Shown here: piece after piece, positions 1 to 64,000 of the stretch
How the letters are laid out: every line of letters starts with the position of its first letter
Position numbering within the stretch: position 1 is the stretch's first letter
Made by a program: the position numbers and the translations under genes
Assembly (NCBI RefSeq): GCF_018474015.1
Contig: NZ_JAHCSG010000002.1
Span: 310,001-374,000, forward strand
DNA from: Williamsia sp. CHRR-6
Lineage (GTDB): Bacteria > Actinomycetota > Actinomycetes > Mycobacteriales > Mycobacteriaceae
DNA: 64,000 bases
Direction: 5' to 3'
The notes under the pieces: generated by a model
Databases searched by the model: none
Told to the model about the DNA's origin: nothing
Seen by the model: the letters and a program-made list of their open reading frames with translations, nothing else

Positions 1-1969
1 CCCCCGGACCGGTGGCGGCGATGGTGGACAGCTGTCGGACTGCGGCGAGGTCGCTGAGGTCCCACACGGTGACGGTGCCGTCGGGGCCGGTGCTGGCCAG
101 AATGGTGCCGCTCGGGTTGAGGGTGATGTCGGTGACGCTGCCGCCGTGCGAATCGGGCAGTGTGGCAACAGTTGTCAGCGCCGGATTCTCTAGGATTCGG
201 ATGCTGCCGTCGCGGTCGCCGAGTGCGATGCGGCCGGTGGTGCGCGCGGTGGCCAGCGCGACGGCCGGGGTGGCCCCCAGATCGGTGCGTAGGGCGACGT
301 TCTGGGTGTTGAGCAACGCCTGGCGCAGCTGCGGGTCGTCGGAGCGTTTCTGGTACGCCGACAGCGCCAGCTGGGCGGCGGCGGTGCTGTCGGTGCGGGC
401 CAGCGCGGCGATCTCGGAGACCGTCGCGTCCGAGTTGCCCTGCCCTCCTGAGGACTTGGAGTCGCCACCACCACCGATCAGAGTGGTGAGCACCAGTGCG
501 ATCACCACCACCAAGGCCACCGCGCCGCCGATCAGCGCGCTGATCCGGGCGCGTTTGCGGCCGATGATGTGGCCACGCGACTGGGCCAGGAAGTCGCGGG
601 TGTCGCCGCTGAGCATTCGCGGGTCGGGGACCGTGCGGTCCACCTCGTCGAGTCGCACCTGTGAGTAGAGCGCAGAGTTGCGGCGTCCGCCGCGCTTCCA
701 GGCCTGCGCATCGGCGTCCAGCGCTGCGAACAGGCCGTCGGTGGTCTGGACATCGGTCACCCACTGCTGCAACCGGTTCCACAAGCGAGCCAGCTGCGGG
801 TGGCGCAAGCTCACCTCGTCGTCGGCCGACACCGTCAGCAGGCCCGCGGCCACCAGCTGGCCCACCAGTCGGCGGGTCGCATCTGCGGTGGGGGAGCCCT
901 CGAGGTGGTCGATGTGTCGGGTGACGGCGAACATGGTGCCGTCGGCACCGCGCTCGGTCAGGCGCAGGGCCAGCGCTCGGGCGGCCGGCTGTTCCTCGGG
1001 AGTCAGTGTGGCCCAGGCGCGCTCGGCTTCTCGGTCCACTGCCCCGGCGATCGGCAGGATGCGGGCCACGTCTTCGGCGGTGATCTCGGAGGTGTGGTTG
1101 TCGCGCCACAGCTCGTGCAGGGCCGTCGAGAGCGCCATCGTCGGAGGCAGCGAGGGGGGCAGCGAACTGAGACCACCGAGCACGGCGAACACCGCGGTGG
1201 ACTGCACCCCCACCCCGCGGGCGCGGGCCGGCTGCACGATCACCTCGGTGGTCTCCTCGACCGTCATCGGCAGCAAGCGCACCGTGCGGGAGCTGATGGC
1301 CTCGGCCAGGTCGGCCTCGGCGCCGGCCGCGGTCAGCAGCGAGTCGTCGACGGCGATGACCACGCAACATCGGGGGTCGGAGGCGAGTCGCCGGATGGTC
1401 TTGAGGAAACGGTTGCGGGTCACCGCGTCGACCCGCACGAACAGGTCGACGATGTCGTCGACGATCAGCAGGGTGGCCGCGCCCTCAGGCACTCTCGACA
1501 GCGCTGGTTCCACCCAGGCCGACGGGTTCTCGGGGGTGGCCGGTGGGGCCGGCAACGCGAACACCGTCGCCAGATGGCCCATGGGGTCGGCGCCCGGCGA
1601 CATGGACCGCACCTGGCAACTGAGGGTGGTCGCGTCGCGGCGCAGTCCGTGCCGGGCAGCGTCCATCCGCAAACCTGCGGCCAGCAGCGAGGTCTTGCCG
1701 GTGCCGGTGCCGCCGATGAGCACGATGATGCCGCCGCCGGGTACTGCTGCGGTGAGCAACGCCCGTCGCATCGCCGTGCGCCCGGCGAACAGTCCCGCGT
1801 CGTCGGGGCCGTAGGGCCGCAGACCGGGGTAGGGGTTGGTGCCCCGCAGCTGGGCGCGCTCAGTGGGTCCCACCTGCGCAGAGTCTCCGGTCGTCCCGCC
1901 CGTGTTCGAACCACCGTCGGCCCGTCCGGGCGTGGTGTCGCCGGCACCGGGGGAGGGGATGTGGTCCAT
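1..1969 (-). CDS. nSTAND-type ATPase with transmembrane helix and C-terminal WD40 repeats (3' end outside window)
   Basis: Reading leftwards from an ATG at 1969, preceded by AAGGAG about 10 bases upstream, the frame stays open to the window edge (at least 656 residues). Residues 45-52 hold the NPYPGLRP motif that precedes the nucleotide-binding domain in Novel-STAND proteins. A Walker A (GGTGTGKTS) lies near residue 87 and a Walker B-like LLIVDD follows. One hydrophobic helix is near residues 475-497, so the ATPase part is probably cytosolic and the C-terminal part outside the membrane. After it, segments such as VTVWDLSDL are typical WD40 blades. Proteins of this build act as membrane-linked signalling or scaffold ATPases; the partner is unknown. 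It lies downstream of the TetR gene on the same strand with a 190-bp gap, so cotranscription is uncertain. The WD40 propeller continues beyond the window. Confidence 0.85.
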   Translation of the reverse strand, partial: MDHIPSPGAGDTTPGRADGGSNTGGTTGDSAQVGPTERAQLRGTNPYPGLRPYGPDDAGLFAGRTAMRRALLTAAVPGGGIIVLIGGTGTGKTSLLAAGLRMDAARHGLRRDATTLSCQVRSMSPGADPMGHLATVFALPAPPATPENPSAWVEPALSRVPEGAATLLIVDDIVDLFVRVDAVTRNRFLKTIRRLASDPRCCVVIAVDDSLLTAAGAEADLAEAISSRTVRLLPMTVEETTEVIVQPARARGVGVQSTAVFAVLGGLSSLPPSLPPTMALSTALHELWRDNHTSEITAEDVARILPIAGAVDREAERAWATLTPEEQPAARALALRLTERGADGTMFAVTRHIDHLEGSPTADATRRLVGQLVAAGLLTVSADDEVSLRHPQLARLWNRLQQWVTDVQTTDGLFAALDADAQAWKRGGRRNSALYSQVRLDEVDRTVPDPRMLSGDTRDFLAQSRGHIIGRKRARISALIGGAVALVVVIALVLTTLIGGGGDSKSSGGQGNSDATVSEIAALARTDSTAAAQLALSAYQKRSDDPQLRQALLNTQNVALRTDLGATPAVALATARTTGRIALGDRDGSIRILENPALTTVATLPDSHGGSVTDITLNPSGTILASTGPDGTVTVWDLSDLAAVRQLSTIAATGPG

Positions 1970-2159
1970 GTGGAGCACGCTCCTTCGGGTCGGGCGCAGA
2001 TGGCCTGTGACAACAGAAAGGGACGTGGGGCCGATGTGAACGGCGTTCGGCGCGAATCGCCCCCCGAGTCGCCAGCGTCAGTATCGCCGGGGTGGCGGCG
2101 TGGTGTCCAAGCGGGGTCGCAATCGGTGAGGGATGGGTCGGATGGTGTTCGCCGGTGGG

Positions 2160-2837
2160 TCAGATGCTGCCCGGAGAGAACGCCCGTCGCCAGATCTCGC
2201 TGAGGATGTTGATGGCGTCGTCCTCGTCGCGGTCGGCGAGGTTGTCGTCGCGACCGGTGACGAACCAGGTCCAACAGAACGACTCCAGCATCGACACGAT
2301 CGCCGAGGCGAACAGGTCCTTGTCCAGGCCGATCTGCACGCCGCTGCGTTGGGCCGACCGGAACACCGACAGCACCCCGTGAATGCCGTTGGACCGACGT
2401 TCACGCCACCACTGCGCGAACTGCTCGTCGGTCATCGACAGTTGGAACGCGCCGATCAGCTCGGGCAGGTAGTCGCGGTAGGTCGTCCAGTAGGCGCGTA
2501 CCGCCTGCTCGATGTTGGTTCCCGGATCGTCGGTGACGTTGGCGCGGGTGCGCTCGAGCACCTGGGAGCCGAAATCGTCGAGCAGGGTCTCCAGCAACTG
2601 CTGTTTGTTGTCGTAATAGTTGTAGAACGATCCGGTCGACCGGCCGGCGGTGGCGGCGATGTCGGCGATCTTGGCATTGAGATATCCCTTGTCGGCGAAC
2701 ACGACTCGCGCTGCGTCGACGAACGCACGCTCGGTGCGGCGGCCCTTGGACGTGGCGATCGCCGAACCGGGCGTCGGGCGCGCCTGCGCCGCGGCCGTGT
2801 CGTGGCGTCGGGCCCGGGGGTTCGCGTTGCTCACCAT
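2160..2837 (-). CDS. TetR-family transcriptional regulator
   Basis: A 225-residue protein. Residues about 32-85 form the TetR DNA-binding domain: a helix (RTERAFVDAARVVFADKGY), the turn KIADIAATAG and recognition helix RSTGSFYNYYDNKQQLLE. The C-terminal part is all-helical and should bind an effector. The first 30 residues are a basic, poorly ordered extension, so a later start is possible. It begins 4 bases after the stop of the CoA-transferase gene, so the two form an operon. This operon is divergent from the mce operon. The natural inference is that the protein represses both promoters and responds to an acyl-CoA or lipid, as KstR-type regulators do for sterol genes in related bacteria; the ligand cannot be read from the sequence. 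Confidence 0.9.
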   Translation of the reverse strand: MVSNANPRARRHDTAAAQARPTPGSAIATSKGRRTERAFVDAARVVFADKGYLNAKIADIAATAGRSTGSFYNYYDNKQQLLETLLDDFGSQVLERTRANVTDDPGTNIEQAVRAYWTTYRDYLPELIGAFQLSMTDEQFAQWWRERRSNGIHGVLSVFRSAQRSGVQIGLDKDLFASAIVSMLESFCWTWFVTGRDDNLADRDEDDAINILSEIWRRAFSPGSI

Positions 2838-2841
2838 GCGA

Positions 2842-4098
2842 TCAGATGATCCCGTCGCGGGCGAGGTCGGCGAGTTGCTCGGGTGAGCGTAGTGGGCCGT
2901 ACACCTCGTCGTTGTGTTGGCCGGGACGCGCGGGTCCGGAGTTGCGGATCGAACCGGGTGTGCCGGTCATCCGTGGCACGATCCCGGGGCCCAGCACAGG
3001 CGCGTCGAGGTTCTCGTCGTGGTGGGCCACGATCATCTCGCGGGCCAACAGCTGCGGGTCGTTGACCACCTCGGCGACGGTGTTGATGGGGCCAACCACC
3101 ACCCCTGCGGCCGAGAGGTTTTCCAGCAGTGCGGCTTTGGGTTGGGTGGCGGTCCAGGCGGCGATCAGGTCGTCGAGTTCGTCCTGGTTGGTCCCTCGCG
3201 CGCCGTGGGTGGCATAGCGTGGGTCATCCGCCAGCTCGGGGCGACCCATCGCCGCACACAGTCGCCGGAACACGGTGTCCTGGTTGGCCCCGATGACCAC
3301 CATCGACCCCTCGGCGGTCGGGTAGATGTTGGACGGGGCGATACCGGCCAGCCGGGTGCCCGAGGGGCCGCGCACCACCCCGCCCACGTCGTAGTCGGGG
3401 ATCACCGACTCCTGCACCGCCACACAGGATTCGTTGAGCGCCACATCGACCACCTGGCCTTCGCCGGTCACGCTGCGGCGATACAGCGCGGCCAGAGCGC
3501 CCTGGGTGGCGAACATGGCCGCCAGGGTGTCGCCCAGGCTCAACGCCATCCGCGGTGGCGGCTGATCGGGGTAGCCGTTGAGGTGGCGCAGCCCGCTGAC
3601 CGCCTCGGCCACCGAGGCGTAGCCGGGTTTGTCGGCATCGGGTCCGGTCTGCCCATATCCTGACACCCGTACCAGGATGATGCCTGGATTACGTTCGCGC
3701 AGAACGTCATAGCCCAGGTTCATGCGTTCCAGGGTGCCGGGGCGGAAATTCTCCACGACGACGTCGGCGCCCTCGAGCAGATCCAGGAACAACTCGCGCC
3801 CGGCCGGGGCACGCAGGTTGAGGGTGACCACTCGCTTGTTGCGCGCGAACACCGTCCACATGACGTGGTGGCCGTCGCGTTGCGCCTGCCCCCAGGTGCG
3901 CAGCGGATCTGGTGAGCCCGGTGCCTCGATCTTGATGACGTCGGCACCCATGTCGCCCAGCAGCCGCGTCCCGAAGGGTCCGGCGATCAGCGTGCCCAGC
4001 TCCAGCACCCGCACCCCGTCCAGGGCGCCGGTGGGCCGGTGGGCAGCAGCATCCGTAGGCGAGGCGATCGTGGTCGAATCGTCAGCGGAGTTCGTCAT
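2842..4098 (-). CDS. CaiB/BaiF-type (family III) CoA-transferase
   Basis: 418 residues, the usual length for family III CoA-transferases and alpha-methylacyl-CoA racemases. The N-terminal part carries LDGVRVLELGTLIAGPF and the conserved GADVIKIE segment. VVENFRPGTLERM and RVSGYGQTGPDADKPGYA are family signatures. Asp190 in MALSLGDTLAAMF aligns with the catalytic aspartate of formyl-CoA transferase. Members move CoA between carboxylic acids or epimerise 2-methylacyl-CoA; the substrate is not evident. Cotranscription with the TetR gene and divergence from an mce lipid importer suggest work on an imported lipid or its breakdown products. The start is an ATG at 4098 near the divergent promoter region. 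Confidence 0.92.
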   Translation of the reverse strand: MTNSADDSTTIASPTDAAAHRPTGALDGVRVLELGTLIAGPFGTRLLGDMGADVIKIEAPGSPDPLRTWGQAQRDGHHVMWTVFARNKRVVTLNLRAPAGRELFLDLLEGADVVVENFRPGTLERMNLGYDVLRERNPGIILVRVSGYGQTGPDADKPGYASVAEAVSGLRHLNGYPDQPPPRMALSLGDTLAAMFATQGALAALYRRSVTGEGQVVDVALNESCVAVQESVIPDYDVGGVVRGPSGTRLAGIAPSNIYPTAEGSMVVIGANQDTVFRRLCAAMGRPELADDPRYATHGARGTNQDELDDLIAAWTATQPKAALLENLSAAGVVVGPINTVAEVVNDPQLLAREMIVAHHDENLDAPVLGPGIVPRMTGTPGSIRNSGPARPGQHNDEVYGPLRSPEQLADLARDGII

Positions 4099-4137
4099 AC
4101 CTCCACCCTTGCACGACGACAGCGTGACTCGAACGAT

Positions 4138-4160
4138 TCGATACCCCTGGGGGGTGTCGA
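4138..4160. promoter_or_regulatory. Candidate TetR operator between the CoA-transferase/tetR and mce operons
   Basis: A 23-bp imperfect palindrome: arms TCGATACCCC (4138-4147) and GGGGTGTCGA (4151-4160) match at 9 of 10 positions around a 3-base centre. It sits in the 156-bp divergent intergenic region, 40 bp from the CoA-transferase start and 95 bp from the yrbEA start. Size, symmetry and place suit a TetR-family operator controlling both directions. This is inferred from position only. Confidence 0.5.
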
Positions 4161-4254
4161 TTCGCGCTCCGGGGGTGGGCTTCGTCCCCTACAGTGACGC
4201 GCACGCGCACCCACACCACGCTCGATGTCGGGATCGAGGACCCTCAGGAGAACG

Positions 4255-5070
4255 ATGGCATCGGTAGGTACTCCGTCGGGTCGCCTCGTCGAGCCCGTCG
4301 TCGGTGCGCTGGCCACCCTGGGGCGGCTGATCGAGTTGACCGGATGGGGTTTGGGCCACCTGGTGCGTGATGTGTGCACCGGTCGGCATCCCTGGCGCGA
4401 GAGCCTCAACCAGACCATCTTCTTCGCCGGGGTGGCCGGGGTACCCGCAGTGCTGGTGGCCATCCCGTTCGGTGTCATCCTGTCCGTTCAGGTGGGCAGC
4501 CTCACCTCGCAGCTCGGTGCGTCCTCGCTGGCGGGTTCGGCTGGGGCGCTGGGCATCCTGCAGCAGGGCGCACCCATCGGGTCGGCTCTGCTGATCGGCG
4601 GTGCGGTGGGCTCGGCCATCGCCGCCGACCTCGGGGCCCGCACCGTGCGCGATGAGATCGACGCGATGCGCACGATGGGCATCGACCCGATGCGTCGCGT
4701 GGTCGCCCCGCGCCTGCTGGCGGTGTTGCTCATCGCCCCGTTGATCTGTGTGTTGATCATCTTCGTGGGGGTGGCCTCGGGGTATGTGATCAACGTGTCG
4801 TTCCAGGGCGGCGCACCCGGCAGTTACCTGGGCGGGTTCGGCCAGTTCGCCGGGGTCGGCGACCTGATCATCGCGCTGGGCAAGTCGATCCTGTTCGGGG
4901 TGGTGGTGGTGGCCATCGCCTGCCAGCGCGGACTGGAAGCTCGCGGTGGCCCGCGCGGGGTGGCCGACGCGGTCAACGCGGCGGTGGTTCTCGGTGTGGT
5001 GGCCTCGTTCATGCTCAACCTCGTTGTCACCCAACTGGTCACGATGTTCCTACCCCAGGCGGTGGGCTAG
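4255..5070 (+). CDS. yrbEA: YrbE/MlaE-family ABC permease of the mce operon (first copy)
   Basis: 271 residues from the ATG at 4255, chosen because AGGAG ends 4 bases upstream; an in-frame ATG at 4225 lacks such a site. It has several membrane segments and the MlaE-type cytoplasmic loop around ARTVRDEIDAMRTMGIDP, which contacts the ATPase. YrbE proteins form the inner-membrane permease of Mce lipid importers, working with the MceG ATPase, which is not encoded in this window. The gene ends at 5070 and the second yrbE starts at the next base, so the two subunits are translationally coupled. The substrate class (sterol, fatty acid or other lipid) cannot be fixed from this subunit. Confidence 0.93.
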   Translation: MASVGTPSGRLVEPVVGALATLGRLIELTGWGLGHLVRDVCTGRHPWRESLNQTIFFAGVAGVPAVLVAIPFGVILSVQVGSLTSQLGASSLAGSAGALGILQQGAPIGSALLIGGAVGSAIAADLGARTVRDEIDAMRTMGIDPMRRVVAPRLLAVLLIAPLICVLIIFVGVASGYVINVSFQGGAPGSYLGGFGQFAGVGDLIIALGKSILFGVVVVAIACQRGLEARGGPRGVADAVNAAVVLGVVASFMLNLVVTQLVTMFLPQAVG

Positions 5071-5928
5071 ATGGTCGGTTTCGACGCCTACGCCACGTCG
5101 CGACACCTGGCCCGCCGGGTCGGTGGTGTCCCCGTCGGCGTCGTCGAACGGGTGGGCCACCGTGTCCACTTCGCGGGTCAGGCGTTGGGTTCCATTCCGC
5201 ACGCAGTGCGCGTCTACCGCAGGCAGAGCGCCGCGGTGCTCTCCGACCTCATGTGGGGTTCGGGCGGGGTGACCGTCGGCGGGGGCACGGTGGCGGTGCT
5301 GGTGGTGCTCGGACTGTCGGTCGGCGGATCGATCGGCATCCAAGGGTTCGCCACCCTCAACCTCTTCGGGATAGGACCACTGACCGGGTTCCTCTCGGCG
5401 TATGCCAACACCCGCGAGATCGGACCGATCGTGGTGGCCATCGGGTTCGCCGCCCAGGCCGGCTGCCGGATGACCGCCGAGATCGGTGCCATGCGCATCT
5501 CCGAGGAGATCGATGCCCTTGAGGCGCAGGCCATCAGGCCCATCCCGTTCGTGGTCAGCACCCGGGTGGTGGCCGGGGTGATCACCATCATTCCGTTGTT
5601 CCTCATCACGCTGATCCTGAGCTACCTGTCGTGCGCGTTCGTGGTCAACACCCTGCACGACCAGTCATCTGGCACCTACCACCACTACTTCAACGCGTTC
5701 CTCGCCCCCACCGACGTGGCCCTGTCGGTGCTCAAGGCGGTGGTCTTCGTGATCGCAGTCATCCTGATCCATTGTTACCAAGGCTTTTACGCCTCCGGCG
5801 GGCCGGAGGGCGTCGGCATCGCCTCGGGCCGCGCCATCAAACAGAGCTTCGTGTCCATCGTCGTCCTCGACATGATCCTCACCCTGCTGTTCTGGGGTTC
5901 GGATGTGGGATTCCGGTTCTCGGGATAA
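5071..5928 (+). CDS. yrbEB: YrbE/MlaE-family ABC permease of the mce operon (second copy)
   Basis: 285 residues, homologous to the preceding permease. It carries the MlaE coupling loop ARTE-like segment GAMRISEEIDALEAQAIRP and the C-terminal GPEGVGIASGRAIKQS, a position that is highly conserved in YrbE proteins. It should pair with the first YrbE to form the heterodimeric channel of the Mce importer. ATG at 5071 directly follows the upstream stop codon. The TAA stop at 5926-5928 overlaps the apparent beginning of mceA, where an unusual ATA stands in the place normally taken by an overlapping ATG. Confidence 0.93.
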   Translation: MVGFDAYATSRHLARRVGGVPVGVVERVGHRVHFAGQALGSIPHAVRVYRRQSAAVLSDLMWGSGGVTVGGGTVAVLVVLGLSVGGSIGIQGFATLNLFGIGPLTGFLSAYANTREIGPIVVAIGFAAQAGCRMTAEIGAMRISEEIDALEAQAIRPIPFVVSTRVVAGVITIIPLFLITLILSYLSCAFVVNTLHDQSSGTYHHYFNAFLAPTDVALSVLKAVVFVIAVILIHCYQGFYASGGPEGVGIASGRAIKQSFVSIVVLDMILTLLFWGSDVGFRFSG

Positions 5929-6968
5929 GCACGTTTCCCGATCTCTCCGGCCGCGGACCCTCGCGGCTGCGCCTGGTGGTCATCGGGCTGATCACCGTGG
6001 CCGTGGTGATCGCCGCCGCCGTGCCGCTGACCGTCTATGCGCGAGGCGGTTTCGACGACCGCGTCACCGTGCAGGCGGTGACCGATCAGATCGGTGACGG
6101 TCTCACCGGCGGTGGTGACGTGAAGTTCCGCGGCCTGATCGTCGGCCGGGTCGACACGGTGCGCGTCATCGACGGTGGCCGGCGCCAGGAGATCACCATG
6201 TCGATCGACGCCGCTGCGGCGCACGCCATCCCCGACGAGGTGAGTGCGGTCTACCAGCCGTCGAACATCCTGGGCGTCACCGGCATCGAGCTGAAGGCGG
6301 CGGCCGGCGCAGGCCCCGGACGTCTGCGAGACGGCAGCCGGGTGCAGATCGGAGCCGGGTCGACCGAGGTGTCGGTGTCGGATCTGCTGCAGCAGCTGGG
6401 TGCGATCGCCACCACCATCACCGGCGACTCGGCGGCCCGCAGCGTCGAGGTGATCGACCGGGTGATCATCGCGCTGCAACCGGCGCTGCGGTCGGGGGTG
6501 GAGTTGCTGGACCTGGCCGCGCAGCGCCGACAAATGCCGCTGTCGAGATTCCTGCAGATCCTGGGGCCCACCACCGCAGGGACCGCCGATCTGTTGGGTC
6601 CCTTCCTGTCGGTGTTCACCGGTCTGAGCCGCACCACCGCCGCCTACGCCGACCCGAAAGTGGTTCGTGACGTGGGTGATTCGCTGACCGGGTTGATCGA
6701 CACCGTCATCTCGCTGGGGCGGTTGGCCGGAGACAACCTCGACGGCCTGGCCGCCGGACTCGATCTGTTGGTCGCCACCTCGGCCCCGCTGGGCCGCACC
6801 CTGCGGTCCATCCCCCCTGCGGTGGGCGATGCCCGAGAGTTGTTGCGACGCCTGGAGCAAGTCGTTGCGGTGCGCGGTGGTCGCCCGACCGTGCGAGTCG
6901 GGGTGAGCCTGGCCAACCTGCCCCAGATCACCGCGTTCCTGCCTGGCCCGACGGGAGGGGGTCGATGA
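5925..6968 (+). CDS. mceA: MceA-type substrate-binding protein (start codon apparently ATA)
   Basis: About 347 residues if read from 5925. It has a short cytoplasmic start, one signal-anchor helix (LVVIGLITVAVVIAAAVPL), the MCE domain with VKFRGLIVGRVDTVRV, and a long helical C-terminal region. Mce proteins form hexameric periplasmic tubes that carry lipids between outer and inner membranes. The frame has no ATG, GTG or TTG near the stop of yrbEB. The first standard codon is a GTG at 5976, which has no ribosome-binding site and would cut into the anchor helix. At 5925 the sequence ATAA stands where the operon elsewhere uses ATGA, giving a sensible N-terminus (I/M)STFPDLSGRG. A rare ATA start or a G-to-A change is inferred. 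Confidence 0.88.
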   Translation: MSTFPDLSGRGPSRLRLVVIGLITVAVVIAAAVPLTVYARGGFDDRVTVQAVTDQIGDGLTGGGDVKFRGLIVGRVDTVRVIDGGRRQEITMSIDAAAAHAIPDEVSAVYQPSNILGVTGIELKAAAGAGPGRLRDGSRVQIGAGSTEVSVSDLLQQLGAIATTITGDSAARSVEVIDRVIIALQPALRSGVELLDLAAQRRQMPLSRFLQILGPTTAGTADLLGPFLSVFTGLSRTTAAYADPKVVRDVGDSLTGLIDTVISLGRLAGDNLDGLAAGLDLLVATSAPLGRTLRSIPPAVGDARELLRRLEQVVAVRGGRPTVRVGVSLANLPQITAFLPGPTGGGR

Positions 6969-8023
6969 CCATCCGACGTGGGCCGCTGGTCGGCCTCACT
7001 CTGTTCGTGGTGGCGATGATCGCCGCCACCTGGCTCATCGTCGAGGCGTTGGCGCCCTCGGTGCCCGGGGCCCAGCGCAGCGTCACCGCCGACTTCACCG
7101 ATGCGTCAGGGCTCAAGGTGGGCAACGATGTTCGTCGTCTGGGCGTGCGCGTGGGCACGGTGTCCTCGGTGCGGTTGCATCGAACCCTCGCGCGGGTCAC
7201 CTTCACCGTCCCCCGTTCCACCGTCATCTACACCGACACCTCCATCGCCATCAGGTACCTCAACCTCGTCGGGGAGCGCTATATCGACGTGATCGATGTG
7301 AACCCAGATGTGAACCCCGACGTGAACCCCGATGTGGGCGGCGCCGATGCCAGCGCAGGCGAGGCCCGAGTGGTGTCGCGTGCGGCGGTGCTGCCGCTCG
7401 CCCAGACCATCCCCTCCTTCGACATCACCGCCTTGTTCCACGGGTTGCGGCCCATCTTTCGGGTGCTCGACCCGGCGCAGATCAACCGGTTCTTGGACAA
7501 CGTGCTCGCAGTGGTGCAGGGCACCGGCGGCAACCTGGGGTCGGTGGTCGACCAGCTCAACGACGTCACGCGGTTGGCGGCCAACCGATCTGAGGTGATC
7601 GCGCAGTTCATCACGGGTCTGGGATCGGTGGCCCGCCAGATCGAGTACAAGTCGCCGCGACTCAACGATCTGATCAGTCGCGTCGGCGATGCACTCGGTG
7701 CACTCTCGGCCGACCTCGACGCCACCGGACGTTCGGTGGCGTTGGCCGCCCGGTCGCTGACACCGACGAAGCTGTTGCTGGACAGCCTGAACCAGGCGTA
7801 CTTCGGCAACTACGCCGATGTCGATCGGTTGCTGCGAAAGTACGTACCTGCCACCGACAACCTGTCCGCGGCCCTGGCGGCGGTCCCCGGACTGCTCGAT
7901 TCGCTCGCGGCTGCCGCCAACGCGGCATCAGCGGTGTCGCTGCAGTGTCCGGCCGGACGTGCCGATGCGGCAGGGGTGCCCACCGTGTTGCTGGCCGGTG
8001 CCCCGGTGGTGATCTGCCGATGA
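6965..8023 (+). CDS. mceB: MceB-type substrate-binding protein
   Basis: 352 residues, beginning in an ATGA overlap with mceA. It has an N-terminal signal anchor (LVGLTLFVVAMIAATWLIV), then an MCE domain with ASGLKVGNDVRRLGVRVGTV and NLVGERYIDV, then a helical region that should build the lipid tunnel. Just after the MCE domain lies a short tandem repeat of Val-Asn-Pro-Asp (residues about 111-124), encoded by 12-bp repeats. The C-terminus has two cysteines (LQCPAG and VICR), commonly seen in MceB. It is one of six different Mce subunits that should assemble as a heterohexamer. Confidence 0.93.
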   Translation: MTIRRGPLVGLTLFVVAMIAATWLIVEALAPSVPGAQRSVTADFTDASGLKVGNDVRRLGVRVGTVSSVRLHRTLARVTFTVPRSTVIYTDTSIAIRYLNLVGERYIDVIDVNPDVNPDVNPDVGGADASAGEARVVSRAAVLPLAQTIPSFDITALFHGLRPIFRVLDPAQINRFLDNVLAVVQGTGGNLGSVVDQLNDVTRLAANRSEVIAQFITGLGSVARQIEYKSPRLNDLISRVGDALGALSADLDATGRSVALAARSLTPTKLLLDSLNQAYFGNYADVDRLLRKYVPATDNLSAALAAVPGLLDSLAAAANAASAVSLQCPAGRADAAGVPTVLLAGAPVVICR

Positions 8024-9027
8024 CGCCGCCCGATCGTCGCCCCCGCGACGCCGATGTGCTGCGCCGTCGCCAGATTCGGATCGGCCTGGCGGGTGTGGTG
8101 GTGGGTGTGGTGATCGCGATCGTTGCCGCAGTGGTCTACACGGTGCCGTTCGGGACCGCCGGATATCGGGCCGACTTCTCCTCCAGCGGACAACTGCATC
8201 CGGGCGACGAGGTACGGGTGGCCAGCATCACCGTGGGTGAGGTGCAGTCGGTGCAGGTGGTGGGCGATCACGTGGAAATCGGCTTCAGTGTGGATGATTC
8301 GGTGCGTCTTGGTGATGCCACCCGCGCCGAGATCCGCTTGCTCACCGCGATCGGCGGCCATTATCTGGCCGTGTTGCCGCAGGGGAATGCCCCGCTGCGC
8401 GGCCACATCACCGCCACCACCGCACCCTACGAATTGACCGACGTGATCGCCGATTCCGGCGCGGTGGTCGGGAAGACAAACGCGGCGACCGCGCAGGACA
8501 CGTTCACCGCCGTCAACCAGGCGCTGCGGGGCCGCTCTGGTGCGGTCCGCCAGATCATCGCCCAGATATCCGATGTCACAGACACACTCGGAGACAACCA
8601 GGCCGACCTCGATCGCGCGATCAGGGTGACCGACGAGTACGTCGGCACTCTCGACGCCGGGCGCGCCAAGTTGGTAAACCTGCTACGGCTGGTCGGCCTG
8701 CTGGGCTACCGGTTCTACGAGTATCGGGCCGACACGGTGGCCACCATCAACGGTGTCGGTGCGTTGTTCGCGTTCCTACAGCCACCCATCGACGCCCTCG
8801 ACTCCACCATCACCCCGCAGTTCGACAAGATCGTGGGCATCGTCGACACCCTCAAGACGGGCATGGCCCGGACCGGGCCGATGCTCGATCAGCTGACCGC
8901 CATCGCCACCCAGTTGGGTCGAGCACTGGGGGTGGTGACCCCGGGGGCGCGGATCGACCTGTCCGGCACCACCATCACCGGGACCGGCCTGTGTGTCCCC
9001 ACCCTGCAGCGGCGGTGCGGCCGATGA
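8020..9027 (+). CDS. mceC: MceC-type substrate-binding protein
   Basis: 335 residues from an ATG overlapping the mceB stop (ATGA), chosen because every downstream junction in the operon has the same coupling. A basic N-terminus (DVLRRRQIRIG) precedes a signal-anchor helix (LAGVVVGVVIAIVAAVVYTV). The MCE domain shows GQLHPGDEVRVASITVGEV and the closing LLTAIGGHYLAVLP. The rest is mostly helical with a cysteine pair near the end (LCVPTLQRRC). It is a subunit of the periplasmic Mce lipid-transfer tube. Confidence 0.92.
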   Translation: MTPPDRRPRDADVLRRRQIRIGLAGVVVGVVIAIVAAVVYTVPFGTAGYRADFSSSGQLHPGDEVRVASITVGEVQSVQVVGDHVEIGFSVDDSVRLGDATRAEIRLLTAIGGHYLAVLPQGNAPLRGHITATTAPYELTDVIADSGAVVGKTNAATAQDTFTAVNQALRGRSGAVRQIIAQISDVTDTLGDNQADLDRAIRVTDEYVGTLDAGRAKLVNLLRLVGLLGYRFYEYRADTVATINGVGALFAFLQPPIDALDSTITPQFDKIVGIVDTLKTGMARTGPMLDQLTAIATQLGRALGVVTPGARIDLSGTTITGTGLCVPTLQRRCGR

Positions 9028-10124
9028 CCCGGCGTCGGTGGTGGCCGGCCGGTTCGCGGCTGGTGGTGCTGGTGGCGGTGCTGGCTCTGGTGGTGGCTGC
9101 GGCGGGCTACGTCTGGGGTCGCGAGGTTCACCGCACCACCGGCTGTGCCGAGATGCCCGATGCCATCGGCCTGTATCCGGGCAGCAACCTCACCCTGCGG
9201 GGGGTCAAGATCGGGTCGGTCACCTCCGTGCGGCCCGCCGGTGGCCATGTCCGGGTGGGATTCGAGATGGACTCGTCCGTCCGGCTGCCTGCCGACGTCT
9301 CGGCGGTCACCACGTCGGATTCCATCGTGACCGACCGCCGCCTGGACTTCCCGATCTCCTATGTGGGTGGCCCCCGGTGGGACACCGCGAGGTGTATCCC
9401 GCTGGGGCGCAATCGGACTCCGAAGAGCCTCAGCGCCACCTTCAGCGCCTTCGACACCTTTGCCACCCAGCTCACCTCCGACCGCAATCCCGGCGGCGCG
9501 ACGGTGATCGGTGACACGATCAGCACGGTCGACAAGGGGTTGGCCGGTACTGCAACCGATTTCAATCGGGCGGTGAAGGGCCTGTCAGCGGCACTGGGCG
9601 ATCCCGCGCAACGCGACGATCAGCTGATGTCGTTGGTGCGCAACGGTGCGCGCCTGTCGGGGTTCTTCGTCGAGAACTGGGGCGACGTGCAGTCCGCGAT
9701 CGACCAGTTGGGGAACTTCGGCACCTCGCTGGGCGACATCACCCGTGCCCTCAACCCGTCGATCGTGCAGATCACCGAGGTGCTTCCCAAGCTGATCGAC
9801 TCCATCAAGCGATACCGCCCCTACCTGACCGGACTGTTGGATCTCGTTGTCCCGCTGGCCCAGTCGCTGCCCACGGACAAAGTTGTCGGGTTCGTGCGCA
9901 TGCTGCCGGGTATCACCGCGGCGATGAACGCGATCGCCGCCGACCCGCGCTCGGGACTGTCGGTGCAGGTGGTGGCGCCCCGGGTGCGGGTGCCGGTGGC
10001 CGCACCAGCGGCGGCATGCGTGGTGATCAACACGCTCGCGCCCGCGTCGTGTCGGGTGTCGCCGGGGTCGCCGGCCGTCGACACCTCGCTGGTGGCATTG
10101 TTGCTGCGATCGGTGGGTCGGTGA
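9024..10124 (+). CDS. mceD: MceD-type substrate-binding protein
   Basis: 366 residues from the ATGA overlap with mceC; a longer in-frame reading exists upstream but would run inside mceC. It has an N-terminal membrane helix (LVVLVAVLALVVAAAGYVWG). Its MCE domain contains GLYPGSNLTLRGVKIGSVTSV. A cysteine follows the helix (TTGCAEMP) and another pair lies in the C-terminal part (ACVVINTLAPASC), as in other MceD proteins. The helical C-terminal half is expected to form part of the tunnel. The stop TGA is shared with the first bases of mceE. Confidence 0.92.
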   Translation: MTRRRWWPAGSRLVVLVAVLALVVAAAGYVWGREVHRTTGCAEMPDAIGLYPGSNLTLRGVKIGSVTSVRPAGGHVRVGFEMDSSVRLPADVSAVTTSDSIVTDRRLDFPISYVGGPRWDTARCIPLGRNRTPKSLSATFSAFDTFATQLTSDRNPGGATVIGDTISTVDKGLAGTATDFNRAVKGLSAALGDPAQRDDQLMSLVRNGARLSGFFVENWGDVQSAIDQLGNFGTSLGDITRALNPSIVQITEVLPKLIDSIKRYRPYLTGLLDLVVPLAQSLPTDKVVGFVRMLPGITAAMNAIAADPRSGLSVQVVAPRVRVPVAAPAAACVVINTLAPASCRVSPGSPAVDTSLVALLLRSVGR

Positions 10125-11191
10125 TGAGCCTGCTGTCGTCACGAAGAATGCTGCGAAGCCCGATGATCACCGCGATGGTGGTCGCGGTGGTGGTCGGGAG
10201 CGCCGGGTGCGGAGTGCAGGTGACCGATCTGCCGTTGCCGGGCACCGGGGTGTCGGGGTCCAGCCATCGGCTGCGGATCGAGTTCGCCAACGTGCTGAAT
10301 CTGCCTGCACGCAGCAAGGTTCTGTTCAACGGCACCAAGGCTGGGGTGTTGCGTTCGGTCACCATCGACTCTGCACGGGCCACCCCGGTCGCGGTGGCCA
10401 CCGTCGACATCTCCGACGACGTGGTGCTGCCACGGTCCACGCGAGCAGCGCTGCGACAGTCCACCCTGCTCGGGGACATCTACATCGCGCTCACCTCGGG
10501 GTCCGACACCTCCGGCCCGCCGTTGCGGCCGGGTGACACCATCGCGTTGGCGCAGACCACCATCGCGCCGGCCGTCGAGGATCTGCTCGGTGGCATCGCG
10601 GCGTTGGCCAGTGGCGGCACCGTGCAACGGATCTCCGACATCATCAACCGCACCAACCAGGTGTTCGGCGACGATGCCACCCGTGATCGTGCGTTGGCCA
10701 CCGGACGCGCGTTGATCGCGGGAATCGCCGACAACCAGACCCCGGTGGCCCAGACCTTGGACTCGTTGGCGCGCATCGCGCAGACGGTCTCCGCGCAGGG
10801 CGCCGACCTGGGCAACGCGCTGACGGTGGGACCGGAGAACATCGGGAATGCGTTGGTGGCCTTCGTCCGACTGACCCGGGTGCTCAACATCTTGGGCCCG
10901 AACCTGGTGTCGTTGGGTGATCTGTTGGTGCCCCGTGCGCAGCCTTTGATCGATGTCGTGTCCACCATCACCCCGCTGGTGAGAACGGCGGTGGCACTCG
11001 ATGCTTCGGCGCCGTCGGATCTGGCCCGGTTGAAAGCCCTGTTGGACCAACGGATCATCCCGCTGCTGCGGGCGCCGCGTGTCGACATCGTCGACTTCTC
11101 CCGGCCCGACGGTGGTCTGGGCGAGGCCGATTCGGGCGCACAGATCCGGGCGGTGGCGGCCACGCTGCGGATGATCGGGTTGATGCGATGA
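10124..11191 (+). CDS. mceE: MceE-type lipoprotein (LprK-like)
   Basis: 355 residues from ATG 10124 (TGATG overlap with mceD); GTG at 10121 is an equally placed alternative. It has a signal peptide ending in the lipobox VGSAGC, with Cys29 as the lipidated residue. This is the defining trait of the MceE/LprK subunit. The MCE domain follows with LPARSKVLFNGTKAGVLRSV. It anchors the Mce complex by a lipid tail rather than a transmembrane helix. It ends in an ATGA overlap with mceF. Confidence 0.93.
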   Translation: MSLLSSRRMLRSPMITAMVVAVVVGSAGCGVQVTDLPLPGTGVSGSSHRLRIEFANVLNLPARSKVLFNGTKAGVLRSVTIDSARATPVAVATVDISDDVVLPRSTRAALRQSTLLGDIYIALTSGSDTSGPPLRPGDTIALAQTTIAPAVEDLLGGIAALASGGTVQRISDIINRTNQVFGDDATRDRALATGRALIAGIADNQTPVAQTLDSLARIAQTVSAQGADLGNALTVGPENIGNALVAFVRLTRVLNILGPNLVSLGDLLVPRAQPLIDVVSTITPLVRTAVALDASAPSDLARLKALLDQRIIPLLRAPRVDIVDFSRPDGGLGEADSGAQIRAVAATLRMIGLMR

Positions 11192-12150
11192 AGATCGGGG
11201 TCCGGACATCGTTGGTGTTGCTGGTGGTGGTCTCGGTGACACTGGCCGCCTACCTCGGTGTGGGCATCCTCAAACTCGATCCGTTCACCGGCACCCGTAC
11301 GGTGACGGTGTCGATGGCGTCGTCGGGCGGGTTGCTCCCGAAGTCTCGGGTGCTCTACAACGGGGTCGAGGTGGGCACCGTCGAATCGGTGGCGGTGCAA
11401 CCCGATTCGGTGCGCGCCCGGCTGTCGGTGACATCGAGATACTCCATCCCCGCCGATGCCACCGTCACGGTGGAGAACCTGTCGCTGGTGGGTGAGCAGT
11501 ACCTGAATTTCACCTCCACCACCGGTCGGGGTCCCTATCTGAGCGACGGCGCGGTGATCAGCCGTCCGGTGGTGCCCGCAGCCACCGTGGGCGACACCCT
11601 GACCACCGTGCAGCGACTGATCGGACAGGTCGACACCGCGCGACTGACCAGCATCGCCAACTCCATCAACGCGGGCTGGATCGGCCGCGACGACGACATC
11701 ACCCGCCTGGGTGAGTTCGCCGGCTACTTCTCACGGTCGGTGACCACCCGACGTACCGAGTTCTCTGCGCTGTTCGACCACGCGCAGCAGCTGGTGACCC
11801 GGCTCGACGGGTCGGATCGCAAGCTCACCGTCGGAGCACGGGCGCTCGCCACTGGTCTGCCATCGTTCACGATGCTGTGGGCGTTGTTCCCCGGCCTGGC
11901 CAAAGCCAGTGCGGGAGCAGTCGGTTGGACCCAGACGGTCACCCCGTTCGTGGCCACCCTCTCGGCCTACCTGCAGAAGTTGTTGCCGCCCCTCACCCCG
12001 GTGCTGCGGGTGTTGTTGCCGTTGGTGCAGACCACCTCGCCATCGACCGCAGTAGATGTGTCGGCATTGGTGCGCAAAGGATTACGGATCGTCGACTCCG
12101 ACGGTGTCGTCCGTTTCGGAGTCGACCTCGATGCCCCAGAAGGAAAGTGA
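11188..12150 (+). CDS. mceF: MceF-type substrate-binding protein
   Basis: 320 residues starting in an ATGA overlap with mceE. An N-terminal signal anchor (SLVLLVVVSVTLAAYLGVG) is followed by an MCE domain with GLLPKSRVLYNGVEVGTVESV and NLSLVGEQYLNF. The remainder is helical. It is the shortest Mce subunit here; many mycobacterial MceF proteins carry a longer C-terminal tail, which is missing. The Mce-associated gene starts 5 bases after the stop. Confidence 0.92.
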   Translation: MKIGVRTSLVLLVVVSVTLAAYLGVGILKLDPFTGTRTVTVSMASSGGLLPKSRVLYNGVEVGTVESVAVQPDSVRARLSVTSRYSIPADATVTVENLSLVGEQYLNFTSTTGRGPYLSDGAVISRPVVPAATVGDTLTTVQRLIGQVDTARLTSIANSINAGWIGRDDDITRLGEFAGYFSRSVTTRRTEFSALFDHAQQLVTRLDGSDRKLTVGARALATGLPSFTMLWALFPGLAKASAGAVGWTQTVTPFVATLSAYLQKLLPPLTPVLRVLLPLVQTTSPSTAVDVSALVRKGLRIVDSDGVVRFGVDLDAPEGK

Positions 12151-12155
12151 CGCCC

Positions 12156-12902
12156 ATGCCAACGGATCCGGATGCGAACCGCTCGAGCTTCTCGGGGCTC
12201 GACGGTGCACCCACGCACGACCCCGCAGACGCGGCGACCCCGCCCGAACCTGCTGCTGAACCCGCGCCTACCGGTAAGCCGGTGCCCCGCGCCAAGACCC
12301 GATCCGCAGTGCCGGTCGAGCCCGAGACCACCGTCGAGCCCGACCCGGAGCCCGAGTCGACATCGGTTGTCACCGAACCGGAGTCGTCGCGACGTGCCTG
12401 GGGGATGGTCGTCGTGGCTGTGCTCGCTGCAGCGCTGGCGGTGGTGGCGGCCGTGGCGGTGGTGCGTGCGTTCGACTACCGCGACGACTACCGCAGCCTG
12501 CAGTCGCAGCAGGCCGACGCCCAGCGGGCCCAAGACGTGGCCGCCGCCTACGCGGTGAAGGCTGCAATGATCGATTACCGCGACTTCGATCCGTGGTTTG
12601 CCGCGCTGCGCACCGGGGTGGACGACGCGATGCGCACCCAGTTCACCACCACCGAACCGGTGTTGCGGCAGCTGCTGGGGCAGCTGCAGTGGAACTCCAA
12701 GGGCACTCTGGTCGGCAGCGACATCAAGTCCCACAACGGATCTGTCTACGTTGTGCAGGTGTTCGTCGACGTTCAGGTGACCAACGTGCAGTCACCCAAC
12801 GGCGTGAAAACCACCGCGCTATACCCGATCACCGTGGACAAGGCCAAGAACTGGGCCATCACCGACATCAGTGGTGGGGTGGCGCCCCTGGCGACCAAGT
12901 AG
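12156..12902 (+). CDS. Mce-associated membrane protein (Mam/Mas type)
   Basis: 248 residues. The ATG at 12156 follows AAGGAAAG. The first 75 residues are rich in Pro, Glu and Ala and should be disordered in the cytoplasm. One membrane helix follows (AWGMVVVAVLAAALAVVAAVAVV), then a periplasmic domain with the typical MIDYRDFDPWFAAL motif and a beta-rich end resembling NTF2-like folds. Such proteins are encoded at the ends of mce operons and stabilise or connect the complex. Only one is present here, whereas mycobacterial mce operons usually carry two or more. Confidence 0.88.
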   Translation: MPTDPDANRSSFSGLDGAPTHDPADAATPPEPAAEPAPTGKPVPRAKTRSAVPVEPETTVEPDPEPESTSVVTEPESSRRAWGMVVVAVLAAALAVVAAVAVVRAFDYRDDYRSLQSQQADAQRAQDVAAAYAVKAAMIDYRDFDPWFAALRTGVDDAMRTQFTTTEPVLRQLLGQLQWNSKGTLVGSDIKSHNGSVYVVQVFVDVQVTNVQSPNGVKTTALYPITVDKAKNWAITDISGGVAPLATK

Positions 12903-13059
12903 GCGTCTGGCCGCTGCTGAGATCGTCTGACCACTGGCCTTTCGTGGACAAGGTGACCACCGTGGCGCCCTACACGGACGATTTCAGCGTGATTCACCGA
13001 TCTGTCCGACTCGGCCCCGGACGCGACCGACATCTCTCTGACCAGTAACAATTGCCGAT

Positions 13060-13797
13060 GTGTCCGTCCTCGATCTCGTGTTCTTGACGGTTGCGGGATT
13101 CGGGGCCGGCCTCGTCGGTTACGTCACCGGCCTGGCATCCGTCGTCAGCTATCCGGCTTTGCTGCTGGTCGGACTCTCACCGTTGGCCGCCAACGTCACC
13201 AACACGGTGGCGTTGGTGGCCGTCGGGGTGGGCAGCACCGCGAAAGCCGGTCGCTCCCTGGATCTGTCCAACCGTCGATGGGTGGTGCTGGCAACGGTGT
13301 CGATCCTCGGCGGCGTGGTGGGTGCGGTGGCCCTGCTGGTGGCACCGGCGAGTTCATTCGAGTCGGTGGTGCCCTATCTGGTGGCGCTGGCCTCGGCGGC
13401 GCTCATGGCGCAGCCGCTGCTGCGGCGACTGGCCGGACATCGCGAGCTGCCGGTGCCGTTCGCGATCGGGGTCTTCGCGTTGTCGGTCTACGGCGGCTAC
13501 TTCGGCGCGGGAGCAGGGGTGATGTTCCTGGCCGTGGCGCTGGTCTTCAGTGGCGCACCGCTGTGGCAGTCCACTCTGCTCAAATCGGTGTTGCTGGGTC
13601 TGAGCAACGGGGTGGCCGCGGTGATCTTCCTGTGCACCGGGCCGGTGCACCTGCCCGCGGCAGTGGCGATGGGGGTGGGCTGTCTGCTCGGCGGATTCGT
13701 CGGCCCGCCGGTGGTGGCGCGGCTACCGGCCGGCCCGCTGCGGGTCGTCATCGCGGTGGCCGGGGTCGGCTTGGCCATCTGGTTGGCCGTGCGGTGA
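13060..13797 (+). CDS. TauE/SafE-family (DUF81) membrane transporter
   Basis: 245 residues with about eight hydrophobic segments. N-terminal FLTVAGFGAGLVGYVTGLASVVSYPALL and the internal GGYFGAGAGVMFL repeat fit the TauE/SafE fold, whose members export sulfite, sulfoacetate or other anions. The start is the GTG at 13060; an ATG two bases earlier is in a different frame. A 157-bp gap separates it from the mce operon, so it is probably transcribed on its own. No neighbour points to a substrate. Confidence 0.9.
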   Translation: MSVLDLVFLTVAGFGAGLVGYVTGLASVVSYPALLLVGLSPLAANVTNTVALVAVGVGSTAKAGRSLDLSNRRWVVLATVSILGGVVGAVALLVAPASSFESVVPYLVALASAALMAQPLLRRLAGHRELPVPFAIGVFALSVYGGYFGAGAGVMFLAVALVFSGAPLWQSTLLKSVLLGLSNGVAAVIFLCTGPVHLPAAVAMGVGCLLGGFVGPPVVARLPAGPLRVVIAVAGVGLAIWLAVR

Positions 13798-13873
13798 GAC
13801 CCCGGCCGACCCGGCGGACGCCTCGCCGCCCGGCGACGTCAGTGCACGTCGCGGCAAACCCTCGTAGCGTGGA

Positions 13874-15301
13874 GTGGTGACGTCTGATCAGATCGCCGCG
13901 AGCCCGGCCGCCTCCAGTCCCCGCCCCACCGAATCCACCGTGGGAGAGCTGCGTGCCTGCGGGCATGTGCAGCGCAGCATCAAAGACGAGGTGCGCAACA
14001 ACCTGCTCACCGCCCTGCGGGCCGGGGTGGACCCGTGGCCGGGCATCGTGGGCTTCGAGACCACCGTCATCCCCCAGTTGGAGCGGGCCCTGCTCGCCGG
14101 CCACGACGTGGTGATGTTGGGTGAGCGTGGACAGGGCAAGACGCGGCTGTTGCGCACTCTGGTCGGACTGCTCGACGAGTGGACCCCGGTGATCGCCGGT
14201 GCCGAACTCGACGAGCACCCGTTCGAACCCATCACCCCGGCCTCCATCCGCCGCGCCGACGAACTGGGCGACGACCTGCCGATCACGTGGAAACACCGCT
14301 CGCAGCGGTACGCCGAGAAGTTGGCCACGCCCGACACCTCCGTCGGCGACCTTGTCGGCGACGTCGACCCGATGAAGGTGGCGCAGGGTCGGACCCTCGG
14401 CGACCCCGAGACCATCCACTTCGGTCTCATCCCCCGCGCCCACCGCGGCATCGTGGCCATCAATGAGCTGCCCGACCTCGCCGAACGTATCCAGGTGGCG
14501 ATGCTCAACGTGATGGAGGAACGCGACATCCAGGTGCGCGGCTACTCGCTGCGCCTGCCGTTGGATGTGATGTTGATGGCCTCGGCCAACCCTGAGGACT
14601 ACACCAACCGCGGCCGCATCATCACCCCGCTCAAAGACCGGTTCGGTGCCGAGATCCGTACGCATTACCCGCTGGAACTCGACGACGAGGTGGCGGTCAT
14701 CGAGCAGGAAGCCGATCTGGTGGCCACCGTGCCGTCGTTCATCACCGAGATCCTGGCCCGCTTCACCCGACACGTACGCGACCACCCTTCCATCGACCAA
14801 CGCTCCGGTGTCTCAGCACGTTTCGCCATCACCGGCGCCGAGACCGTGGCGGCTGCGGCGCTGCATCGCGCCGCGATCGTCGGCGAGAGCTCGGCGGTGG
14901 CCCGGGTGGTGGATCTCTCGGCTGTCATCGAGGTGTTGCGCGGCAAGGTGGAGTTCGAATCCGGCGAGGAGGGACGCGAACTGGAGATCCTGGAGCATCT
15001 GCTGCGCAAGGCCACCGCTGACACCGTCCGCGCGCATCTGGCCGGGATCGACATGGCCGCATTGGTGGCGGCGCTGGAATCGGGTGACCCGATCGTCACC
15101 GGCGACCGGGTGACTGCGACCGAACTGCTCGATTCCATCCCGGATTCGGCCGCCGGCGTCGTCGACGAGGTGGCGGCCCGCTTGGAGGCAGGCGATCCCG
15201 GCGAGCGGGCCAGCGCCCTGGAGCTGGCGCTGGAAGGGCTGTTCTTGGCTCGCCGTATCGGCAAGGAGGCCGACGACTCCGGTCAGACCGTGTACGGCTG
15301 A
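13874..15301 (+). CDS. MoxR/magnesium-chelatase-like AAA+ ATPase
   Basis: 475 residues. A Walker A (GERGQGKTR) is near residue 83, the Walker B region near IVAINELPDL, and sensor I near MLMASANPEDY. The middle contains an arginine-finger region PLKDRFGAEI. These features match MoxR and Mg-chelatase subunit I ATPases, which work as chaperones or metal-insertion helpers together with a VWA-domain partner. That partner is encoded 26 bases downstream. The start is GTG 13874 or GTG 13877; the sequence does not decide. The pair is widespread in mycolic-acid bacteria, but its client is not known. Confidence 0.9.
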   Translation: MVTSDQIAASPAASSPRPTESTVGELRACGHVQRSIKDEVRNNLLTALRAGVDPWPGIVGFETTVIPQLERALLAGHDVVMLGERGQGKTRLLRTLVGLLDEWTPVIAGAELDEHPFEPITPASIRRADELGDDLPITWKHRSQRYAEKLATPDTSVGDLVGDVDPMKVAQGRTLGDPETIHFGLIPRAHRGIVAINELPDLAERIQVAMLNVMEERDIQVRGYSLRLPLDVMLMASANPEDYTNRGRIITPLKDRFGAEIRTHYPLELDDEVAVIEQEADLVATVPSFITEILARFTRHVRDHPSIDQRSGVSARFAITGAETVAAAALHRAAIVGESSAVARVVDLSAVIEVLRGKVEFESGEEGRELEILEHLLRKATADTVRAHLAGIDMAALVAALESGDPIVTGDRVTATELLDSIPDSAAGVVDEVAARLEAGDPGERASALELALEGLFLARRIGKEADDSGQTVYG

Positions 15302-15327
15302 TCCTTCATCTACGAGAGAGAATCTTC

Positions 15328-17328
15328 ATGGCGCGCAGGAACTTCCACCGTTCCCGGTATCAGCGATATGCCGGCGGACCAGATCCGTTGGCCCCGCCGG
15401 TCGACCTGCGTGAGGCGCTCGACGAGATCGGCAACGACATCATGGCCGGGGTGTCGCCGCAGCGTGCGCTGCGTGAGTACCTGCGACGGGGGTCGCGCAA
15501 CACCCGCGGCCTGGACAAGCTGCGTGAGCAGATCAACAAGCGGCGTGCGGATCTGCTGAAGAAACGCAACCTCGACGGCACCTTCGCCGAGGTCCGTGAG
15601 CTGTTGGACCGCGCGGTGCTCGAGGAGCGAAAAGCGTTGGCGCGGGCCCTCGACGACGATGCACGGTTCGCCGAGATGCAGATCGAGAACCTCTCACCGT
15701 CCACGGCGCAGGCGGTGCAGGAACTCGCCGACTACCAGTGGCGCTCACCGCAGGCCCGCGAGGCCTACGACACGATCAAGGACCTGCTGGGCCGGGAGGC
15801 GCTCGAGCAACGCTTCGAGGGCATGAAGCAGATGCTCGAGAACGCCACCGACGAAGACCGCCAAGCGATCTCAGCGATGCTCACCGACCTCAACGAGCTG
15901 CTGGCGGCACACAATCGGGGCGAGGACACCACCGAGCAGTTTGCCGATTTCATGGACAAGCACGGGCAGTTCTTTCCCGACAACCCCCGCAACACCGACG
16001 AGCTGATCGACGCATTGGCCAAACGGGCCGCGGCTGCCCAGGCGTTCTACAACTCGCTGAGCCCCGAGCAGCGGGCGGAGATGGACGCGTTGATGCAGCA
16101 GGCGTTCGGCTCACCGGAGTTGGCGAACCAGTTGGCGCAGATGGATTCGGCGCTGCGCCAGGCCCGACCCGGTCTGGGCTGGGATGATTCCCAACAGTTC
16201 AGCGGCTCCGAGGGCATGGGGATGGGTGAGGGCGCGGGTGCGCTGGCTGATCTGGCCGAGTTGGATGCGTTGTCCGAGCAGCTGTCTCAGCAATACAACG
16301 GCGCTCAGATGGATGATATCGACCTCGAGGCGTTGGCCCGCCAACTCGGGGTCGACGCCGCTGTGGACGCGCGCACGCTGGCCGAGTTGGAGAAGGCCCT
16401 CAACGAGGACGGACTGTTCCACCGCGACGCCGAGGGCAACCTGCGCCTGTCGCCGAAAGCCATGCGGCAGTTGGGGGAATCGATCGTCAAGGACATCTCC
16501 GATCAGCTCTCCGGGCGCTCTGGTAACCGCCAGACCCGCCGCGCCGGGGCCACCGGGGAGGCCACCGGGGCCACCCGCGAGTGGCAGTTCGGGGACACCG
16601 AGCCGTGGAACGTCACCGCGACCGTGGGTAATGCGGTGCGCCGCACCATCTCTGAGAGTACCGACAGTGCCGACGCGCTGGCGCAGATCACGCGCGACGG
16701 GGTGCGCATCGATGTGCGCGACGTGGAGGTGTCGGAGACTGAAGCCCGGTCGCAGGCGGCGGTGGTGCTGTTGGTGGACACCTCATTCTCCATGGAGATG
16801 GAGGGGCGGTGGACCCCGATGAAGCGCACCGCGGTGGCGTTGAACCATCTGGTGAGCACTCGTTTTCGCAACGACGAGTTGAGCATCATCGCCTTCGGCC
16901 GCTACGCGCGCACCATCGACATCGCCGAGCTGACCGGTCTGCAACCGCGGATGGAGCAGGGCACCAACTTGCACCACGCATTGCTGCTGGCAGGTCGGCA
17001 TCTACGCAAGCATCCCAACGCCCAACCGGTGGTGTTGATCGTCACCGACGGTGAGCCCACCGCCCACCTCGAGCCCGACGGCGAGTCGTTCTTCTACTAT
17101 CCGCCGCACCCGGCCACGCTGGCGATGACGGTGCGTGAACTCGACGCGGTGGCCCGTCTGGGCACCCAGATCACCATTTTCCGGCTGGGTGATGACCCCA
17201 GCCTGCAGCGGTTCGTCGACCAGATCGCGCGACGGGTGGGTGGCCGGGTGGTGGCTCCCGACATCGACGGTCTCGGTGCGGCGGTGGTCGGCGACTATCT
17301 GGGTGCACGCCGGGGCCGCCGCCGCTGA
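15328..17328 (+). CDS. VWA-domain protein, partner of the MoxR-type ATPase
   Basis: 666 residues. The first 450 are highly charged and helical, including a segment of Glu/Gln/Leu-rich helices. The C-terminal third is a von Willebrand A domain with an intact metal site: DTSFSM near residue 483, the threonine in EQGTNLHHAL, and VTDGEPT. The ATPase-VWA arrangement resembles magnesium chelatase I/D, MoxR-VWA and RavA-ViaA pairs, in which the ATPase remodels or loads a client recognised by the VWA protein. The 26-bp gap includes GAGAGAGAA ahead of ATG 15328, so it is cotranscribed with the ATPase. Confidence 0.9.
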   Translation: MARRNFHRSRYQRYAGGPDPLAPPVDLREALDEIGNDIMAGVSPQRALREYLRRGSRNTRGLDKLREQINKRRADLLKKRNLDGTFAEVRELLDRAVLEERKALARALDDDARFAEMQIENLSPSTAQAVQELADYQWRSPQAREAYDTIKDLLGREALEQRFEGMKQMLENATDEDRQAISAMLTDLNELLAAHNRGEDTTEQFADFMDKHGQFFPDNPRNTDELIDALAKRAAAAQAFYNSLSPEQRAEMDALMQQAFGSPELANQLAQMDSALRQARPGLGWDDSQQFSGSEGMGMGEGAGALADLAELDALSEQLSQQYNGAQMDDIDLEALARQLGVDAAVDARTLAELEKALNEDGLFHRDAEGNLRLSPKAMRQLGESIVKDISDQLSGRSGNRQTRRAGATGEATGATREWQFGDTEPWNVTATVGNAVRRTISESTDSADALAQITRDGVRIDVRDVEVSETEARSQAAVVLLVDTSFSMEMEGRWTPMKRTAVALNHLVSTRFRNDELSIIAFGRYARTIDIAELTGLQPRMEQGTNLHHALLLAGRHLRKHPNAQPVVLIVTDGEPTAHLEPDGESFFYYPPHPATLAMTVRELDAVARLGTQITIFRLGDDPSLQRFVDQIARRVGGRVVAPDIDGLGAAVVGDYLGARRGRRR

Positions 17329-17363
17329 TCGGCTGGTCATGGACCTCTGGGCATGACCTCGTC

Positions 17364-18416
17364 TCAGCGCGCCAACAGCTCACGCAGGGCGTGGTCGATC
17401 TGCGGCATGAACGTCGGGTTCACCGCGAAAAGCGCCATGTGACCGACGATGTCGTCGATGACGCGAACCTGCGCGCCCGGCACCAGAGCGGCGTCGGCGG
17501 CCACGTCGCGGACCGGGAAGAACATGTCCTCGCTGATCGGCATGGCCACCAGGTCTGCGGTCACGCGACCCAGCGCCGCGGCCAGGTCGCCGTCGGCGTT
17601 ACGGGCCACGTCGCCACGTTGCCATTTCCATGCCATCGTCAGCAGTGAGTTCGGGTCCAGCGCAGTGCAATACGGCTCCAAGAAGCCGTCGAGGAAGTCC
17701 TGCAGGGTCTCCATGCCCATCGCGGCGTGAAAGCGCGTCTTGAAGAACTCGGTGGAGAAACCCATCGTCCCGAGGATGCGGGCGTGGCGCCGCAGGCCAT
17801 CGGCGACGTCGGTGTGAGAGGCGTACTCACCGCCTGCGAACCCCGGGTCGGAGGTGATCGCGTCGATCAGCGTCTGGGTGAACAGGAAGTCGTGCGGAGT
17901 GTTCTGCGCTGTGCCTGCGATCGGCGCGGCCCGCAGCACGGTGTCGGGGAATCGCACCGCCCACTCCCACACCTGTTGTGCCCCCATCGATCCGCCGACG
18001 ACGAGTGCGAGCTTCTCGATACCGAAGTGCTCACGGATGAGCCTTTCCTGAGCGATGACGTCGTCACCGATCCGGATGCGCGGGAACCGGGGGCCGGTGA
18101 TGGCGGGGTCGTCGACATTGTTCGGCGACGTCGAGAGTCCGTTTCCGATCTGGTTGACCGAGATGATGAAGTAGCGGGTGGGGTCGAGGGCGTGATCGGG
18201 GCCGATGTAGGACTCGAACCACGTGTGATGGGTGCCCGAGTAGAAGGTGGGGATCAGGATCGCGTTGTCACGCGCGTCGTTGAGGGTGCCCGCGGTCGCG
18301 ACCGCCAGTTGGCAGTCCTCGATCACCCCACCCTCCTCGAGTTCCAGACGCCCGATCGAGATGAGGTCGTAGGGGCCCTGGGTTTCCGGCGTGTAGGTGG
18401 GGTTGCTCTCGGGCAT
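17364..18416 (-). CDS. MetX-like alpha/beta hydrolase (homoserine O-acetyltransferase family)
   Basis: 350 residues with the alpha/beta-hydrolase fold. The nucleophile is Ser143 in GGSMGAQQ, the acid is probably the Asp in MPISEDMFFPV, and the base the His in DIVGHMALF. The N-terminal LAVATAGTLNDARDNAILIPT and the NQIGNGLSTSP segment match the MetX superfamily. It is shorter than true homoserine acetyltransferases and no methionine genes are nearby, so a different acyl transfer or hydrolysis is possible. A GAGGA site precedes ATG 18416 by eight bases. It converges with the VWA gene, with 35 bp between stops. Confidence 0.85.
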   Translation of the reverse strand: MPESNPTYTPETQGPYDLISIGRLELEEGGVIEDCQLAVATAGTLNDARDNAILIPTFYSGTHHTWFESYIGPDHALDPTRYFIISVNQIGNGLSTSPNNVDDPAITGPRFPRIRIGDDVIAQERLIREHFGIEKLALVVGGSMGAQQVWEWAVRFPDTVLRAAPIAGTAQNTPHDFLFTQTLIDAITSDPGFAGGEYASHTDVADGLRRHARILGTMGFSTEFFKTRFHAAMGMETLQDFLDGFLEPYCTALDPNSLLTMAWKWQRGDVARNADGDLAAALGRVTADLVAMPISEDMFFPVRDVAADAALVPGAQVRVIDDIVGHMALFAVNPTFMPQIDHALRELLAR

Positions 18417-18532
18417 CAGCTGATTCCTCGCGTCGACAGATCAGTTCGGTCCAGCTTAGAGATCGTTGGATGTCAGGTGGGTGGCGGTTCTGAGAATCTT
18501 TGTCGTACACCGCCTACCGGTGTGCGCGGTGC

Positions 18533-19471
18533 TCAGGCCAGCAGCGCGGTGATCACCACGATGGCGGGGATGGAGGCGAGCGTGGTGACCAGGGCGGTAT
18601 CGCGGGCGAGGATCTCGCCGCGCTGGTATCGGGTGGCGTAGACGAGGACGTTTTGTGCGGTGGGCAGCGCTGCGATCACGACCTGGGCGAACAGGTCGTG
18701 GCCACGCTCCCCGAATACCAGGTAGGCCAGGGTGAACACCAGCAGCGGCTGGGCCACCATCTTCAGCACCGACGCCAGCGCCACGTCCCGGCGCGGACTG
18801 TCGCCCTTACGCAGCACCGACACCCCCGTCAGCGACAGCCCGAACGCCAACAGCGCGCCGGGCACCGAAGCGTTGCCCAGCATGGTGATCGGCTCGGACA
18901 CCGCCGTGGGCAGGCGCACGTCGGCGACCGAGAGCGCCAGTCCGGCGACCCCGCCGAGCACGATGGGGTTGGTCAGCGGCGCGATCACGCTGTCGCGCAA
19001 AGTTATCCGTCCACGTGCGGCGTCGCGCAGCACGGTCAGATCGAGCACGGTCAGGGCGATGGGGGAGTAGACCATGATCTGGAACAGCAGCAGCGGGGCG
19101 ACGAAGGTCGCGTCGTCCAACACGAAGATGGCGATGGGGATCCCCAGGTTGGCGCTGTTGACGTAGCTCGAGGCCAGCGCGCCGATGGTGGCCTCGGGGA
19201 TCTCACGAGCCAGCACGACGCGGGCGATGACGAAGTAGACCGCACCGATGATGAACGCGCTGCCGCCGGCGATCACCAGCGTGGGGGAGAAGATGGCGCC
19301 GAGGTCGGTGGTCGAGAGCGAGTGGAACAGCAGGGCCGGGGTGAACACGAAGAACACCAGCCGACTGATCACCTGCTGGGCGTCGGGGCCCAACACCCCG
19401 GTGCGGCCCAGCACGTAGCCCACCGCGATGAGGATGAAGATGACGGTGAACCCCTGGGCGACTCCGGACAC
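18533..19471 (-). CDS. AEC-family (auxin efflux carrier type) transporter
   Basis: 312 residues with about ten membrane helices in two repeats. The N-terminal FILIAVGYVLGRTGVLG followed by LVFFVFTPALLFHSLS is typical of AEC permeases. The central NSANLGIPIAIFVLDD contains the helix-break motif of this fold. Bacterial members move carboxylates such as malate or malonate, but the substrate here is not known. The start is GTG 19471. It stands alone between the MetX-like gene and the ribosomal operon. Confidence 0.9.
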   Translation of the reverse strand: MSGVAQGFTVIFILIAVGYVLGRTGVLGPDAQQVISRLVFFVFTPALLFHSLSTTDLGAIFSPTLVIAGGSAFIIGAVYFVIARVVLAREIPEATIGALASSYVNSANLGIPIAIFVLDDATFVAPLLLFQIMVYSPIALTVLDLTVLRDAARGRITLRDSVIAPLTNPIVLGGVAGLALSVADVRLPTAVSEPITMLGNASVPGALLAFGLSLTGVSVLRKGDSPRRDVALASVLKMVAQPLLVFTLAYLVFGERGHDLFAQVVIAALPTAQNVLVYATRYQRGEILARDTALVTTLASIPAIVVITALLA

Positions 19472-19529
19472 CGCTGGAGCCTACGTGCGGGCTGTGGAGC
19501 TGTGGCTCAGCACCGCAGCTATACGCCAG

Positions 19530-19559
19530 AAGGCCCGTGTGCAATCGCACACGGGCCTT
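19530..19559 (-). terminator. Terminator of the zinc-free ribosomal operon
   Basis: Perfect 13-bp stem (AAGGCCCGTGTGC with its complement) around a 4-base loop, beginning 24 bases past the rpsR stop. It lies between the rpsR and AEC genes, both on the minus strand. There is no long T-run, as is common in high-GC actinobacteria. Confidence 0.8.
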
Positions 19560-19583
19560 ACGGCGGAACTGGTCGGCGCTGGG

Positions 19584-19856
19584 TCAGCGACCGGTGGAGA
19601 CGAACGGCAGCAACGCCATCTCGCGGGCGTTGCGGATGGCGGTGGCCACCTGCCGCTGCTGCTGCGGGTTCAGACCCGTGACGCGGCGGCTGCGGATCTT
19701 GCCGCGGTCAGACAGGAAGGTACGCAGTAGGGCCACGTCCTTGTAGTCGATGTGGTCGATCTTGCGCTCGCGCAGGATGTTCCGTTTGGCGACCGGCTTG
19801 GACGCCTCGGCGCGCCGCCGTCCGCCCTTCTTCGGTCCACCTGAGTTGTTCGCCAT
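19584..19856 (-). CDS. rpsR2: 30S ribosomal protein S18, zinc-free paralogue
   Basis: 90 residues with the S18 core [26 protein letters not shown] and the ending [14 protein letters not shown]. It has no cysteines, so it is the zinc-independent form made when zinc is scarce. The start at 19856 is preceded by AGGAGAG; a longer in-frame reading upstream is unlikely because S18 begins at this point in the family. It is the last gene of rpmB-rpmG-rpsN-rpsR. Confidence 0.96.
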
Positions 19857-19869
19857 CAGTTCTCTCCTG

Positions 19870-20175
19870 TCACCAGCTCGACTTGGTGATGCCGGGCAGC
19901 TCACCGTTGTGAGCCATCTGCCGAAAGCGTATCCGCGACACCCCTGCCTTACCTAAATAGCCCCGCGGGCGGCCGTCGACGGCGTCCCGATTGCGCAGGC
20001 GGGTGGGGCTGGCGTCGCGGGGTAGGCGCTGCAGGGCCAGCTGCGCCGCCGCGCGCTGCTCGTCGGTCGATGCCGGGCTGCGCACGGTCTCCTTCAGCGC
20101 CGCGCGGCGCTCGGCGTAGCGGGCCACCACCTCGCGTCGGTGCTCGTTGCGGTTGATCTTGGACTTCTTGGCCAC
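19870..20175 (-). CDS. rpsN2: 30S ribosomal protein S14, zinc-free paralogue
   Basis: 101 residues, starting [20 protein letters not shown] and ending [13 protein letters not shown], the full-length S14 form without the zinc ribbon. No cysteine is present, whereas the short housekeeping S14 of actinobacteria has four. It replaces that protein in ribosomes under zinc starvation. It follows rpmG by 6 bases and precedes rpsR by 13. Confidence 0.96.
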
Positions 20176-20181
20176 TTTCGG

Positions 20182-20352
20182 TCAGCGCTCCTCTTTGAAG
20201 TCGACGTGTCTGCGCACCACCGGGTCGTATTTCTTGATCACCATGCGGTCGGGGTCGTTGCGACGGTTCTTGCGGGTGACGTAGGTGTAGCCCGTCCCCG
20301 CAGTCGACTTGAGCTTGATGATCGGGCGGATGTCGGTGCTCTTGGAGGCCAT
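20182..20352 (-). CDS. rpmG1: 50S ribosomal protein L33, zinc-free paralogue
   Basis: 56 residues: [20 protein letters not shown] followed by the L33 core [19 protein letters not shown] and a basic end. The two CxxC pairs of the zinc-binding form are absent. The start codon overlaps the rpmB stop by one base (TGATG). It belongs to the zinc-starvation set in this operon. Confidence 0.95.
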
Positions 20353-20588
20353 CAGATCTTCTCCCCTCGGGCGCGGATGCGGGCCACCACGGCCTCGATG
20401 CCGTCGCGGTCGATGGTCTTGATGCCCTTGGCCGACACCCGCAGCGTCACGGTGCGGCCCTCGCTGGGCAGGAAGTAGCGCTTGCGCTGAATGTTGGGGT
20501 TCCAGCGGCGGTTGGTGCGCACATGCGAGTGCGACACCTGCTTGCCGAACCCGGGTGCGCGTCCGGTCACCTGACAGTGCGCTGACAC
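20352..20588 (-). CDS. rpmB2: 50S ribosomal protein L28, zinc-free paralogue
   Basis: 78 residues beginning [20 protein letters not shown], with the L28 core [14 protein letters not shown] single cysteine remains at position 5, so the CxxC zinc site is lost. It starts at GTG 20588 with GAGGAGG just upstream. It is the first gene of the four-gene minus-strand operon, which faces two Zur-box-like sites. Confidence 0.96.
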
Positions 20589-20607
20589 GGGGCCTCCTCG
20601 TCGTAAA

Positions 20608-20628
20608 TGGGAATGATTCTCGATTGCG
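20608..20628. promoter_or_regulatory. Candidate Zur box 1
   Basis: TGGGAATGATTCTCG within this stretch resembles the actinobacterial Zur consensus TGAAAATGATTATCATTTTCA, strongest in its first two thirds. It lies 20 bp upstream of rpmB2 in the divergent region. Regulation by zinc is well known for this operon type in mycobacteria; the site is an inference from similarity. Confidence 0.6.
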
Positions 20629-20639
20629 CTACGCTAACA

Positions 20640-20660
20640 CGGAAACGACAACCGTTATCA
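20640..20660. promoter_or_regulatory. Candidate Zur box 2
   Basis: The stretch containing GAAACGACAACCGTTATCA matches about 13 of 21 positions of the Zur consensus and is roughly palindromic. It lies 37 bp before the COG0523 start. Together with the first site it would place both divergent operons under zinc control. Confidence 0.55.
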
Positions 20661-20696
20661 ACAGTGGCCACCTGCTGGGTGGCCGGGAGGATGGAC

Positions 20697-22022
20697 GTGT
20701 CCCGCACTAGAACCCCGCTCGTGGTGATCGCGGGTCTGGACCCGGTGGTGGTCGACTCGGTGGCTGCCGCGCACTGCACCCCGGGCACCGTGGTCGTTCA
20801 CCACGACCTGGTGGAGCTGTCCCTGGGCGCGATCACCCGCACGCTGCGGATGGTCGACGCCGACGGGCAGGTCGTCACCCGCGTGGAACGGATGGAACTC
20901 GACCACGCATGTGTGTCGTGCACGCTGCGCGAGGATCTGCTGCCGCTGCTGCGCGCGCTGCACCGGCGTTCGTCGGTACGACGCATCGTGATCGCGCTGG
21001 ACGGGCTGATCGAACCCGAGCCGCTGTGCTGGGCCATCGACTCGGTGATGGTGACCGATGTGCCCGGCCAGATCGACGGTCCGGCCTCGCTGGATGTGGA
21101 GATCGAAGCGGTGATCGGCTGCGTGGACGCGGGCACCTGGGTGGAGCAGGCCACCGGTGACGAGACGTTGGCCGAGGCCGGTCTGGCCGGTGCCAGTGGT
21201 GCCGACTTCGCCGACGAGCGCACCCTGTCGCAGGTGGTGGTCGGGCACGTCGACTTTTCCGATGTGCTGGTGGTGCACGGTGGTGGGGGTCGGGAGAACT
21301 GGGACGCCGCGGTGTTCGGCGCGGTGATCGCCCGGCTCGCCCCCGGGGTTCCGGTGCTCGACGTCGACACCGCCCACCCGGTCTCGTCGTCGCGGCTCGA
21401 CGCTGCTCTGAGCCAGATCCCGACCCACGCGCGGCGCGGTCGGGTCTACGGCGCGCACGATCCGCTGTTGCCCGGTCAGCCCCCACTGGAGCCCGACTGC
21501 GGAGTGCAGATCGTGGAGTTCCACGCCGACCGGCCGCTGCATCCGGGTCGGCTGCACGATGCCATCGACTGTCTGCTCGATGGGGTGGTGTGCGCTCGCG
21601 GTCGGTTGTGGCTGGCCACCCAGCCTGAGGAGGCGCTGTGGCTGGAGAGCGCGGGCGGCGGGTTGCGGGTGGCCACCGGCGGCGCCTGGCTGGCCGCCAT
21701 GACGCCGGCCCAGATCGACGAATGCGATCCCGAACGGGTGTCGATGGCCGCCGCGCGCTGGCATCCGGAGTTCGGCGACCGCGAGACCAGCATCGTGGTG
21801 CTGGTTCACCGCGCCGATCCGGTGACCGTGCAGGAGACGCTGCGCTCGGCGTGCGTCACCGACGCCGAACTCGCCGACGGCCTCGACGTCTGGCTCACCT
21901 ACGACGACCCCTTCGGCGCCTTCCACTCCGACCCGTGTGATGACGGAGCCGACGAGGGAGCCGACCCCACTGCGACCGTGTCGACCGACGCGGGCGAGCA
22001 CCGACCCGGACAGGAGCTTTGA
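20697..22022 (+). CDS. mrf: COG0523-family protein, probable Mrf (zinc-starvation ribosome hibernation factor)
   Basis: 441 residues from GTG 20697, which lies six bases after GGGAGG; the ATG at 20691 touches that site and is less likely. The layout is COG0523: N-terminal NTPase-like domain, a cysteine motif [13 protein letters not shown] at Cys72/Cys75, and a C-terminal CobW_C-like domain. In the position of the P-loop it has [11 protein letters not shown], without the GKT of true GTPases, and the usual CxCC is reduced to CxxC. In M. smegmatis the protein at this place (Mrf) recruits the hibernation factor to zinc-free ribosomes. It is coupled to rpmE2 by a TGATG overlap and divergent from the other zinc-free ribosomal genes. 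Confidence 0.85.
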
Positions 22023-22282
22023 TGAAGCCAGGAATCCACCCCGACTACCACCCCGTTCTGTTCCAGGACTCCTCGACCGGGAAGACGTTCCTCACCCGCT
22101 CGACGCTGACCTCAGACGTCACTTTGGATTGGGAGGACGGTAACCGGTATCCTCTGGTGGTTGTCGATGTCACGTCTGATTCGCATCCGTTCTGGACGGG
22201 CGCACACCGCGTGATGGACACCGCAGGACGAGTGCAGAAGTTCGAACGCCGCTACGGCCGCCGAACTCGCCCCACGTCATAG
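22022..22282 (+). CDS. rpmE2: 50S ribosomal protein L31 type B, zinc-free
   Basis: 86 residues starting [20 protein letters not shown], the type-B L31 signature, with [20 protein letters not shown] in the second half. There are no cysteines. ATG 22022 overlaps the upstream stop and follows AGGAG. Type-B L31 replaces the zinc-binding form under zinc limitation, in line with its operon partners. Confidence 0.96.
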
Positions 22283-22347
22283 GGTTCCGCATCGACAAAA
22301 GACATGTGTACCGCGCACTCGAAGCGCACCTATGGAAGGGCTAGATC

Positions 22348-22521
22348 ATGGCTGTACCGAAGCGCCGGATGTCGCGGTCCAACACCCGCAGTCGTCGTTC
22401 GCAGTGGAAGGCGGACAACCCCGCCCTGCAAGAGGTGAAGGCCGGCGGCGTGAGCCAGCGCGTGCCGCGTCGCCTGGTCAAGGCCGTCCAGCTCGGGATC
22501 ATCGACCTGGACCGCCGCTAG
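22348..22521 (+). CDS. rpmF: 50S ribosomal protein L32
   Basis: 57 residues: [20 protein letters not shown] at the start and [20 protein letters not shown] at the end, matching actinobacterial L32 without cysteines. It follows rpmE2 by 65 bp with GGAAGGG before the ATG. In M. tuberculosis the equivalent rpmF likewise precedes mprA, so this is the start of a shared gene order. Confidence 0.95.
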
Positions 22522-22537
22522 TCTCTCCACGCTGAGC

Positions 22538-22610
22538 CGTTCGCGCTCCACGTTTTGGCTGTTCGCTCCGGGTACAACCGGAGGGCGGGCCAAAAGGTGG
22601 AGCGCGAACG
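22538..22610. terminator. Compound inverted repeat between rpmF and mprA (likely terminator)
   Basis: Outer arms 22538-22559 and 22589-22610 are complementary at 21 of 22 positions. The 29-bp spacer holds a second hairpin (CTCCGG, six bases, CCGGAG). It starts 17 bp after rpmF and ends 54 bp before mprA, so it probably ends the ribosomal transcript. The nested shape is larger than a simple terminator and could be a copy of a dispersed element. Confidence 0.6.
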
Positions 22611-22624
22611 TGTGTGTGGGGTGT

Positions 22625-22640
22625 CTTAGCGCGTTCTCAG
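22625..22640 (+). promoter_or_regulatory. Candidate MprA-binding direct repeat upstream of mprA
   Basis: CTTAG and CTCAG separated by 6 bases (11-base period, one helical turn), 24 bp before the mprA start. The same arrangement occurs before pepD at 24961-24976. OmpR-type regulators bind direct repeats at this spacing, and MprA is known to control its own operon and pepD in M. tuberculosis. Confidence 0.5.
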
Positions 22641-22663
22641 AACTGCGCGTCACACTGGTCTAC

Positions 22664-23350
22664 ATGCGCATTCTGGTGGTGGATGACGACCGCGCGGTGC
22701 GGGATTCGCTGCGTCGGTCGCTGTCGTTCAACGGCTACACCGTGGAGACCGCGACCGACGGGGTAGAGGCTCTCGATCACATTTCCGGGTCTCGGCCCGA
22801 CGCGATGGTGTTGGACGTGATGATGCCGCGTCTGGATGGTCTCGAGGTGTGTCGTCGGCTGCGCAGCACCGGCGACGACCTGCCGATTCTCGTGCTCACC
22901 GCCCGTGACAGCGTGTCCGAGCGTGTGTCTGGGCTCGACGCCGGCGCCGACGACTACCTGCCCAAGCCGTTCGCGTTGGAAGAGCTGTTGGCCCGGTTGC
23001 GCGCACTGCTGCGTCGGGCGGGTGCCGAGGCCGATCCCGATTCCGAGGTGATGACCTTCGCCGACCTGACCATGGATCCGGTGACCCGCGACGTCTCCCG
23101 CGGCGACCGTCCCATCAGCCTCACGCGCACCGAGTTCGCGCTGCTGGAGATGCTGATGGCCAATCCGCGCCGGGTGCTCACCCGTAGTCGCATCCTCGAG
23201 GAGGTGTGGGGCTACGACTTCCCCACCTCGGGTAACGCGCTGGAGGTCTACATCGGCTATCTGCGCCGCAAGACCGAAGCCGACGACGAGCCGCGTCTGA
23301 TCCACACCGTGCGCGGCATCGGTTACGTGTTGCGCGAGACGCCACCGTGA
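22664..23350 (+). CDS. mprA: Response regulator MprA (OmpR family)
   Basis: 228 residues from ATG 22664 (MRILVVDDD); earlier in-frame codons would run through the regulatory region. The receiver domain has the acidic pair DDD at 7-9, phospho-acceptor Asp51 in [12 protein letters not shown], Thr in LTARD and Lys in PKPF. The C-terminal winged helix has [20 protein letters not shown] and the ending YIGYLRRK and VRGIGYVLR. Adjacency to mprB, pepD and moaB identifies it as MprA, an envelope-stress and persistence regulator in mycobacteria. The mprB start overlaps its end. Confidence 0.95.
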
Positions 23351-24849
23351 GTCAACCCGCCGGCGATGGCGCGTCGGGGCAGCCGTGGGCGCAACCCATC
23401 CCGGTGGTCGACCCCGGTCACGCGGCGGCGGCGCTGCGCGAGCGTGACGCCGACCGGCTTGCCGAAGGGTCGGTGTTGTCGCGGTCCATCTCGTTGCGAC
23501 TGCGGGTCACGCTGCTGGCGGCGACGGTGGTGGGCATCGCGGTGGCGGTGATGGCGGTGTCGGCCTACGCGGTGGTCTATCGCGCGATGTACGCCGACGT
23601 CGACGCCCAATTGCGTAATCGCGCAGAAGGTCTCACGCAACTGTCAAACTACGGGGTGCTGGGCGACTCGCCAGAAAGTCTGGTGGCCACGTCGGTGTTC
23701 TCCACCGACATCTCGGTGGCCCTGGTGCTGCCCAGTGGGCAGGGTTTCCAGATCGGGTACGTACCGATAGGTGCCGCCGAGCGTGCTGTGATCGACGCTC
23801 CGACAACACGATCCGAGCAAGTGAACAGCCTGCGGACGGTCGACAACCGACGGGTGCTGGCCCGCAAGCTCGGTGATGGCAACACGTTGGTGATGGCGCA
23901 GAGCCTGGGTCCCACCGACAAGGTGCTCGGCCGGTTGGCGTGGGTGCTGGCCATCGTCGGCGGCTGCGGGGTGATCCTGGCTGCGGTGGCCGGCACCACG
24001 GTGGCCCGCGCCGGTCTGCGCCCGGTGGCCCGGCTCACCCAGGCCGCCGAGCGGGTGGCGCGTACCGACGATCTCAACCCCATCCCGGTCACCGGTAGCG
24101 ACGAGTTGGCCAGGCTGACAGCGAGTTTCAACCAGATGCTGCGTGCGTTGGCGGAATCGCGGGAGCGACAATCACGGCTCGTGGCCGACGCCGGTCACGA
24201 GCTGCGCACCCCGCTCACCTCGCTGCGGACCAACCTGGAGTTCCTCATCGCGTCCTCGGCGCCAGGCGCACCGGCGGTTCCTGCCTCGGACATGGCCGAG
24301 TTGCGCAGCGACGTGATGGCCCAGATCGAGGAGTTGTCCAACCTCGTCGGCGACTTGGTAGACCTCGCGCGCGACGACGTTCCGCAGGTGGTGCTCGAGG
24401 AGATCGACCTGGTGGAGGTGCTCGACCGGTCGCTGGAGCGGGTCCGCCGTCGGCGCAGCGACATCGACTTCGAGGTGCACGCGGCGCCGTGGTTCGTCTT
24501 CGGCGAACCGTCGGGGCTCTCGCGCGCAGTGCTCAACGTGCTCGACAACGCGGCCAAGTGGTCGCCGCCGGGTCGTCCGGTGCGGGTGACCCTGCGCCAG
24601 ATCGGACCACAACGCGCCCAGCTGGCGGTGGCCGACGGTGGCCCGGGCATCCGGCCGCAGGACCGCGCCCTGATCTTCGAGCGCTTCTATCGATCCGATG
24701 CGGCCCGGTCGATGCCCGGTTCGGGCCTGGGGTTGGCCATCGTTCGGCAGGTGGTGGCCAAACACGGTGGCCAGGTGTCGGTGGGCGATTCCGATCTCGG
24801 CGGCGCACTGATCACCATCGAGTTGCCCGGTCGTCCGGCACCGAGCTGA
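23347..24849 (+). CDS. mprB: Sensor histidine kinase MprB
   Basis: 500 residues from GTG 23347 overlapping mprA. Membrane helices at about 52-74 and 198-220 enclose a periplasmic sensor region. A HAMP linker follows, then the phospho-acceptor His284 in [10 protein letters not shown] and ATPase motifs [18 protein letters not shown] and GSGLGLAIV. MprB senses envelope stress, and in mycobacteria its extracytoplasmic region is linked to the chaperone DnaK. The 45-residue Pro/Ala-rich leader before the first helix is long for the family; a later start at an internal codon is possible. Confidence 0.94.
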
Positions 24850-24960
24850 GAACCGCCCGCGACCGGCCGGCGACAACCGCAGTTCGAGTCGATTCCGTTA
24901 CGCCTGGGCGGCGGTTGTGCACAGATTGTCACGACCTCATAAGGAAACCCTGGGGTGGGT

Positions 24961-24976
24961 CTCAGTCCGCTCTCAG
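24961..24976 (+). promoter_or_regulatory. Candidate MprA-binding direct repeat upstream of pepD
   Basis: CTCAG, six bases, CTCAG, located 105 bp before the pepD start inside the 232-bp mprB-pepD gap. The spacing equals that of the repeat before mprA. Presence of its own control region suggests pepD-moaB can be transcribed independently of mprAB. Confidence 0.5.
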
Positions 24977-25081
24977 GCCCATGCAGCACGGTTAATGTCA
25001 TACGGTCGGGTCGATCCAGACCTGTGGGCTGCGCCGGTCGCCGCCCACCGCGACCCCCAGCGATGACGGAGGCACCCAGGC

Positions 25082-26449
25082 ATGACCGACACCCCGAACG
25101 GGTCGGATTCCCCGAACGATCCCGCCGACTCGCGCCCTGAGGGCAGTGGCGCGCAGGGGTCGTGGTCGCGGCCGTCGGACGATGCCCCGTCGGACCTCGG
25201 TCAGGGCACCTACGGTCAGGGCGGCTACAGCCAGGGCGGTTACGGCCAGACCAGCAGCTATCCGACGCCTCAGTACAGCCAGGGCTACACCGGGACATTT
25301 CCGGCGTACACCGCGCCCGAGCGCCCCGCGCGCAGCAGCAATTCCAAGGGGCTCATCGCGTTGGGCGCGGTGACGCTGACGCTGCTGGCCGGTGGCGTGG
25401 GTGGTGTCATCGGGGCCAGCCTCGACGACAACTCGGGCAACCGTTCGGCCTCCAGCGTGGGCACCCCGATCGGGGGCGACCAGCAGAACACTCAACCGGT
25501 CGCCGCCCCACCCGGGTCGGTGCAGGATGTGGCGGCGCGGGTGCTGCCCTCGGTGGTGTCCATCGATGTCAAGGTGGGCGACCGTGAGGGCGAGGGCTCA
25601 GGTGTGGTGCTCACCTCCGACGGGGTGATCCTCACCAACAACCACGTGGTCACTGCGGAGACATCAAGTGGCACACCGACTCTGGTGGTCAGCTACTCCG
25701 ACGGATCCACCTCCGGCGCCCGGGTGGTCGGCGCCGACCCCATTTCTGACATCGCCGTCATCAAAGCCGACAAGACCGGGTTGAAGCCCATCGCGGTGGG
25801 CACGTCGAAGAACCTCGCGGTAGGCCAGGACGTGATCGCGATCGGTTCGCCGCTGGGGCTGGCGGGCACGGTGACCACCGGCATCATCTCCTCGCTGAAC
25901 CGGCCGGTGTCGACCCGCGGCGAGGACCCCAACAGCACCGCGTCGGTGATCGACGCCATCCAGACCGACGCCGCGATCAACCCGGGCAACTCCGGTGGCG
26001 CGCTGGTCAACGCCAACGGTGCGCTGATCGGTGTCAACAGCGCCATCGCCAGCCTGTCGTCGAGTTCGGAGCAGCAGGGCGGCAGCATCGGGTTGGGCTT
26101 TGCCATCCCGATCGACCACGCCATGCGCATCGCCAAGGAGTTGCAGTCCACCGGCAAGGCCACCCAGGCCGGCCTGGGCGTGTCAGTTCGCTCGGCGACG
26201 GCCGACGCCGGCAACCCGGGTGCACAGATCTCGGAGGTGACGCCCAACGGCGCCGCATCCAAGGCGGGGATCCCCGCCGGGGCGGTGGTCACCAAGGTCA
26301 ACGACCGGGTGATCGGTTCCGGTGATGCGTTGGTGGCGGCCATCAGGTCGTTCGCGCCGGGTGACACCGTGAAGATCACCTACAGCAGCAACGGAACCAG
26401 CCGTACGGTCCAGGTCACCCTGGACACCTTGAACACCGGAGGACGCTGA
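25082..26449 (+). CDS. pepD: HtrA/DegP-type serine protease (PepD)
   Basis: 455 residues. The first 85 are a cytosolic disordered stretch with repeated QGGY/QGTYG units. A membrane helix lies at about 90-112. The trypsin-like domain has the triad His188 (TNNHVV), Asp223 (ISDIAVIKAD) and Ser304 (PGNSGGAL), all intact. One PDZ domain follows (GAQISEVTPNGAASKAGI). It is a membrane-anchored periplasmic protease/chaperone of the MprAB stress response. ATG 25082 is preceded by GGAGG. Confidence 0.95.
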   Translation: MTDTPNGSDSPNDPADSRPEGSGAQGSWSRPSDDAPSDLGQGTYGQGGYSQGGYGQTSSYPTPQYSQGYTGTFPAYTAPERPARSSNSKGLIALGAVTLTLLAGGVGGVIGASLDDNSGNRSASSVGTPIGGDQQNTQPVAAPPGSVQDVAARVLPSVVSIDVKVGDREGEGSGVVLTSDGVILTNNHVVTAETSSGTPTLVVSYSDGSTSGARVVGADPISDIAVIKADKTGLKPIAVGTSKNLAVGQDVIAIGSPLGLAGTVTTGIISSLNRPVSTRGEDPNSTASVIDAIQTDAAINPGNSGGALVNANGALIGVNSAIASLSSSSEQQGGSIGLGFAIPIDHAMRIAKELQSTGKATQAGLGVSVRSATADAGNPGAQISEVTPNGAASKAGIPAGAVVTKVNDRVIGSGDALVAAIRSFAPGDTVKITYSSNGTSRTVQVTLDTLNTGGR

Positions 26450-27100
26450 ATGTATACGACAGACGAGAGCTCGGCGGTTCTGCGGATCCTGCCTTCCTTG
26501 GATTCCGACGCCGGCAGTGATGCAGTGAACGCCGCCCTGCAGGTGAGCCCCGAGGATGTGGTGGCCGCTGAGCGCGCCGCCGCCAACGCGGCGTCAGCTG
26601 ACCGCGCGGCGGGGCTGGGCACCCAGCAGCTCGGGCGCGCCCTGGTGGTGGTGGTCGACGACCGGGCCGCCCACGGTGAGGATCAGACCCTGATCGGGCC
26701 GCTGGTGTGTGAGCTGTTGGAGGAGGCGGGGTTCCATGTGGACGCCACCGTCGCGGTGGCGGCCGACGAGGTGGACATCCGCAATGCGCTCAACACCGCT
26801 GTCATCGGTGGCGTCGATCTGGTCATCTCGGTTGGTGGCGTGGGCGTGGGTCCGCGCGACGTGACTCCGGAGGCCACCACCAGCTTGCTGGATCGCTCGT
26901 TGCCGGGCATCGCGGAGTCGGTCCGTAGTTCTGGCCTGGCCGCCGGGGCCACCGATGCGGGGCTCTCGCGCGGGGTGGCCGGCATGTCGGGTCAGACCCT
27001 GGTGGTGAACCTGGCCAGCTCCCGGGCGGCGGTGCGTGACGGCATGGCGACGGTGACGCCGTTGGCCCAGCACATCATCGAATCCATCAGCACCTTCTGA
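26450..27100 (+). CDS. moaB2: MoaB/Mog-like molybdopterin-binding domain protein
   Basis: 216 residues. The core from about residue 65 (RALVVVVDDRAA) has the MogA/MoaB fold with the motif ISVGGVGVGPRDVTPEAT; the usual TGG-G motif is SVGG here. The N-terminal 60 residues are an extra helical extension. The start ATG directly follows the pepD stop, so it is translationally coupled. M. tuberculosis has the same pepD-moaB2 pair, which suggests a role outside cofactor synthesis, as no other molybdopterin gene is near. Confidence 0.88.
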   Translation: MYTTDESSAVLRILPSLDSDAGSDAVNAALQVSPEDVVAAERAAANAASADRAAGLGTQQLGRALVVVVDDRAAHGEDQTLIGPLVCELLEEAGFHVDATVAVAADEVDIRNALNTAVIGGVDLVISVGGVGVGPRDVTPEATTSLLDRSLPGIAESVRSSGLAAGATDAGLSRGVAGMSGQTLVVNLASSRAAVRDGMATVTPLAQHIIESISTF

Positions 27101-27170
27101 TCCTCTCGGATCGTCAGATCAGATGAACGCACGGTGAACACGGCATTGATACATGGGGAAACTTCGCCCC

Positions 27171-27347
27171 ATGGATGAGGTGGATCACAATGCGCAGCGC
27201 CGCCGGATCGCCGAGATCTTCGGTGACGATCTTGTGGCGGTGACGCGTGATGAGGTGGGCCTGGCAAGCGGTGGCGGCCCTGGCGATGCCGCTGACAATG
27301 CCTCTGACCAGTGGTTGCAGGAGAACCGGCCGCCACATCACGGCTGA
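27171..27347 (+). CDS. Small conserved actinobacterial protein of unknown function
   Basis: 58 residues from ATG 27171 (an in-frame ATG at 27153 would add six). It begins with charged MDEVDHNAQRRRIAEIFGDD, has a short low-complexity middle, and ends SDQWLQENRPPHHG. Similar endings (WL followed by a PPHHG tail) occur in small proteins I recall from mycobacteria and relatives, which supports a real gene. No domain or function is recognised. No strong ribosome-binding site is visible. Confidence 0.6.
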   Translation: MDEVDHNAQRRRIAEIFGDDLVAVTRDEVGLASGGGPGDAADNASDQWLQENRPPHHG

Positions 27348-27725
27348 ACGTTTGTCACACCAGCACCACGGTTCCCAACGACTTCTCGCGGTGGACTGGT
27401 TTCGACCGTTGCGGTGTTAACGATTTTTCACCGGTTGTGCAGGCACTTCGCGACGCGCCCGGTAGGAAGTGTTGTTCGTAGGCGTTGCCCAAGCTAACCT
27501 CCTCCCTGGATGAGCGGGGTCTCACAGTTTGATGGGTCCCGAACAGCCGACACAGTGTCGTTGAGATCACGTGGGGGATTTCGCGGGGCGAAGTTAACGC
27601 ACCCGAAACACCGTGCAATGTGATCGTCAAGGTCTCGCGACACTATTTCGCAGAACCGTCAGGTCTCTCCGGGCTCACGCTTCGGCTGCGCCTGGATAAA
27701 CACGCACTTCCTCGAGAGGGAACGA
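27348..27725. other. Intergenic region upstream of the MspA porins
   Basis: 378 bp without a convincing gene. It is less GC-rich than its surroundings in places, as expected for a regulated promoter. A short palindrome (CGACAC, one base, GTGTCG) lies at 27548-27560. The GAGAGGGAACG sequence before 27726 is the porin ribosome-binding site. No clear -35/-10 pair could be assigned. Confidence 0.5.
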
Positions 27726-28331
27726 ATGAGCAAGATGAGCAACTCTGGTCTGCGCCGCGTTGTCGGCGCGGCTGCCGTCGCCGCGGTTGCCGCCGTCGGA
27801 CTCGCCAGCATGGGCGCCGGCAACGCCGCCGCAGGACCGCTGCCCGGTGGATCGAAGACCACCATCGGCCTGGACGGCACCGCCGTGAAGATCACCCGCT
27901 CAGGCGAAGGCATCTACCCGGTTCCCTCCGTTGCCAACAACGGTGTCGGTCGTGCCGCTGAGATCAGCGGCAACTACTTCGCGAACGTCAAGGGTGACGC
28001 CGAAGGCGTGTTCGACGTGGGTTACCTGATCGGGTGTCAGGTCAACATTTCCAGCCTCTCCTTGGGCGGCAGCACCGCTCTCAACCTCACCGCCGGCACC
28101 TTCACCCTGAACGGCAACGTCTCGATTCCCCTCACGCCTGGTACCACTACGAAGGTGGTCTTGGCCGAGAAGTCCATCAAAAAGGGCGTGTCCGCGGTGC
28201 AGTTCAAGCGTCAGGACATCCAGATCCAAGGTTGCGGAGGCGCCGCGATTGCCCGCTCGTTTGCGACTGTCGAGCTCCGTGGTGACTACTACGTGCAGTC
28301 CACCCTGTATGGGACTCCCGTCAACTTCTGA
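27726..28331 (+). CDS. MspA-family outer-membrane porin (first copy)
   Basis: 201 residues. A Sec signal peptide ends near residue 36 (GNAAA before GPLPGG). The mature part starts with the MspA-type LPGGSKTTIGLDG and has the family's alternating beta structure, ending in an aromatic residue (YGTPVNF). MspA proteins form octameric pores in the mycolic-acid outer membrane for small hydrophilic nutrients. Two cysteines (LIGCQV, IQGCGG) are present, unlike mature MspA of M. smegmatis, and could form a disulfide. It is followed at 69 bp by a second porin. Confidence 0.9.
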   Translation: MSKMSNSGLRRVVGAAAVAAVAAVGLASMGAGNAAAGPLPGGSKTTIGLDGTAVKITRSGEGIYPVPSVANNGVGRAAEISGNYFANVKGDAEGVFDVGYLIGCQVNISSLSLGGSTALNLTAGTFTLNGNVSIPLTPGTTTKVVLAEKSIKKGVSAVQFKRQDIQIQGCGGAAIARSFATVELRGDYYVQSTLYGTPVNF

Positions 28332-28400
28332 TCTCCGAACGCTGGACACATACACCATTCTTGATCCGCAGGCCCGCGGACGAACCTCTGAAGGGGAATA

Positions 28401-29084
28401 ATGAACAACAAGATCGTGCGCCGCACGGCTGGCGCGGTTGCTATCGCCAGCGTTTCAGCGGTTGCCATGGCCAGCATGGGAACGGGCGCTGCCTCGGCCC
28501 AGCGTCTGCCGGGTGGCTTCATCACTCAGACTCTGGTCGACGGGACGAAAATCACCGTGTCGCTGAAGGACGAGTCAGTCCGTTATGCCCGTAAGGTGGT
28601 GGCCTCGCCCACGACGCGTAACGTGTGGCTGTCTGGCAAGGTTCTGGTCACAGCGACTGGCTCAAAGCCCTCGGTTTCGATCACGCCCTCCTACGTCGTG
28701 GGTTGCCAGGTCACCTTCGACGCTGGTGTCACGGCGGGGGTTCAGGGCAACGGCGCGCCCGATCCACAAGGCGGTACCGTCATTACCCCCGACAATGAGG
28801 GTGGCAACAACGCGGGCGGAAGCTTCACCCTGGGGCCCGGCCAAGCCCGCACGGTCCCGATGATCGACTACACCGAGACCAACGACTACGGCATCGACTC
28901 CACCGTCAACTCGACAGGCTTCGATGGAAATCGTGGCGGCGTTGCCTACAGCGAAGTCCAGTTTGGCATTGATGGTTGTGCCGGTTACGCGTCGGCCAAG
29001 GCCAAGATCGAGGTCTCGGTTTCCACGGATGCGGTTGACGGCTACGTCACCCTGTTCGGTAAGCCGTTCACCCTCGGTGGCTGA
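28401..29084 (+). CDS. MspA-family outer-membrane porin (second copy)
   Basis: 227 residues with a signal peptide cut near residue 33 (ASA before QRLPGG). It shares the MspA core and two cysteines (VVGCQV, IDGCAG) with its neighbour but has a longer central loop rich in Gly, Asn and Asp (residues about 113-135), which could shape the pore entrance or eyelet. AAGGGGAATA precedes the ATG. A strong terminator follows, so the two porins probably form one operon. Different subunits might form separate or mixed pores. Confidence 0.9.
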   Translation: MNNKIVRRTAGAVAIASVSAVAMASMGTGAASAQRLPGGFITQTLVDGTKITVSLKDESVRYARKVVASPTTRNVWLSGKVLVTATGSKPSVSITPSYVVGCQVTFDAGVTAGVQGNGAPDPQGGTVITPDNEGGNNAGGSFTLGPGQARTVPMIDYTETNDYGIDSTVNSTGFDGNRGGVAYSEVQFGIDGCAGYASAKAKIEVSVSTDAVDGYVTLFGKPFTLGG

Positions 29085-29132
29085 TCGGCGGAACGCACCC
29101 TGCGCCTAACGCGCAGTAGTGCTCTCGCAGAG

Positions 29133-29161
29133 GGGGAGCGGCCCACATCGGGTCGCTCCCC
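29133..29161 (+). terminator. Terminator after the porin genes
   Basis: A 12-bp stem with one G-T pair (29133-29144 with 29150-29161), 5-base loop, followed by TTCT. It starts 49 bp after the second porin stop. Confidence 0.8.
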
Positions 29162-29197
29162 TTCTGTCACGTCTGGATGCGTTCGGATTCATCAACG

Positions 29198-29217
29198 GGC
29201 GGTGATACGTCACCGCC
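29198..29217. promoter_or_regulatory. Perfect palindrome upstream of the DUF3263 gene
   Basis: GGCGGTGA and TCACCGCC around a 4-base centre, 168 bp before the DUF3263 start. It could be an operator for the following operon or a weak hairpin. No regulator is assigned; the kinase-regulator operon downstream is one candidate. Confidence 0.35.
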
Positions 29218-29384
29218 GAAAAGTGCTGGGAATGGGTCGATTTCCAGACTCGGGTGGGTAAGCCGACCTATTGCGTCCGACATGACCGAAAGCAGTGGCA
29301 CAGGTGTGGATCGATGTGCACAATGGTGGCCTGCACGCCCGGGGGGCGCGTGCTGAACACCATCACTTCGACAAAAGACGGCGC

Positions 29385-29657
29385 ATGACTGTGAACATCG
29401 ACCTGGCACGTCACTCGACCACCGAGACCGGCTCGCGTGCCACGCACGACGAGTTGATCGACTTCGGGCTCGGCTGGTTTCAGCGCGGGGGCGGGCCGGC
29501 AGAGGCCATTCGCGAGCGGTTCGGGCTCAGCGAACGCGAGTACTTCACCCAGCTGCGCCACCGGCTCGATGGCATCGACACCGACGAGGTCCCGCGTCGG
29601 GTGGTCGAACAGATGAAGGCGGTGTGCCGCAAGCGTCTGTGGCTGGCCCGCGCATGA
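29385..29657 (+). CDS. DUF3263-family protein
   Basis: 90 residues from ATG 29385; a 120-residue reading from 29295 adds a low-complexity, non-conserved leader. The core DELIDFGLGWFQRGGGPAEA followed by IRERFGLSEREYFTQLRHRL matches DUF3263, a small family found in actinobacteria that looks like a helix-turn-helix, but whose function is not established. It precedes the LytS-like gene by 16 bp and could be cotranscribed. Confidence 0.85.
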   Translation: MTVNIDLARHSTTETGSRATHDELIDFGLGWFQRGGGPAEAIRERFGLSEREYFTQLRHRLDGIDTDEVPRRVVEQMKAVCRKRLWLARA

Positions 29658-29673
29658 TGTGTGCTGCGCACCC

Positions 29674-30825
29674 GTGAGTGATTTTGTACCGCGGGCGGGC
29701 CTTTTTCGCTCACGAGCGCGCAGTGCACTCACCACAGCCTCGTTGGCGGCTCGACCGTTGCGCGGCGGTCTCGACGCCCAATCCGCGGCGCTGGCCGCGC
29801 CACATCTGCGCACGCTCACCGAGTCCGACGCGGTGGGGCTCGCCGACGCCGACGGGGTCACCCTCGGGTGGCACGGCGGTCCCGGTGCCGGCGCGGAATC
29901 GATTGTCGCCCAGACCTTTGCCGCCGAGGCCGCGCGTGCGGCCGATCAGGGTCGCCGCATCCTGATCACCGACACCGCCCGTTTGGATCCGGGGCTGCGC
30001 TCGCTGGTGGTGCAGCCGCTGCTCGACGACACCGGTGCGCTGGGGGTGTTGGGGGTGGCCGCGCGCACGGTGCCTGGACCGGGGACGCTCGCCGCGCTCA
30101 CCGAGGTGGCGCGGTATGTGAGCGACCAACTCGAACTCGCCGAACTCGACGCATCCCGGGCTCGCCTCGATCGTGCCGAGGTACGTGCGCTGCGTGCCCA
30201 GATCAGCCCACACTTCATCTACAACGCACTCACCACGGTCGCCTCGTTCGTCCGCACCGATCCCGATCGGGCCCGCGAGTTGATCCTCGAGTTCGCCGAC
30301 TTCACCCGATACTCGTTTCGCACCGCAGGCGAATTCACCGTCCTGTCCGACGAACTGCGCAACATCGACCGCTACCTCACCCTGGAACGAGCCCGATTCG
30401 GTAGCGCGCTGGAGGTGCGACTCCAGGTGGCCCCCGAGGTGCTACCGGTGGTGCTGCCGTTCCTGGCGTTGCAGCCGCTGGTGGAAAACGCGGTCCGACA
30501 CGGCATCTCCGGCACGGCCTCCGGTGGGACGATCACCATCGTGGCCGCCGACGCCGGCACCGACTGCGTCATCAGCGTCGAGGACGACGGCAAAGGGATG
30601 GACCCCGAACTGCTGCGCTCGGGGGCCATCGACGCAGTGGTGCCCAGCGGCAGCGGTTCGACCACCGCCGGGGCCGAGAGCGCGCACGTGGGTCTGGCCA
30701 ACGTCGACGATCGGCTGCGCGCGGCGTTCGGCAACGACTACGGGCTGGTGGTCGAGACCGCCCCCGGTGCGGGCACCAAGGTGACCATGCGGATACCCAA
30801 GTTCCGTCCCGGCGTCACCGCATGA
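29674..30825 (+). CDS. LytS-type histidine kinase with GAF-like domain, soluble
   Basis: 383 residues from GTG 29674 (GTG 29659 is an alternative). It has no membrane helix. Residues about 45-155 look like a GAF sensor domain. The His_kinase domain has the phospho-acceptor His180 in QISPHFIYNALTTV, then LTLERARFG and the ATPase motifs LVENAVRHGI, DDGKGM and GLANVDDRLRAAFG. Classic LytS has a multi-helix membrane sensor, missing here. The partner regulator lies 19 bp downstream and two symporters follow, so it likely measures a cytosolic organic acid or energy signal and sets transporter levels. Confidence 0.9.
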   Translation: MSDFVPRAGLFRSRARSALTTASLAARPLRGGLDAQSAALAAPHLRTLTESDAVGLADADGVTLGWHGGPGAGAESIVAQTFAAEAARAADQGRRILITDTARLDPGLRSLVVQPLLDDTGALGVLGVAARTVPGPGTLAALTEVARYVSDQLELAELDASRARLDRAEVRALRAQISPHFIYNALTTVASFVRTDPDRARELILEFADFTRYSFRTAGEFTVLSDELRNIDRYLTLERARFGSALEVRLQVAPEVLPVVLPFLALQPLVENAVRHGISGTASGGTITIVAADAGTDCVISVEDDGKGMDPELLRSGAIDAVVPSGSGSTTAGAESAHVGLANVDDRLRAAFGNDYGLVVETAPGAGTKVTMRIPKFRPGVTA

Positions 30826-30844
30826 CCGAGCCCGCCATGACACG

Positions 30845-31657
30845 ATGTCGAGCGTGACGCAAGTCTCCGACAGCAGAGCCGACGGCGCCCATCGCGGGCT
30901 GACGGTGCTCGCCGTCGACGACGAGCTGCCCGCACTCGACGAACTGCGCTACGCGCTACGCGAGCAGCACGCCATCACCGATGTCCTCACCGCCGCTGAC
31001 GCCACCACCGCGTTGCGTTTGATCACTGATCGCGCCGACATCGACGCAGTGTTCCTCGACATCAACATGCCCGGTCTCAGTGGACTGGAACTCGCCGGTG
31101 TGCTTGCTGCGTTCGCCGACCCACCGGCGATCGTGTTCGTCACCGCCCACGACGACCGAGCGGTGGCCGCCTTCGAACTCGGTGCAGTGGACTACCTGCT
31201 CAAACCGTTGCGCGCCGAACGGGTGACTCAGGCGGTGGCCCGAGTCGCCGCGCGCGCAGGTACCGGCGACCGCAGAGACCGCGCAGCCGCCGAGACACCC
31301 GACGACGAGATCATCGCCGTCGAGGTGGGCGGGGTGACCAGCCTGGTGCCGCGGTCATCGGTGGCGTGGGTGGAGGCCGAGGGCGACTACGCCCGACTGC
31401 ACACCGCCACCGGCTCGCACCTGGTGCGTATCCCGCTGTCCACGCTGGAAAGCCGTTGGGCCCCGGCCGGATTCATCCGAATCCACCGATCGTTCCTGGT
31501 GGCGATGGCACTGGTGACCGGGATTCGCAGCCGCGGCTCGGGCACGGTGGTGTGCCTGGCGGTGGGCGGTCAGCCGGTGGAGTTGCCGGTCAGTCGACGC
31601 CACACCCGCGACCTGAAGGATCGTCTGGTGGGCGGCTCGCCCGGGTCGCGCCGATGA
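30845..31657 (+). CDS. LytTR-type response regulator
   Basis: 270 residues. The receiver domain has acidic residues DDE at 25-27, phospho-acceptor Asp72 in VFLDINMPG, and LLKPLRAERV with the conserved lysine. The C-terminal LytTR domain (about 155-260) has VAWVEAEGDYARLHT and FIRIHRSFLVAM. It should bind direct repeats upstream of the transport genes. The next gene starts in an ATGA overlap with its stop, so it is coupled to the transporter part of the operon. Confidence 0.93.
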   Translation: MSSVTQVSDSRADGAHRGLTVLAVDDELPALDELRYALREQHAITDVLTAADATTALRLITDRADIDAVFLDINMPGLSGLELAGVLAAFADPPAIVFVTAHDDRAVAAFELGAVDYLLKPLRAERVTQAVARVAARAGTGDRRDRAAAETPDDEIIAVEVGGVTSLVPRSSVAWVEAEGDYARLHTATGSHLVRIPLSTLESRWAPAGFIRIHRSFLVAMALVTGIRSRGSGTVVCLAVGGQPVELPVSRRHTRDLKDRLVGGSPGSRR

Positions 31658-32016
31658 CCACGCCGCGGCCCCGGGAACGGGTGGTGCTCGCGCAGCGGCG
31701 GGGCGCGCGTCGGGTACGAACCCGGGTAGAGGTGGTGGAGCAGACCGAGATCGGGGAGGCGTTCATCCGGGGACTGATGCGTGCGCAACTGGGGCTGGCG
31801 CTGCGACTGGCCGGGGCCACCGCACTGCTGTTGGGTGCGCTGCCACTGCTGTTCGCGCTGATCGACCCGTTGAGCCGCATCACCGTCGCCGGTATCGCGC
31901 TGCCGTGGGTGATCCTGGGGGTGGCGGTGTATCCGATGCTGCTGGGCGCGTGCTGGGTGTACAACCGCCTCGCCGATCGCAACGAGCAAGAGTTCGCCGA
32001 GTTGATCGACGACTGA
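31654..32016 (+). CDS. Small two-helix membrane protein ahead of the symporter
   Basis: 120 residues starting at the ATGA overlap at 31654. A basic N-terminus of about 45 residues precedes two hydrophobic helices (LALRLAGATALLLGALPLLF and WVILGVAVYPMLLGACWVYN) and an acidic tail NEQEFAELIDD. The plan resembles DUF485 proteins, which accompany acetate-type symporters; a more typical DUF485 gene precedes the second symporter here. It overlaps the symporter start by one base, implying coupled synthesis. Confidence 0.85.
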   Translation: MTTPRPRERVVLAQRRGARRVRTRVEVVEQTEIGEAFIRGLMRAQLGLALRLAGATALLLGALPLLFALIDPLSRITVAGIALPWVILGVAVYPMLLGACWVYNRLADRNEQEFAELIDD

Positions 32017-33770
32017 TGCTCGACATCACCACCACCTCGGCGCCGCCGGCCACCGTCGTAGCGGTGATCGCGGCCGCAGTGGCCGCCGTGGCCATCGGCG
32101 CCTACGGGGTTCGGCTGGCCCGCACCACATCTGACTTCCTGGTCGCTTCCCGCAGCGTGGGACCGCAGTGGAATGCGGCCGCCATCTCCGGGGAATACCT
32201 GTCGGCGGCATCCTTTCTCGGGGTGGCCGGGCTGATAGCCAAGTACGGTGCCGACGCGCTGTGGTATCCGATCGGGTTCACCGCCGGGTATGTGGGTCTG
32301 CTGCTGTTCGTGGCCGCCCCACTGCGTCGATCGGGCGCCTACACCGTGCCCGACTTCGCGGAGTTCCGTTTGGGGTCAGTGGGTTTGCGTCGCCTGGCCA
32401 CCGCGATGGTGGTGGTCATCTGCGTGCTGTACCTGGTGCCGCAACTGCAGGGCGCGGGCCTGACGTTGAACATCCTGCTGGGTCTGCCGCCGTGGGTGGG
32501 TGCGGTGGTGGTCGGTGGGGTGGTGATCGCCAACGTCGTGGGCGGCGGCATGCGTTCGGTCACCTTCGTACAGGCCTTCCAGTACTGGCTCAAGCTCACC
32601 GCCATCGCCGTGCCCGCAGTGGTACTCGGGCTGCATCTGTACCTCGGCGACCGTCCACCGGCCACCGACACCCCCGCCACCGTGGCCACAGACACCCGAC
32701 TACAGGTGAACACCGATGTGACGCTGCGCGTTTCGACGCCGCTGTCGGTGCAGATCGACGGCCGGGTGGACGGCCGACCGGTGAACGGACCCATCCGGCT
32801 CGCCCCGGGCGAGCACCGGGTGGACGCCGAGAGCCGAGTGCTGTTGCCCGCCGGTGCCACGGTTCCACAGGTGGCCGGTGCCCCGTCCACCTATGCGCAA
32901 TGGGCCCGTCCGGGTTGGGGTTTCGGTGGCGAGCACCCCATGTATCAGGTGTATTCGCTGATCATCGGGATCTTCCTGGGCACCATGGGACTGCCGCATG
33001 TGCTGGTGCGCTTCTACACCAACCCCGACGGCCGCGCGGCACGCGCCACCTCGATGGCGGTGGTGGCGCTGCTGGGTGTGTTCTACCTGTTTCCCACCGT
33101 GCTGGGCGCGGTGACCCGGCTGTGGGTGCCGCAGCTGCTGCTCACCGGGACATCGGATGCGGTGGTGCTGCTGTTGCCCGGCGGGGTGCTGGCGGGGATC
33201 TGGGGACAACTGTTGGCGGCGTTGGTGGCCGCCGGTGCGGTGGCGGCGTTTCTGGCCACCGCGTCGGGGTTGTTGGTCAGCGTGGCCGGTGTGGTGAGCA
33301 CCGATGTGCTGCGCGGGCGGGTCCGCGACTTTCGCATCGCCTCGGTGCTGACCGGCCTGGTGCCGATCGCGTTGGCCGTGGCGGTCTCGTCGATCGACCT
33401 CTCACGCACCGTCGGGTTGGCCTTCACCGTCGCCGCCTCCACCCTGTGTCCGCTGCTGGTGCTGGGCATCTGGTGGCGCGGACTGACCGCCGTCGGTGCT
33501 GCCGCGGGTCTGGTGGTCGGCGCGGTGACCGCGGGTTCGGCGGTGGTGGTCACCGCGGCGTCCGGACTGCTCGACGACGTGCTGCACGGCTGGCCTGAGG
33601 TGCTGCTGAGCTATCCGGCCGCGATCAGCGTGCCGCTGGCGTTCGCCACCATGGTGGCCGTGTCGATGCTGACCGCAGGTCGCGTGCCCGCTGATGTGGG
33701 CCGCATCCTCACCCGCCTGCACGCACCCGAACGTCTAGGCGTGGGCCGCGACCGCGAGACCACCCTCTGA
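32016..33770 (+). CDS. Sodium:solute symporter with extracytoplasmic insertion
   Basis: 584 residues of the SSS family. The N-terminal SDFLVASRSVGPQWNAAAI and GEYLSAASFLGVAG are typical of acetate/pyruvate-type symporters. Between helices, residues about 212-305 form a hydrophilic beta-rich insertion (TPLSVQIDGRVDGRPVNGP) absent from the second symporter. The conserved GTMGLPHVLVRFYTNPD follows. It probably imports a monocarboxylate with Na+. Coupled to the small membrane protein upstream. Confidence 0.9.
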   Translation: MLDITTTSAPPATVVAVIAAAVAAVAIGAYGVRLARTTSDFLVASRSVGPQWNAAAISGEYLSAASFLGVAGLIAKYGADALWYPIGFTAGYVGLLLFVAAPLRRSGAYTVPDFAEFRLGSVGLRRLATAMVVVICVLYLVPQLQGAGLTLNILLGLPPWVGAVVVGGVVIANVVGGGMRSVTFVQAFQYWLKLTAIAVPAVVLGLHLYLGDRPPATDTPATVATDTRLQVNTDVTLRVSTPLSVQIDGRVDGRPVNGPIRLAPGEHRVDAESRVLLPAGATVPQVAGAPSTYAQWARPGWGFGGEHPMYQVYSLIIGIFLGTMGLPHVLVRFYTNPDGRAARATSMAVVALLGVFYLFPTVLGAVTRLWVPQLLLTGTSDAVVLLLPGGVLAGIWGQLLAALVAAGAVAAFLATASGLLVSVAGVVSTDVLRGRVRDFRIASVLTGLVPIALAVAVSSIDLSRTVGLAFTVAASTLCPLLVLGIWWRGLTAVGAAAGLVVGAVTAGSAVVVTAASGLLDDVLHGWPEVLLSYPAAISVPLAFATMVAVSMLTAGRVPADVGRILTRLHAPERLGVGRDRETTL

Positions 33771-33772
33771 CC

Positions 33773-33852
33773 CGTCGACCGTGCCGAAATAGGGCGTCGA
33801 CCGTGCCGAAGTAGGGCGTCGACCGTGCCGAAACAGGGCGTCGACCGTGCCG
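33773..33852. repeat. Intergenic tandem repeat, 22-bp unit, 3.6 copies
   Basis: Three full units (33773-33794, 33795-33816, 33817-33838) and a 14-base partial copy, each starting CGTCGACCGTGCCGAA and ending AGGG, with changes only at two positions. It begins 2 bases after the symporter stop codon. It is non-coding in the forward direction; a minus-strand reading through it is an artefact of the repeat. Confidence 0.9.
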
Positions 33853-33992
33853 TTCGTCGTGTCATGGCGACCGTTCGGCGCACAGTTCGACAGTTCGGCG
33901 TGTGACCGGGACAACACCGCGCGGGTGTGACGCACACCTCATTACGGTCAGCCACATCACCAGTAGGTCCACCACCAGCACAGGGGAGTGCC

Positions 33993-34352
33993 ATGACCAC
34001 ATCCGACCTCAGTTCGGCGCCGGACGCGAAACCCGCCCCCGACGCCGACGCGTTCATCGCCATGCAGGCCAGCCCCGAGTTCCAGGAACTGCGCCGTCGG
34101 CTGCGGTCCTTCGTGTTCCCGGTGACCGGGCTGTTTCTGGCCTGGTTCGCCGCCTACGTGCTGCTGGCCACCTACGCCGAGGACTTCATGGCTACCAAGG
34201 TGTTCGGCAACATCAACGTCGGTCTGCTGCTCGGGTTGGGACAGTTCGTGACCACCTTCGCCATCACCGCGATCTACGTACGCTTCGCCAACCGTGAGCT
34301 CGACCCCCGCGCCGAAGCCATCCGCAACGAGCTGGAAGGACCGAGCGCATGA
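33993..34352 (+). CDS. DUF485-family membrane protein
   Basis: 119 residues from ATG 33993, preceded by GGGGAG. The segment ASPEFQELRRRLRSFVFPVTG, two membrane helices and the ending FANRELDPRAEAIRNELE are characteristic of DUF485 proteins (like E. coli YjcH), which are always encoded before an ActP-type symporter. It is coupled to actP by an ATGA overlap. It probably helps assembly or activity of the symporter. Confidence 0.94.
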   Translation: MTTSDLSSAPDAKPAPDADAFIAMQASPEFQELRRRLRSFVFPVTGLFLAWFAAYVLLATYAEDFMATKVFGNINVGLLLGLGQFVTTFAITAIYVRFANRELDPRAEAIRNELEGPSA

Positions 34353-35992
34353 ACGAGCAAATTCTCGCCGCGGGCGGCCACACCGACGTGGGCAGCCCCG
34401 CACTCAACATCGCCATCTTCGCCGCGTTCGTCGTCATCACCATGGCGATCGTCATCCGCGCCAGCCGCACCACCAAGAAGGCGTCGGACTTCTACACCGG
34501 CGGCGGACAGTTCTCGGGACCGCAGAACGGGTTCGCCATCGCCGGTGACTACCTGTCGGCGGCGTCGTTCCTGGGTATCGCCGGGGCGATCGCCGTTTAC
34601 GGCTACGACGGGTTCCTCTACTCCATCGGCTTCCTGGTCGCCTGGCTGGTGGCGCTGTTGTTGGTGGCCGAATTGCTGCGCAACACAGGGCGATTCACGA
34701 TGGCCGATGTGCTGAGCTTCCGCCTGCAGGAACGGCCGGTGCGGATGGCCGCAGCCCTGTCGACGCTGGCGGTGTCGCTGTTCTACCTGTTGGCGCAGAT
34801 GGCCGGGGCCGGCGGTCTGGTGGCATTGCTGCTCAACATCGACGGCAAGTTCGGCCAGGGCGTCGTGGTGGCCGTGGTGGGTGTCCTGATGATCGCGTAC
34901 GTGCTCGTCGGGGGCATGAAGGGCACCACCTACGTGCAGATGGTGAAGGCAGTGCTGTTGATTGCCGGCGCCGGAATCATGTTCGTGCTGGTGCTGCTGG
35001 AGGTGAAGGGCAACTTCTCCACGCTGCTCGCCGACGCTCAGGCCACGGTCTCGGGTTCGGCGAACGAGGCTGTCGCCGGGCGTGATGTGTTGGCACCGGG
35101 CGCCAAGTACGGGATCAGCGACATGTCGCGGCTCGACTTCATCTCGCTCGGGTTGGCCCTGGTGTTGGGCACCGCCGGCCTGCCGCACGTGTTGATGCGG
35201 TTCTACACGGTGCCCACGGCCAAGGAGGCCCGCCGCTCGGTCACCTGGGCCATCGGCCTGATCGGCGCGTTCTACCTGTTCACTCTGGTGCTGGGCTACG
35301 GGGCGGCCAAGATGGTGGGCCCGGACAAGATCCTCGCCGCGCCCGGCAAGGAGAACTCGGCGGCACCGCTGCTGGCCTTTGAGCTCGGCGGCACCATCTT
35401 CCTTGCCGTCATCTCGGCGGTGGCGTTCGCGACCATCCTGGCCGTGGTGGCCGGGCTGGCCATCACCGCCGCGGCGTCGTTCGCCCACGACATCTACGCC
35501 AGCGTGATCAAGCGCGGCAACGCCACCGAAGAACAGCAGGTGCGGGTCTCGCGGATCACCGTGGTGGTGATCGGTCTGGTCTCGATCGTGTTGGGCATCA
35601 TGGCAATCGGGCAGAACGTGGCGTTCCTGGTGGCGCTGGCGTTCGCGGTCGCCGCCTCGGCCAACCTGCCCACGTTGCTGTTCTCGCTGTTCTGGAAACG
35701 GTTCAACACCACCGGTGCGCTGTTCAGCATCTACGGCGGGCTGGCCACCTGCATCGGCGTGATCATCTTGTCGCCGGCGGTGTCTGGGGCCAAGACATCG
35801 ATGTTGCCCGACAGCGACTTCCACGTGTTCGAGCTGTCCAACCCGGGCATCATCTCCATCCCGGTCGGGTTCGCCCTCGCCGTCATCGGCACCTACGTGG
35901 GCGGCCGACGCCAGGAGAACCCGGCCAAGCAGGCCGAGATGGAAGTGCGTTCGCTGACCGGTGTCGGTGTGGAAAAGGCTGTGTCACACTGA
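34349..35992 (+). CDS. actP: Cation/acetate symporter (ActP/MctC type)
   Basis: 547 residues of the SSS family. KKASDFYTGGGQFSGPQNG and GDYLSAASFLGIAG near the N-terminus, LGTAGLPHVLMRFYTVP in the middle, and the absence of a large insertion fit ActP/MctC transporters for acetate, propionate and pyruvate. It pairs with the DUF485 protein. A strong bidirectional terminator follows 26 bp later. The LytS/LytTR genes upstream are the likely controllers. Confidence 0.93.
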   Translation: MNEQILAAGGHTDVGSPALNIAIFAAFVVITMAIVIRASRTTKKASDFYTGGGQFSGPQNGFAIAGDYLSAASFLGIAGAIAVYGYDGFLYSIGFLVAWLVALLLVAELLRNTGRFTMADVLSFRLQERPVRMAAALSTLAVSLFYLLAQMAGAGGLVALLLNIDGKFGQGVVVAVVGVLMIAYVLVGGMKGTTYVQMVKAVLLIAGAGIMFVLVLLEVKGNFSTLLADAQATVSGSANEAVAGRDVLAPGAKYGISDMSRLDFISLGLALVLGTAGLPHVLMRFYTVPTAKEARRSVTWAIGLIGAFYLFTLVLGYGAAKMVGPDKILAAPGKENSAAPLLAFELGGTIFLAVISAVAFATILAVVAGLAITAAASFAHDIYASVIKRGNATEEQQVRVSRITVVVIGLVSIVLGIMAIGQNVAFLVALAFAVAASANLPTLLFSLFWKRFNTTGALFSIYGGLATCIGVIILSPAVSGAKTSMLPDSDFHVFELSNPGIISIPVGFALAVIGTYVGGRRQENPAKQAEMEVRSLTGVGVEKAVSH

Positions 35993-36018
35993 ATTTCCTG
36001 CCGCACCGCGCGGATACG

Positions 36019-36057
36019 ACACGACCGGGACCACTCTTGGGGTGGTCCCGGTCGTGT
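36019..36057. terminator. Bidirectional terminator between actP and mscL
   Basis: Perfect 16-bp stem (36019-36034 and 36042-36057) with a 7-base loop, placed between two convergent genes. No long T-run on either side. Confidence 0.85.
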
Positions 36058-36075
36058 GGTGTCGACGGGTGGTGG

Positions 36076-36474
36076 TCAGGCGCTCTTCTGGGCCGCCAGC
36101 AGATCGCGGATCTCGCCGAGTAGTTCGGCCTCGGTCGGGCCGGCCGGATCGGCAGGGTCGTCGGATGCGTTGAGCGACTTGAGCTTCTCGAACGGCAACA
36201 CGATGACGAAGTAGACCACGGCCGCCACGACCACGAAGTTGATCGCGGCGGTGATCAGCGACCCGATGTCGACGAAGGTGTTGGCCTTGTCCGACAGGAT
36301 CTTGAAGCCCAGACCTTCGGCGGTGCCCGAGCCGCCGATGGCGTTGATCAGCGGCTGGATGATGTTGTCGGTGAACGCCTTGACGATCGCGGTGAACGCG
36401 GCGCCGATGACGACCGCGACGGCGAGGTCGATGACGTTGCCGCGCATCAGGAAATCTTTGAAACCTTTGAGCAT
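36076..36474 (-). CDS. mscL: Large-conductance mechanosensitive channel MscL
   Basis: 132 residues from ATG 36474, preceded by GAGGAGGAG; a longer upstream reading lacks any MscL similarity. MLKGFKDFLMRGNVIDLAVA is the MscL N-terminus and first helix, with the pore-lining AVVIGAAFTAIV. The second helix is in ITAAINFVVVAAVVYFVIV and the C-terminal helix is acidic. It forms a pentameric emergency valve against osmotic downshock. The gene follows pepD-moaB in M. tuberculosis; here about 9 kb has been inserted between them. Confidence 0.96.
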   Translation of the reverse strand: MLKGFKDFLMRGNVIDLAVAVVIGAAFTAIVKAFTDNIIQPLINAIGGSGTAEGLGFKILSDKANTFVDIGSLITAAINFVVVAAVVYFVIVLPFEKLKSLNASDDPADPAGPTEAELLGEIRDLLAAQKSA

Positions 36475-36648
36475 CGTGCTGCACTCCTCCTCGTAGTGTG
36501 CGATGGGTTGGCCCCCCAACAGCGGAATACTAAACATGCAGGTCGATGCAGGCCGGGCGAACGTGACCAGGCGGCGGGTCCCCCGCGTCATGTCGCATGA
36601 TCTGCCCGAAAACGGGCAAATTCTTGATCTTGTCGGGCGTGAACGCCC

Positions 36649-36921
36649 ATGCTTGGGATTGTGATCGACCCAGAACTGTGTGCCCGCGTGGTCGCGAGCA
36701 CCGGACTCTCCGAGCGCGAGGCCCAGCGGGTGATCGGTGACGTGGTGGCCTGGTTTGGCGAACCGGTGGAGGAGTTCGTCCGTCGGCGGCACGCGGCGCT
36801 GCAGCTACACGGCACCCGCAACGACGACGCGTTCGCGATCATCGCCGCGGAGTTGTCGCATCGGGTGGTGGCCGCGCCGACGCTGAGCCCCCGACAGTTG
36901 CGCCGCATCGTCTACGGCTGA
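36649..36921 (+). CDS. Small conserved protein of unknown function
   Basis: 90 residues, alpha-helical by composition. It contains ARVVASTGLSEREAQRVIGD, a central FVRRRHAALQLHGTRNDDAF, and ends with SPRQLRRIVYG. The last motif and the RRRH-N-GxRND pattern recur in short bacterial proteins I recall as uncharacterised, so a real gene is likely. A GTG nine bases in could also start it. No membrane segment, metal site or signal peptide. It precedes glmS by 61 bp on the same strand. Confidence 0.65.
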   Translation: MLGIVIDPELCARVVASTGLSEREAQRVIGDVVAWFGEPVEEFVRRRHAALQLHGTRNDDAFAIIAAELSHRVVAAPTLSPRQLRRIVYG

Positions 36922-36982
36922 GCCGTGGGCTCGTCGACTGCTCCCGCACCTCCCCGAACATCGAAAGGCAGGGCTGACCACC

Positions 36983-38803
36983 ATGTGTGGAATCGTCGGA
37001 TACATCGGATCTCGTCCCGCCCGCCCCTTCCTCGTCGAGGGCCTCACCCGGTTGGAGTACCGCGGCTACGACTCGGCCGGGGTGGCGGTGCTCGGTGCGT
37101 CGGGGACCACGGTGGTCAAGCAGGTGGGGCGGGTTCGTCAGCTCGAGCAGACCCTGCCCAAGCGGATGGCCGGCAAGCTGGGGATCGGCCACACCCGGTG
37201 GGCCACCCATGGCCCGGCCACCGCGGCCAATGCGCATCCGCATCAGGGTGCGGCCGGTCGGATCGCGTTGGTGCACAACGGGATCATCGATAATGCGGCC
37301 GGCCTGCGGGCGCAGCTGACCGAGTCGGGGATCGCCCTGTCCAGTGACACCGACACCGAGGTGCTGGCCCATCTCATCGAGCGTTCGGCGGCTGACACCC
37401 TCGAGGACGCGGTGCTCGACGCGCTGGAAAGGGTGACCGGTACCTATGCGTTGGCCGTCATCGACACCGCCCATCCGGATCGGATCGTGGTGGCGCGCAG
37501 TGGGTCCCCACTGATCCTCGGTGTGGGCTCGGGGGAGATGCTGATCGCCAGCGACCTCGCCGCCCTGGTCCGCCACACCAACCAGGTGGTGCACCTCGAC
37601 GACGGCGAGTTGGCGACGGTCACCGCCGGCGGGTTCGCCACTTTCGACCGCAGTCGCACCGCCACCGAACGGCAGCCGGTCGAGATCGCGGTGGCGGCCG
37701 AGGATCTCGAGCACAGCGGCTATGAGACCTATCTACTCAAGGAGCTGCACGAACAACCTGCGGCGGCAGAGTTGGTGATGCGTGGTCGGCTGGACGAACG
37801 TTTCGCCACCACCCGCCTCGACGGGCTGCGGATGGACCCGCGCGAACTGCGCAGCTTCACCCGCGTCAAGATTCTCGGTTGCGGATCGGCTTACTACATA
37901 GGGCAATTCGGGGCGCAGCTGATCGAAGACCTTGCGCGTATCCCGGCTGACGCCGAACCGGCGTCGGAGTTCCGGTACCGGCAGCCCATCATCGAGCCGT
38001 CCACCCTGTACGTGGTGGTGTCGCAGAGCGGGGAGACCGCCGACACCGCGTTCGCCGTGGCGGAGATCCGTCGCAAGGGCGGTCGCGTGGTGGGTTTGGT
38101 CAACGTGGTCGGTTCGACCATCGCACGCGCCGTGGACGGCGGCATCTATCTGCATGCGGGGCCGGAGATCTCGGTGGCCTCGACCAAGGCGTTGACCAAC
38201 ATGGGGGTGGCTTTCGCGTTGCTGGCCGTGCACCTGGGGCGACTGCATGACCTGTCGTTCGCCGACGGTCAGCGCATTCTCGCTGCCCTGCATCGTCTTC
38301 CTGGACAGATCGAGCAGATCCTCGGCGATGACGGTGCCATCGCCGCCATCGCCGCGCGGCTTGCGGGTGCGCGCAGCGCGCTCTACATCGGGCGGGTGCG
38401 GGGCTTCCCGGTGGCCCGTGAGGGAGCCCAGAAACTGAAGGAGATCAGCTACATCCACGCCGAGGCCTACCAGACCAGCGAGCTCAAGCACGGTCCGCTG
38501 GCACTGATCGACCCCGACCTGCCCACGGTGGCCGTCATCGGTGACGATGCGTTGACCGACCGCAACATCGCTGCGGCACAACAGGTGCTGGCCCGCGGTG
38601 GACCGGTGTATGCCATCACCCATCCGGGTGTGGATCTGGCGCATCTGCCCGTCGAGACCATCGTGGTCCCCAAGTCCGAACCCGAGCTGGATCCGTTGCT
38701 GATGATCATCCCCACCCAGCTGTTGGCCTACCACGCGGCGGTGGCGTTGGGGCGCGATGTGGACAAGCCACGCAACCTGGCCAAGTCGGTGACCGTCGAG
38801 TAG
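36983..38803 (+). CDS. glmS: Glutamine-fructose-6-phosphate aminotransferase (isomerising)
   Basis: 606 residues. Catalytic Cys2 is in MCGIVGYIG; the glutaminase domain continues with RLEYRGYDSAGVAV and GIGHTRWATHG. The linker has SGYETYLLKELHEQP. Two SIS domains follow, with SQSGETADT and ASTKALTNM in the first and HAEAYQTSELKHGPLALI in the second, and the end is KPRNLAKSVTVE. It makes glucosamine-6-phosphate for peptidoglycan. AAAGGCAGGG precedes ATG 36983. Its TAG stop lies inside the first unit of a tandem repeat. It is absent from the matching M. tuberculosis segment, so it may be a second glmS. Confidence 0.95.
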   Translation: MCGIVGYIGSRPARPFLVEGLTRLEYRGYDSAGVAVLGASGTTVVKQVGRVRQLEQTLPKRMAGKLGIGHTRWATHGPATAANAHPHQGAAGRIALVHNGIIDNAAGLRAQLTESGIALSSDTDTEVLAHLIERSAADTLEDAVLDALERVTGTYALAVIDTAHPDRIVVARSGSPLILGVGSGEMLIASDLAALVRHTNQVVHLDDGELATVTAGGFATFDRSRTATERQPVEIAVAAEDLEHSGYETYLLKELHEQPAAAELVMRGRLDERFATTRLDGLRMDPRELRSFTRVKILGCGSAYYIGQFGAQLIEDLARIPADAEPASEFRYRQPIIEPSTLYVVVSQSGETADTAFAVAEIRRKGGRVVGLVNVVGSTIARAVDGGIYLHAGPEISVASTKALTNMGVAFALLAVHLGRLHDLSFADGQRILAALHRLPGQIEQILGDDGAIAAIAARLAGARSALYIGRVRGFPVAREGAQKLKEISYIHAEAYQTSELKHGPLALIDPDLPTVAVIGDDALTDRNIAAAQQVLARGGPVYAITHPGVDLAHLPVETIVVPKSEPELDPLLMIIPTQLLAYHAAVALGRDVDKPRNLAKSVTVE

Positions 38804-38869
38804 CGCAGCGGATCAATCTGGACCGAGTAGCGCAGCGGATCAGTCTGGACCGAGTAGCGCAGCGGTTCA
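38797..38869. repeat. Tandem repeat, 27-bp unit, linking the stop codons of glmS and the SAF gene
   Basis: Units at 38797-38823, 38824-38850 and a partial 38851-38869, each starting CGAGTAGCGCAGCGG. The first copy contains the glmS TAG and the last copy supplies the TCA that is the stop of the convergent gene. Each full unit carries a stop for both strands, so added copies leave both proteins intact. Confidence 0.9.
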
Positions 38870-39562
38870 ATGGAATACGACGGTGACCGGTGCCGACAGG
38901 GCCACCGCCGCCACCTCGTGGGCGGCTTTCTCGCTCATGGCCAGCATCACCACCGCTGGTGCCCGCGTACGGGCGTCGCGGTGGGGGACCAACGCCACGA
39001 TCGCGCCGCGCACCAGCAGGCGAGCAGACGGCGGTGCCGCGCGTGGGGTGTCGCTGTCGGTCGCGGCGGCGCCTGCGTCGGGGGTCTCGGTCACCACGTC
39101 CACCGCATCACCGGCGCGCAGTAGGTCGATCACCGCGTCGTCGGCCAGTCGGATGGGAACCAGACGCGCATCGGGGTCGCCGGTCAACGAGCCGGGCAGT
39201 CGTGCCGACAGCAGGCGGGCGTCGGTCATGATCTCGCCCTTGCGGATGGGGCCGGTGACGGTGCGGCCCACGCCGTCGCGGTCCATCCGCAGCGCCCCGG
39301 CGGGAACCAGGTCTGGGGCGACGCGCAGCGTGGTGAGGTCGGTGCCCACCAGCGCTGTTCCGGGTGTGAGATCGCGGGTGGCCACCACCACGATGGCGGG
39401 GGCGTCGTCGCGTTGGGCCAGAACTGCCATCGCGACCGATCCGATCAACAGCGCGGCGGCGGCGATGCGACGGACCAGCAGGGTGCGTACCCAACCGGGT
39501 CGGGTCGCGCGGTGCAAGCGGTCGAGCACGGTGGGGTCGAGCCGAACACGATCGGAGGCCAT
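38867..39562 (-). CDS. SAF-domain membrane protein (CpaB/RcpC-like)
   Basis: 231 residues. One N-terminal membrane helix (IAAAALLIGSVAMAVLA) follows a basic cytosolic start. The SAF domain covers about 55-120: VVVATRDLTPGTALVGTDLT and GPIRKGEIMTDARLL. The second half resembles the RcpC/CpaB continuation with VVTETPD and VALSAPVTVVFH. CpaB proteins belong to pilus assembly, but no other pilus gene is near. In M. tuberculosis a gene of this position (Rv0990c) precedes the FmdB-like gene, so it is part of the conserved order. Confidence 0.85.
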   Translation of the reverse strand: MASDRVRLDPTVLDRLHRATRPGWVRTLLVRRIAAAALLIGSVAMAVLAQRDDAPAIVVVATRDLTPGTALVGTDLTTLRVAPDLVPAGALRMDRDGVGRTVTGPIRKGEIMTDARLLSARLPGSLTGDPDARLVPIRLADDAVIDLLRAGDAVDVVTETPDAGAAATDSDTPRAAPPSARLLVRGAIVALVPHRDARTRAPAVVMLAMSEKAAHEVAAVALSAPVTVVFH

Positions 39563-39665
39563 GCGGTGACGCTAGAACTCGGCCGGCGCGAGGTGCGCTG
39601 GACGCGGTGGTGACCCTGGGGATGGAGCCGATCTGTGGATCCCAGCGGGATCAGGACGCGCAGGG

Positions 39666-40025
39666 TCAGGAAGCGGCGGCCGAGGTGCTCGGGGTGGAAC
39701 TCGACGAGCCCGAACTCGACGAGCCCGATCCCGACGAGCCCGAACCTGATGGGCCCGACGAGCCCGAGTCCGAACCGCCCGAGCCCGAGGACGAACCGGA
39801 ATCCGACGATGCAGCGGCCGGGGCGGCACTCTCGGATGCACTGGAGCCCGAACGACTGTCGGTGCGGTAGAAGCCACTTCCCTTGAACACGATGCCCACG
39901 CTGTTGAACAGCTTGCGCAGCTTGCCCTGACATTGCGGGCACTCGGTCAGCGACTCGTCGCTGAACGACTGCACGATGTCGAACCGGTTGTCGCACTGGG
40001 TGCATGCGTAGGAGTAAGTGGGCAC
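39666..40025 (-). CDS. ruc: FmdB-family zinc-ribbon protein with disordered tail (Ruc-like)
   Basis: 119 residues from GTG 40025, which follows GGAGGTACCG; a longer reading upstream has no similarity. MPTYSYACTQCDNRFDIVQS begins the FmdB zinc ribbon, with the second CxxC in TECPQCQG. The C-terminal 60 residues are almost only Ser, Gly and Ala. The M. tuberculosis protein in this place (Rv0991c, Ruc) is a redox-switched chaperone that binds unfolded proteins; the four cysteines and disordered tail agree. The tail is encoded by a low-complexity CGA/GCC-rich stretch. Confidence 0.88.
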   Translation of the reverse strand: MPTYSYACTQCDNRFDIVQSFSDESLTECPQCQGKLRKLFNSVGIVFKGSGFYRTDSRSGSSASESAAPAAASSDSGSSSGSGGSDSGSSGPSGSGSSGSGSSSSGSSSSTPSTSAAAS

Positions 40026-40125
40026 CGGTACCTCCACGAAACGGCTGAGCTGGGAACTGGATGCGACGCTGACCTGCCTGCGTTGCGCAATACGCCACAT
40101 TCTAGCGCGGATGCTGGCACTCACC

Positions 40126-40734
40126 TCATGGGAGTGCCAACACCAGGCCTGCGCTGGGCGTGAGTACCGCGTGCAGCCCGACATCGAGGTCGTCGGTCGG
40201 TACCTCGTCGAGCAGCTCGTCGTCGTGCACCACCCCGACCAGCAGCGGCGGGCGGCCGCTCAGGCGAGCCAACGTGCGGTCGTAGTAACCGGCCCCGCGG
40301 CCCAACCGGGCACCGCGTCGATCACACGCCAGCGCGGGCACCAGCACCATCGCCGCCTCGGTGATCGCGTGTTGGCCGACCGATTCGCCGGACGGCTCGC
40401 GCAGACCGTAGCGGCCCGGTCGCAGATCGTCCGGGCCGTCGTAGGTGGCCCAGTTCACCACCGTCGGCGGGCCGGGTGGGGTGATCGGCAACAGCACCCG
40501 GATCGACTGCTCACGGAGGGCGGCGAGCATCGCGTCTGTGCCCGGTTCACCCCCGACCGCCACATAGGCACACACCGTGTCACCAGCAGAGACCCCCGGC
40601 AGGCCTGCGCGCACCCGAGCCCCCAGGGCTGCGTCGACGGCGCGCCGCTCGGCGGTGTCGCGGGCCCGGCGAGCGGCCAGCAGGCGCGTGCGCAGCGCGT
40701 CCTTGGCGGCGCGCGATGAGGTGTCACTCGCCAC
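40126..40734 (-). CDS. 5-formyltetrahydrofolate cyclo-ligase
   Basis: 202 residues from GTG 40734, chosen because AGGAG lies 5 bases upstream; the earlier GTG 40770 lacks a site. The nucleotide/folate-binding signature LGRGAGYYDRTLA is intact, preceded by VPALACDRRGARLG. The N-terminal basic helix KDALRTRLLAARRARD is typical. It converts 5-formyl-THF to 5,10-methenyl-THF with ATP. It is divergent from galU and upstream of the FmdB-like gene, the same as in M. tuberculosis. Confidence 0.93.
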   Translation of the reverse strand: MASDTSSRAAKDALRTRLLAARRARDTAERRAVDAALGARVRAGLPGVSAGDTVCAYVAVGGEPGTDAMLAALREQSIRVLLPITPPGPPTVVNWATYDGPDDLRPGRYGLREPSGESVGQHAITEAAMVLVPALACDRRGARLGRGAGYYDRTLARLSGRPPLLVGVVHDDELLDEVPTDDLDVGLHAVLTPSAGLVLALP

Positions 40735-40853
40735 TGTTCTCCTGCCGTCGGACGCTGCGATGCCCGTCACCCTATAAGTTCAGTGCACGCATGATCACCG
40801 TGGCGCGAGTGTGCGCTCACGTGTGCAGTCGATGGGTGAAGGGGTTGACGACA

Positions 40854-41780
40854 GTGTCGAAGGTGACCGAGTACGAGCACGTGCCCAACACACCACCGAT
40901 CCCGAGGACCGCCATCGTCCCCGCGGCCGGTCTGGGCACCCGGTTCCTACCCGCCACCAAGACGGTGCCCAAGGAGCTGCTGCCGGTCGTCGACACCCCG
41001 GGCATCGAGCTGGTGGCCGAGGAAGCCAAGTCCGCCGGCGCCGAACGGCTGCTCATCATCACCTCGCCCGGCAAAGACGGCGTGGTGGCGCATTTCGTCG
41101 AGGACCTGGTGTTGGAGAACACCCTGGAGAAGCGTGGCAAGGCAGCCATGTTGGCCAAGGTGCGCAAGGCGCCGTCGTTGATGGAGGTGTCCTCGGTCAT
41201 CCAGGACAAGCCCCTGGGACTCGGGCACGCGGTGGGTTGTGTGGAATCGGTGCTGGACGACGACGAGGACGCGGTGGCGGTGCTGCTGCCCGACGACCTG
41301 GTGCTGCCCGGTGGGGTGCTGGAGGTGATGGCCCGCACGCGGGCGCGTCGCGGCGGAACGGTGTTGTGTGCCATCGAGGTCCCCAACGACAAGATCAGTG
41401 CCTACGGCGTCTTCGACGTCGAGGAGCTGCCGGATGCCAACAACCCCAACGTGATGCGGCTCAAGGGCATGGTCGAAAAGCCTGACGCCAAAGACGCGCC
41501 GTCGAATTATGCTGCGGCGGGCCGATACATCCTCGACCGCGCCATCTTCGACGCGCTGCGCCGCATCACCCCGGGTGCCGGCGGCGAACTGCAGTTGACC
41601 GACGCCATCGCCCTGCTGATCGCCGAGGGGCATCCGGTGCATGTGGTGGTGCACAAGGGAACCCGGCACGATCTGGGCAATCCGGGCGGCTACCTCAAGG
41701 CTGCGGTCGACTTCGCTCTCGATCGCGAGGACTACGGCCCGGAGCTGCGCGAGTTCCTGCTGGAGCGGCTCAAGCAGTGA
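40854..41780 (+). CDS. galU: UTP-glucose-1-phosphate uridylyltransferase
   Basis: 308 residues from GTG 40854 (GAAGGGG upstream). The signature AIVPAAGLGTRFLPATKTVP and KELLPVVDTP bind the nucleotide; VEKP and GGELQLTDAI are further conserved blocks. It makes UDP-glucose for trehalose, glycogen-like polymers and cell-wall glycans. It heads the galU-glp-rimJ-glpR arrangement found across mycolic-acid bacteria. Confidence 0.95.
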   Translation: MSKVTEYEHVPNTPPIPRTAIVPAAGLGTRFLPATKTVPKELLPVVDTPGIELVAEEAKSAGAERLLIITSPGKDGVVAHFVEDLVLENTLEKRGKAAMLAKVRKAPSLMEVSSVIQDKPLGLGHAVGCVESVLDDDEDAVAVLLPDDLVLPGGVLEVMARTRARRGGTVLCAIEVPNDKISAYGVFDVEELPDANNPNVMRLKGMVEKPDAKDAPSNYAAAGRYILDRAIFDALRRITPGAGGELQLTDAIALLIAEGHPVHVVVHKGTRHDLGNPGGYLKAAVDFALDREDYGPELREFLLERLKQ

Positions 41781-41895
41781 TGCCGCAGGCCGCGTCGCGC
41801 CACCAGATGCGGGTGCCGACCGACTAACGTCAGTCGGCGAGGCGCCCGATCGGCGGGCGGCCGGAGCACGGCGACGGGCCAGGGTGGGAGGCGAG

Positions 41896-43164
41896 ATGCG
41901 TTCGGTCGAGGATCACCTCACACGGGTCACAGCCGCCGCGGTCGCGCCCCGACCGGTGCGGGTGGCCATCTCCGAGGCGCAGGGATTGTTGTGCGCGGAG
42001 GAAGTGGTCACCGAGGCGCCCATGCCGTCGTTCGACCAAGCCGCCATCGACGGCTACGCGGTGCGAAGCGTGGACGTGGCCGAGGCGGGCATCGTGGCCG
42101 ACGAGGAGTCCGACGCCCCCGGTGAGCACGTGGTGGTGGTGCTGCCGGTGGTCGGGGAGTTGGAAGCCGGCTCTCGCAACCCCACGCGACTGCAGCCCCG
42201 GCAGGCGGTGCGGGTGGAAACCGGTGCGCCGCTGCCCACTCTGGCCGATGCGGTGCTGCCGCTGCGCTGGACCGACGGCGGCATGTCGAAGGTGAAGGTG
42301 GGTCACGCAGTCGAGTCCGGCGACTACGTGCGTCGCATCGGCGACGACGTACAGCCCGGCGACATCGCGGTCCGCGCCGGCACCATCATCGGGGCCGCGC
42401 AGGTGGGTTTGCTTGCTGCCGTTGGCCGTACCCGCGTGCTGGTGCATCCCCGGCCACGGCTGTCGGTGATCTCGGTGGGCGGTGAACTCGTCGACATCGA
42501 TCGCCAACCCGGGCCAGGGCAGATCTTCGACGTCAACAGCTACTCGCTGGCCGCTGCCGCGCGAGATGCCGGGGCGGACGTGAACCGGGTCGGCATCGCC
42601 AGCCGCGAGCCCTCGCAGCTACGCGATGTGGTCGAGGGGCAGTTGATCCGATCGGAGATCGTGGTGATCTGTGCGCCGTTGGGCGGCACCGCATCTGAGG
42701 ACATCTGCGATGCGTTGGCGCCGCTGGGCGACATCGATGTGGCACGCATCGCGATGCATCCCGCGTCGGTGCAGGGGTTCGGTCAGCTGGGCCGCGACGA
42801 GGTACCGACGTTTCTGCTGCCCTCCAACCCGGTGAGTGCGCTGGTCGCGTTCGAGGTGATGGTGCGGCCGTTGGTGCGTATCGCGTTGGGCAAACGCAAG
42901 CCGATGCGTCGGGTGATCCGGGCCAGGACGATCGGGCCGATCGCCTCGGTGCGTGGTCGAAAAGGTTATCTGCGTGGACAATTGATGCGTGATGAACAGT
43001 CCGGCGAATACCTGGTGCAGGTGATCGGCAGCTCCGAGAGCGGATCGTCGCACCTGCTGGCCGGGCTGGCCGAGGCCAACTGTCTGGTGATGGTCGACGC
43101 CGACGTCGACGACGTGCGCACCGGCGACGAGGTGGATGTCGCCTTCCTCGCCCAGCGCGGCTGA
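41896..43164 (+). CDS. glp: Gephyrin-like MoeA homologue, probable cell-division protein Glp
   Basis: 422 residues from ATG 41896 after GGGAGGC. It has all MoeA domains: PSFDQAAIDGYAV near the N-terminus, the central MogA-like domain, and the C-terminal beta domain. Key active-site motifs differ from enzymatic MoeA: GDEL is GGEL (residue about 195), the TGG-S-G loop is APLGGTASED (about 260), and PGNPVS is PSNPVS (about 310). In Corynebacterium the protein from this gene neighbourhood (Glp) binds FtsZ and a membrane receptor GlpR and is not needed for molybdopterin. A GlpR-like gene lies 2.2 kb downstream. Assignment as Glp is inferred from motif loss and gene order. Confidence 0.85.
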   Translation: MRSVEDHLTRVTAAAVAPRPVRVAISEAQGLLCAEEVVTEAPMPSFDQAAIDGYAVRSVDVAEAGIVADEESDAPGEHVVVVLPVVGELEAGSRNPTRLQPRQAVRVETGAPLPTLADAVLPLRWTDGGMSKVKVGHAVESGDYVRRIGDDVQPGDIAVRAGTIIGAAQVGLLAAVGRTRVLVHPRPRLSVISVGGELVDIDRQPGPGQIFDVNSYSLAAAARDAGADVNRVGIASREPSQLRDVVEGQLIRSEIVVICAPLGGTASEDICDALAPLGDIDVARIAMHPASVQGFGQLGRDEVPTFLLPSNPVSALVAFEVMVRPLVRIALGKRKPMRRVIRARTIGPIASVRGRKGYLRGQLMRDEQSGEYLVQVIGSSESGSSHLLAGLAEANCLVMVDADVDDVRTGDEVDVAFLAQRG

Positions 43165-43172
43165 GGGCGCGA

Positions 43173-44420
43173 CTATTTCGCGTTCTGGTCGGCCTTGTTG
43201 AGGATCAGGTACTGCGCGGTGGCCAACTGCTGCGTGGTTTTCGGGTCGGCGTCGTAGACCACGGCCACGTAGCGGCCGTTGAGTACGTAGCAGCCGTTGC
43301 GTGAGCCTGCCTGGGTCTTCAGGGACAGGCACGACACCGACGACACCCCAGGCGGTGGTGGAACCTCCTCATAGCCGGCCTGTTTGTCCGAGGCGATCAG
43401 GCCGTCGCGCAACTCCACGGCTTTGAGTGGGGTGTCGGCCCGCAGCACGATGCTGCGCCAGAACGCGTTGTACAGCGAGCCTGTTTTCGCCAGCAGTGCC
43501 ACCGTTCCCTGCGGATCGGTGAACAGGGTGGCCATCCCGCGTACGCCGTACACCGCCCGGGTGGTGCCCAGCATCGACCGGCTGTCGGTGTCGGCGGGGA
43601 TGGCATAGATCAGGATGTTGTTCTGGTCGATCTTCACCCGGGCCGGCACGTTCGGATTCGACACGGTCGCAGGGAATTTGGCGATGAATGGCGCCTGCAT
43701 GCGCACGGCTCGATCGATCTGGGCGGGCAGCTCGGCCCGCCGCGCGGTACTGGTCGCCACGATGGTGTAGAAGGCGTAGGGACCGAAGGAGGTGAACGCC
43801 GTCATCGTCGTCAACCCGGCCCCTTCGATCGTGGTCGACGTGCTGGCCAGCGTGTTCGGCAGACCCGGCAGCGGTACCGGTGTCTCAGGGGTGAGGCCGG
43901 TCGACGGCGATCGCAGCGATGCCCCGAACATCGCGCGGGCAGCTGCGGCCGCACCGGCTGATGTCGTATAGCGCAACACCATGTGGGTGATGCCGGTGGC
44001 GTCGGGATCGTTCGTGCCGTCGCCGGGTGTGCGACCCGACACCACGAAGCCGGCCAGGAACCTCGAGTTGGGTCCGTCCACCGCATCTGCGATGGCGGTG
44101 TTGTTGCGGAACACCCGCTGGAACGAGTCCCGCCCCCTGATCACCTCACTGGGCGTATCCGATTGGCGCACAGACGAATTGATCTCGAAGGGCAACACGA
44201 TGAACTCGGCCATCCGCTGACCCTCGATGTAGTTCAGCTCCACATCTGGTTGTACGGCGTACCCGAATTGTGGCGACGGGGCGCTGGGAAACCCGCCGGT
44301 GTCGAGTGTGGTGGCGTCTGCGGACTTCGACGATGTGACGCTCTTGCCGTCGACGGTGCTCGCACAACCGGTGGCGACGGCGATCACGGTGAGCAGCGCG
44401 AGCAATCGTCTGGTGTCCAT
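43173..44420 (-). CDS. Secreted lipoprotein of the DUF7373-like family
   Basis: 415 residues. The signal peptide ends with lipobox VATGC (Cys19), so it is anchored outside the cytoplasmic membrane. The mature protein has two similar-sized alpha/beta parts; FGYAVQPDVELNYIEGQRMA and a C-terminal segment with two cysteines (VSCLSLKTQAGSRNGCYVLN) resemble lipoproteins common in Rhodococcus, Nocardia and Gordonia (DUF7373 as I recall). Function unknown. It interrupts the galU-glp-rimJ order on the opposite strand; only 8 bp separate its stop from that of glp. Confidence 0.8.
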   Translation of the reverse strand: MDTRRLLALLTVIAVATGCASTVDGKSVTSSKSADATTLDTGGFPSAPSPQFGYAVQPDVELNYIEGQRMAEFIVLPFEINSSVRQSDTPSEVIRGRDSFQRVFRNNTAIADAVDGPNSRFLAGFVVSGRTPGDGTNDPDATGITHMVLRYTTSAGAAAAARAMFGASLRSPSTGLTPETPVPLPGLPNTLASTSTTIEGAGLTTMTAFTSFGPYAFYTIVATSTARRAELPAQIDRAVRMQAPFIAKFPATVSNPNVPARVKIDQNNILIYAIPADTDSRSMLGTTRAVYGVRGMATLFTDPQGTVALLAKTGSLYNAFWRSIVLRADTPLKAVELRDGLIASDKQAGYEEVPPPPGVSSVSCLSLKTQAGSRNGCYVLNGRYVAVVYDADPKTTQQLATAQYLILNKADQNAK

Positions 44421-44584
44421 TCGTGCTGCCGCTCCCGGTCATCGTTCGATTTGTACGGCTGATGAGGTTAGTCGCCAAGAGGTCTCGCGGAGTCTCACAT
44501 TCTCACCAGCTCTCATCGCTTCAACCGGGTGTCGAGCCCGCCCAGGGTGCCCGCGGGCACCATAGGTCGTAATACGCTGCGCAG

Positions 44585-45250
44585 ATGAGTGGTCGATGGT
44601 GGGGTTCCTCGGGGCGCCACCCTGGGTGGCCTACCCGGCTGGGTCCCGTCGTCACGGCCGCAGGGCAGGTCACGCTGCGGGGTGTGCGGTTGCGCGACGC
44701 CCGCACCTGGAGCGCCCTGCGTATCAAGAATCAGAACACCCTCATCCCGTGGGAACCCACCGGTCATGGTGACTGGCGGGCCCGTCACCATCCCTCGGCG
44801 TGGCCGTCGCTGCACTCGGTGCTGCGGCGTGAGGCCACCGCGGGAACCATGTTGCCTCTGGTCATCGAGGTGAACGGGACGTTCGCGGGCCAGTTGACCA
44901 TCGGCAACATCCAACGTGGAGCGTTGCGTAACGCCTGGATCGGGTACTGGGTGGACGCCGACATGACCGGTCGAGGAGTCGCGACAGCGGCGGTGGCGTT
45001 GGCGGTGGACCATTGCTTCGGGCCGGTGGGCCTGCATCGCCTGGAGGCCACCGTGCAACCAGCCAACGCGGCGTCCAAGGCGGTGCTGAGGAAGGTGGGG
45101 TTCCGGCAGGAAGGACTGCTGGAGCGCTACATGGACATCGACAGCGGTTGGCGGGATCACCTGCTGTTCGCCCTCACCACCGAGGAGATCGTCGGCACCG
45201 CGGTGGACACCCTCATCCGGGCCGGCCGTCTCACACTGCCCGGTCGCTGA
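44585..45250 (+). CDS. rimJ: GNAT-family N-acetyltransferase, RimJ-like
   Basis: 221 residues. The acetyl-CoA site is around MTGRGVATAAVALAVDHCF, with HRLEATVQPANAASKAVLRK and VGFRQEGLLERYM following, as in RimJ/RimL enzymes. The N-terminal QVTLRGVRLRDARTWSALR is the usual start of the fold; the preceding 25 residues are a short extra segment. RimJ-type enzymes acetylate protein N-termini. The gene stands between glp and glpR here and in M. tuberculosis (Rv0995). Confidence 0.9.
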   Translation: MSGRWWGSSGRHPGWPTRLGPVVTAAGQVTLRGVRLRDARTWSALRIKNQNTLIPWEPTGHGDWRARHHPSAWPSLHSVLRREATAGTMLPLVIEVNGTFAGQLTIGNIQRGALRNAWIGYWVDADMTGRGVATAAVALAVDHCFGPVGLHRLEATVQPANAASKAVLRKVGFRQEGLLERYMDIDSGWRDHLLFALTTEEIVGTAVDTLIRAGRLTLPGR

Positions 45251-45392
45251 CCTCCTGCGTCACACGCGTTTCAGTTATCTGGTGGCGGTGTCGGCGCGTC
45301 TGCGCTGGTCCGGGCCCCATGCGCCATAGCCTGATCGACAAGGTCTCGTGTGTCGCGCGAAGACGTCGGATCAGGAGAGGAGAGCATCGGCC

Positions 45393-46439
45393 ATGCCCAA
45401 TTCCGTGCTGTGGGTACTGCTGGTGGCGATCTGGTTGTTCGTCCTGGTGCCGATGGTCATCAAGGATCGTCCCGAAGTGCGCAAGACCACCGAGGCGACC
45501 CTGGCCACGCGGGTGCTCAGCCGTGGCGGGCAGACCATGGCCCGGGCTCGACGGCGGGTGGCCACCGGTCGTCATCCGCATGACGCCGAATGGACGCCGC
45601 CGGTACGCGAGTACCGCAAGCCCGGGGTGTTGATCAACGTCGACGACGACCATTCCGATGTCCAGACCGAGGTGGCCGACGAGGTCACTGAGGCTGATCT
45701 CGATATCGACAGCGGTGTCGACTCGGTGTCGACTGCCGAGGCCGACGCGGCGCCCGAGGCGTCGGATGTTGCCGGTACCGAGGGTGACTCGCCTGGCGAC
45801 GAGATCGATGACAACGTGGTCGCCGAGGTCGATGGCTCGGCTCGTGACGACTCCGACGTCGAGGAATCCGACGGCTACGCCAGCGACAGCCACGACGGCG
45901 ATGTCGACGACAGCGTGGCCGACGATCGGGACGCGGCGGATGACGACTCCGACTACGAGGTGGTCTCCGAGCCGCTGACGCGCCGTGGGCGCGGGGGCTA
46001 CGACCCGGTGGCCGATCAGCGGCGCAGCGAGCGCCGCTACCGCACCCGCCAACGCGTGGTGCTGGCGTTGGCTGCGTTGGCCATCATCGCGCTGGGAGTG
46101 GGTGTGGCCCTGGGTGGTTCGGCATGGGCCGCGCCGGGCGTGGCGGTGGTCGCACTGCTGGGATATCTGGCGTTCCTGCGGCGCACCGTTCGTATCGAGG
46201 AGCGTATCCGGCGCCAGCGCGCGGCCCGAGCGGCCGAGGTGGCGCGCGCCGAGGGGCGGCTGCGCCGTGAGTCGCGCCAGGTGGTGCCTGATCAGATACC
46301 CGACCGTCTGCGTCGACCCGGTGGCGCGGTGGTGTTGGAGATCGACGATGAGCATCCCGTGTTCGAGCATCTGCCGCCGTTCCAGCGCCGTCGCGTGATG
46401 CGTGAGGACGCCGAGTTCAGCCGGGCGGTCGGCGAGTAG
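45393..46439 (+). CDS. glpR: GlpR/SepX-like membrane protein (Glp receptor)
   Basis: 348 residues from ATG 45393 after GAGAGGAG. An N-terminal helix (SVLWVLLVAIWLFVLVPMVI) is followed by a conserved basic region, a very acidic linker of about 130 residues (many Asp, Glu, Ser), then two more helices near residues 226-265 and a basic cytosolic coil. The end DIEHPVFEHLPPFQRRRVM-like segment is conserved in this family. GlpR/SepX localises to the division site and binds Glp. The linker length is probably variable. Confidence 0.85.
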   Translation: MPNSVLWVLLVAIWLFVLVPMVIKDRPEVRKTTEATLATRVLSRGGQTMARARRRVATGRHPHDAEWTPPVREYRKPGVLINVDDDHSDVQTEVADEVTEADLDIDSGVDSVSTAEADAAPEASDVAGTEGDSPGDEIDDNVVAEVDGSARDDSDVEESDGYASDSHDGDVDDSVADDRDAADDDSDYEVVSEPLTRRGRGGYDPVADQRRSERRYRTRQRVVLALAALAIIALGVGVALGGSAWAAPGVAVVALLGYLAFLRRTVRIEERIRRQRAARAAEVARAEGRLRRESRQVVPDQIPDRLRRPGGAVVLEIDDEHPVFEHLPPFQRRRVMREDAEFSRAVGE

Positions 46440-46618
46440 TGATCACGTGGGAGTCGTTGTGCACCAGTGCAATGCGGCTCCCGGAGACTGATGGCGAATG
46501 CTACTGGTGCGCACAGGAACCGCGGGAGGCCAAGCCATCAGCCTGCTCACGTCGATGGCCTCTGAGCTGCCGTTTTCCCCGGCTGCGCGCCCTTTGCTAG
46601 GCTCGTGGAGCTGTACCA

Positions 46619-46691
46619 GGGGCTATAGCGCAGTTGGTAGCGCGTCTCGTTCGCATCGAGAAGGTCAGGGGTTCGATTCCCCTTAGCTCCA
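46619..46691 (+). tRNA. tRNA-Ala (anticodon CGC)
   Basis: 73 bases folding into a full cloverleaf: 7-bp acceptor stem with the G3:U70 pair that marks alanine tRNAs, D arm with GCGC stem, anticodon arm TCTCG/CGAGA with loop TTCGCAT (anticodon CGC at loop positions 3-5), and T arm AGGGG-TTCGATT-CCCCT. CCA is not encoded. Confidence 0.97.
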
Positions 46692-46912
46692 CTCTCAGGC
46701 CACTGCGTTTGCTTGTCGAGCGAGCAGTCCGGCGATTCAGGTTTTGCGTTCTTCCGAGATGTCTTCGACGCCAGCGGACATGCTCGTCGACATGGGCTGA
46801 CCCCCGAACGGACCGCCAACCGCGTTCCGCGGAACGCGGTTCAGGCGGATTGTCATAGGGTGCCGTTAGGCTGCGGCTAGTTGGATCGTCGCAGTTCACG
46901 GGGGGTATTTCA
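46692..46912. other. Gap between tRNA-Ala and the HNH gene
   Basis: 221 bp without a gene. Its right half carries the first palindrome and a probable promoter region; GGGGGG at 46900-46905 is the ribosome-binding site of the HNH gene. Confidence 0.6.
46818..46841. repeat. Perfect 24-bp palindrome upstream of the HNH gene
   Basis: The core CCGCGTTCCGCGGAACGCGG (46820-46839) is a perfect palindrome, extended by AA/TT to 24 bp. The same 20-bp core recurs immediately after the HNH stop. It lies 72 bp before the gene's start. It could be an end of a mobile unit, an operator or part of a terminator. Confidence 0.9.
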
Positions 46913-48307
46913 GTGTCGGTCACCGCGTTGCCAGTGTCACCGTCGGATCTGTTTGATCAGGCGGCGCCGGAGGGGTTGAGTGATCGGGAGTTGACTGATC
47001 GGGTGGTCGGGCATGCCACTCAGATCGCGGCGTTGACGGCCCGGTTCCTGGATCTGTTGCGTGTGTTTGATGAGCGGGGGGTGTGGACGGGGGCTGGTAT
47101 CCGCTCGTGCGCGCACTGGCTGTCGTGGAAGACCGGGTTGTCGTTGCGGACTGCGCAGGATCATCTGCGGATCGCTCACGCACTGACCGAGCTACCACTA
47201 CTGCGTGCGGCGTTCGCGCAGGGCCGCCTGTCGTATTCGAAGGTTCGGGCGGTCACCCGGGTTGCCACCCCCGACCGGGAAACCGAACTGCTGACTGTGG
47301 CGATCTCGGCGACCGCCGCCCAGGTGGAGCGGGTGGTCCGTTCCATCGCCCACATCGACCGCGCCCAGGACGAGTACACGGCCGGGCGGGTCGACTCCTC
47401 AGCCCGCTGGCGGTGGTGTGATGACGGGACCCTGGCGGTGACGATGCGACTGTCCCCGGTCGATGGGGCCCGGTTCCTGGCCGGGGTGGTGCGCAGCGAG
47501 TACGAACGGACCCGCACCACCGGCGACCCCGATGTCCCCATCCCCACCACCACCCGCGACGGCGACGGCGAGGAGGTGGTGGTGGCGGCGAAACCGGATC
47601 TGTGGCGCCATGTTCCCGCCAACATCGCTGATGCGGTGATCGTGATGGCTGATGCCGCCCGCACCGCGATCGCGATGCCGGAGTTCGCGCCCGGCGCCGA
47701 AATCGTCATCCACACCGACAGCGCCACCGATTCCAGCGTCGATGCGCATCTCGATGATGGACCTCCTCTCACGGCCGCCGAGGTAGATGCAGCATCCTGC
47801 GGTGGTTCCACCCGCACCATCGGCCACGCGCCACGCCCGACGAGGGGTGCCCGGCGTGGGGTGGCGTTGACGTTCGGGCGTAAACGCCGTCTCCCGACGC
47901 ATGCGTTGCTGCGGGTGGTGTTCGAACGTGACCGTGGTTGCCGGCATCCGGTGTGTGGCCGTACCCGACACCTACACGCCCACCATGTGCGGTTCTGGCG
48001 TGACGGTGGCACCACCGACCCCGACAACCTGATCATGCTGTGTTCCACCCACCACCAGGCACTGCACCACGGGGTGTTCACCATCGAAGCTCGCGGCAAC
48101 CAACAATTCAGTTTCCACCGCCCCGACGGCACCCTCATCGACACCGCACCCACACTCGCGGTGACCGGAAACTGGTTGCCCAACACCACACTTCATCCCA
48201 CCGCGATCACACCCATCGAACCCGGACCCCTCGACCTGGCCTACACCATCGAAGTCCTCTACGGCATCTGGGACCACACACCATCACGCCACCCGATCGC
48301 CGCCTGA
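46913..48307 (+). CDS. DUF222-HNH endonuclease (13E12 repeat family)
   Basis: 464 residues from GTG 46913. The N-terminal DUF222 domain is helical (ATQIAALTARFLDLLRVFDE, RSCAHWLSWKTGLSLRTAQD, LSYSKVRAVTRVA). The C-terminal HNH nuclease has FERDRGCRHPVCGRTRHLHAHH and later NLIMLCSTHHQALHHG, with paired cysteines and the catalytic His-His, all intact (residues about 335-385). The family is multi-copy in mycobacteria and relatives and is suspected to be mobile; its target is unknown. A palindrome begins at the base after its stop codon. Confidence 0.92.
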   Translation: MSVTALPVSPSDLFDQAAPEGLSDRELTDRVVGHATQIAALTARFLDLLRVFDERGVWTGAGIRSCAHWLSWKTGLSLRTAQDHLRIAHALTELPLLRAAFAQGRLSYSKVRAVTRVATPDRETELLTVAISATAAQVERVVRSIAHIDRAQDEYTAGRVDSSARWRWCDDGTLAVTMRLSPVDGARFLAGVVRSEYERTRTTGDPDVPIPTTTRDGDGEEVVVAAKPDLWRHVPANIADAVIVMADAARTAIAMPEFAPGAEIVIHTDSATDSSVDAHLDDGPPLTAAEVDAASCGGSTRTIGHAPRPTRGARRGVALTFGRKRRLPTHALLRVVFERDRGCRHPVCGRTRHLHAHHVRFWRDGGTTDPDNLIMLCSTHHQALHHGVFTIEARGNQQFSFHRPDGTLIDTAPTLAVTGNWLPNTTLHPTAITPIEPGPLDLAYTIEVLYGIWDHTPSRHPIAA

Positions 48308-48327
48308 CCGCGTTCCGCGGAACGCGG
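48308..48327. repeat. Perfect 20-bp palindrome directly after the HNH stop codon
   Basis: Identical to the palindrome core at 46820-46839 and starts at the base after the TGA at 48305-48307. As a hairpin it has no loop larger than the centre bases, so it is a poor classical terminator but a good cleavage or binding site for a dimeric protein. Confidence 0.9.
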
Positions 48328-48368
48328 CTCGGGTCGAGGCCGGACCGTTTCGGTGCGACCATGGGCTC

Positions 48369-48980
48369 ATGGCATCCCCACCCGAGCAGTCCGCGTCCGA
48401 TCCAGATGCGCCGCCGTCGGGTCCCGACTCGATGCACGTCACGACGTCGGTGGCGCGGCGGGTGGAGCCGGGGCGTGAACACGACTTCGTGGCCTGGACC
48501 GATGCCGGGATCGCCCTGGTGCGAACGTTTCCCGGGTTCCTCGGCGGTGGCTGGCTACGGTCCTCGGCCGACCCCAGCGAGTACTACGTCATCTATCGGT
48601 TCGCCAGTGACTCCGACCGGCAGGCCTGGACGCAGTCACCGGTACGCAAGGCATGGATATCGCGGGGCGAGGGTGTGGCAATCGACCGCGTCGAGCACCG
48701 ACTGTCCGGAGTGGAGGGCTGGTTCGAGCCGCAGTCGACGCTGACCCACGCGGTTCGGGTGATGGGCGCGCCGCCGCCGCGATGGAAACAGGCCATCACC
48801 ATCTGGCTCGGTTTCTTTCCCCTGAGCCTGGCGATCAACTTCGGCGTCATCGCTCACCTCGAGGGTGTCCCGCTGGTGCTGAAAACTCTCATCGCCACGC
48901 TTATCAACACCCCGCTGATGGTGTACCTGGTGTTGCCGTGGATCACAGCGCGACTACGGCGTTGGCTGGACAGCCGCTGA
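48369..48980 (+). CDS. Antibiotic-biosynthesis-monooxygenase (ABM) domain membrane protein
   Basis: 203 residues. Residues about 20-115 form an ABM ferredoxin-like domain (SVARRVEPGREHDFVAWTDA, TFPGFLGGGWLR, EYYVIYRFASDSDRQAW). Two membrane helices follow (AITIWLGFFPLSLAINFGVI and LKTLIATLINTPLMVYLVLP). Proteins of this build are widespread and uncharacterised; ABM domains often monitor or oxidise small molecules or bind haem. It converges with the ABC operon, the gap being filled by tandem repeats. Confidence 0.85.
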   Translation: MASPPEQSASDPDAPPSGPDSMHVTTSVARRVEPGREHDFVAWTDAGIALVRTFPGFLGGGWLRSSADPSEYYVIYRFASDSDRQAWTQSPVRKAWISRGEGVAIDRVEHRLSGVEGWFEPQSTLTHAVRVMGAPPPRWKQAITIWLGFFPLSLAINFGVIAHLEGVPLVLKTLIATLINTPLMVYLVLPWITARLRRWLDSR

Positions 48981-48997
48981 CTGCACGTCAATCGGAT

Positions 48998-49035
48998 TTT
49001 CCGCCCAGCCGACGGGAGTTTCCGCCCAGCCGACG
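48998..49035. repeat. Tandem repeat, 21-bp period, abutting the ABC ATPase stop codon
   Basis: TTTCCGCCCAGCCGACG occurs at 48998-49014 and 49019-49035. The second copy ends at the base before the stop codon of the minus-strand gene. A closely related pair occurs at 63271-63309 in the same kind of place. Confidence 0.9.
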
Positions 49036-50088
49036 TCAGGGGATCACCCAGCAGTGATCTGGTGGAAGGTGCACTCCCACAACGTCACCCACGTGCAGCG
49101 GGGAGTCGTCGGTGACGTCGGCGGTGACCGGTTCACCGTTCACATCGACCACTACCCGTCGGTTGATGCCGATCGGCTCGATGTCGGTGACCGTGCCGTC
49201 GCGCGTGGTCGGGCCTGCGGTGGTGATGCGAACGCGTTCCTGCCGGATCACCAGATGGCCACGCCCGACGATGCGTGGGTGATCGTCGGGCAGCTCCACC
49301 ACACCCAGGCGGCTGTGGTGCCGGTGATCGCGTACCTCACCGGCAATGCTGTTGAGTCCACCCATGATGCGGTGCGCAGCGATCGACTGCGGCCGACGAA
49401 ACGCATCGGTCACCGACGAGAGATGCACCATCACACCGTCATCGAGCAGCCCGATGCGTTCGGCCACCGTGGCGGCCTCGCTCTGATCGTGGGTGACCAC
49501 CACGATCGTCGGCGCCAGCTCTGCGCGTATCCGGCGCAGCAGGTCATACATCTGGGTGCGCAGCGCGGTGTCCAACGCGCTGAACGGCTCGTCCAGCAAC
49601 AGGATTCCCGGGCGCGCGGCCAACGTGCGCGCCAACGCCACCCGCTGCGCCTGTCCACCCGAGAGTTCGCTGCTGCCGCGATCGGCCAGCTCGCCCGCTG
49701 ACACCAGATCCAGGTGGTGGCGTGCGGTGGCCCGAGCGGCGCGCCGCGACGCACCGTTGGCCCGATCAGCGAACGCCACGTTGTCCAGCACCGACAGATG
49801 CGGGAACAGCAGCGGCCGTTGGGTGAGGAAGCCCACCCGGCGGCGTTCGGGTGGCACCGCCGTCATGTCCACCCCGTCGATCACCACGCTGCCGCGCGTG
49901 GGAACATCCACCCCGGCGATGCACCGCAGCGCGGTGCTCTTGCCCGATCCCGAAGGACCCAGCAGCGCAACGCATTCCCCGGCCGACACCGACACGTTCA
50001 GGCCGTCCAGAGCGGGCCGGTCGGTTGCGCGGTGTGCTCGGGTGAGGTCGGTGACCGTCAGGGAGACACCGAGTCTGGTGGCGTTCAC
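49036..50088 (-). CDS. ABC transporter ATP-binding protein (YnjD/ThiQ/FbpC-like)
   Basis: 350 residues from GTG 50088, which overlaps the permease stop as GTGA; a longer upstream reading lies in the wrong frame of the permease. Walker A is GPSGSGKST, the signature ELSGGQAQRVALARTLA, Walker B ILLLDEPFSALD, and the H-loop VVVTHDQSEA. A C-terminal TOBE-like regulatory domain follows (RQERVRITT, HVGDVVGVHLPPDH). It energises the two permeases and lipoprotein encoded just upstream. Confidence 0.93.
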   Translation of the reverse strand: MNATRLGVSLTVTDLTRAHRATDRPALDGLNVSVSAGECVALLGPSGSGKSTALRCIAGVDVPTRGSVVIDGVDMTAVPPERRRVGFLTQRPLLFPHLSVLDNVAFADRANGASRRAARATARHHLDLVSAGELADRGSSELSGGQAQRVALARTLAARPGILLLDEPFSALDTALRTQMYDLLRRIRAELAPTIVVVTHDQSEAATVAERIGLLDDGVMVHLSSVTDAFRRPQSIAAHRIMGGLNSIAGEVRDHRHHSRLGVVELPDDHPRIVGRGHLVIRQERVRITTAGPTTRDGTVTDIEPIGINRRVVVDVNGEPVTADVTDDSPLHVGDVVGVHLPPDHCWVIP

Positions 50089-50885
50089 CGCGCACCCACC
50101 CGGCGCAGCCCGCCGACGGCCACCAACAGCGCCAACGGCGGGATGATCGCGGTCACCGACAGCACCGCAACCACCGAATCGTTGCCCACCCCGGCCGCGT
50201 ATGAGGCGACCAGGATCGGGATGGTGCGCAGTTGGCCACCCCCGACCAACAGGGTCACCACATAGTCGCTCCAGCCGGTGAGGAACGCGAGAAACGTTGC
50301 GGTGGCCAGTGGTCGGGCCATCATCGGCAGCGTCACCCGGGAGAACACCGTCCACCGCCGGGCCCCCAACAACCTGGCCTGGTCCTCGTGGTCGGCACCG
50401 TGCGCGGCAAACCCCAGCCGCATCACCGTGGTCGTGTAGGGGATGGCCAGCACCGCCAGGATCACCACCACCGCCAGCTGCGCAGGGATGCGCGAACGCA
50501 ACACCACGACGTCGAGGCCCAAGGAGATGGCGAACGCCGGAAAGACCAACGGCGCCATCAGGACCGCATAGGTCAGGCGTGGCGCCGGTACCCGACCCCG
50601 CGCCAGAGCCCACCCGGCCGCAGCTCCTACCGGCGTGGCGATGGCGGCCACCGTCAACGCCACCGCCGTCGACGTCACGAACGCCGAGCCCGCTCCGGAA
50701 TCGGCGGCGGTCTGTGCCCCGGCCCATCCCCACTCCTGCGGTAATCGCGCCGGAAAGGGCCACCGATCGGCCACCGACCACAACAGCAGCGGCAGCAGGG
50801 GTGCGGCAAACCAGACGACCAGCAGCGCCCGCAACACCCGGCCTGCCCCGCCGGTGTCGCGCGGCGCGGTGATGCTCACCGCCAC
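50085..50885 (-). CDS. ABC transporter permease (second subunit)
   Basis: 266 residues, about six helices, with the EAA-type coupling loop DHEDQARLLGARRWTVFSRV followed by LPMMARP. Family is the iron/thiamine/polyamine type. Start overlaps the first permease by 10 bases; stop overlaps the ATPase start. Together with the neighbouring subunits it forms the membrane channel of a YnjBCD-like importer. In E. coli YnjC is a single fused permease, whereas here there are two polypeptides. Confidence 0.9.
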   Translation of the reverse strand: MAVSITAPRDTGGAGRVLRALLVVWFAAPLLPLLLWSVADRWPFPARLPQEWGWAGAQTAADSGAGSAFVTSTAVALTVAAIATPVGAAAGWALARGRVPAPRLTYAVLMAPLVFPAFAISLGLDVVVLRSRIPAQLAVVVILAVLAIPYTTTVMRLGFAAHGADHEDQARLLGARRWTVFSRVTLPMMARPLATATFLAFLTGWSDYVVTLLVGGGQLRTIPILVASYAAGVGNDSVVAVLSVTAIIPPLALLVAVGGLRRVGAR

Positions 50886-51703
50886 AACGACGTCCGTCGA
50901 ACCAGTAGCAAGGCCGCCACGATGACACTCGCGGCGAGTGTCATGGTCACCACGGCCAGCGCCGCGGCTTGGGGTCGGGTGGTCAGGTCGATCGATCGGA
51001 ACAGGCGGACCGCGCTGACCGCCAACGGTTCTGGGTAGGGCCGTCCCAACAGCCGGGGCACCTCGTAGGAGCCGACGGTGTAGGCGAAGGCGATGGCCGA
51101 GGTGAGGATCACCGTGGGTGCGGCCAGTGGCAGCGTCACCAACCGAAGCCGGGTACCTGGGCCCGCACCCAGGGACGCGGCCGCCTCATCGAGCGCGCGC
51201 CGCCGACCGGCCAACGCGCCGGTCACCACCACGGCGATGAAAGCGCCTTCCTTCCAGGCATATTCGATGATCACCGCGGCCCACCACCGGCCACCGACCA
51301 GCGGCGGCCACGCCGAGTCGACGCCCAGCCACCGCGGCAGCAGTCCTGAATCCCCTAGCAACAACCCCACAGCGGCAGCGCCGATCAGATGGGGCACGGG
51401 CACCGTCACCGACGCCACCGCCAGCGGGATACGCCGTCCCGAGGTGGCCACGACCGCCACTGTGAAGCCGATCAGCGCGGCCACGACGGTTGCCGCAGTG
51501 GCCACGCCCAGCGAGACGCGCAGGGATGCACCGAGTTCCGGTGCCAGCGCGCGGTATGCCGCCACCCCCGGCGTGGGCCGGCCGATCAGCGGTACCAGGC
51601 CCAGGCTCTGGGCGATGGCGGTGCCCACCGCAGTCCCTATCGTCGCGAGGACCAGCACCACGGCCGGGGCCGCCCACAGCCCACCACGCAGCCGGGCGAC
51701 CAT
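50876..51703 (-). CDS. ABC transporter permease (first subunit)
   Basis: 275 residues from ATG 51703 (MVARLRGGLW), 8 bases after the lipoprotein stop; an earlier start would overlap that gene. About six helices. The coupling loop is ALDEAAASLGAGPGTRLRLV followed by TLPLAAPTV. It is the partner of the second permease. No strong ribosome-binding site is visible, consistent with translational coupling. Confidence 0.88.
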   Translation of the reverse strand: MVARLRGGLWAAPAVVLVLATIGTAVGTAIAQSLGLVPLIGRPTPGVAAYRALAPELGASLRVSLGVATAATVVAALIGFTVAVVATSGRRIPLAVASVTVPVPHLIGAAAVGLLLGDSGLLPRWLGVDSAWPPLVGGRWWAAVIIEYAWKEGAFIAVVVTGALAGRRRALDEAAASLGAGPGTRLRLVTLPLAAPTVILTSAIAFAYTVGSYEVPRLLGRPYPEPLAVSAVRLFRSIDLTTRPQAAALAVVTMTLAASVIVAALLLVRRTSLWR

Positions 51704-51711
51704 CGAGGTAC

Positions 51712-52971
51712 TCAGCGGCCCGCCACCACCGATGCGCGCCAACCTTCGTCGAGAGGGTTCACCCACGCCGAGGACAACTCCGAATGTGCGTTGCGGGCCA
51801 ACACCTCATACGGCGGCACCACCGGCGAGGCGGGCAACGCGGTGAACGCGGCCCGGTCGGTCGGGCTCAGCCGGTCGAGGTCGAGCACGGTGAACTGACC
51901 CCACACGTCTGGGCGTGCCTTGGCGGCCTGCTGAGCCGGCGACAGCGCCAGGTTGGCGACCACGCGGGCTCCGGCCTGGTTACCCGACGTCGACGGGATG
52001 GCCAAGAAGCTGGCGTTGCCGACGGTTCCGTCGGTCAGCGGCAGCACCTTCGTCTGCGCCGGGAACGTGCCCTTGGCCACCAGATCGGTCAGGGTGGCCG
52101 GTCCGTATGTCATGGTCATGTCCACCTGCTCGCCGGCGTAGAGCTCGTCGAGCTGGGCCGAGGTCTGGGGATAGGTCGACCCACCACGCCACAGCGACGG
52201 GGCCAGCTCCCGCAGGCGCTGGTACAGCTTCGGAGCCACACTGTCGAACGCAGTCTTGCTGTAGGACAACGGCACCCGGTTAGGCCCGCCGGAGACCGCG
52301 AGCAACGCCTCGCGGACGAACACCGAACCGGTGAAGTCCGGTGGTGCGGGGTAGGTGAACCGTCCCGGGTGCGCTTTCACCCAGTCCAGCAGCCCGGCGA
52401 AGGTGGTCGGCGGATCGCTGACGCGGGCGGCGTTGTAGGCGAACGTGAACTGGGCCTTGTGCCACGGTGCCTCACATCCGTCCACGCTGACGCCGAAGTC
52501 TTTGCTCAGCAGCGGATCAGCGGGGTCGACGTACTTCATGTTGGGTAGCGACGCCGTCCATCCGCACAACCAGGCCCCGGCCTGCTTCCCACTGGCGTAG
52601 TTGTCGCCGTTGACCCACACCAGGTCGACGGAGCCGTCGGTGCGACGGGCCTGTCGCTCGGAGAGGATGCGGGTCAACGCATCGGAGGTGTCGGCGATGG
52701 GAACGCGGCGCAGCGTCACCCCCAGTTGCCTGGCGGCTGGGATGAGGGTGCGGTCGACGTAGGCGTTGCCCTGGGTGTCCCCGCCGTACATCCACAGTGA
52801 CACCGTCTGTCCCCGTGCCTGTTCGAGCACCTTCTCCCACGGCAGGTTCTTGGCCTCGAGCGGCGTCGAGTCGGGAGCGCTGCACGCGGCCGACCCCAGC
52901 AGTGCGGCCACCACCAGCATCACCACCGCCACCATCGACCCCCGCCGAGGATGCAGGGACGTTCGGGTCAT
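51712..52971 (-). CDS. ABC transporter substrate-binding lipoprotein (YnjB-like)
   Basis: 419 residues. The signal peptide ends in lipobox LGSAAC (Cys30). The mature start VSLWMYGGDTQGNAYVDRTL matches the YnjB type of extracellular solute-binding proteins, and LVWVNGDNYASGKQ follows. Two cysteines (WLCGW and DGCEAP) may form a disulfide. The substrate of YnjB systems is not established. It is the first gene of a four-gene operon and is divergent from the TVP38 gene. Confidence 0.9.
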   Translation of the reverse strand: MTRTSLHPRRGSMVAVVMLVVAALLGSAACSAPDSTPLEAKNLPWEKVLEQARGQTVSLWMYGGDTQGNAYVDRTLIPAARQLGVTLRRVPIADTSDALTRILSERQARRTDGSVDLVWVNGDNYASGKQAGAWLCGWTASLPNMKYVDPADPLLSKDFGVSVDGCEAPWHKAQFTFAYNAARVSDPPTTFAGLLDWVKAHPGRFTYPAPPDFTGSVFVREALLAVSGGPNRVPLSYSKTAFDSVAPKLYQRLRELAPSLWRGGSTYPQTSAQLDELYAGEQVDMTMTYGPATLTDLVAKGTFPAQTKVLPLTDGTVGNASFLAIPSTSGNQAGARVVANLALSPAQQAAKARPDVWGQFTVLDLDRLSPTDRAAFTALPASPVVPPYEVLARNAHSELSSAWVNPLDEGWRASVVAGR

Positions 52972-53131
52972 CGACTTCTCCTCGGTGGGTGGGCATGGCT
53001 GCGCAGGTCGACGGCGACGTGGACCGCGTTGTGCTCTCGATCATGGCACCGTGGTGTCAGCAGCGGCATGGCCCCCGCAGCTCCGCGTCACCCCGCCGCC
53101 CCGCCAGGCGGCCCTCGTCGAGAGGACCCCG

Positions 53132-53830
53132 ATGCCCGTCGAGGCCGGAACTCGCCGTCGCGTGCCGATCCTACGGGTTGCGGTGCTGGTCACAGCCGTC
53201 ATCGTGGTGGTGATCGTGGCCGGCACCGTCGACCTCGGCGACGCCGATCAGCTGCGCGCGCGGGTGGCCGAGTTCGGTGCCTGGGGCCCGGTGGTGTTCG
53301 TGCTGCTCTACGGGGGCCTGTCGGCCACGCCGTTTCCCGCCGGGGTGTTGACCATCGCCGCAGGGTTGGCGTTCGGGCTCCTCGGCGGGGTGGCCGTGGT
53401 GATGGTCGGCGCCACCATCGGTGCGGCGTTGGCGTTCGGGCTGGCCCGCACGGTGGGTCGCGACCTCGCGGTGCGGTTGGTCGGGTCGCCGATGGCCCGT
53501 CTAGACGGCTTCCTGGACCGCCGCGGCTTCGTCTCCGTCCTCACCGTGCGCCTCATCCCGGTGTTCCCGTTCGCGATCATCGGCTACGCCGCTGGATTGA
53601 GCGGCATCAGCGTGCGTGCCTATCTGGTCGGGACCGTGCTGGGGATGACGCCGGGGGTCATCGGCTACACCGCGCTGGGGGCCTACGGCACCTCGCCGTT
53701 GTCGTGGCCGTTCGCTGCGGCGGTCGTCTCGGTCGTGTTGATCGCGCTGGTGACCAACCGGCTGGCGTCGCGGTGGCAGCGCGACGGGACGCTGCCGGCC
53801 GCGGCCCCATCCGGCGACGAGGTCCGCTGA
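53132..53830 (+). CDS. TVP38/TMEM64 (DedA-like) membrane protein
   Basis: 232 residues from ATG 53132, after AGAGGACC. The family core is present: FGAWGPVVFVLLYGGLSATP, TIAAGLAFGLLGGVAVVMVG and FVSVLTVRLIPVFPFAIIGY followed by AAG. These proteins have a half-channel fold shared with DedA and scramblases and may move lipids or assist metal or selenium handling. Its stop overlaps the next start, and it opens a four-gene operon divergent from the YnjB-like lipoprotein, with 160 bp between. Confidence 0.9.
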   Translation: MPVEAGTRRRVPILRVAVLVTAVIVVVIVAGTVDLGDADQLRARVAEFGAWGPVVFVLLYGGLSATPFPAGVLTIAAGLAFGLLGGVAVVMVGATIGAALAFGLARTVGRDLAVRLVGSPMARLDGFLDRRGFVSVLTVRLIPVFPFAIIGYAAGLSGISVRAYLVGTVLGMTPGVIGYTALGAYGTSPLSWPFAAAVVSVVLIALVTNRLASRWQRDGTLPAAAPSGDEVR

Positions 53831-54483
53831 TGTTCGACACCGTGTTGCGCCGTCGCCTGGCTCCGGTGCTCGATGCTGCCGCGGGCGCGATCGATCGACG
53901 GTTCCTCACCCCCGACCGGCTGACCGGCGCTGGTCTGATCCTGGGGCTGGCGTCGGCCGGCGCGGCTGGAATGGGGTGGTGGTGGCCATCACTGGCGTTG
54001 TGGCTGACCTCGCGGATAGCGGATGGTCTCGATGGTGCGCTCGCCCGCCGCCGCTGCACCGCGGGTGGGTCGGGTTCGGCGGCGGGTGGGTTCTTCGACA
54101 TCACCGCCGACTTCTGCGTCTACGGCGCCACCGTTGTCGGAGTGGCGGTGGGAGCGACCACACAGTTCGGGGCCCCGTGGTGGCCGTTTCTGGCCGTGCT
54201 GCTGGCCTACTACGTCAACGGCACCGCGTTTCTGGCTTTCTCGTCCATCGCCGAGCGCGTCGGTACCCGCATCGACAGTGGACGATCATTGTCGTTTCTC
54301 GGTGGTCTCACCGAGGGGGCCGAGACCATCGTCGTGCACTCGCTGTGGCTGGTGATGCCCGGTGTGGCCGCCCCGATCGCGGTGGTGTGGGCGGTGCTGG
54401 TGGGGATGACCGCCTGCCACCGCATGGTGGTGGGCCATCGGATCCTGCGTGGTGCGCAGGGCAACGCCGAGGAGGTGGGATGA
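53830..54483 (+). CDS. CDP-alcohol phosphatidyltransferase (YnjF-like)
   Basis: 217 residues, several membrane helices, start overlapping the TVP38 stop. The active-site motif is present: RIADGLDGALARR, then GGFFDITADF supplying the four conserved aspartates. The spacer between the AR pair and the glycine is about 12 residues rather than the usual 8-9, due to a Gly/Ser/Ala insertion. Members join an alcohol to a CDP-linked lipid. E. coli ynjF lies next to ynjBCD in the same way; its product is unknown. Confidence 0.88.
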   Translation: MFDTVLRRRLAPVLDAAAGAIDRRFLTPDRLTGAGLILGLASAGAAGMGWWWPSLALWLTSRIADGLDGALARRRCTAGGSGSAAGGFFDITADFCVYGATVVGVAVGATTQFGAPWWPFLAVLLAYYVNGTAFLAFSSIAERVGTRIDSGRSLSFLGGLTEGAETIVVHSLWLVMPGVAAPIAVVWAVLVGMTACHRMVVGHRILRGAQGNAEEVG

Positions 54484-55913
54484 ACCGGCCGGTTGATCTG
54501 CTGGTGATCGGTGGTGGCACCGCAGGCATCGTGGCCGCCAAGACCGCGGCCACCCTGGGGGCGCGGGTCGGGCTCGTCGAGGCCGACCGCCCGGGTGGTG
54601 ACTGCCTGTGGCGGGGATGTGTCCCGTCCAAGACACTCATCGAGATCGCCTCGCGCACCGGGGCGTTTCTCGGCGACATGCGATCTGGTGGGCCTGCGGT
54701 GTTCGACCAGGTCCGGGCCGCCATCGCCGCGATTGCACCCATCGACTCGCCGGAGGCGTTGGCCGCCGCCGGAGTGCAGGTGATGTCCGGGCACGCGGAG
54801 TTCGTCGGTCCCGACGTGGTGGCAGTCGGCGACTCCACCATCGGTTTTCGCCGAGCGGTGCTGGCCACCGGGTCGGCCCCAGCCATCCCCGACGCCGTGG
54901 CCCTGGGCGCGGATGCCCTGATGACCCGCGGGATCGACCTGATGACGACCGACACCGTCTGGGATCGAACCGACATACCGTCGACCCTGGTGGTTCTCGG
55001 CGGCGGGGCGATCGGATGCGAGCTGGGTCAGGCGTTCGCGCGACTGGGAACACAGGTGACCCTCGTCGAACCCCGGCCGCAGTTGCTCACCGGATTCGAT
55101 TCCCGCGCGGCACAGCTGGTGACCGCAGCGTTGCACGCCGACGGCGTTCGGGTGCTCACCGATCATCGGGTGGTGGGGTTCGACGGCGACACCCCGGCGA
55201 GCCCACGCCTGATGCTCACCTCGTCGCAGGCGACGACCTCGCTCGAGGCCCGGCACGTCCTGGTGGCGGCCGGACGCACCCCTCGTACCAGCGGAATCGG
55301 ACTCGATCGTGCCGGGATCGATTGCAACGCAGTTGGATTCGTCACCGTGGATGCCACCCTACGGACCACCAACCCGAGGGTCTGGGCGGCCGGCGACCTG
55401 ACCGGGCATCCTGCGCTGACCCACGTGGCCGGATCACACGCCAGCACCGCGGCCACCAATGCCGTGCTGGGACTGCGCCGGCGGGCCGCCACCCTCATCC
55501 CGCGCGTGGTGTTCACCGATCCCGAGGTGGCCGCGGTCGGCGAGTGCGACGTGCGCGCCCGCGGTGGACTGCGCGCGCTGACCGTGCCGCATCACGATGT
55601 GGACCGGGCGGTGACCGCTGCGCGCACCGACGGGTTCTCCACGATCGTCGTAGACCGGCGACACCGCATCGTCGGTGCCCTGGTGGTGGGACCCCGCGCG
55701 GGTGAGACCATCGGCGAGTTGGCGCTGGCGGTGAGCACCAGGTGCACCACCGCAGACCTGGCCGCCACCATGCACCCGTACCCCACCTACAACGACGGCC
55801 CCTGGAACGCGGCGGTGGCCGACGTCCGCGGCCGATTGTCCACGCCCGCAGTGGCATCGGCGCTACGCGCCGTCGTCGCGATCCGGGCCCGGTCGGGCCG
55901 GCGGGGGCGCTGA
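54480..55913 (+). CDS. Class I pyridine nucleotide-disulfide oxidoreductase (mercuric reductase-like)
   Basis: 477 residues. FAD-binding VDLLVIGGGTAGIVAAKTAA at the start, then the redox-active GGDCLWRGCVPSK with Cys42 and Cys47. An NAD(P) site is at VVLGGGAIGCELGQAFARLG. The C-terminal dimer domain has MHPYPTYND in place of the HxHPT of lipoamide dehydrogenases. It lacks the N-terminal heavy-metal domain and the C-terminal Cys pair of true mercuric reductases. Such enzymes are often encoded beside TVP38 genes. Start ATGA overlaps the upstream gene. Confidence 0.9.
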   Translation: MNRPVDLLVIGGGTAGIVAAKTAATLGARVGLVEADRPGGDCLWRGCVPSKTLIEIASRTGAFLGDMRSGGPAVFDQVRAAIAAIAPIDSPEALAAAGVQVMSGHAEFVGPDVVAVGDSTIGFRRAVLATGSAPAIPDAVALGADALMTRGIDLMTTDTVWDRTDIPSTLVVLGGGAIGCELGQAFARLGTQVTLVEPRPQLLTGFDSRAAQLVTAALHADGVRVLTDHRVVGFDGDTPASPRLMLTSSQATTSLEARHVLVAAGRTPRTSGIGLDRAGIDCNAVGFVTVDATLRTTNPRVWAAGDLTGHPALTHVAGSHASTAATNAVLGLRRRAATLIPRVVFTDPEVAAVGECDVRARGGLRALTVPHHDVDRAVTAARTDGFSTIVVDRRHRIVGALVVGPRAGETIGELALAVSTRCTTADLAATMHPYPTYNDGPWNAAVADVRGRLSTPAVASALRAVVAIRARSGRRGR

Positions 55914-55914
55914 G

Positions 55915-56568
55915 ATGCAGAAGTACACTGCCTCGGCCCGCTTCTACGACCTCATCTCCGCCGAGTGGCCGGTCTACCGTCGTGGCCGCGCCGCTGGGAT
56001 GGCGCTGCTGGACCTGACCGTCGGCGACACCGTCGTCGACCTCGGATGTGGCACCGGCCTGAACTTTCCGTGGCTGTGGCGGCAGATCGGGCCCAGCGGA
56101 CGGGTGATCGGTATCGATCGCAGCCCGGACATGCTGGCGCAGGCCGCCCGGCGGATCGCCCGGCACCGACCCGGATCGGCGGATCAGTTGATCCGATCAG
56201 ATTGTGCCGATGTCGACTTCGCTGCGATCGACACCGGCGAGCACGGCCCGGTCCGGGCAGTGGTGGCCACCTACGCGCTGTCCCTGATGCCCGATCCGCA
56301 CTCGGTTCTCCAGCGGGTGTGTGCCCAGCTCCCCGATGCTGCGGTGCTGGTGGTGGACATGGCGCAACCGGTGGGGCGCGGCCCGCTCGGCACCGCGCTG
56401 ACGCGGTGGGTGGGTGCGCCGTTGGCCCGGGCCGCCTGCCGGGCCGGGGGAGCCGACATCACCGCGCGTCCCTGGCTGCACCTGCACACCCTGGCGCCCG
56501 ACCATCGTGACGTGGAGGTCTGCGGCGGTCACATCCACGCCTGCGTCGGGCGATCACCTAGCTCTTGA
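55915..56568 (+). CDS. Class I SAM-dependent methyltransferase
   Basis: 217 residues. The SAM-binding motif VVDLGCGTGLNFPWL is intact, followed by GIDRSPDMLAQA and a motif-II Asp in AVVATYALSLMPDP. The N-terminal YTASARFYDLISAEWPVYRR is typical for small-molecule or lipid methyltransferases. It lies one base after the reductase and ends the operon; its last 11 bases overlap the end of the convergent permease gene. The substrate may be a product of the neighbouring lipid transferase. Confidence 0.9.
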   Translation: MQKYTASARFYDLISAEWPVYRRGRAAGMALLDLTVGDTVVDLGCGTGLNFPWLWRQIGPSGRVIGIDRSPDMLAQAARRIARHRPGSADQLIRSDCADVDFAAIDTGEHGPVRAVVATYALSLMPDPHSVLQRVCAQLPDAAVLVVDMAQPVGRGPLGTALTRWVGAPLARAACRAGGADITARPWLHLHTLAPDHRDVEVCGGHIHACVGRSPSS

Positions 56569-57406
56569 TCGCCCCACTGAACCCGCCCCGGACGAAATAG
56601 CGTTGAAAGATCAAGAACACCAACAGCACCGGGATGACCGACAGCACGAGGAAGGCGTTGAGCGCGCCGTAGTCGGTGCCGAACTGGGTGCTGAAGCTGC
56701 GCACGGCCAGTGGCACCGTCGCATTGCGTTGGCTCTGCAACAGAGTGGTGGCCATCGCGTATTCGTTCCAACTGGCCACGAAGTCGAGGATGAACAGCGC
56801 CGCCAGCGCCGGTCTGGCCAACGGTAGGAAGATCGACCAGAACTGACGCCACAGCGACGCGCCGTCGACCCGGGCCGCCTCCTCGAGTTCATCGGGGACG
56901 GCGCGAAAGAACCCGTAGAGCATGAAGATCTGGAATGGCACCCCAAAGGCCAGGTAGGGCAGGATGATTCCCCACCGAGAGTCCAGCAGATCCAGGTCGA
57001 GCATGGTGATGAACAACGGCCCCAACGTCACCTGCACCGGCACCAGGGCTCCGACGGTGAACGCGATGAGCACGATCATGTTGAGCCGGAACCGGATCCG
57101 GGCGATCGCGAAGGCCGCGGCCGCCGAGAGCAACAATCCCAGCGGGACCTTGATCACCGCGATCAGCATGCTGTTGCCCGCCGCAGTCCACAGGTCACCG
57201 ACCTCGGTGGCGGTGGAATAGTTTGACCAGACCCAGTTCTTGGGCAGTTCCCAGGCGTGGGAGGTGTTCACCTCGCCCGGGCCCTTGAACGAGGTGAGGA
57301 CCACGAAGACGAACGGCGCAGCCCAGACCGCCGCCGACACCGCCAACGCGATCCACAACCCGATGCTCACGTGATCACGCCCCCTGCGCAGACCCGCGGC
57401 GTTCAC
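56558..57406 (-). CDS. Sugar ABC transporter permease (MalG/CUT1 type)
   Basis: 282 residues from GTG 57406, which overlaps the upstream permease stop as GTGA. Six helices and the coupling loop DELEEAARVDGASLWRQFW followed by LPLARPALAA are typical for carbohydrate importers. It is the second permease of the operon. No ATP-binding gene follows, so it probably shares a multi-use MsmK/UgpC-type ATPase encoded elsewhere. Confidence 0.92.
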   Translation of the reverse strand: MNAAGLRRGRDHVSIGLWIALAVSAAVWAAPFVFVVLTSFKGPGEVNTSHAWELPKNWVWSNYSTATEVGDLWTAAGNSMLIAVIKVPLGLLLSAAAAFAIARIRFRLNMIVLIAFTVGALVPVQVTLGPLFITMLDLDLLDSRWGIILPYLAFGVPFQIFMLYGFFRAVPDELEEAARVDGASLWRQFWSIFLPLARPALAALFILDFVASWNEYAMATTLLQSQRNATVPLAVRSFSTQFGTDYGALNAFLVLSVIPVLLVFLIFQRYFVRGGFSGAIKS

Positions 57407-58344
57407 CGGGCTCGTTCCCTGCGCAGGGTCCACAGCAGGTATGGCACCACCAGCAGCAACGACACCACCAACAACACGGTGGTCACCGCGCCGCCCGCGC
57501 CGAAGTCGTTGTTGCTGAACGATTGGGTGTATCCCCACAACGCCAACACCTGGGTCGACTGCGCGGGCCCGCCGCCGGTCAACCCGACCACCAGGTCGAA
57601 CACCTTGAGAGAGTTGATGCTCGTCAGCACCACCACCGCCACGGTGGTCGGTCGCAGCGCCGGGGCCATCACCGCCCAGAACGTGGTCCAGCGGCCGGCT
57701 CCGTCCAGCCGCGCCGCCGCCATCAGCTCCTCGGGAATCTGTTGCAGCCCAGCCAGGAACAGCACCATCCCGAATCCGACGCCCTGCCACACCGACGCCG
57801 CAAAGATCGAGTACAACGCGATCGTCGGGTCGCCCAACCACTCTGGTGACCACCGCCCCAGTCCCACCGCACGCATCAGCTGGTCGGCCGCCCCGAGAAC
57901 AGGGTCATAGATCCACTTCCACATCGCGGCCACGCTGATCGAGGCGAACACCGCGGGTAGGTAGAACACCGAGCGGAACACGTTGCGCCCGCGCATGTGT
58001 CGGTTGAGGGCCAGGGCCAGGGCCAGGCTCAACGCCATCGGTATGGCCAGCGAGAGCACCACCCAGATCATCGTGTTGCGCAACGCGATCCAGAACACCG
58101 CGTCGGTGGTCACCAGGCGTCGATAGTTGTCCAGGCCCACCCACCGCTGGGGGGAGGCGGCGAATCCATCCCAGGAGTACAGCGACAGTCGGACGGTGTC
58201 GAACATCGGCCAGACGACGAAATAGCCGTACAGGATGGCCGCAGGCAGCAGGAACGCCACCGCCGTGGGCCAACGCCGTCGCGCCACCGGTGAACGGCGG
58301 GCCGGGCCGGGGTCGGCGTCAGGCGGCGTAGAGGTGCTGGTCAT
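57403..58344 (-). CDS. Sugar ABC transporter permease (MalF/CUT1 type)
   Basis: 313 residues from ATG 58344, five bases after GGAGG. Six helices; the loop EELMAAARLDGAGRWTTFWA followed by VMAPALRPTT is the EAA motif. Segment YLPAVFASISVAAMWKWIYD is typical for CUT1 permeases. A longer reading upstream runs into the lipoprotein gene and is rejected. Start follows the lipoprotein stop by 2 bases. Confidence 0.92.
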   Translation of the reverse strand: MTSTSTPPDADPGPARRSPVARRRWPTAVAFLLPAAILYGYFVVWPMFDTVRLSLYSWDGFAASPQRWVGLDNYRRLVTTDAVFWIALRNTMIWVVLSLAIPMALSLALALALNRHMRGRNVFRSVFYLPAVFASISVAAMWKWIYDPVLGAADQLMRAVGLGRWSPEWLGDPTIALYSIFAASVWQGVGFGMVLFLAGLQQIPEELMAAARLDGAGRWTTFWAVMAPALRPTTVAVVVLTSINSLKVFDLVVGLTGGGPAQSTQVLALWGYTQSFSNNDFGAGGAVTTVLLVVSLLLVVPYLLWTLRRERAR

Positions 58345-58346
58345 CG

Positions 58347-59639
58347 TCACCTCCGCCGTTGTTCGGCGTCGATGAACTCCTGGAACCGTGGCCCGGCCGC
58401 GGCCGGTGACATCAGCCCGGTCAACACCGAATCCTGGATGCGCCAGTACTCGGTGGTGCGATCGAGCGCAAAGCTCTGATCGCTGTTCAGATACAGCCCG
58501 CGGCCGCCGCCGTAGATCGGCGGCCACTGTTGATCGAGTGCATTCCGCGTCGACGGGCCCACCGCGGCGTTGACCGACAACGCCGACCAGACGCCGACAT
58601 TCGCGCGCTGGACAGGGGTGGAGGTGGCGTAGTCGAGAAAGGCCGCGGCCTGATCGGGATGACGGCTGCGGGCGCTGATGTACATGGCCTCGCCGAACCC
58701 GTAGGTGCGGCCGGTGCCGGTGGGGAAGGAGAACACCCCGATCGAGTTCGGGTTGACACCTGCATCGGTCACCTGGGTGTTGAACCAGTTGCCCTCGATG
58801 ACCATGGCCGCGCGGCCGCGGACGAACTGCGCCACCGCCTGGTCGCGATCGGTACCCATGAACCCCTTGTTCAGGTAGCGCTGGCCCCAGCGCTTGAGCT
58901 CAGTGAACGCCGTTGTCACGCAGGGCTCGCGAGCCCAGGATGCGCGTCCGGACGCCAGTGCGTCGTGGGTGGCTGCACCACAGGTGGTCTCGATCAGCGA
59001 GTCCAGCAGCCGCATCACAAACCAGCCCACGGTGCCTCCGGTGGCCAACGGCACGATCCCCGCGGCGCGTAGGCGTTCGGCCGTGGCGACGAGCGCAGCG
59101 TAGGTGGTGGGCACACTGGTGATGCCCGCGCGGGCGAACAGATCCCGGTTGTAGAACAGGCCCTGACCCTGCAGGGTCCACGGAACACCCTGGTAGCCAC
59201 CGTAAGCGGTGATGTAGCGCATCGAATCGGGGGTGAATCGGCGCGTCCACCCGTAGCGAAGGTAATAGCGGGTGAGGTCGAGGCTGACATCGCGCGCCAC
59301 CAGGGCACCGCCCAGCCCCGGACCCGCCCAGTACCAATAGATGTCAGGGCCGGCGGGTGTTCCCGATGACTGGCGCATCGCCTGCTTGTGCGCGTCAGTT
59401 GCGCGTTGTTCCACGGTGATCCGGGTGGTGGGGTCGTGCCGCTGGTAGCCGGCGACGATCGTTCTCAGCGCGGCCAGCTTGGTGGGGGACTGGGTGTTGA
59501 TCCACAACGACAGGTGGATTCGACCATCAGATCGACTCGACGGCGAGCACCCGGACAGCACCGCCAGCGTGACCATCAGCGTGATCACCACCAGCGACGC
59601 CACGCTGGTCCGGTGATGCACCTGCACCCGACCGATCAT
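58347..59639 (-). CDS. Sugar ABC transporter substrate-binding lipoprotein
   Basis: 430 residues with signal peptide and lipobox VLSGC (Cys31). The mature protein has the family-1 solute-binding pattern: LSLWINTQSPTKLAALRTIV, GPDIYWYWAGPGLGG, GVPWTLQGQGLFYNRDLFA and AAMVIEGNWFN. Aromatic residues around these positions suggest a saccharide ligand; which one is unclear. ATGA overlap with the lacI-type regulator upstream places all four genes in one transcript. Confidence 0.92.
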   Translation of the reverse strand: MIGRVQVHHRTSVASLVVITLMVTLAVLSGCSPSSRSDGRIHLSLWINTQSPTKLAALRTIVAGYQRHDPTTRITVEQRATDAHKQAMRQSSGTPAGPDIYWYWAGPGLGGALVARDVSLDLTRYYLRYGWTRRFTPDSMRYITAYGGYQGVPWTLQGQGLFYNRDLFARAGITSVPTTYAALVATAERLRAAGIVPLATGGTVGWFVMRLLDSLIETTCGAATHDALASGRASWAREPCVTTAFTELKRWGQRYLNKGFMGTDRDQAVAQFVRGRAAMVIEGNWFNTQVTDAGVNPNSIGVFSFPTGTGRTYGFGEAMYISARSRHPDQAAAFLDYATSTPVQRANVGVWSALSVNAAVGPSTRNALDQQWPPIYGGGRGLYLNSDQSFALDRTTEYWRIQDSVLTGLMSPAAAGPRFQEFIDAEQRRR

Positions 59640-60673
59640 CGTGGCCGCGGGCTACCGGTCGACTTCCGGACGATCAGCTCGGGTGAGACCAGCACCTGCG
59701 GGCCCCCCTCGCCACCCATGATCCGACGGTGGATGACGCCGAAACCCTCGAAGCCCAGGCGTTGGAAGTCGATGCGCACCGTGGTCAGCGGAGGTGCGAA
59801 GAAGCGGGTGTCGGGCATGTCGTCCACCCCGACGATGGAGAAGTCGTGCGGCGCGTGCAGACCCCGTTCGCGCATGGCGTGCAGAAACCCCAACGCCAGT
59901 TCGTCGTTGGCGGCGAACACCGCGGTGAAGATGTCGGTGTCCACCCGCGACCCGATCGCCGCACCCGCCTCGGCTGTCCAATCCTCGGCGAACACCACCG
60001 GTCCCGCCTCCACCTGCGCCGCCGCCATCGCGTCGAGGTATCCCACCCGTCGTTCCTCGGTCTCGTTGCGCAGCACCGGCCCGGCCAGATGCAGGATTCG
60101 ACGATGCCCCAGCCCCAGCAGATGGTTGGTGGCCTGCGCCCCCGTGGTACGCGAGTCGGCGATCGCGGTGTCGGCCACCGCCCAGGGACGCGCGGTCAGC
60201 GCCAGCACCGGAACGGTCTCCCAGAGCCGGTCCATCAGCGCCTCGGTGCCGGGGTACGGGGTGGCGACTGCGATGGCGTCGACCTGCATCGACATGAAGT
60301 TGTCCAGCGCGCGACGCACGTCCCCGGCGCCCACGGTGGGGTCGGGGCCGGTGTCGAGCTGGCTGATGACCAGGGAGAAACCGTTGGAGCGAGCGGCAGA
60401 CCCCAGCCCCATCAGGATCGAGGAGTTGCCATGGTTGGGCTGGCCCAGGGTGAGGACGCCGATCGTGTCGGTGTGGTTGACACGCAGGTTGCGAGCCACC
60501 CGGTTGTGGCGGTAGCCCAACTGCGCGACCGCGTCCTCGATGCGAACCCGGGTCTCGGCGCTGACATAGCCAGACCCGGTGAAGTAGCGCGAGACGGTCT
60601 GGGCGGAGACCTCCGCGACCCGGCCCACGTCAGCCATGCTCGGCCGGGGGCGATGATTGCGGCCGTAGGGCAT
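59636..60673 (-). CDS. LacI-family transcriptional regulator
   Basis: 345 residues from ATG 60673. The helix-turn-helix is MADVGRVAEVSAQTVSRYFT followed by the hinge VARNLRVN. The periplasmic-binding-protein-like effector domain runs from TDTIGVLTLG to the C-terminus, with DAIAVATPYP and FAANDELALGFLHAM. It is the first gene of the sugar importer operon and should repress it until the sugar or a derivative binds. A 16-bp palindrome 131 bp upstream is a likely operator. Confidence 0.93.
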   Translation of the reverse strand: MPYGRNHRPRPSMADVGRVAEVSAQTVSRYFTGSGYVSAETRVRIEDAVAQLGYRHNRVARNLRVNHTDTIGVLTLGQPNHGNSSILMGLGSAARSNGFSLVISQLDTGPDPTVGAGDVRRALDNFMSMQVDAIAVATPYPGTEALMDRLWETVPVLALTARPWAVADTAIADSRTTGAQATNHLLGLGHRRILHLAGPVLRNETEERRVGYLDAMAAAQVEAGPVVFAEDWTAEAGAAIGSRVDTDIFTAVFAANDELALGFLHAMRERGLHAPHDFSIVGVDDMPDTRFFAPPLTTVRIDFQRLGFEGFGVIHRRIMGGEGGPQVLVSPELIVRKSTGSPRPR

Positions 60674-60803
60674 GGCGGAACACCTCATCGACAGGGAGAA
60701 CGTGCGGGTCGCCCGCAGCTGCAGACCCGTCCAACCTAGGGCACCGCACCCTGGAATGCTTTTCGGGGACCGTGACTTTGGCGTCATCTCCCGCCCGACC
60801 GCA

Positions 60804-60819
60804 CAGTTATCGATAACTG
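60804..60819. promoter_or_regulatory. Candidate LacI-type operator
   Basis: Perfect palindrome CAGTTATCGATAACTG with the central CG typical of LacI-family sites. It lies between the lacI-type gene and the divergent DUF2207 gene (66 bp from the latter), so it could affect both. It is notably AT-rich in a GC-rich region. Confidence 0.65.
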
Positions 60820-60884
60820 GCCTACGGGGCTGGGGGTGTTCTCGTCCACCCTCGTCGAACATCAGGCGGGGCTATGCTCTCGCC

Positions 60885-62636
60885 ATGAAACGGGCGCTGA
60901 CGATCCTGATCGGCCTGATCGTGGCGACCGCGGCGATGTTCCTGCCCGTGCTGTTCACCAGCGGGGGCGACTCCCCGTCGGAGCCGGAGTCGTCGATCAT
61001 CACCGACTACCAGGCCACCTTCGACGTGGCCGCCGACGGGGAACTGACCGCCACCGAGACCATCGACGTCGAGTTCCCGCTGTTCCGGCACGGGATCTTC
61101 CGGTTCTTCGACGTCGTGGACCCCAACAACACTCGTGTTCGCCTGGTGCCCCACGACATCACGGTCACCCGCGACGGACGGCCCGAACGGCTCGACACCA
61201 GCACCCAGCGCGGCGGCCGGTATGTGGTGGCCAAGATCGGTGATCCGAACACCACCATCGACGGCAACCACCGCTACGAGTTGCGCTACCGGATCCCCGG
61301 CGCGTTGTCGCGGGCATCGAAGCCGAAGTCGGGCGCCCAGTTCTACTGGAACGTCATCCCCGGCGGGTGGCGTATGCCCATCCAGCAGAGCTCGATCACG
61401 GTGAATCTGCCTGCAGCACCAGCGGATACCCGGTGCGCGATCGGTGCGGGCGCATCGGGGGGATGCACCACGCAGGTGCGCGGCAACGCCCTGTCGATCA
61501 GCACGGGGGCGCTGCAACCGCAGACCCCGGTGACCGTGCAGACCTTTTTGGCCATCGCCACCCCGAGCCGCACCGAGCTGCCCTGGTCGCAGACCCTCGA
61601 CGACGTGTTCGGTCGGTCGGTGCCGTGGCTGGGTGCTGTCCTGGCCCTGACGCTTCTCGCGGCGATCGGTGCCGCGCTGATCGTGCGGGCCACCCATGAG
61701 GCTGATCCCGCTTTTCCGCTCATGTACGCACCGCCGCCGGGGATCGGTCCCGCCCAGGGCGCTTTCGTGCTCACCGAGAGCAGCGGAGACGACCTGTATG
61801 CGGCCACCCTGCTGGAGCTCGGTGACAAGAAGGTGGTCACCCTGGACAAGCAGAACGACGTCTGGGCGATCACCGGTGCACCCGGCGGCAACCTCGCCAC
61901 GGTCGACGAGGTGAGTCGATCGGTCGCCAGCAGCCTCGGGATCACCCCGGGCACAACGTTTCTGGCCGAACCGGGGAATGTGGAGATCGGCAGGCAGCTG
62001 CGCACCGTGCGGGGCACCTTCGACTCCCAACTGTCCTCGTGGGCCTCCCGCGAGAAACTGTTGGTGGTGTCCATTGCGGGTCTGTACGGCCGGCTGCTGC
62101 TCGGGGTGTTCGCGCTGGGCGCGGCTGCGCTGTACTTCTTCAACCCGTTTCACATGTCGGTGCTGGGGCTGCCCCTGGGGGTGTTCGCCGCGGTGGCGCT
62201 GCCGGTGTTGGAGCCGGGGGCCACCACGTTCCGTACCGCCGGCGGGCGAGCGTTGTGGTCGCAGCTCGGGGGGTTCCGGCGGGTGCTGGGGACCCGATCG
62301 AGCGAGGCCCGGTTCGATTTCAGCGGTCGTCGTGAGCTCTACACCGCCTACATCCCGTGGGCGGTGGCGTTCGGGGTGGCCGACGTGTGGGCCGAGAAGT
62401 ACCGCGTGCAGTTCCGCGAAGAGCCGCCGATGCCCGGCTACATCGGTCCCGGCTTCGGTTACCTTCCCGGCTCGACGATGAACCCCATGGGTTCGTTCGC
62501 GTCGGACTTCAACGGCACCGTCGACTCCGCCATCAGTGCCTACCAGGCCACCCAGCGCTCCAGTTCGTCCGGCGGTGGTGGGGGAGGGTTCTCCGGCGGC
62601 GGCGGTGGGGGCGGTGGCGGCGGCGGATCATGGTGA
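60885..62636 (+). CDS. DUF2207 membrane protein with glycine-rich tail
   Basis: 583 residues. It has an N-terminal helix or signal (LTILIGLIVATAAMFLPVLF), an extracytoplasmic beta domain (ITDYQATFDVAADGELTATE, HGIFRFFDVVDP), helices near 245-265 and 405-450, and a tail of about 25 residues nearly all Gly and Ser ending GGGSW. This is the DUF2207 layout, found beside LemA genes. Function is unknown. ATG 60885 was chosen because the signal helix starts here. Confidence 0.9.
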   Translation: MKRALTILIGLIVATAAMFLPVLFTSGGDSPSEPESSIITDYQATFDVAADGELTATETIDVEFPLFRHGIFRFFDVVDPNNTRVRLVPHDITVTRDGRPERLDTSTQRGGRYVVAKIGDPNTTIDGNHRYELRYRIPGALSRASKPKSGAQFYWNVIPGGWRMPIQQSSITVNLPAAPADTRCAIGAGASGGCTTQVRGNALSISTGALQPQTPVTVQTFLAIATPSRTELPWSQTLDDVFGRSVPWLGAVLALTLLAAIGAALIVRATHEADPAFPLMYAPPPGIGPAQGAFVLTESSGDDLYAATLLELGDKKVVTLDKQNDVWAITGAPGGNLATVDEVSRSVASSLGITPGTTFLAEPGNVEIGRQLRTVRGTFDSQLSSWASREKLLVVSIAGLYGRLLLGVFALGAAALYFFNPFHMSVLGLPLGVFAAVALPVLEPGATTFRTAGGRALWSQLGGFRRVLGTRSSEARFDFSGRRELYTAYIPWAVAFGVADVWAEKYRVQFREEPPMPGYIGPGFGYLPGSTMNPMGSFASDFNGTVDSAISAYQATQRSSSSGGGGGGFSGGGGGGGGGGGSW

Positions 62637-62676
62637 TCGGCGCCCTGATTCGACATGACAGAAATGGAGTGAGCAC

Positions 62677-63243
62677 ATGGTGATCGTGGTCCTGATCGTG
62701 ATTCTGGTGTTGGTCGTCGCGCTGGTGGGGTTCGGTGTGATCGGTTTCAACAAGTTGCGCAAGGCCGACATCGGCGCCCAGGAGGCGCTCGGTGGCATCG
62801 ACGTTGCGCTGACCCGCCGGGCCGACCTGATCCCCAACCTGGTCAACACCGTGAAAGGCTATGCCGCGCATGAGAAGGGCGTGTTCGAGGCGGTGACTGC
62901 GGCGCGTTCTCGGGTGGCTGCGGCGGCCACCAGTCCGTCGGTGCCGGAGAAGGCGGCCGCTGACGCCGAACTGGGCAAGGCGCTGGTGAACGTGATGGCG
63001 GTGGCCGAGGCCTACCCAGATCTCAAGGCCAACACCGGATTCCTTGATCTGCAAAGCCAGCTGACCGACACCGAGAACCAGATCTCCTTCGCCCGGCAGT
63101 TCTACAACGACGCGGTGACCACGCTGAACACTCTGGTTCAGACCATCCCGTGGATGTTCTTCGCCGGCTTCGCCAAGGTCACCAAGCGCGAGTTCTACAA
63201 GGCGCCAGAGGGCCAACAGGCGCCGCCGACGGTCAGTTTCTGA
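62677..63243 (+). CDS. LemA-family protein
   Basis: 188 residues. One N-terminal helix (VIVVLIVILVLVVALVGFGV) and the LemA core: GFNKLRKADIGAQEALGGID, RRADLIPNLVNTVKGYAAHE and NQISFARQFYNDAVTTLNTL. It ends with FYKAPEGQQAPPTVSF, as common in LemA. It follows DUF2207 by 40 bp with GGAG before the ATG, an association seen in many bacteria. LemA proteins are membrane-attached coiled coils with no settled function. Confidence 0.95.
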   Translation: MVIVVLIVILVLVVALVGFGVIGFNKLRKADIGAQEALGGIDVALTRRADLIPNLVNTVKGYAAHEKGVFEAVTAARSRVAAAATSPSVPEKAAADAELGKALVNVMAVAEAYPDLKANTGFLDLQSQLTDTENQISFARQFYNDAVTTLNTLVQTIPWMFFAGFAKVTKREFYKAPEGQQAPPTVSF

Positions 63244-63270
63244 CCAGCGGGCGTCGGTGTCGTCAGGAAC

Positions 63271-63309
63271 TTCCGCCCACTCGACGGGGTTTTCCGCCCA
63301 CTCGACGGG
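63271..63309. repeat. Tandem repeat, 21-bp period, abutting the FAD dehydrogenase stop codon
   Basis: TTCCGCCCACTCGACGGG occurs at 63271-63288 and 63292-63309. The second copy ends at the base before the convergent gene's stop. It differs from the 48998-49035 pair mainly in ACTC for AGCC. Confidence 0.9.
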
Positions 63310-64000
63310 TCAGCGGGAGCCCAGGGCAGCGGCCAGGTCGCGGCCGGCGGTGCGCCCGGAGAACAGGCATCCGCCCAAGAAGGTGCCCTCCAACGAGTTG
63401 TAGCCGTGCACGCCACCACCGCCGAAGCCGGCGGCTTCACCTGCGGCGTACAGCCCCGGCACCGGCGAGCCGTCGGCGCGCAACGCCCGCGACGACAGGT
63501 CGGTCTGGATGCCACCCAACGACTTTCGGGTCAGCACGTGAAGCTTTACCGCAATGAGCGGCCCGTGGGCGGGGTCGGTCAGCTTGCCCAACGACGCCGT
63601 GCGGCCGAGGCGTTCGCCGATGAACGAGCGCGAGTTGCGGATCGCCATGATCTGGCTGTCCTTGCAGTAGGCGTTGTCCAACTGGGCGTCCCGAGCCTCG
63701 ACGATCCCGCGGACCGCAGCGGGGTCGAGCATGTCTTCGGTGGTCAGTGCGTTCATCCCAGACACCAGTTCCTCTACGGTGTCGGCGGTGACGAAATCGG
63801 CACCGCGGCGCAGGAACTCGCGGACCGGACCGGGTGCCCCCTTGCCCAGGACCCGTTCGCGCAGCAGACCGCGTTTGTCGCCGGAGGTGATGTCGGGATT
63901 CTGTTCCGAGCCCGACAGCGCGAACTCCTTGGCGACGATGTGCTGGTTGAGCACGAACCAGGAGTGGTCGTGGCGCGCGATGTCTGCGGTGGTCCGCAGA
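63310..64000 (-). CDS. FAD-binding dehydrogenase (KstD/fumarate-reductase-like), 5' end outside window
   Basis: The last 229 codons of a minus-strand gene that runs off the window edge. The C-terminal pattern PVPGLYAAGEAAGFGGGGVH followed by GYNSLEGTFLGGCLFSGRTA is the FAD-binding closing motif of the 3-ketosteroid-dehydrogenase/fumarate-reductase superfamily (COG3573 group). FVTADTVEELVSGMNAL and LGGIQTDLSSRAL also fit. The N-terminal FAD-binding fold is missing only because of the window end. Substrate unknown; it converges with lemA. Confidence 0.9.
   Translation of the reverse strand, partial: LRTTADIARHDHSWFVLNQHIVAKEFALSGSEQNPDITSGDKRGLLRERVLGKGAPGPVREFLRRGADFVTADTVEELVSGMNALTTEDMLDPAAVRGIVEARDAQLDNAYCKDSQIMAIRNSRSFIGERLGRTASLGKLTDPAHGPLIAVKLHVLTRKSLGGIQTDLSSRALRADGSPVPGLYAAGEAAGFGGGGVHGYNSLEGTFLGGCLFSGRTAGRDLAAALGSR

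Follow-up and report, generated by a model that had tools for sequence, protein, structure and literature searches.

A palindrome-bordered DUF222/HNH nuclease gene of Williamsia points to a possible, so far unrecognised type of mobile gene cassette

Genes for DUF222/HNH proteins occur in many copies in actinobacteria, and no known role for them was found in the accessible parts of the literature. A free-standing HNH homing gene splits, and so destroys, its target site. Integron cassettes form arrays of unrelated genes, defence genes among them, with one type of recombination site (attC). REP sequences are short, recurring palindromes that accompany and flank a single dedicated enzyme gene, RAYT/TnpA-REP (together, REPtrons), which encodes a tyrosine (HuH) transposase. 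According to the portions of the sources available, REP copies usually number more than 100 per genome (PMC2817692) and have one end marked by a GTAG or CGTC tag (PMC3733652). The REP13E12 (13E12) repeat family of mycobacteria, compared here by description, has the same DUF222/HNH pair and is repeated in the genome, like the element reported below. The partial texts at hand name REP13E12 as a repetitive element grouped with HNH/DUF222 (PMC10589994) and as a hot spot of gene conversion (PMC13061034); unlike for the present element, they mention neither palindrome borders nor cassettes.

The window analysed here is a stretch of 64,000 nucleotides from the 4.0-Mb genome of Williamsia sp. CHRR-6 (G000). 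An exact-match scan placed two copies of the 20-bp perfect palindrome CCGCGTTCCGCGGAACGCGG, neither assigned a strand, at 46,820-46,839 and 48,308-48,327, on either side of a DUF222/HNH gene, as the first-pass annotation had reported. The left copy is close to the gene, with 73 bases before the GTG start rather than the 74 claimed; the right copy does begin on the base 3' of the stop codon, the gene ending at 48,307. A palindrome scan extended the left copy to a perfect 24 bp (46,818-46,841), and the 14 perfect palindromes of at least 14 bp in the window include none longer than these two (24 and 20 bp). No further copy with up to three mismatches was found within the 64-kb window. Dinucleotide shuffles (n = 100) gave 0.07 matches on average and never two, by which a chance origin of the pair was rejected, as the annotation had argued. 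A tRNA-Ala(CGC) gene lies at 46,619-46,692, its end 127 bases 5' of the left palindrome; tRNA genes are frequent neighbours of integrated elements. The Rfam scan gave a good match for tRNA alone, with two other matches listed far below the cut-offs, so that a known RNA element was rejected as the identity of the palindrome.

The only gene between the two palindromes (46,913-48,307, plus strand) runs from a GTG start to a TGA stop and encodes 464 amino acids. At E <= 0.001, the Pfam domains of the protein were DUF222 (residues 34-141; E = 9.5e-7, 28.9 bits, cut-off 24.4), HNH (residues 347-386; E = 4.8e-7, 30.3 bits, cut-off 21.4) and HNH_2 alone. Residues His357, His358 and His381 are conserved in all 69 aligned homologues and Asn372 in 68 of them; we take these four residues to be catalytic. 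A sequence search of solved structures returned two matches, both with E above 0.3. Plasmid and phage records contained one plasmid relative at 39% identity and one phage relative covering 33%, and viral contigs contained none, which disfavours a phage or plasmid gene. Each of the eight genus genomes has three to nine DUF222/HNH matches.

Two close members of this gene and one distant match are present in the genome of the window itself. At 94% protein identity, the two close members do not reflect a recent duplication. The genome also contains six exact copies of the 20-mer, arranged as three pairs, and one more with three mismatches. Two of the pairs bracket the only two close HNH gene copies, and the third brackets a 372-aa gene 8 kb from the second pair. 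The 20-mer is thus not common away from HNH genes in this genome, which would have refuted the annotation's reading: four of six copies flank close HNH genes and the remaining two belong to the same array as one of these genes. The two HNH units are alike from 16 bp 5' of the left palindrome through the end of the right palindrome, and their sequences diverge beyond this stretch. The 16-bp flank, CCGAACGGACCGCCAA (46,804-46,819, plus strand), recurs left of the paralogous unit.

The second unit is part of a palindrome-divided array of 11 kb with four palindromes (contig C4; locus L011, 3,349-14,365). Writing P for the palindrome, the array reads: response regulator, P, 372-aa gene, P, TIR gene with HsdM, HsdS, DUF3800 and HsdR genes, P, DUF222/HNH gene, P, 318-aa gene. 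The TIR protein matched ThsB in PADLOC at 5e-62, and searches of Pfam, PADLOC and NCBIfam, at the limits set, found nothing for the 372-aa protein. This array is likely a defence island. Because the 16-bp flank, with one change, also precedes the second palindrome of the array, that palindrome may be the remnant of an earlier HNH unit.

We then compared 75 homologue loci from the genus and the family (39-100% identity to the window protein), which represent the higher-scoring places and part of the weaker ones; flanks are short in three of them (L067, L074, L159). Counting palindromes of at least 12 bp with the core TCCGCGGA within 300 bp of the gene, one was present upstream in 51 of 75 loci, downstream in 24, on both sides in 21 and on at least one side in 54. 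Palindromes of any kind of at least 14 bp occurred upstream in 56/75 and downstream in 24/75; in Markov shuffles the rate was about 4%. In 22 of the 24 loci with a downstream copy, the centre of that copy falls 7-11 bases 3' of the stop. The annotation had named palindromes at both ends of many family members as support for its idea, and this holds for part of the family: the downstream copy is missing at 51 of the 75 loci, including all nine with a homologue below 45% identity (L162, L164-L169, L171, L172).

The palindrome arms differ by clade (GCGTTCC, GCGCTCC, GTGTTCC), and both arms vary jointly. In the distant clade (below 45% identity), the palindrome is CGTCCCCGCGGGGACG, with arms that are mostly CGTCCCC, and is found upstream only. 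A protein tree was built from 69 proteins, leaving out the columns of residues 200-230, where the internal palindrome is commonest; the six other proteins were left out of the alignment, three for inner stops and three for length or frame. On this tree, arm types defined by two bases required four changes for four states, and those defined by four bases seven changes for six states. All label groups together required 22 changes against 39.5 in shuffles, with 0 of 200 shuffles as low, although near-copies among the 69 proteins favour such clustering. As controls, we used 17 distant relatives from the same genus, matched chiefly over the HNH part (of three scanned with Pfam, all have DUF222 and two have HNH). 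None of the 17 has a CCGCGG-centred palindrome of at least 14 bp, and other palindromes of that length occur upstream in 2/17 and downstream in 0/17. This covariation strongly supports the palindrome as the cognate site of the DUF222/HNH protein. The symmetric changes of the arms, with no loop, suggest a site that a dimer reads as double-stranded DNA, not a hairpin.

A PafBC-type DNA-damage promoter motif (TGTCAT-N10-TA-N3-T) lies at 46,851-46,872 on the plus strand. Its TGTCAT departs at one base from the forms printed in the accessible part of the source, where the consensus of DNA-damage promoters is TGTCGG, TGTCAG or TGTCAC-10N-TA-3N-T (PMC8151990). The pattern TGTC[AG][GT]-N9..11-TA-N3-T is present 5' of the gene in 69 of 75 loci, compared with 43 of 1,500 random windows from the same loci, and the upstream palindromes are positioned 5' of it. 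What is shared with the PafBC (RecA-NDp) regulon is this motif, an ordinary regulatory input; it is also present in 6 of the 17 distant relatives and is therefore not specific to the palindrome-bearing group.

In a comparison across sister species, three sites (C, D and E) have one palindrome in one species and two with an insert in another. At site D, 3' of an EAL/DICT gene, G005 has a single palindrome, and G007 has the left flank of G005, P, the HNH gene, P and the right flank of G005, the joints being no more than 6 bases away from the palindrome. The same flanks are found in G001 with no palindrome, and in the other five genomes the best match of the flank gene has 59-62% identity and is followed by different sequence. 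At site C, 3' of a PPK2 gene, there is no palindrome in G000 and G002, one in G007 (GCGTTCCGCGGAGCGC), and two enclosing an HNH gene in G005 and G001. The flank on one side stops about 20 bp short of the palindrome in G005; in G001 the HNH gene has an inner stop, and an extra 578-aa gene lies past the second palindrome, its far end without a palindrome. Different sequence follows the PPK2 gene in G003, G004 and G006. At site E, 3' of a periplasmic-binding-protein gene, G006 has one palindrome and G003 has two around a 1.6-kb insert with amidase and 161-aa genes and no nuclease; the G003/G006 alignments overlap in the palindrome alone. No palindrome was found in the 110 bases 3' of the flank gene in the other six genomes.

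The insert is thus an HNH gene at two of these sites and a set of unrelated genes at the third. Similar arrangements are found in genus g9, where G359 carries P, ion-channel and Na+/H+-antiporter genes, P, HNH gene, P, and G219 carries M78-peptidase and HTH genes between two palindromes 1.4 kb apart, with no such HNH gene at E <= 1e-60. The filled sites agree with the annotation's idea of a nuclease that spreads its own gene through the palindromes, whereas the bordered inserts that lack a nuclease do not fit it in that form. Its comparison of empty and filled sites was answered at the three places above, but not for the window copy: orthologues of the ABM gene downstream of the unit exist in four of the seven sister genomes, the sequence upstream of them differs, and no clean empty site was found this way. 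Overall, three sites and one array support, at few places, the reading of the palindromes as borders of inserts with a joint function.

The exact 20-mer is present in one of the eight genus genomes. Its shorter form GCGYTCCGCGGARCGC is present in all eight, with 4-9 copies each and 50 in total (two of these, at contig ends in G006 with identical flanks, may be one place), and the reversed control pattern had zero copies. For 30 of the 50, the nearest other copy is no more than 10 kb away (random mean 1.2, maximum 10 in 2,000 trials). When copies in or beside close HNH genes were removed, this was true of 8 of 28 (random mean 0.42, none of 5,000 trials as high). These eight copies make up four pairs, and a single homologous locus, site B, accounts for three of the pairs. 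At site B the variable segments end close to the palindromes but not at them, and the site was therefore dropped as a cassette hot spot.

Among 401 family genomes, the gene was found in 48 (a stricter set that includes G191 and G304, whose genes are in two pieces) and GYGTTCCGCGGAACRC in 55. Both were present in 40 genomes, the palindrome alone in 15, the gene alone in 8 and neither in 338, in a count that includes copies beside the gene itself and with statistics that ignore phylogeny. Six of the eight genomes with the gene alone have a C-type or mixed palindrome instead, and the reversed control of GYGTTCCGCGGAACRC was found in one genome (G206). Of 394 class genomes, 18 contain the 16-mer GCGTTCCGCGGAACGC, in up to 20 copies, and one contains its reversed control. 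In a genome collection, the exact 20-mer was found in 15 stretches, from Pseudonocardia, Frankia and relatives, Gordonia rhizosphera, a Pseudonocardiaceae MAG and a record titled Acidobacteriaceae; a related HNH gene is present in three of these stretches. The record titled Acidobacteriaceae (L028; compare G206 contig C241, 6,437 bases) carries an HNH gene of this group and is probably misnamed or a mixed bin. Four of the 15 stretches contain clusters of 3-6 palindrome copies spaced 33-111 bp; these REP-like clusters are from relatives of Pseudonocardia and Frankia (L014, 6,525-7,011; L019, 2,491-2,659; L023, 6,190-6,258; L024, 3,345-3,465). Some solitary copies fall inside other called genes and may be background. 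In two g9 genomes (L180, 4,590; L184, 4,461), a palindrome with the same core lies about 80 bases 5' of a 375-aa gene, the product of which matches nitronate monooxygenase in L180; this could be a regulatory site apart from HNH genes.

Exact repeats, covariation, single and filled sites, the array and the promoter motif are features of the sequences, and from them we infer binding by a dimer, cutting, joining and a direction of gain rather than loss. The nuclease would be induced by DNA damage through its PafBC-type promoter. An HNH homodimer would recognise the two-fold symmetric palindrome and cut near its CCGCGG centre. A palindrome-ended cassette would then leave its site, or be copied from it, and end joining or short-homology repair would insert it into another cut palindrome, restoring a palindrome on both sides. 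Gene blocks caught between two palindromes would ride along, giving arrays of the form P-A-P-B-P-HNH-P. In this reading, to which we give a probability of about 0.5, the HNH protein has the palindrome as its cognate site, and small cassettes that move by cutting and rejoining are joined at the same palindrome. Several observations count against it: the downstream copy that most loci lack; the window copy without a clean empty site; the ends that miss the palindromes at site B and, at site C, by about 20 bp in G005 and by a palindrome-less side in G001; the concentration of three of the four non-HNH pairs of the genus at one locus; the palindromes inside the gene, which would expose it to its own enzyme; and the 94% identity of the two units in the window's genome. 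Single-palindrome sites could also be remnants of loss.

The main rival, which we find doubtful but worth serious weight, is an autoregulatory operator. By binding the palindromes that precede, follow and lie within its own gene, the protein would control that gene's expression; it would move nothing, ordinary recombination between repeats having produced the bordered inserts. The position of the copies suits such a role, as the upstream copy is close to the promoter motif and is the best conserved (CCGCGG-centred in 60 of 75 loci and in nine of nine below 45% identity), the downstream copy is frequently missing, and a palindrome with the TCCGCGGA core lies within the HNH gene at 37 of 75 loci. 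An operator does not account for borders around inserts that lack the gene (site E, G219, and the 372-aa gene and TIR/restriction-modification block of the array), for solitary palindromes at sites C, D and E, or for the conserved HNH catalytic residues.

The internal palindromes also bear on a less probable alternative, in which palindromes within and beside copies of the gene family are cut by the nuclease that the family encodes, and repair by gene conversion spreads or homogenises the gene, cassettes being by-products. The internal palindromes are mostly in the interdomain linker at residues 210-222, and in four loci at residues 289 and 402, with examples at about 6,150 in L098 and about 5,720 and 6,069 in L191. 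Three reading frames are used (VPRN or APRS, RSAE, FRGT), so that what recurs is a DNA word and not one peptide. Frequent gene conversion, 87 events in one species, is given for REP13E12 repeats in the part of the source available (PMC13061034). Conversion leaves the inserts without the gene unexplained. The N halves are usually more similar than the C halves, and a test for half-swaps at the internal palindrome among paralogues of the same genome gave no clear case; domain swapping there led nowhere. A transcription terminator or other local hairpin element unlinked to the nuclease is very improbable. Several copies do lie directly 3' of a stop codon, but the palindrome has no T run and drew no call from a terminator scan, upstream copies are 5' of the promoter motif, arm type tracks the nuclease tree and distant relatives lack the palindrome.

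Set against the known systems, the palindrome-bordered cassette resembles each in part. The likeness to REP and RAYT noted by the annotation, which extends to clustered copies in some genomes, stands as an analogy and not as membership: the palindrome here is perfect, its enzyme is DUF222/HNH with no transposase match in Pfam, the genus genomes have 4-9 copies of GCGYTCCGCGGARCGC rather than more than 100, and no constant GTAG or CGTC end tag was seen by eye in the flanks of the genus copies. As in a homing endonuclease gene, a nuclease gene possibly spreads through its own target, but the definition fails, as the site D insert keeps an intact palindrome on each side. Arrays of unrelated genes separated by one type of site, with defence genes included, recall integrons; the site here is a perfect palindrome instead of attC, the candidate enzyme, an HNH nuclease, is itself encoded within a cassette, and no tyrosine integrase was found among the proteins scanned with Pfam at the loci. 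In the accessible parts of a mainly open-access literature we found no description of palindrome borders for the DUF222/HNH family. The gene family is known; what appears to be new is the site, together with its covariation and the cassette borders.

The interpretation first proposed for this locus is thus partly supported, and the palindrome-bordered nuclease gene may belong to a type of mobile gene cassette that has gone unrecognised. More tentatively, damage-induced HNH nucleases may form a new class of mobile element, each serving inside the cell as a restriction enzyme for its own perfect palindrome. Cassettes carrying the nucleases themselves, defence systems or other genes would be cut out at palindromes and pasted into any other one, with no transposase, no integrase and no duplication of the target, building palindrome-jointed cassette arrays in several actinobacterial groups. 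The covarying cognate site provides a directly testable substrate for the HNH enzyme. If the palindromes are cassette joints, defence systems and other genes would move without a known recombinase, and the palindrome would be a search key for hidden cassettes.
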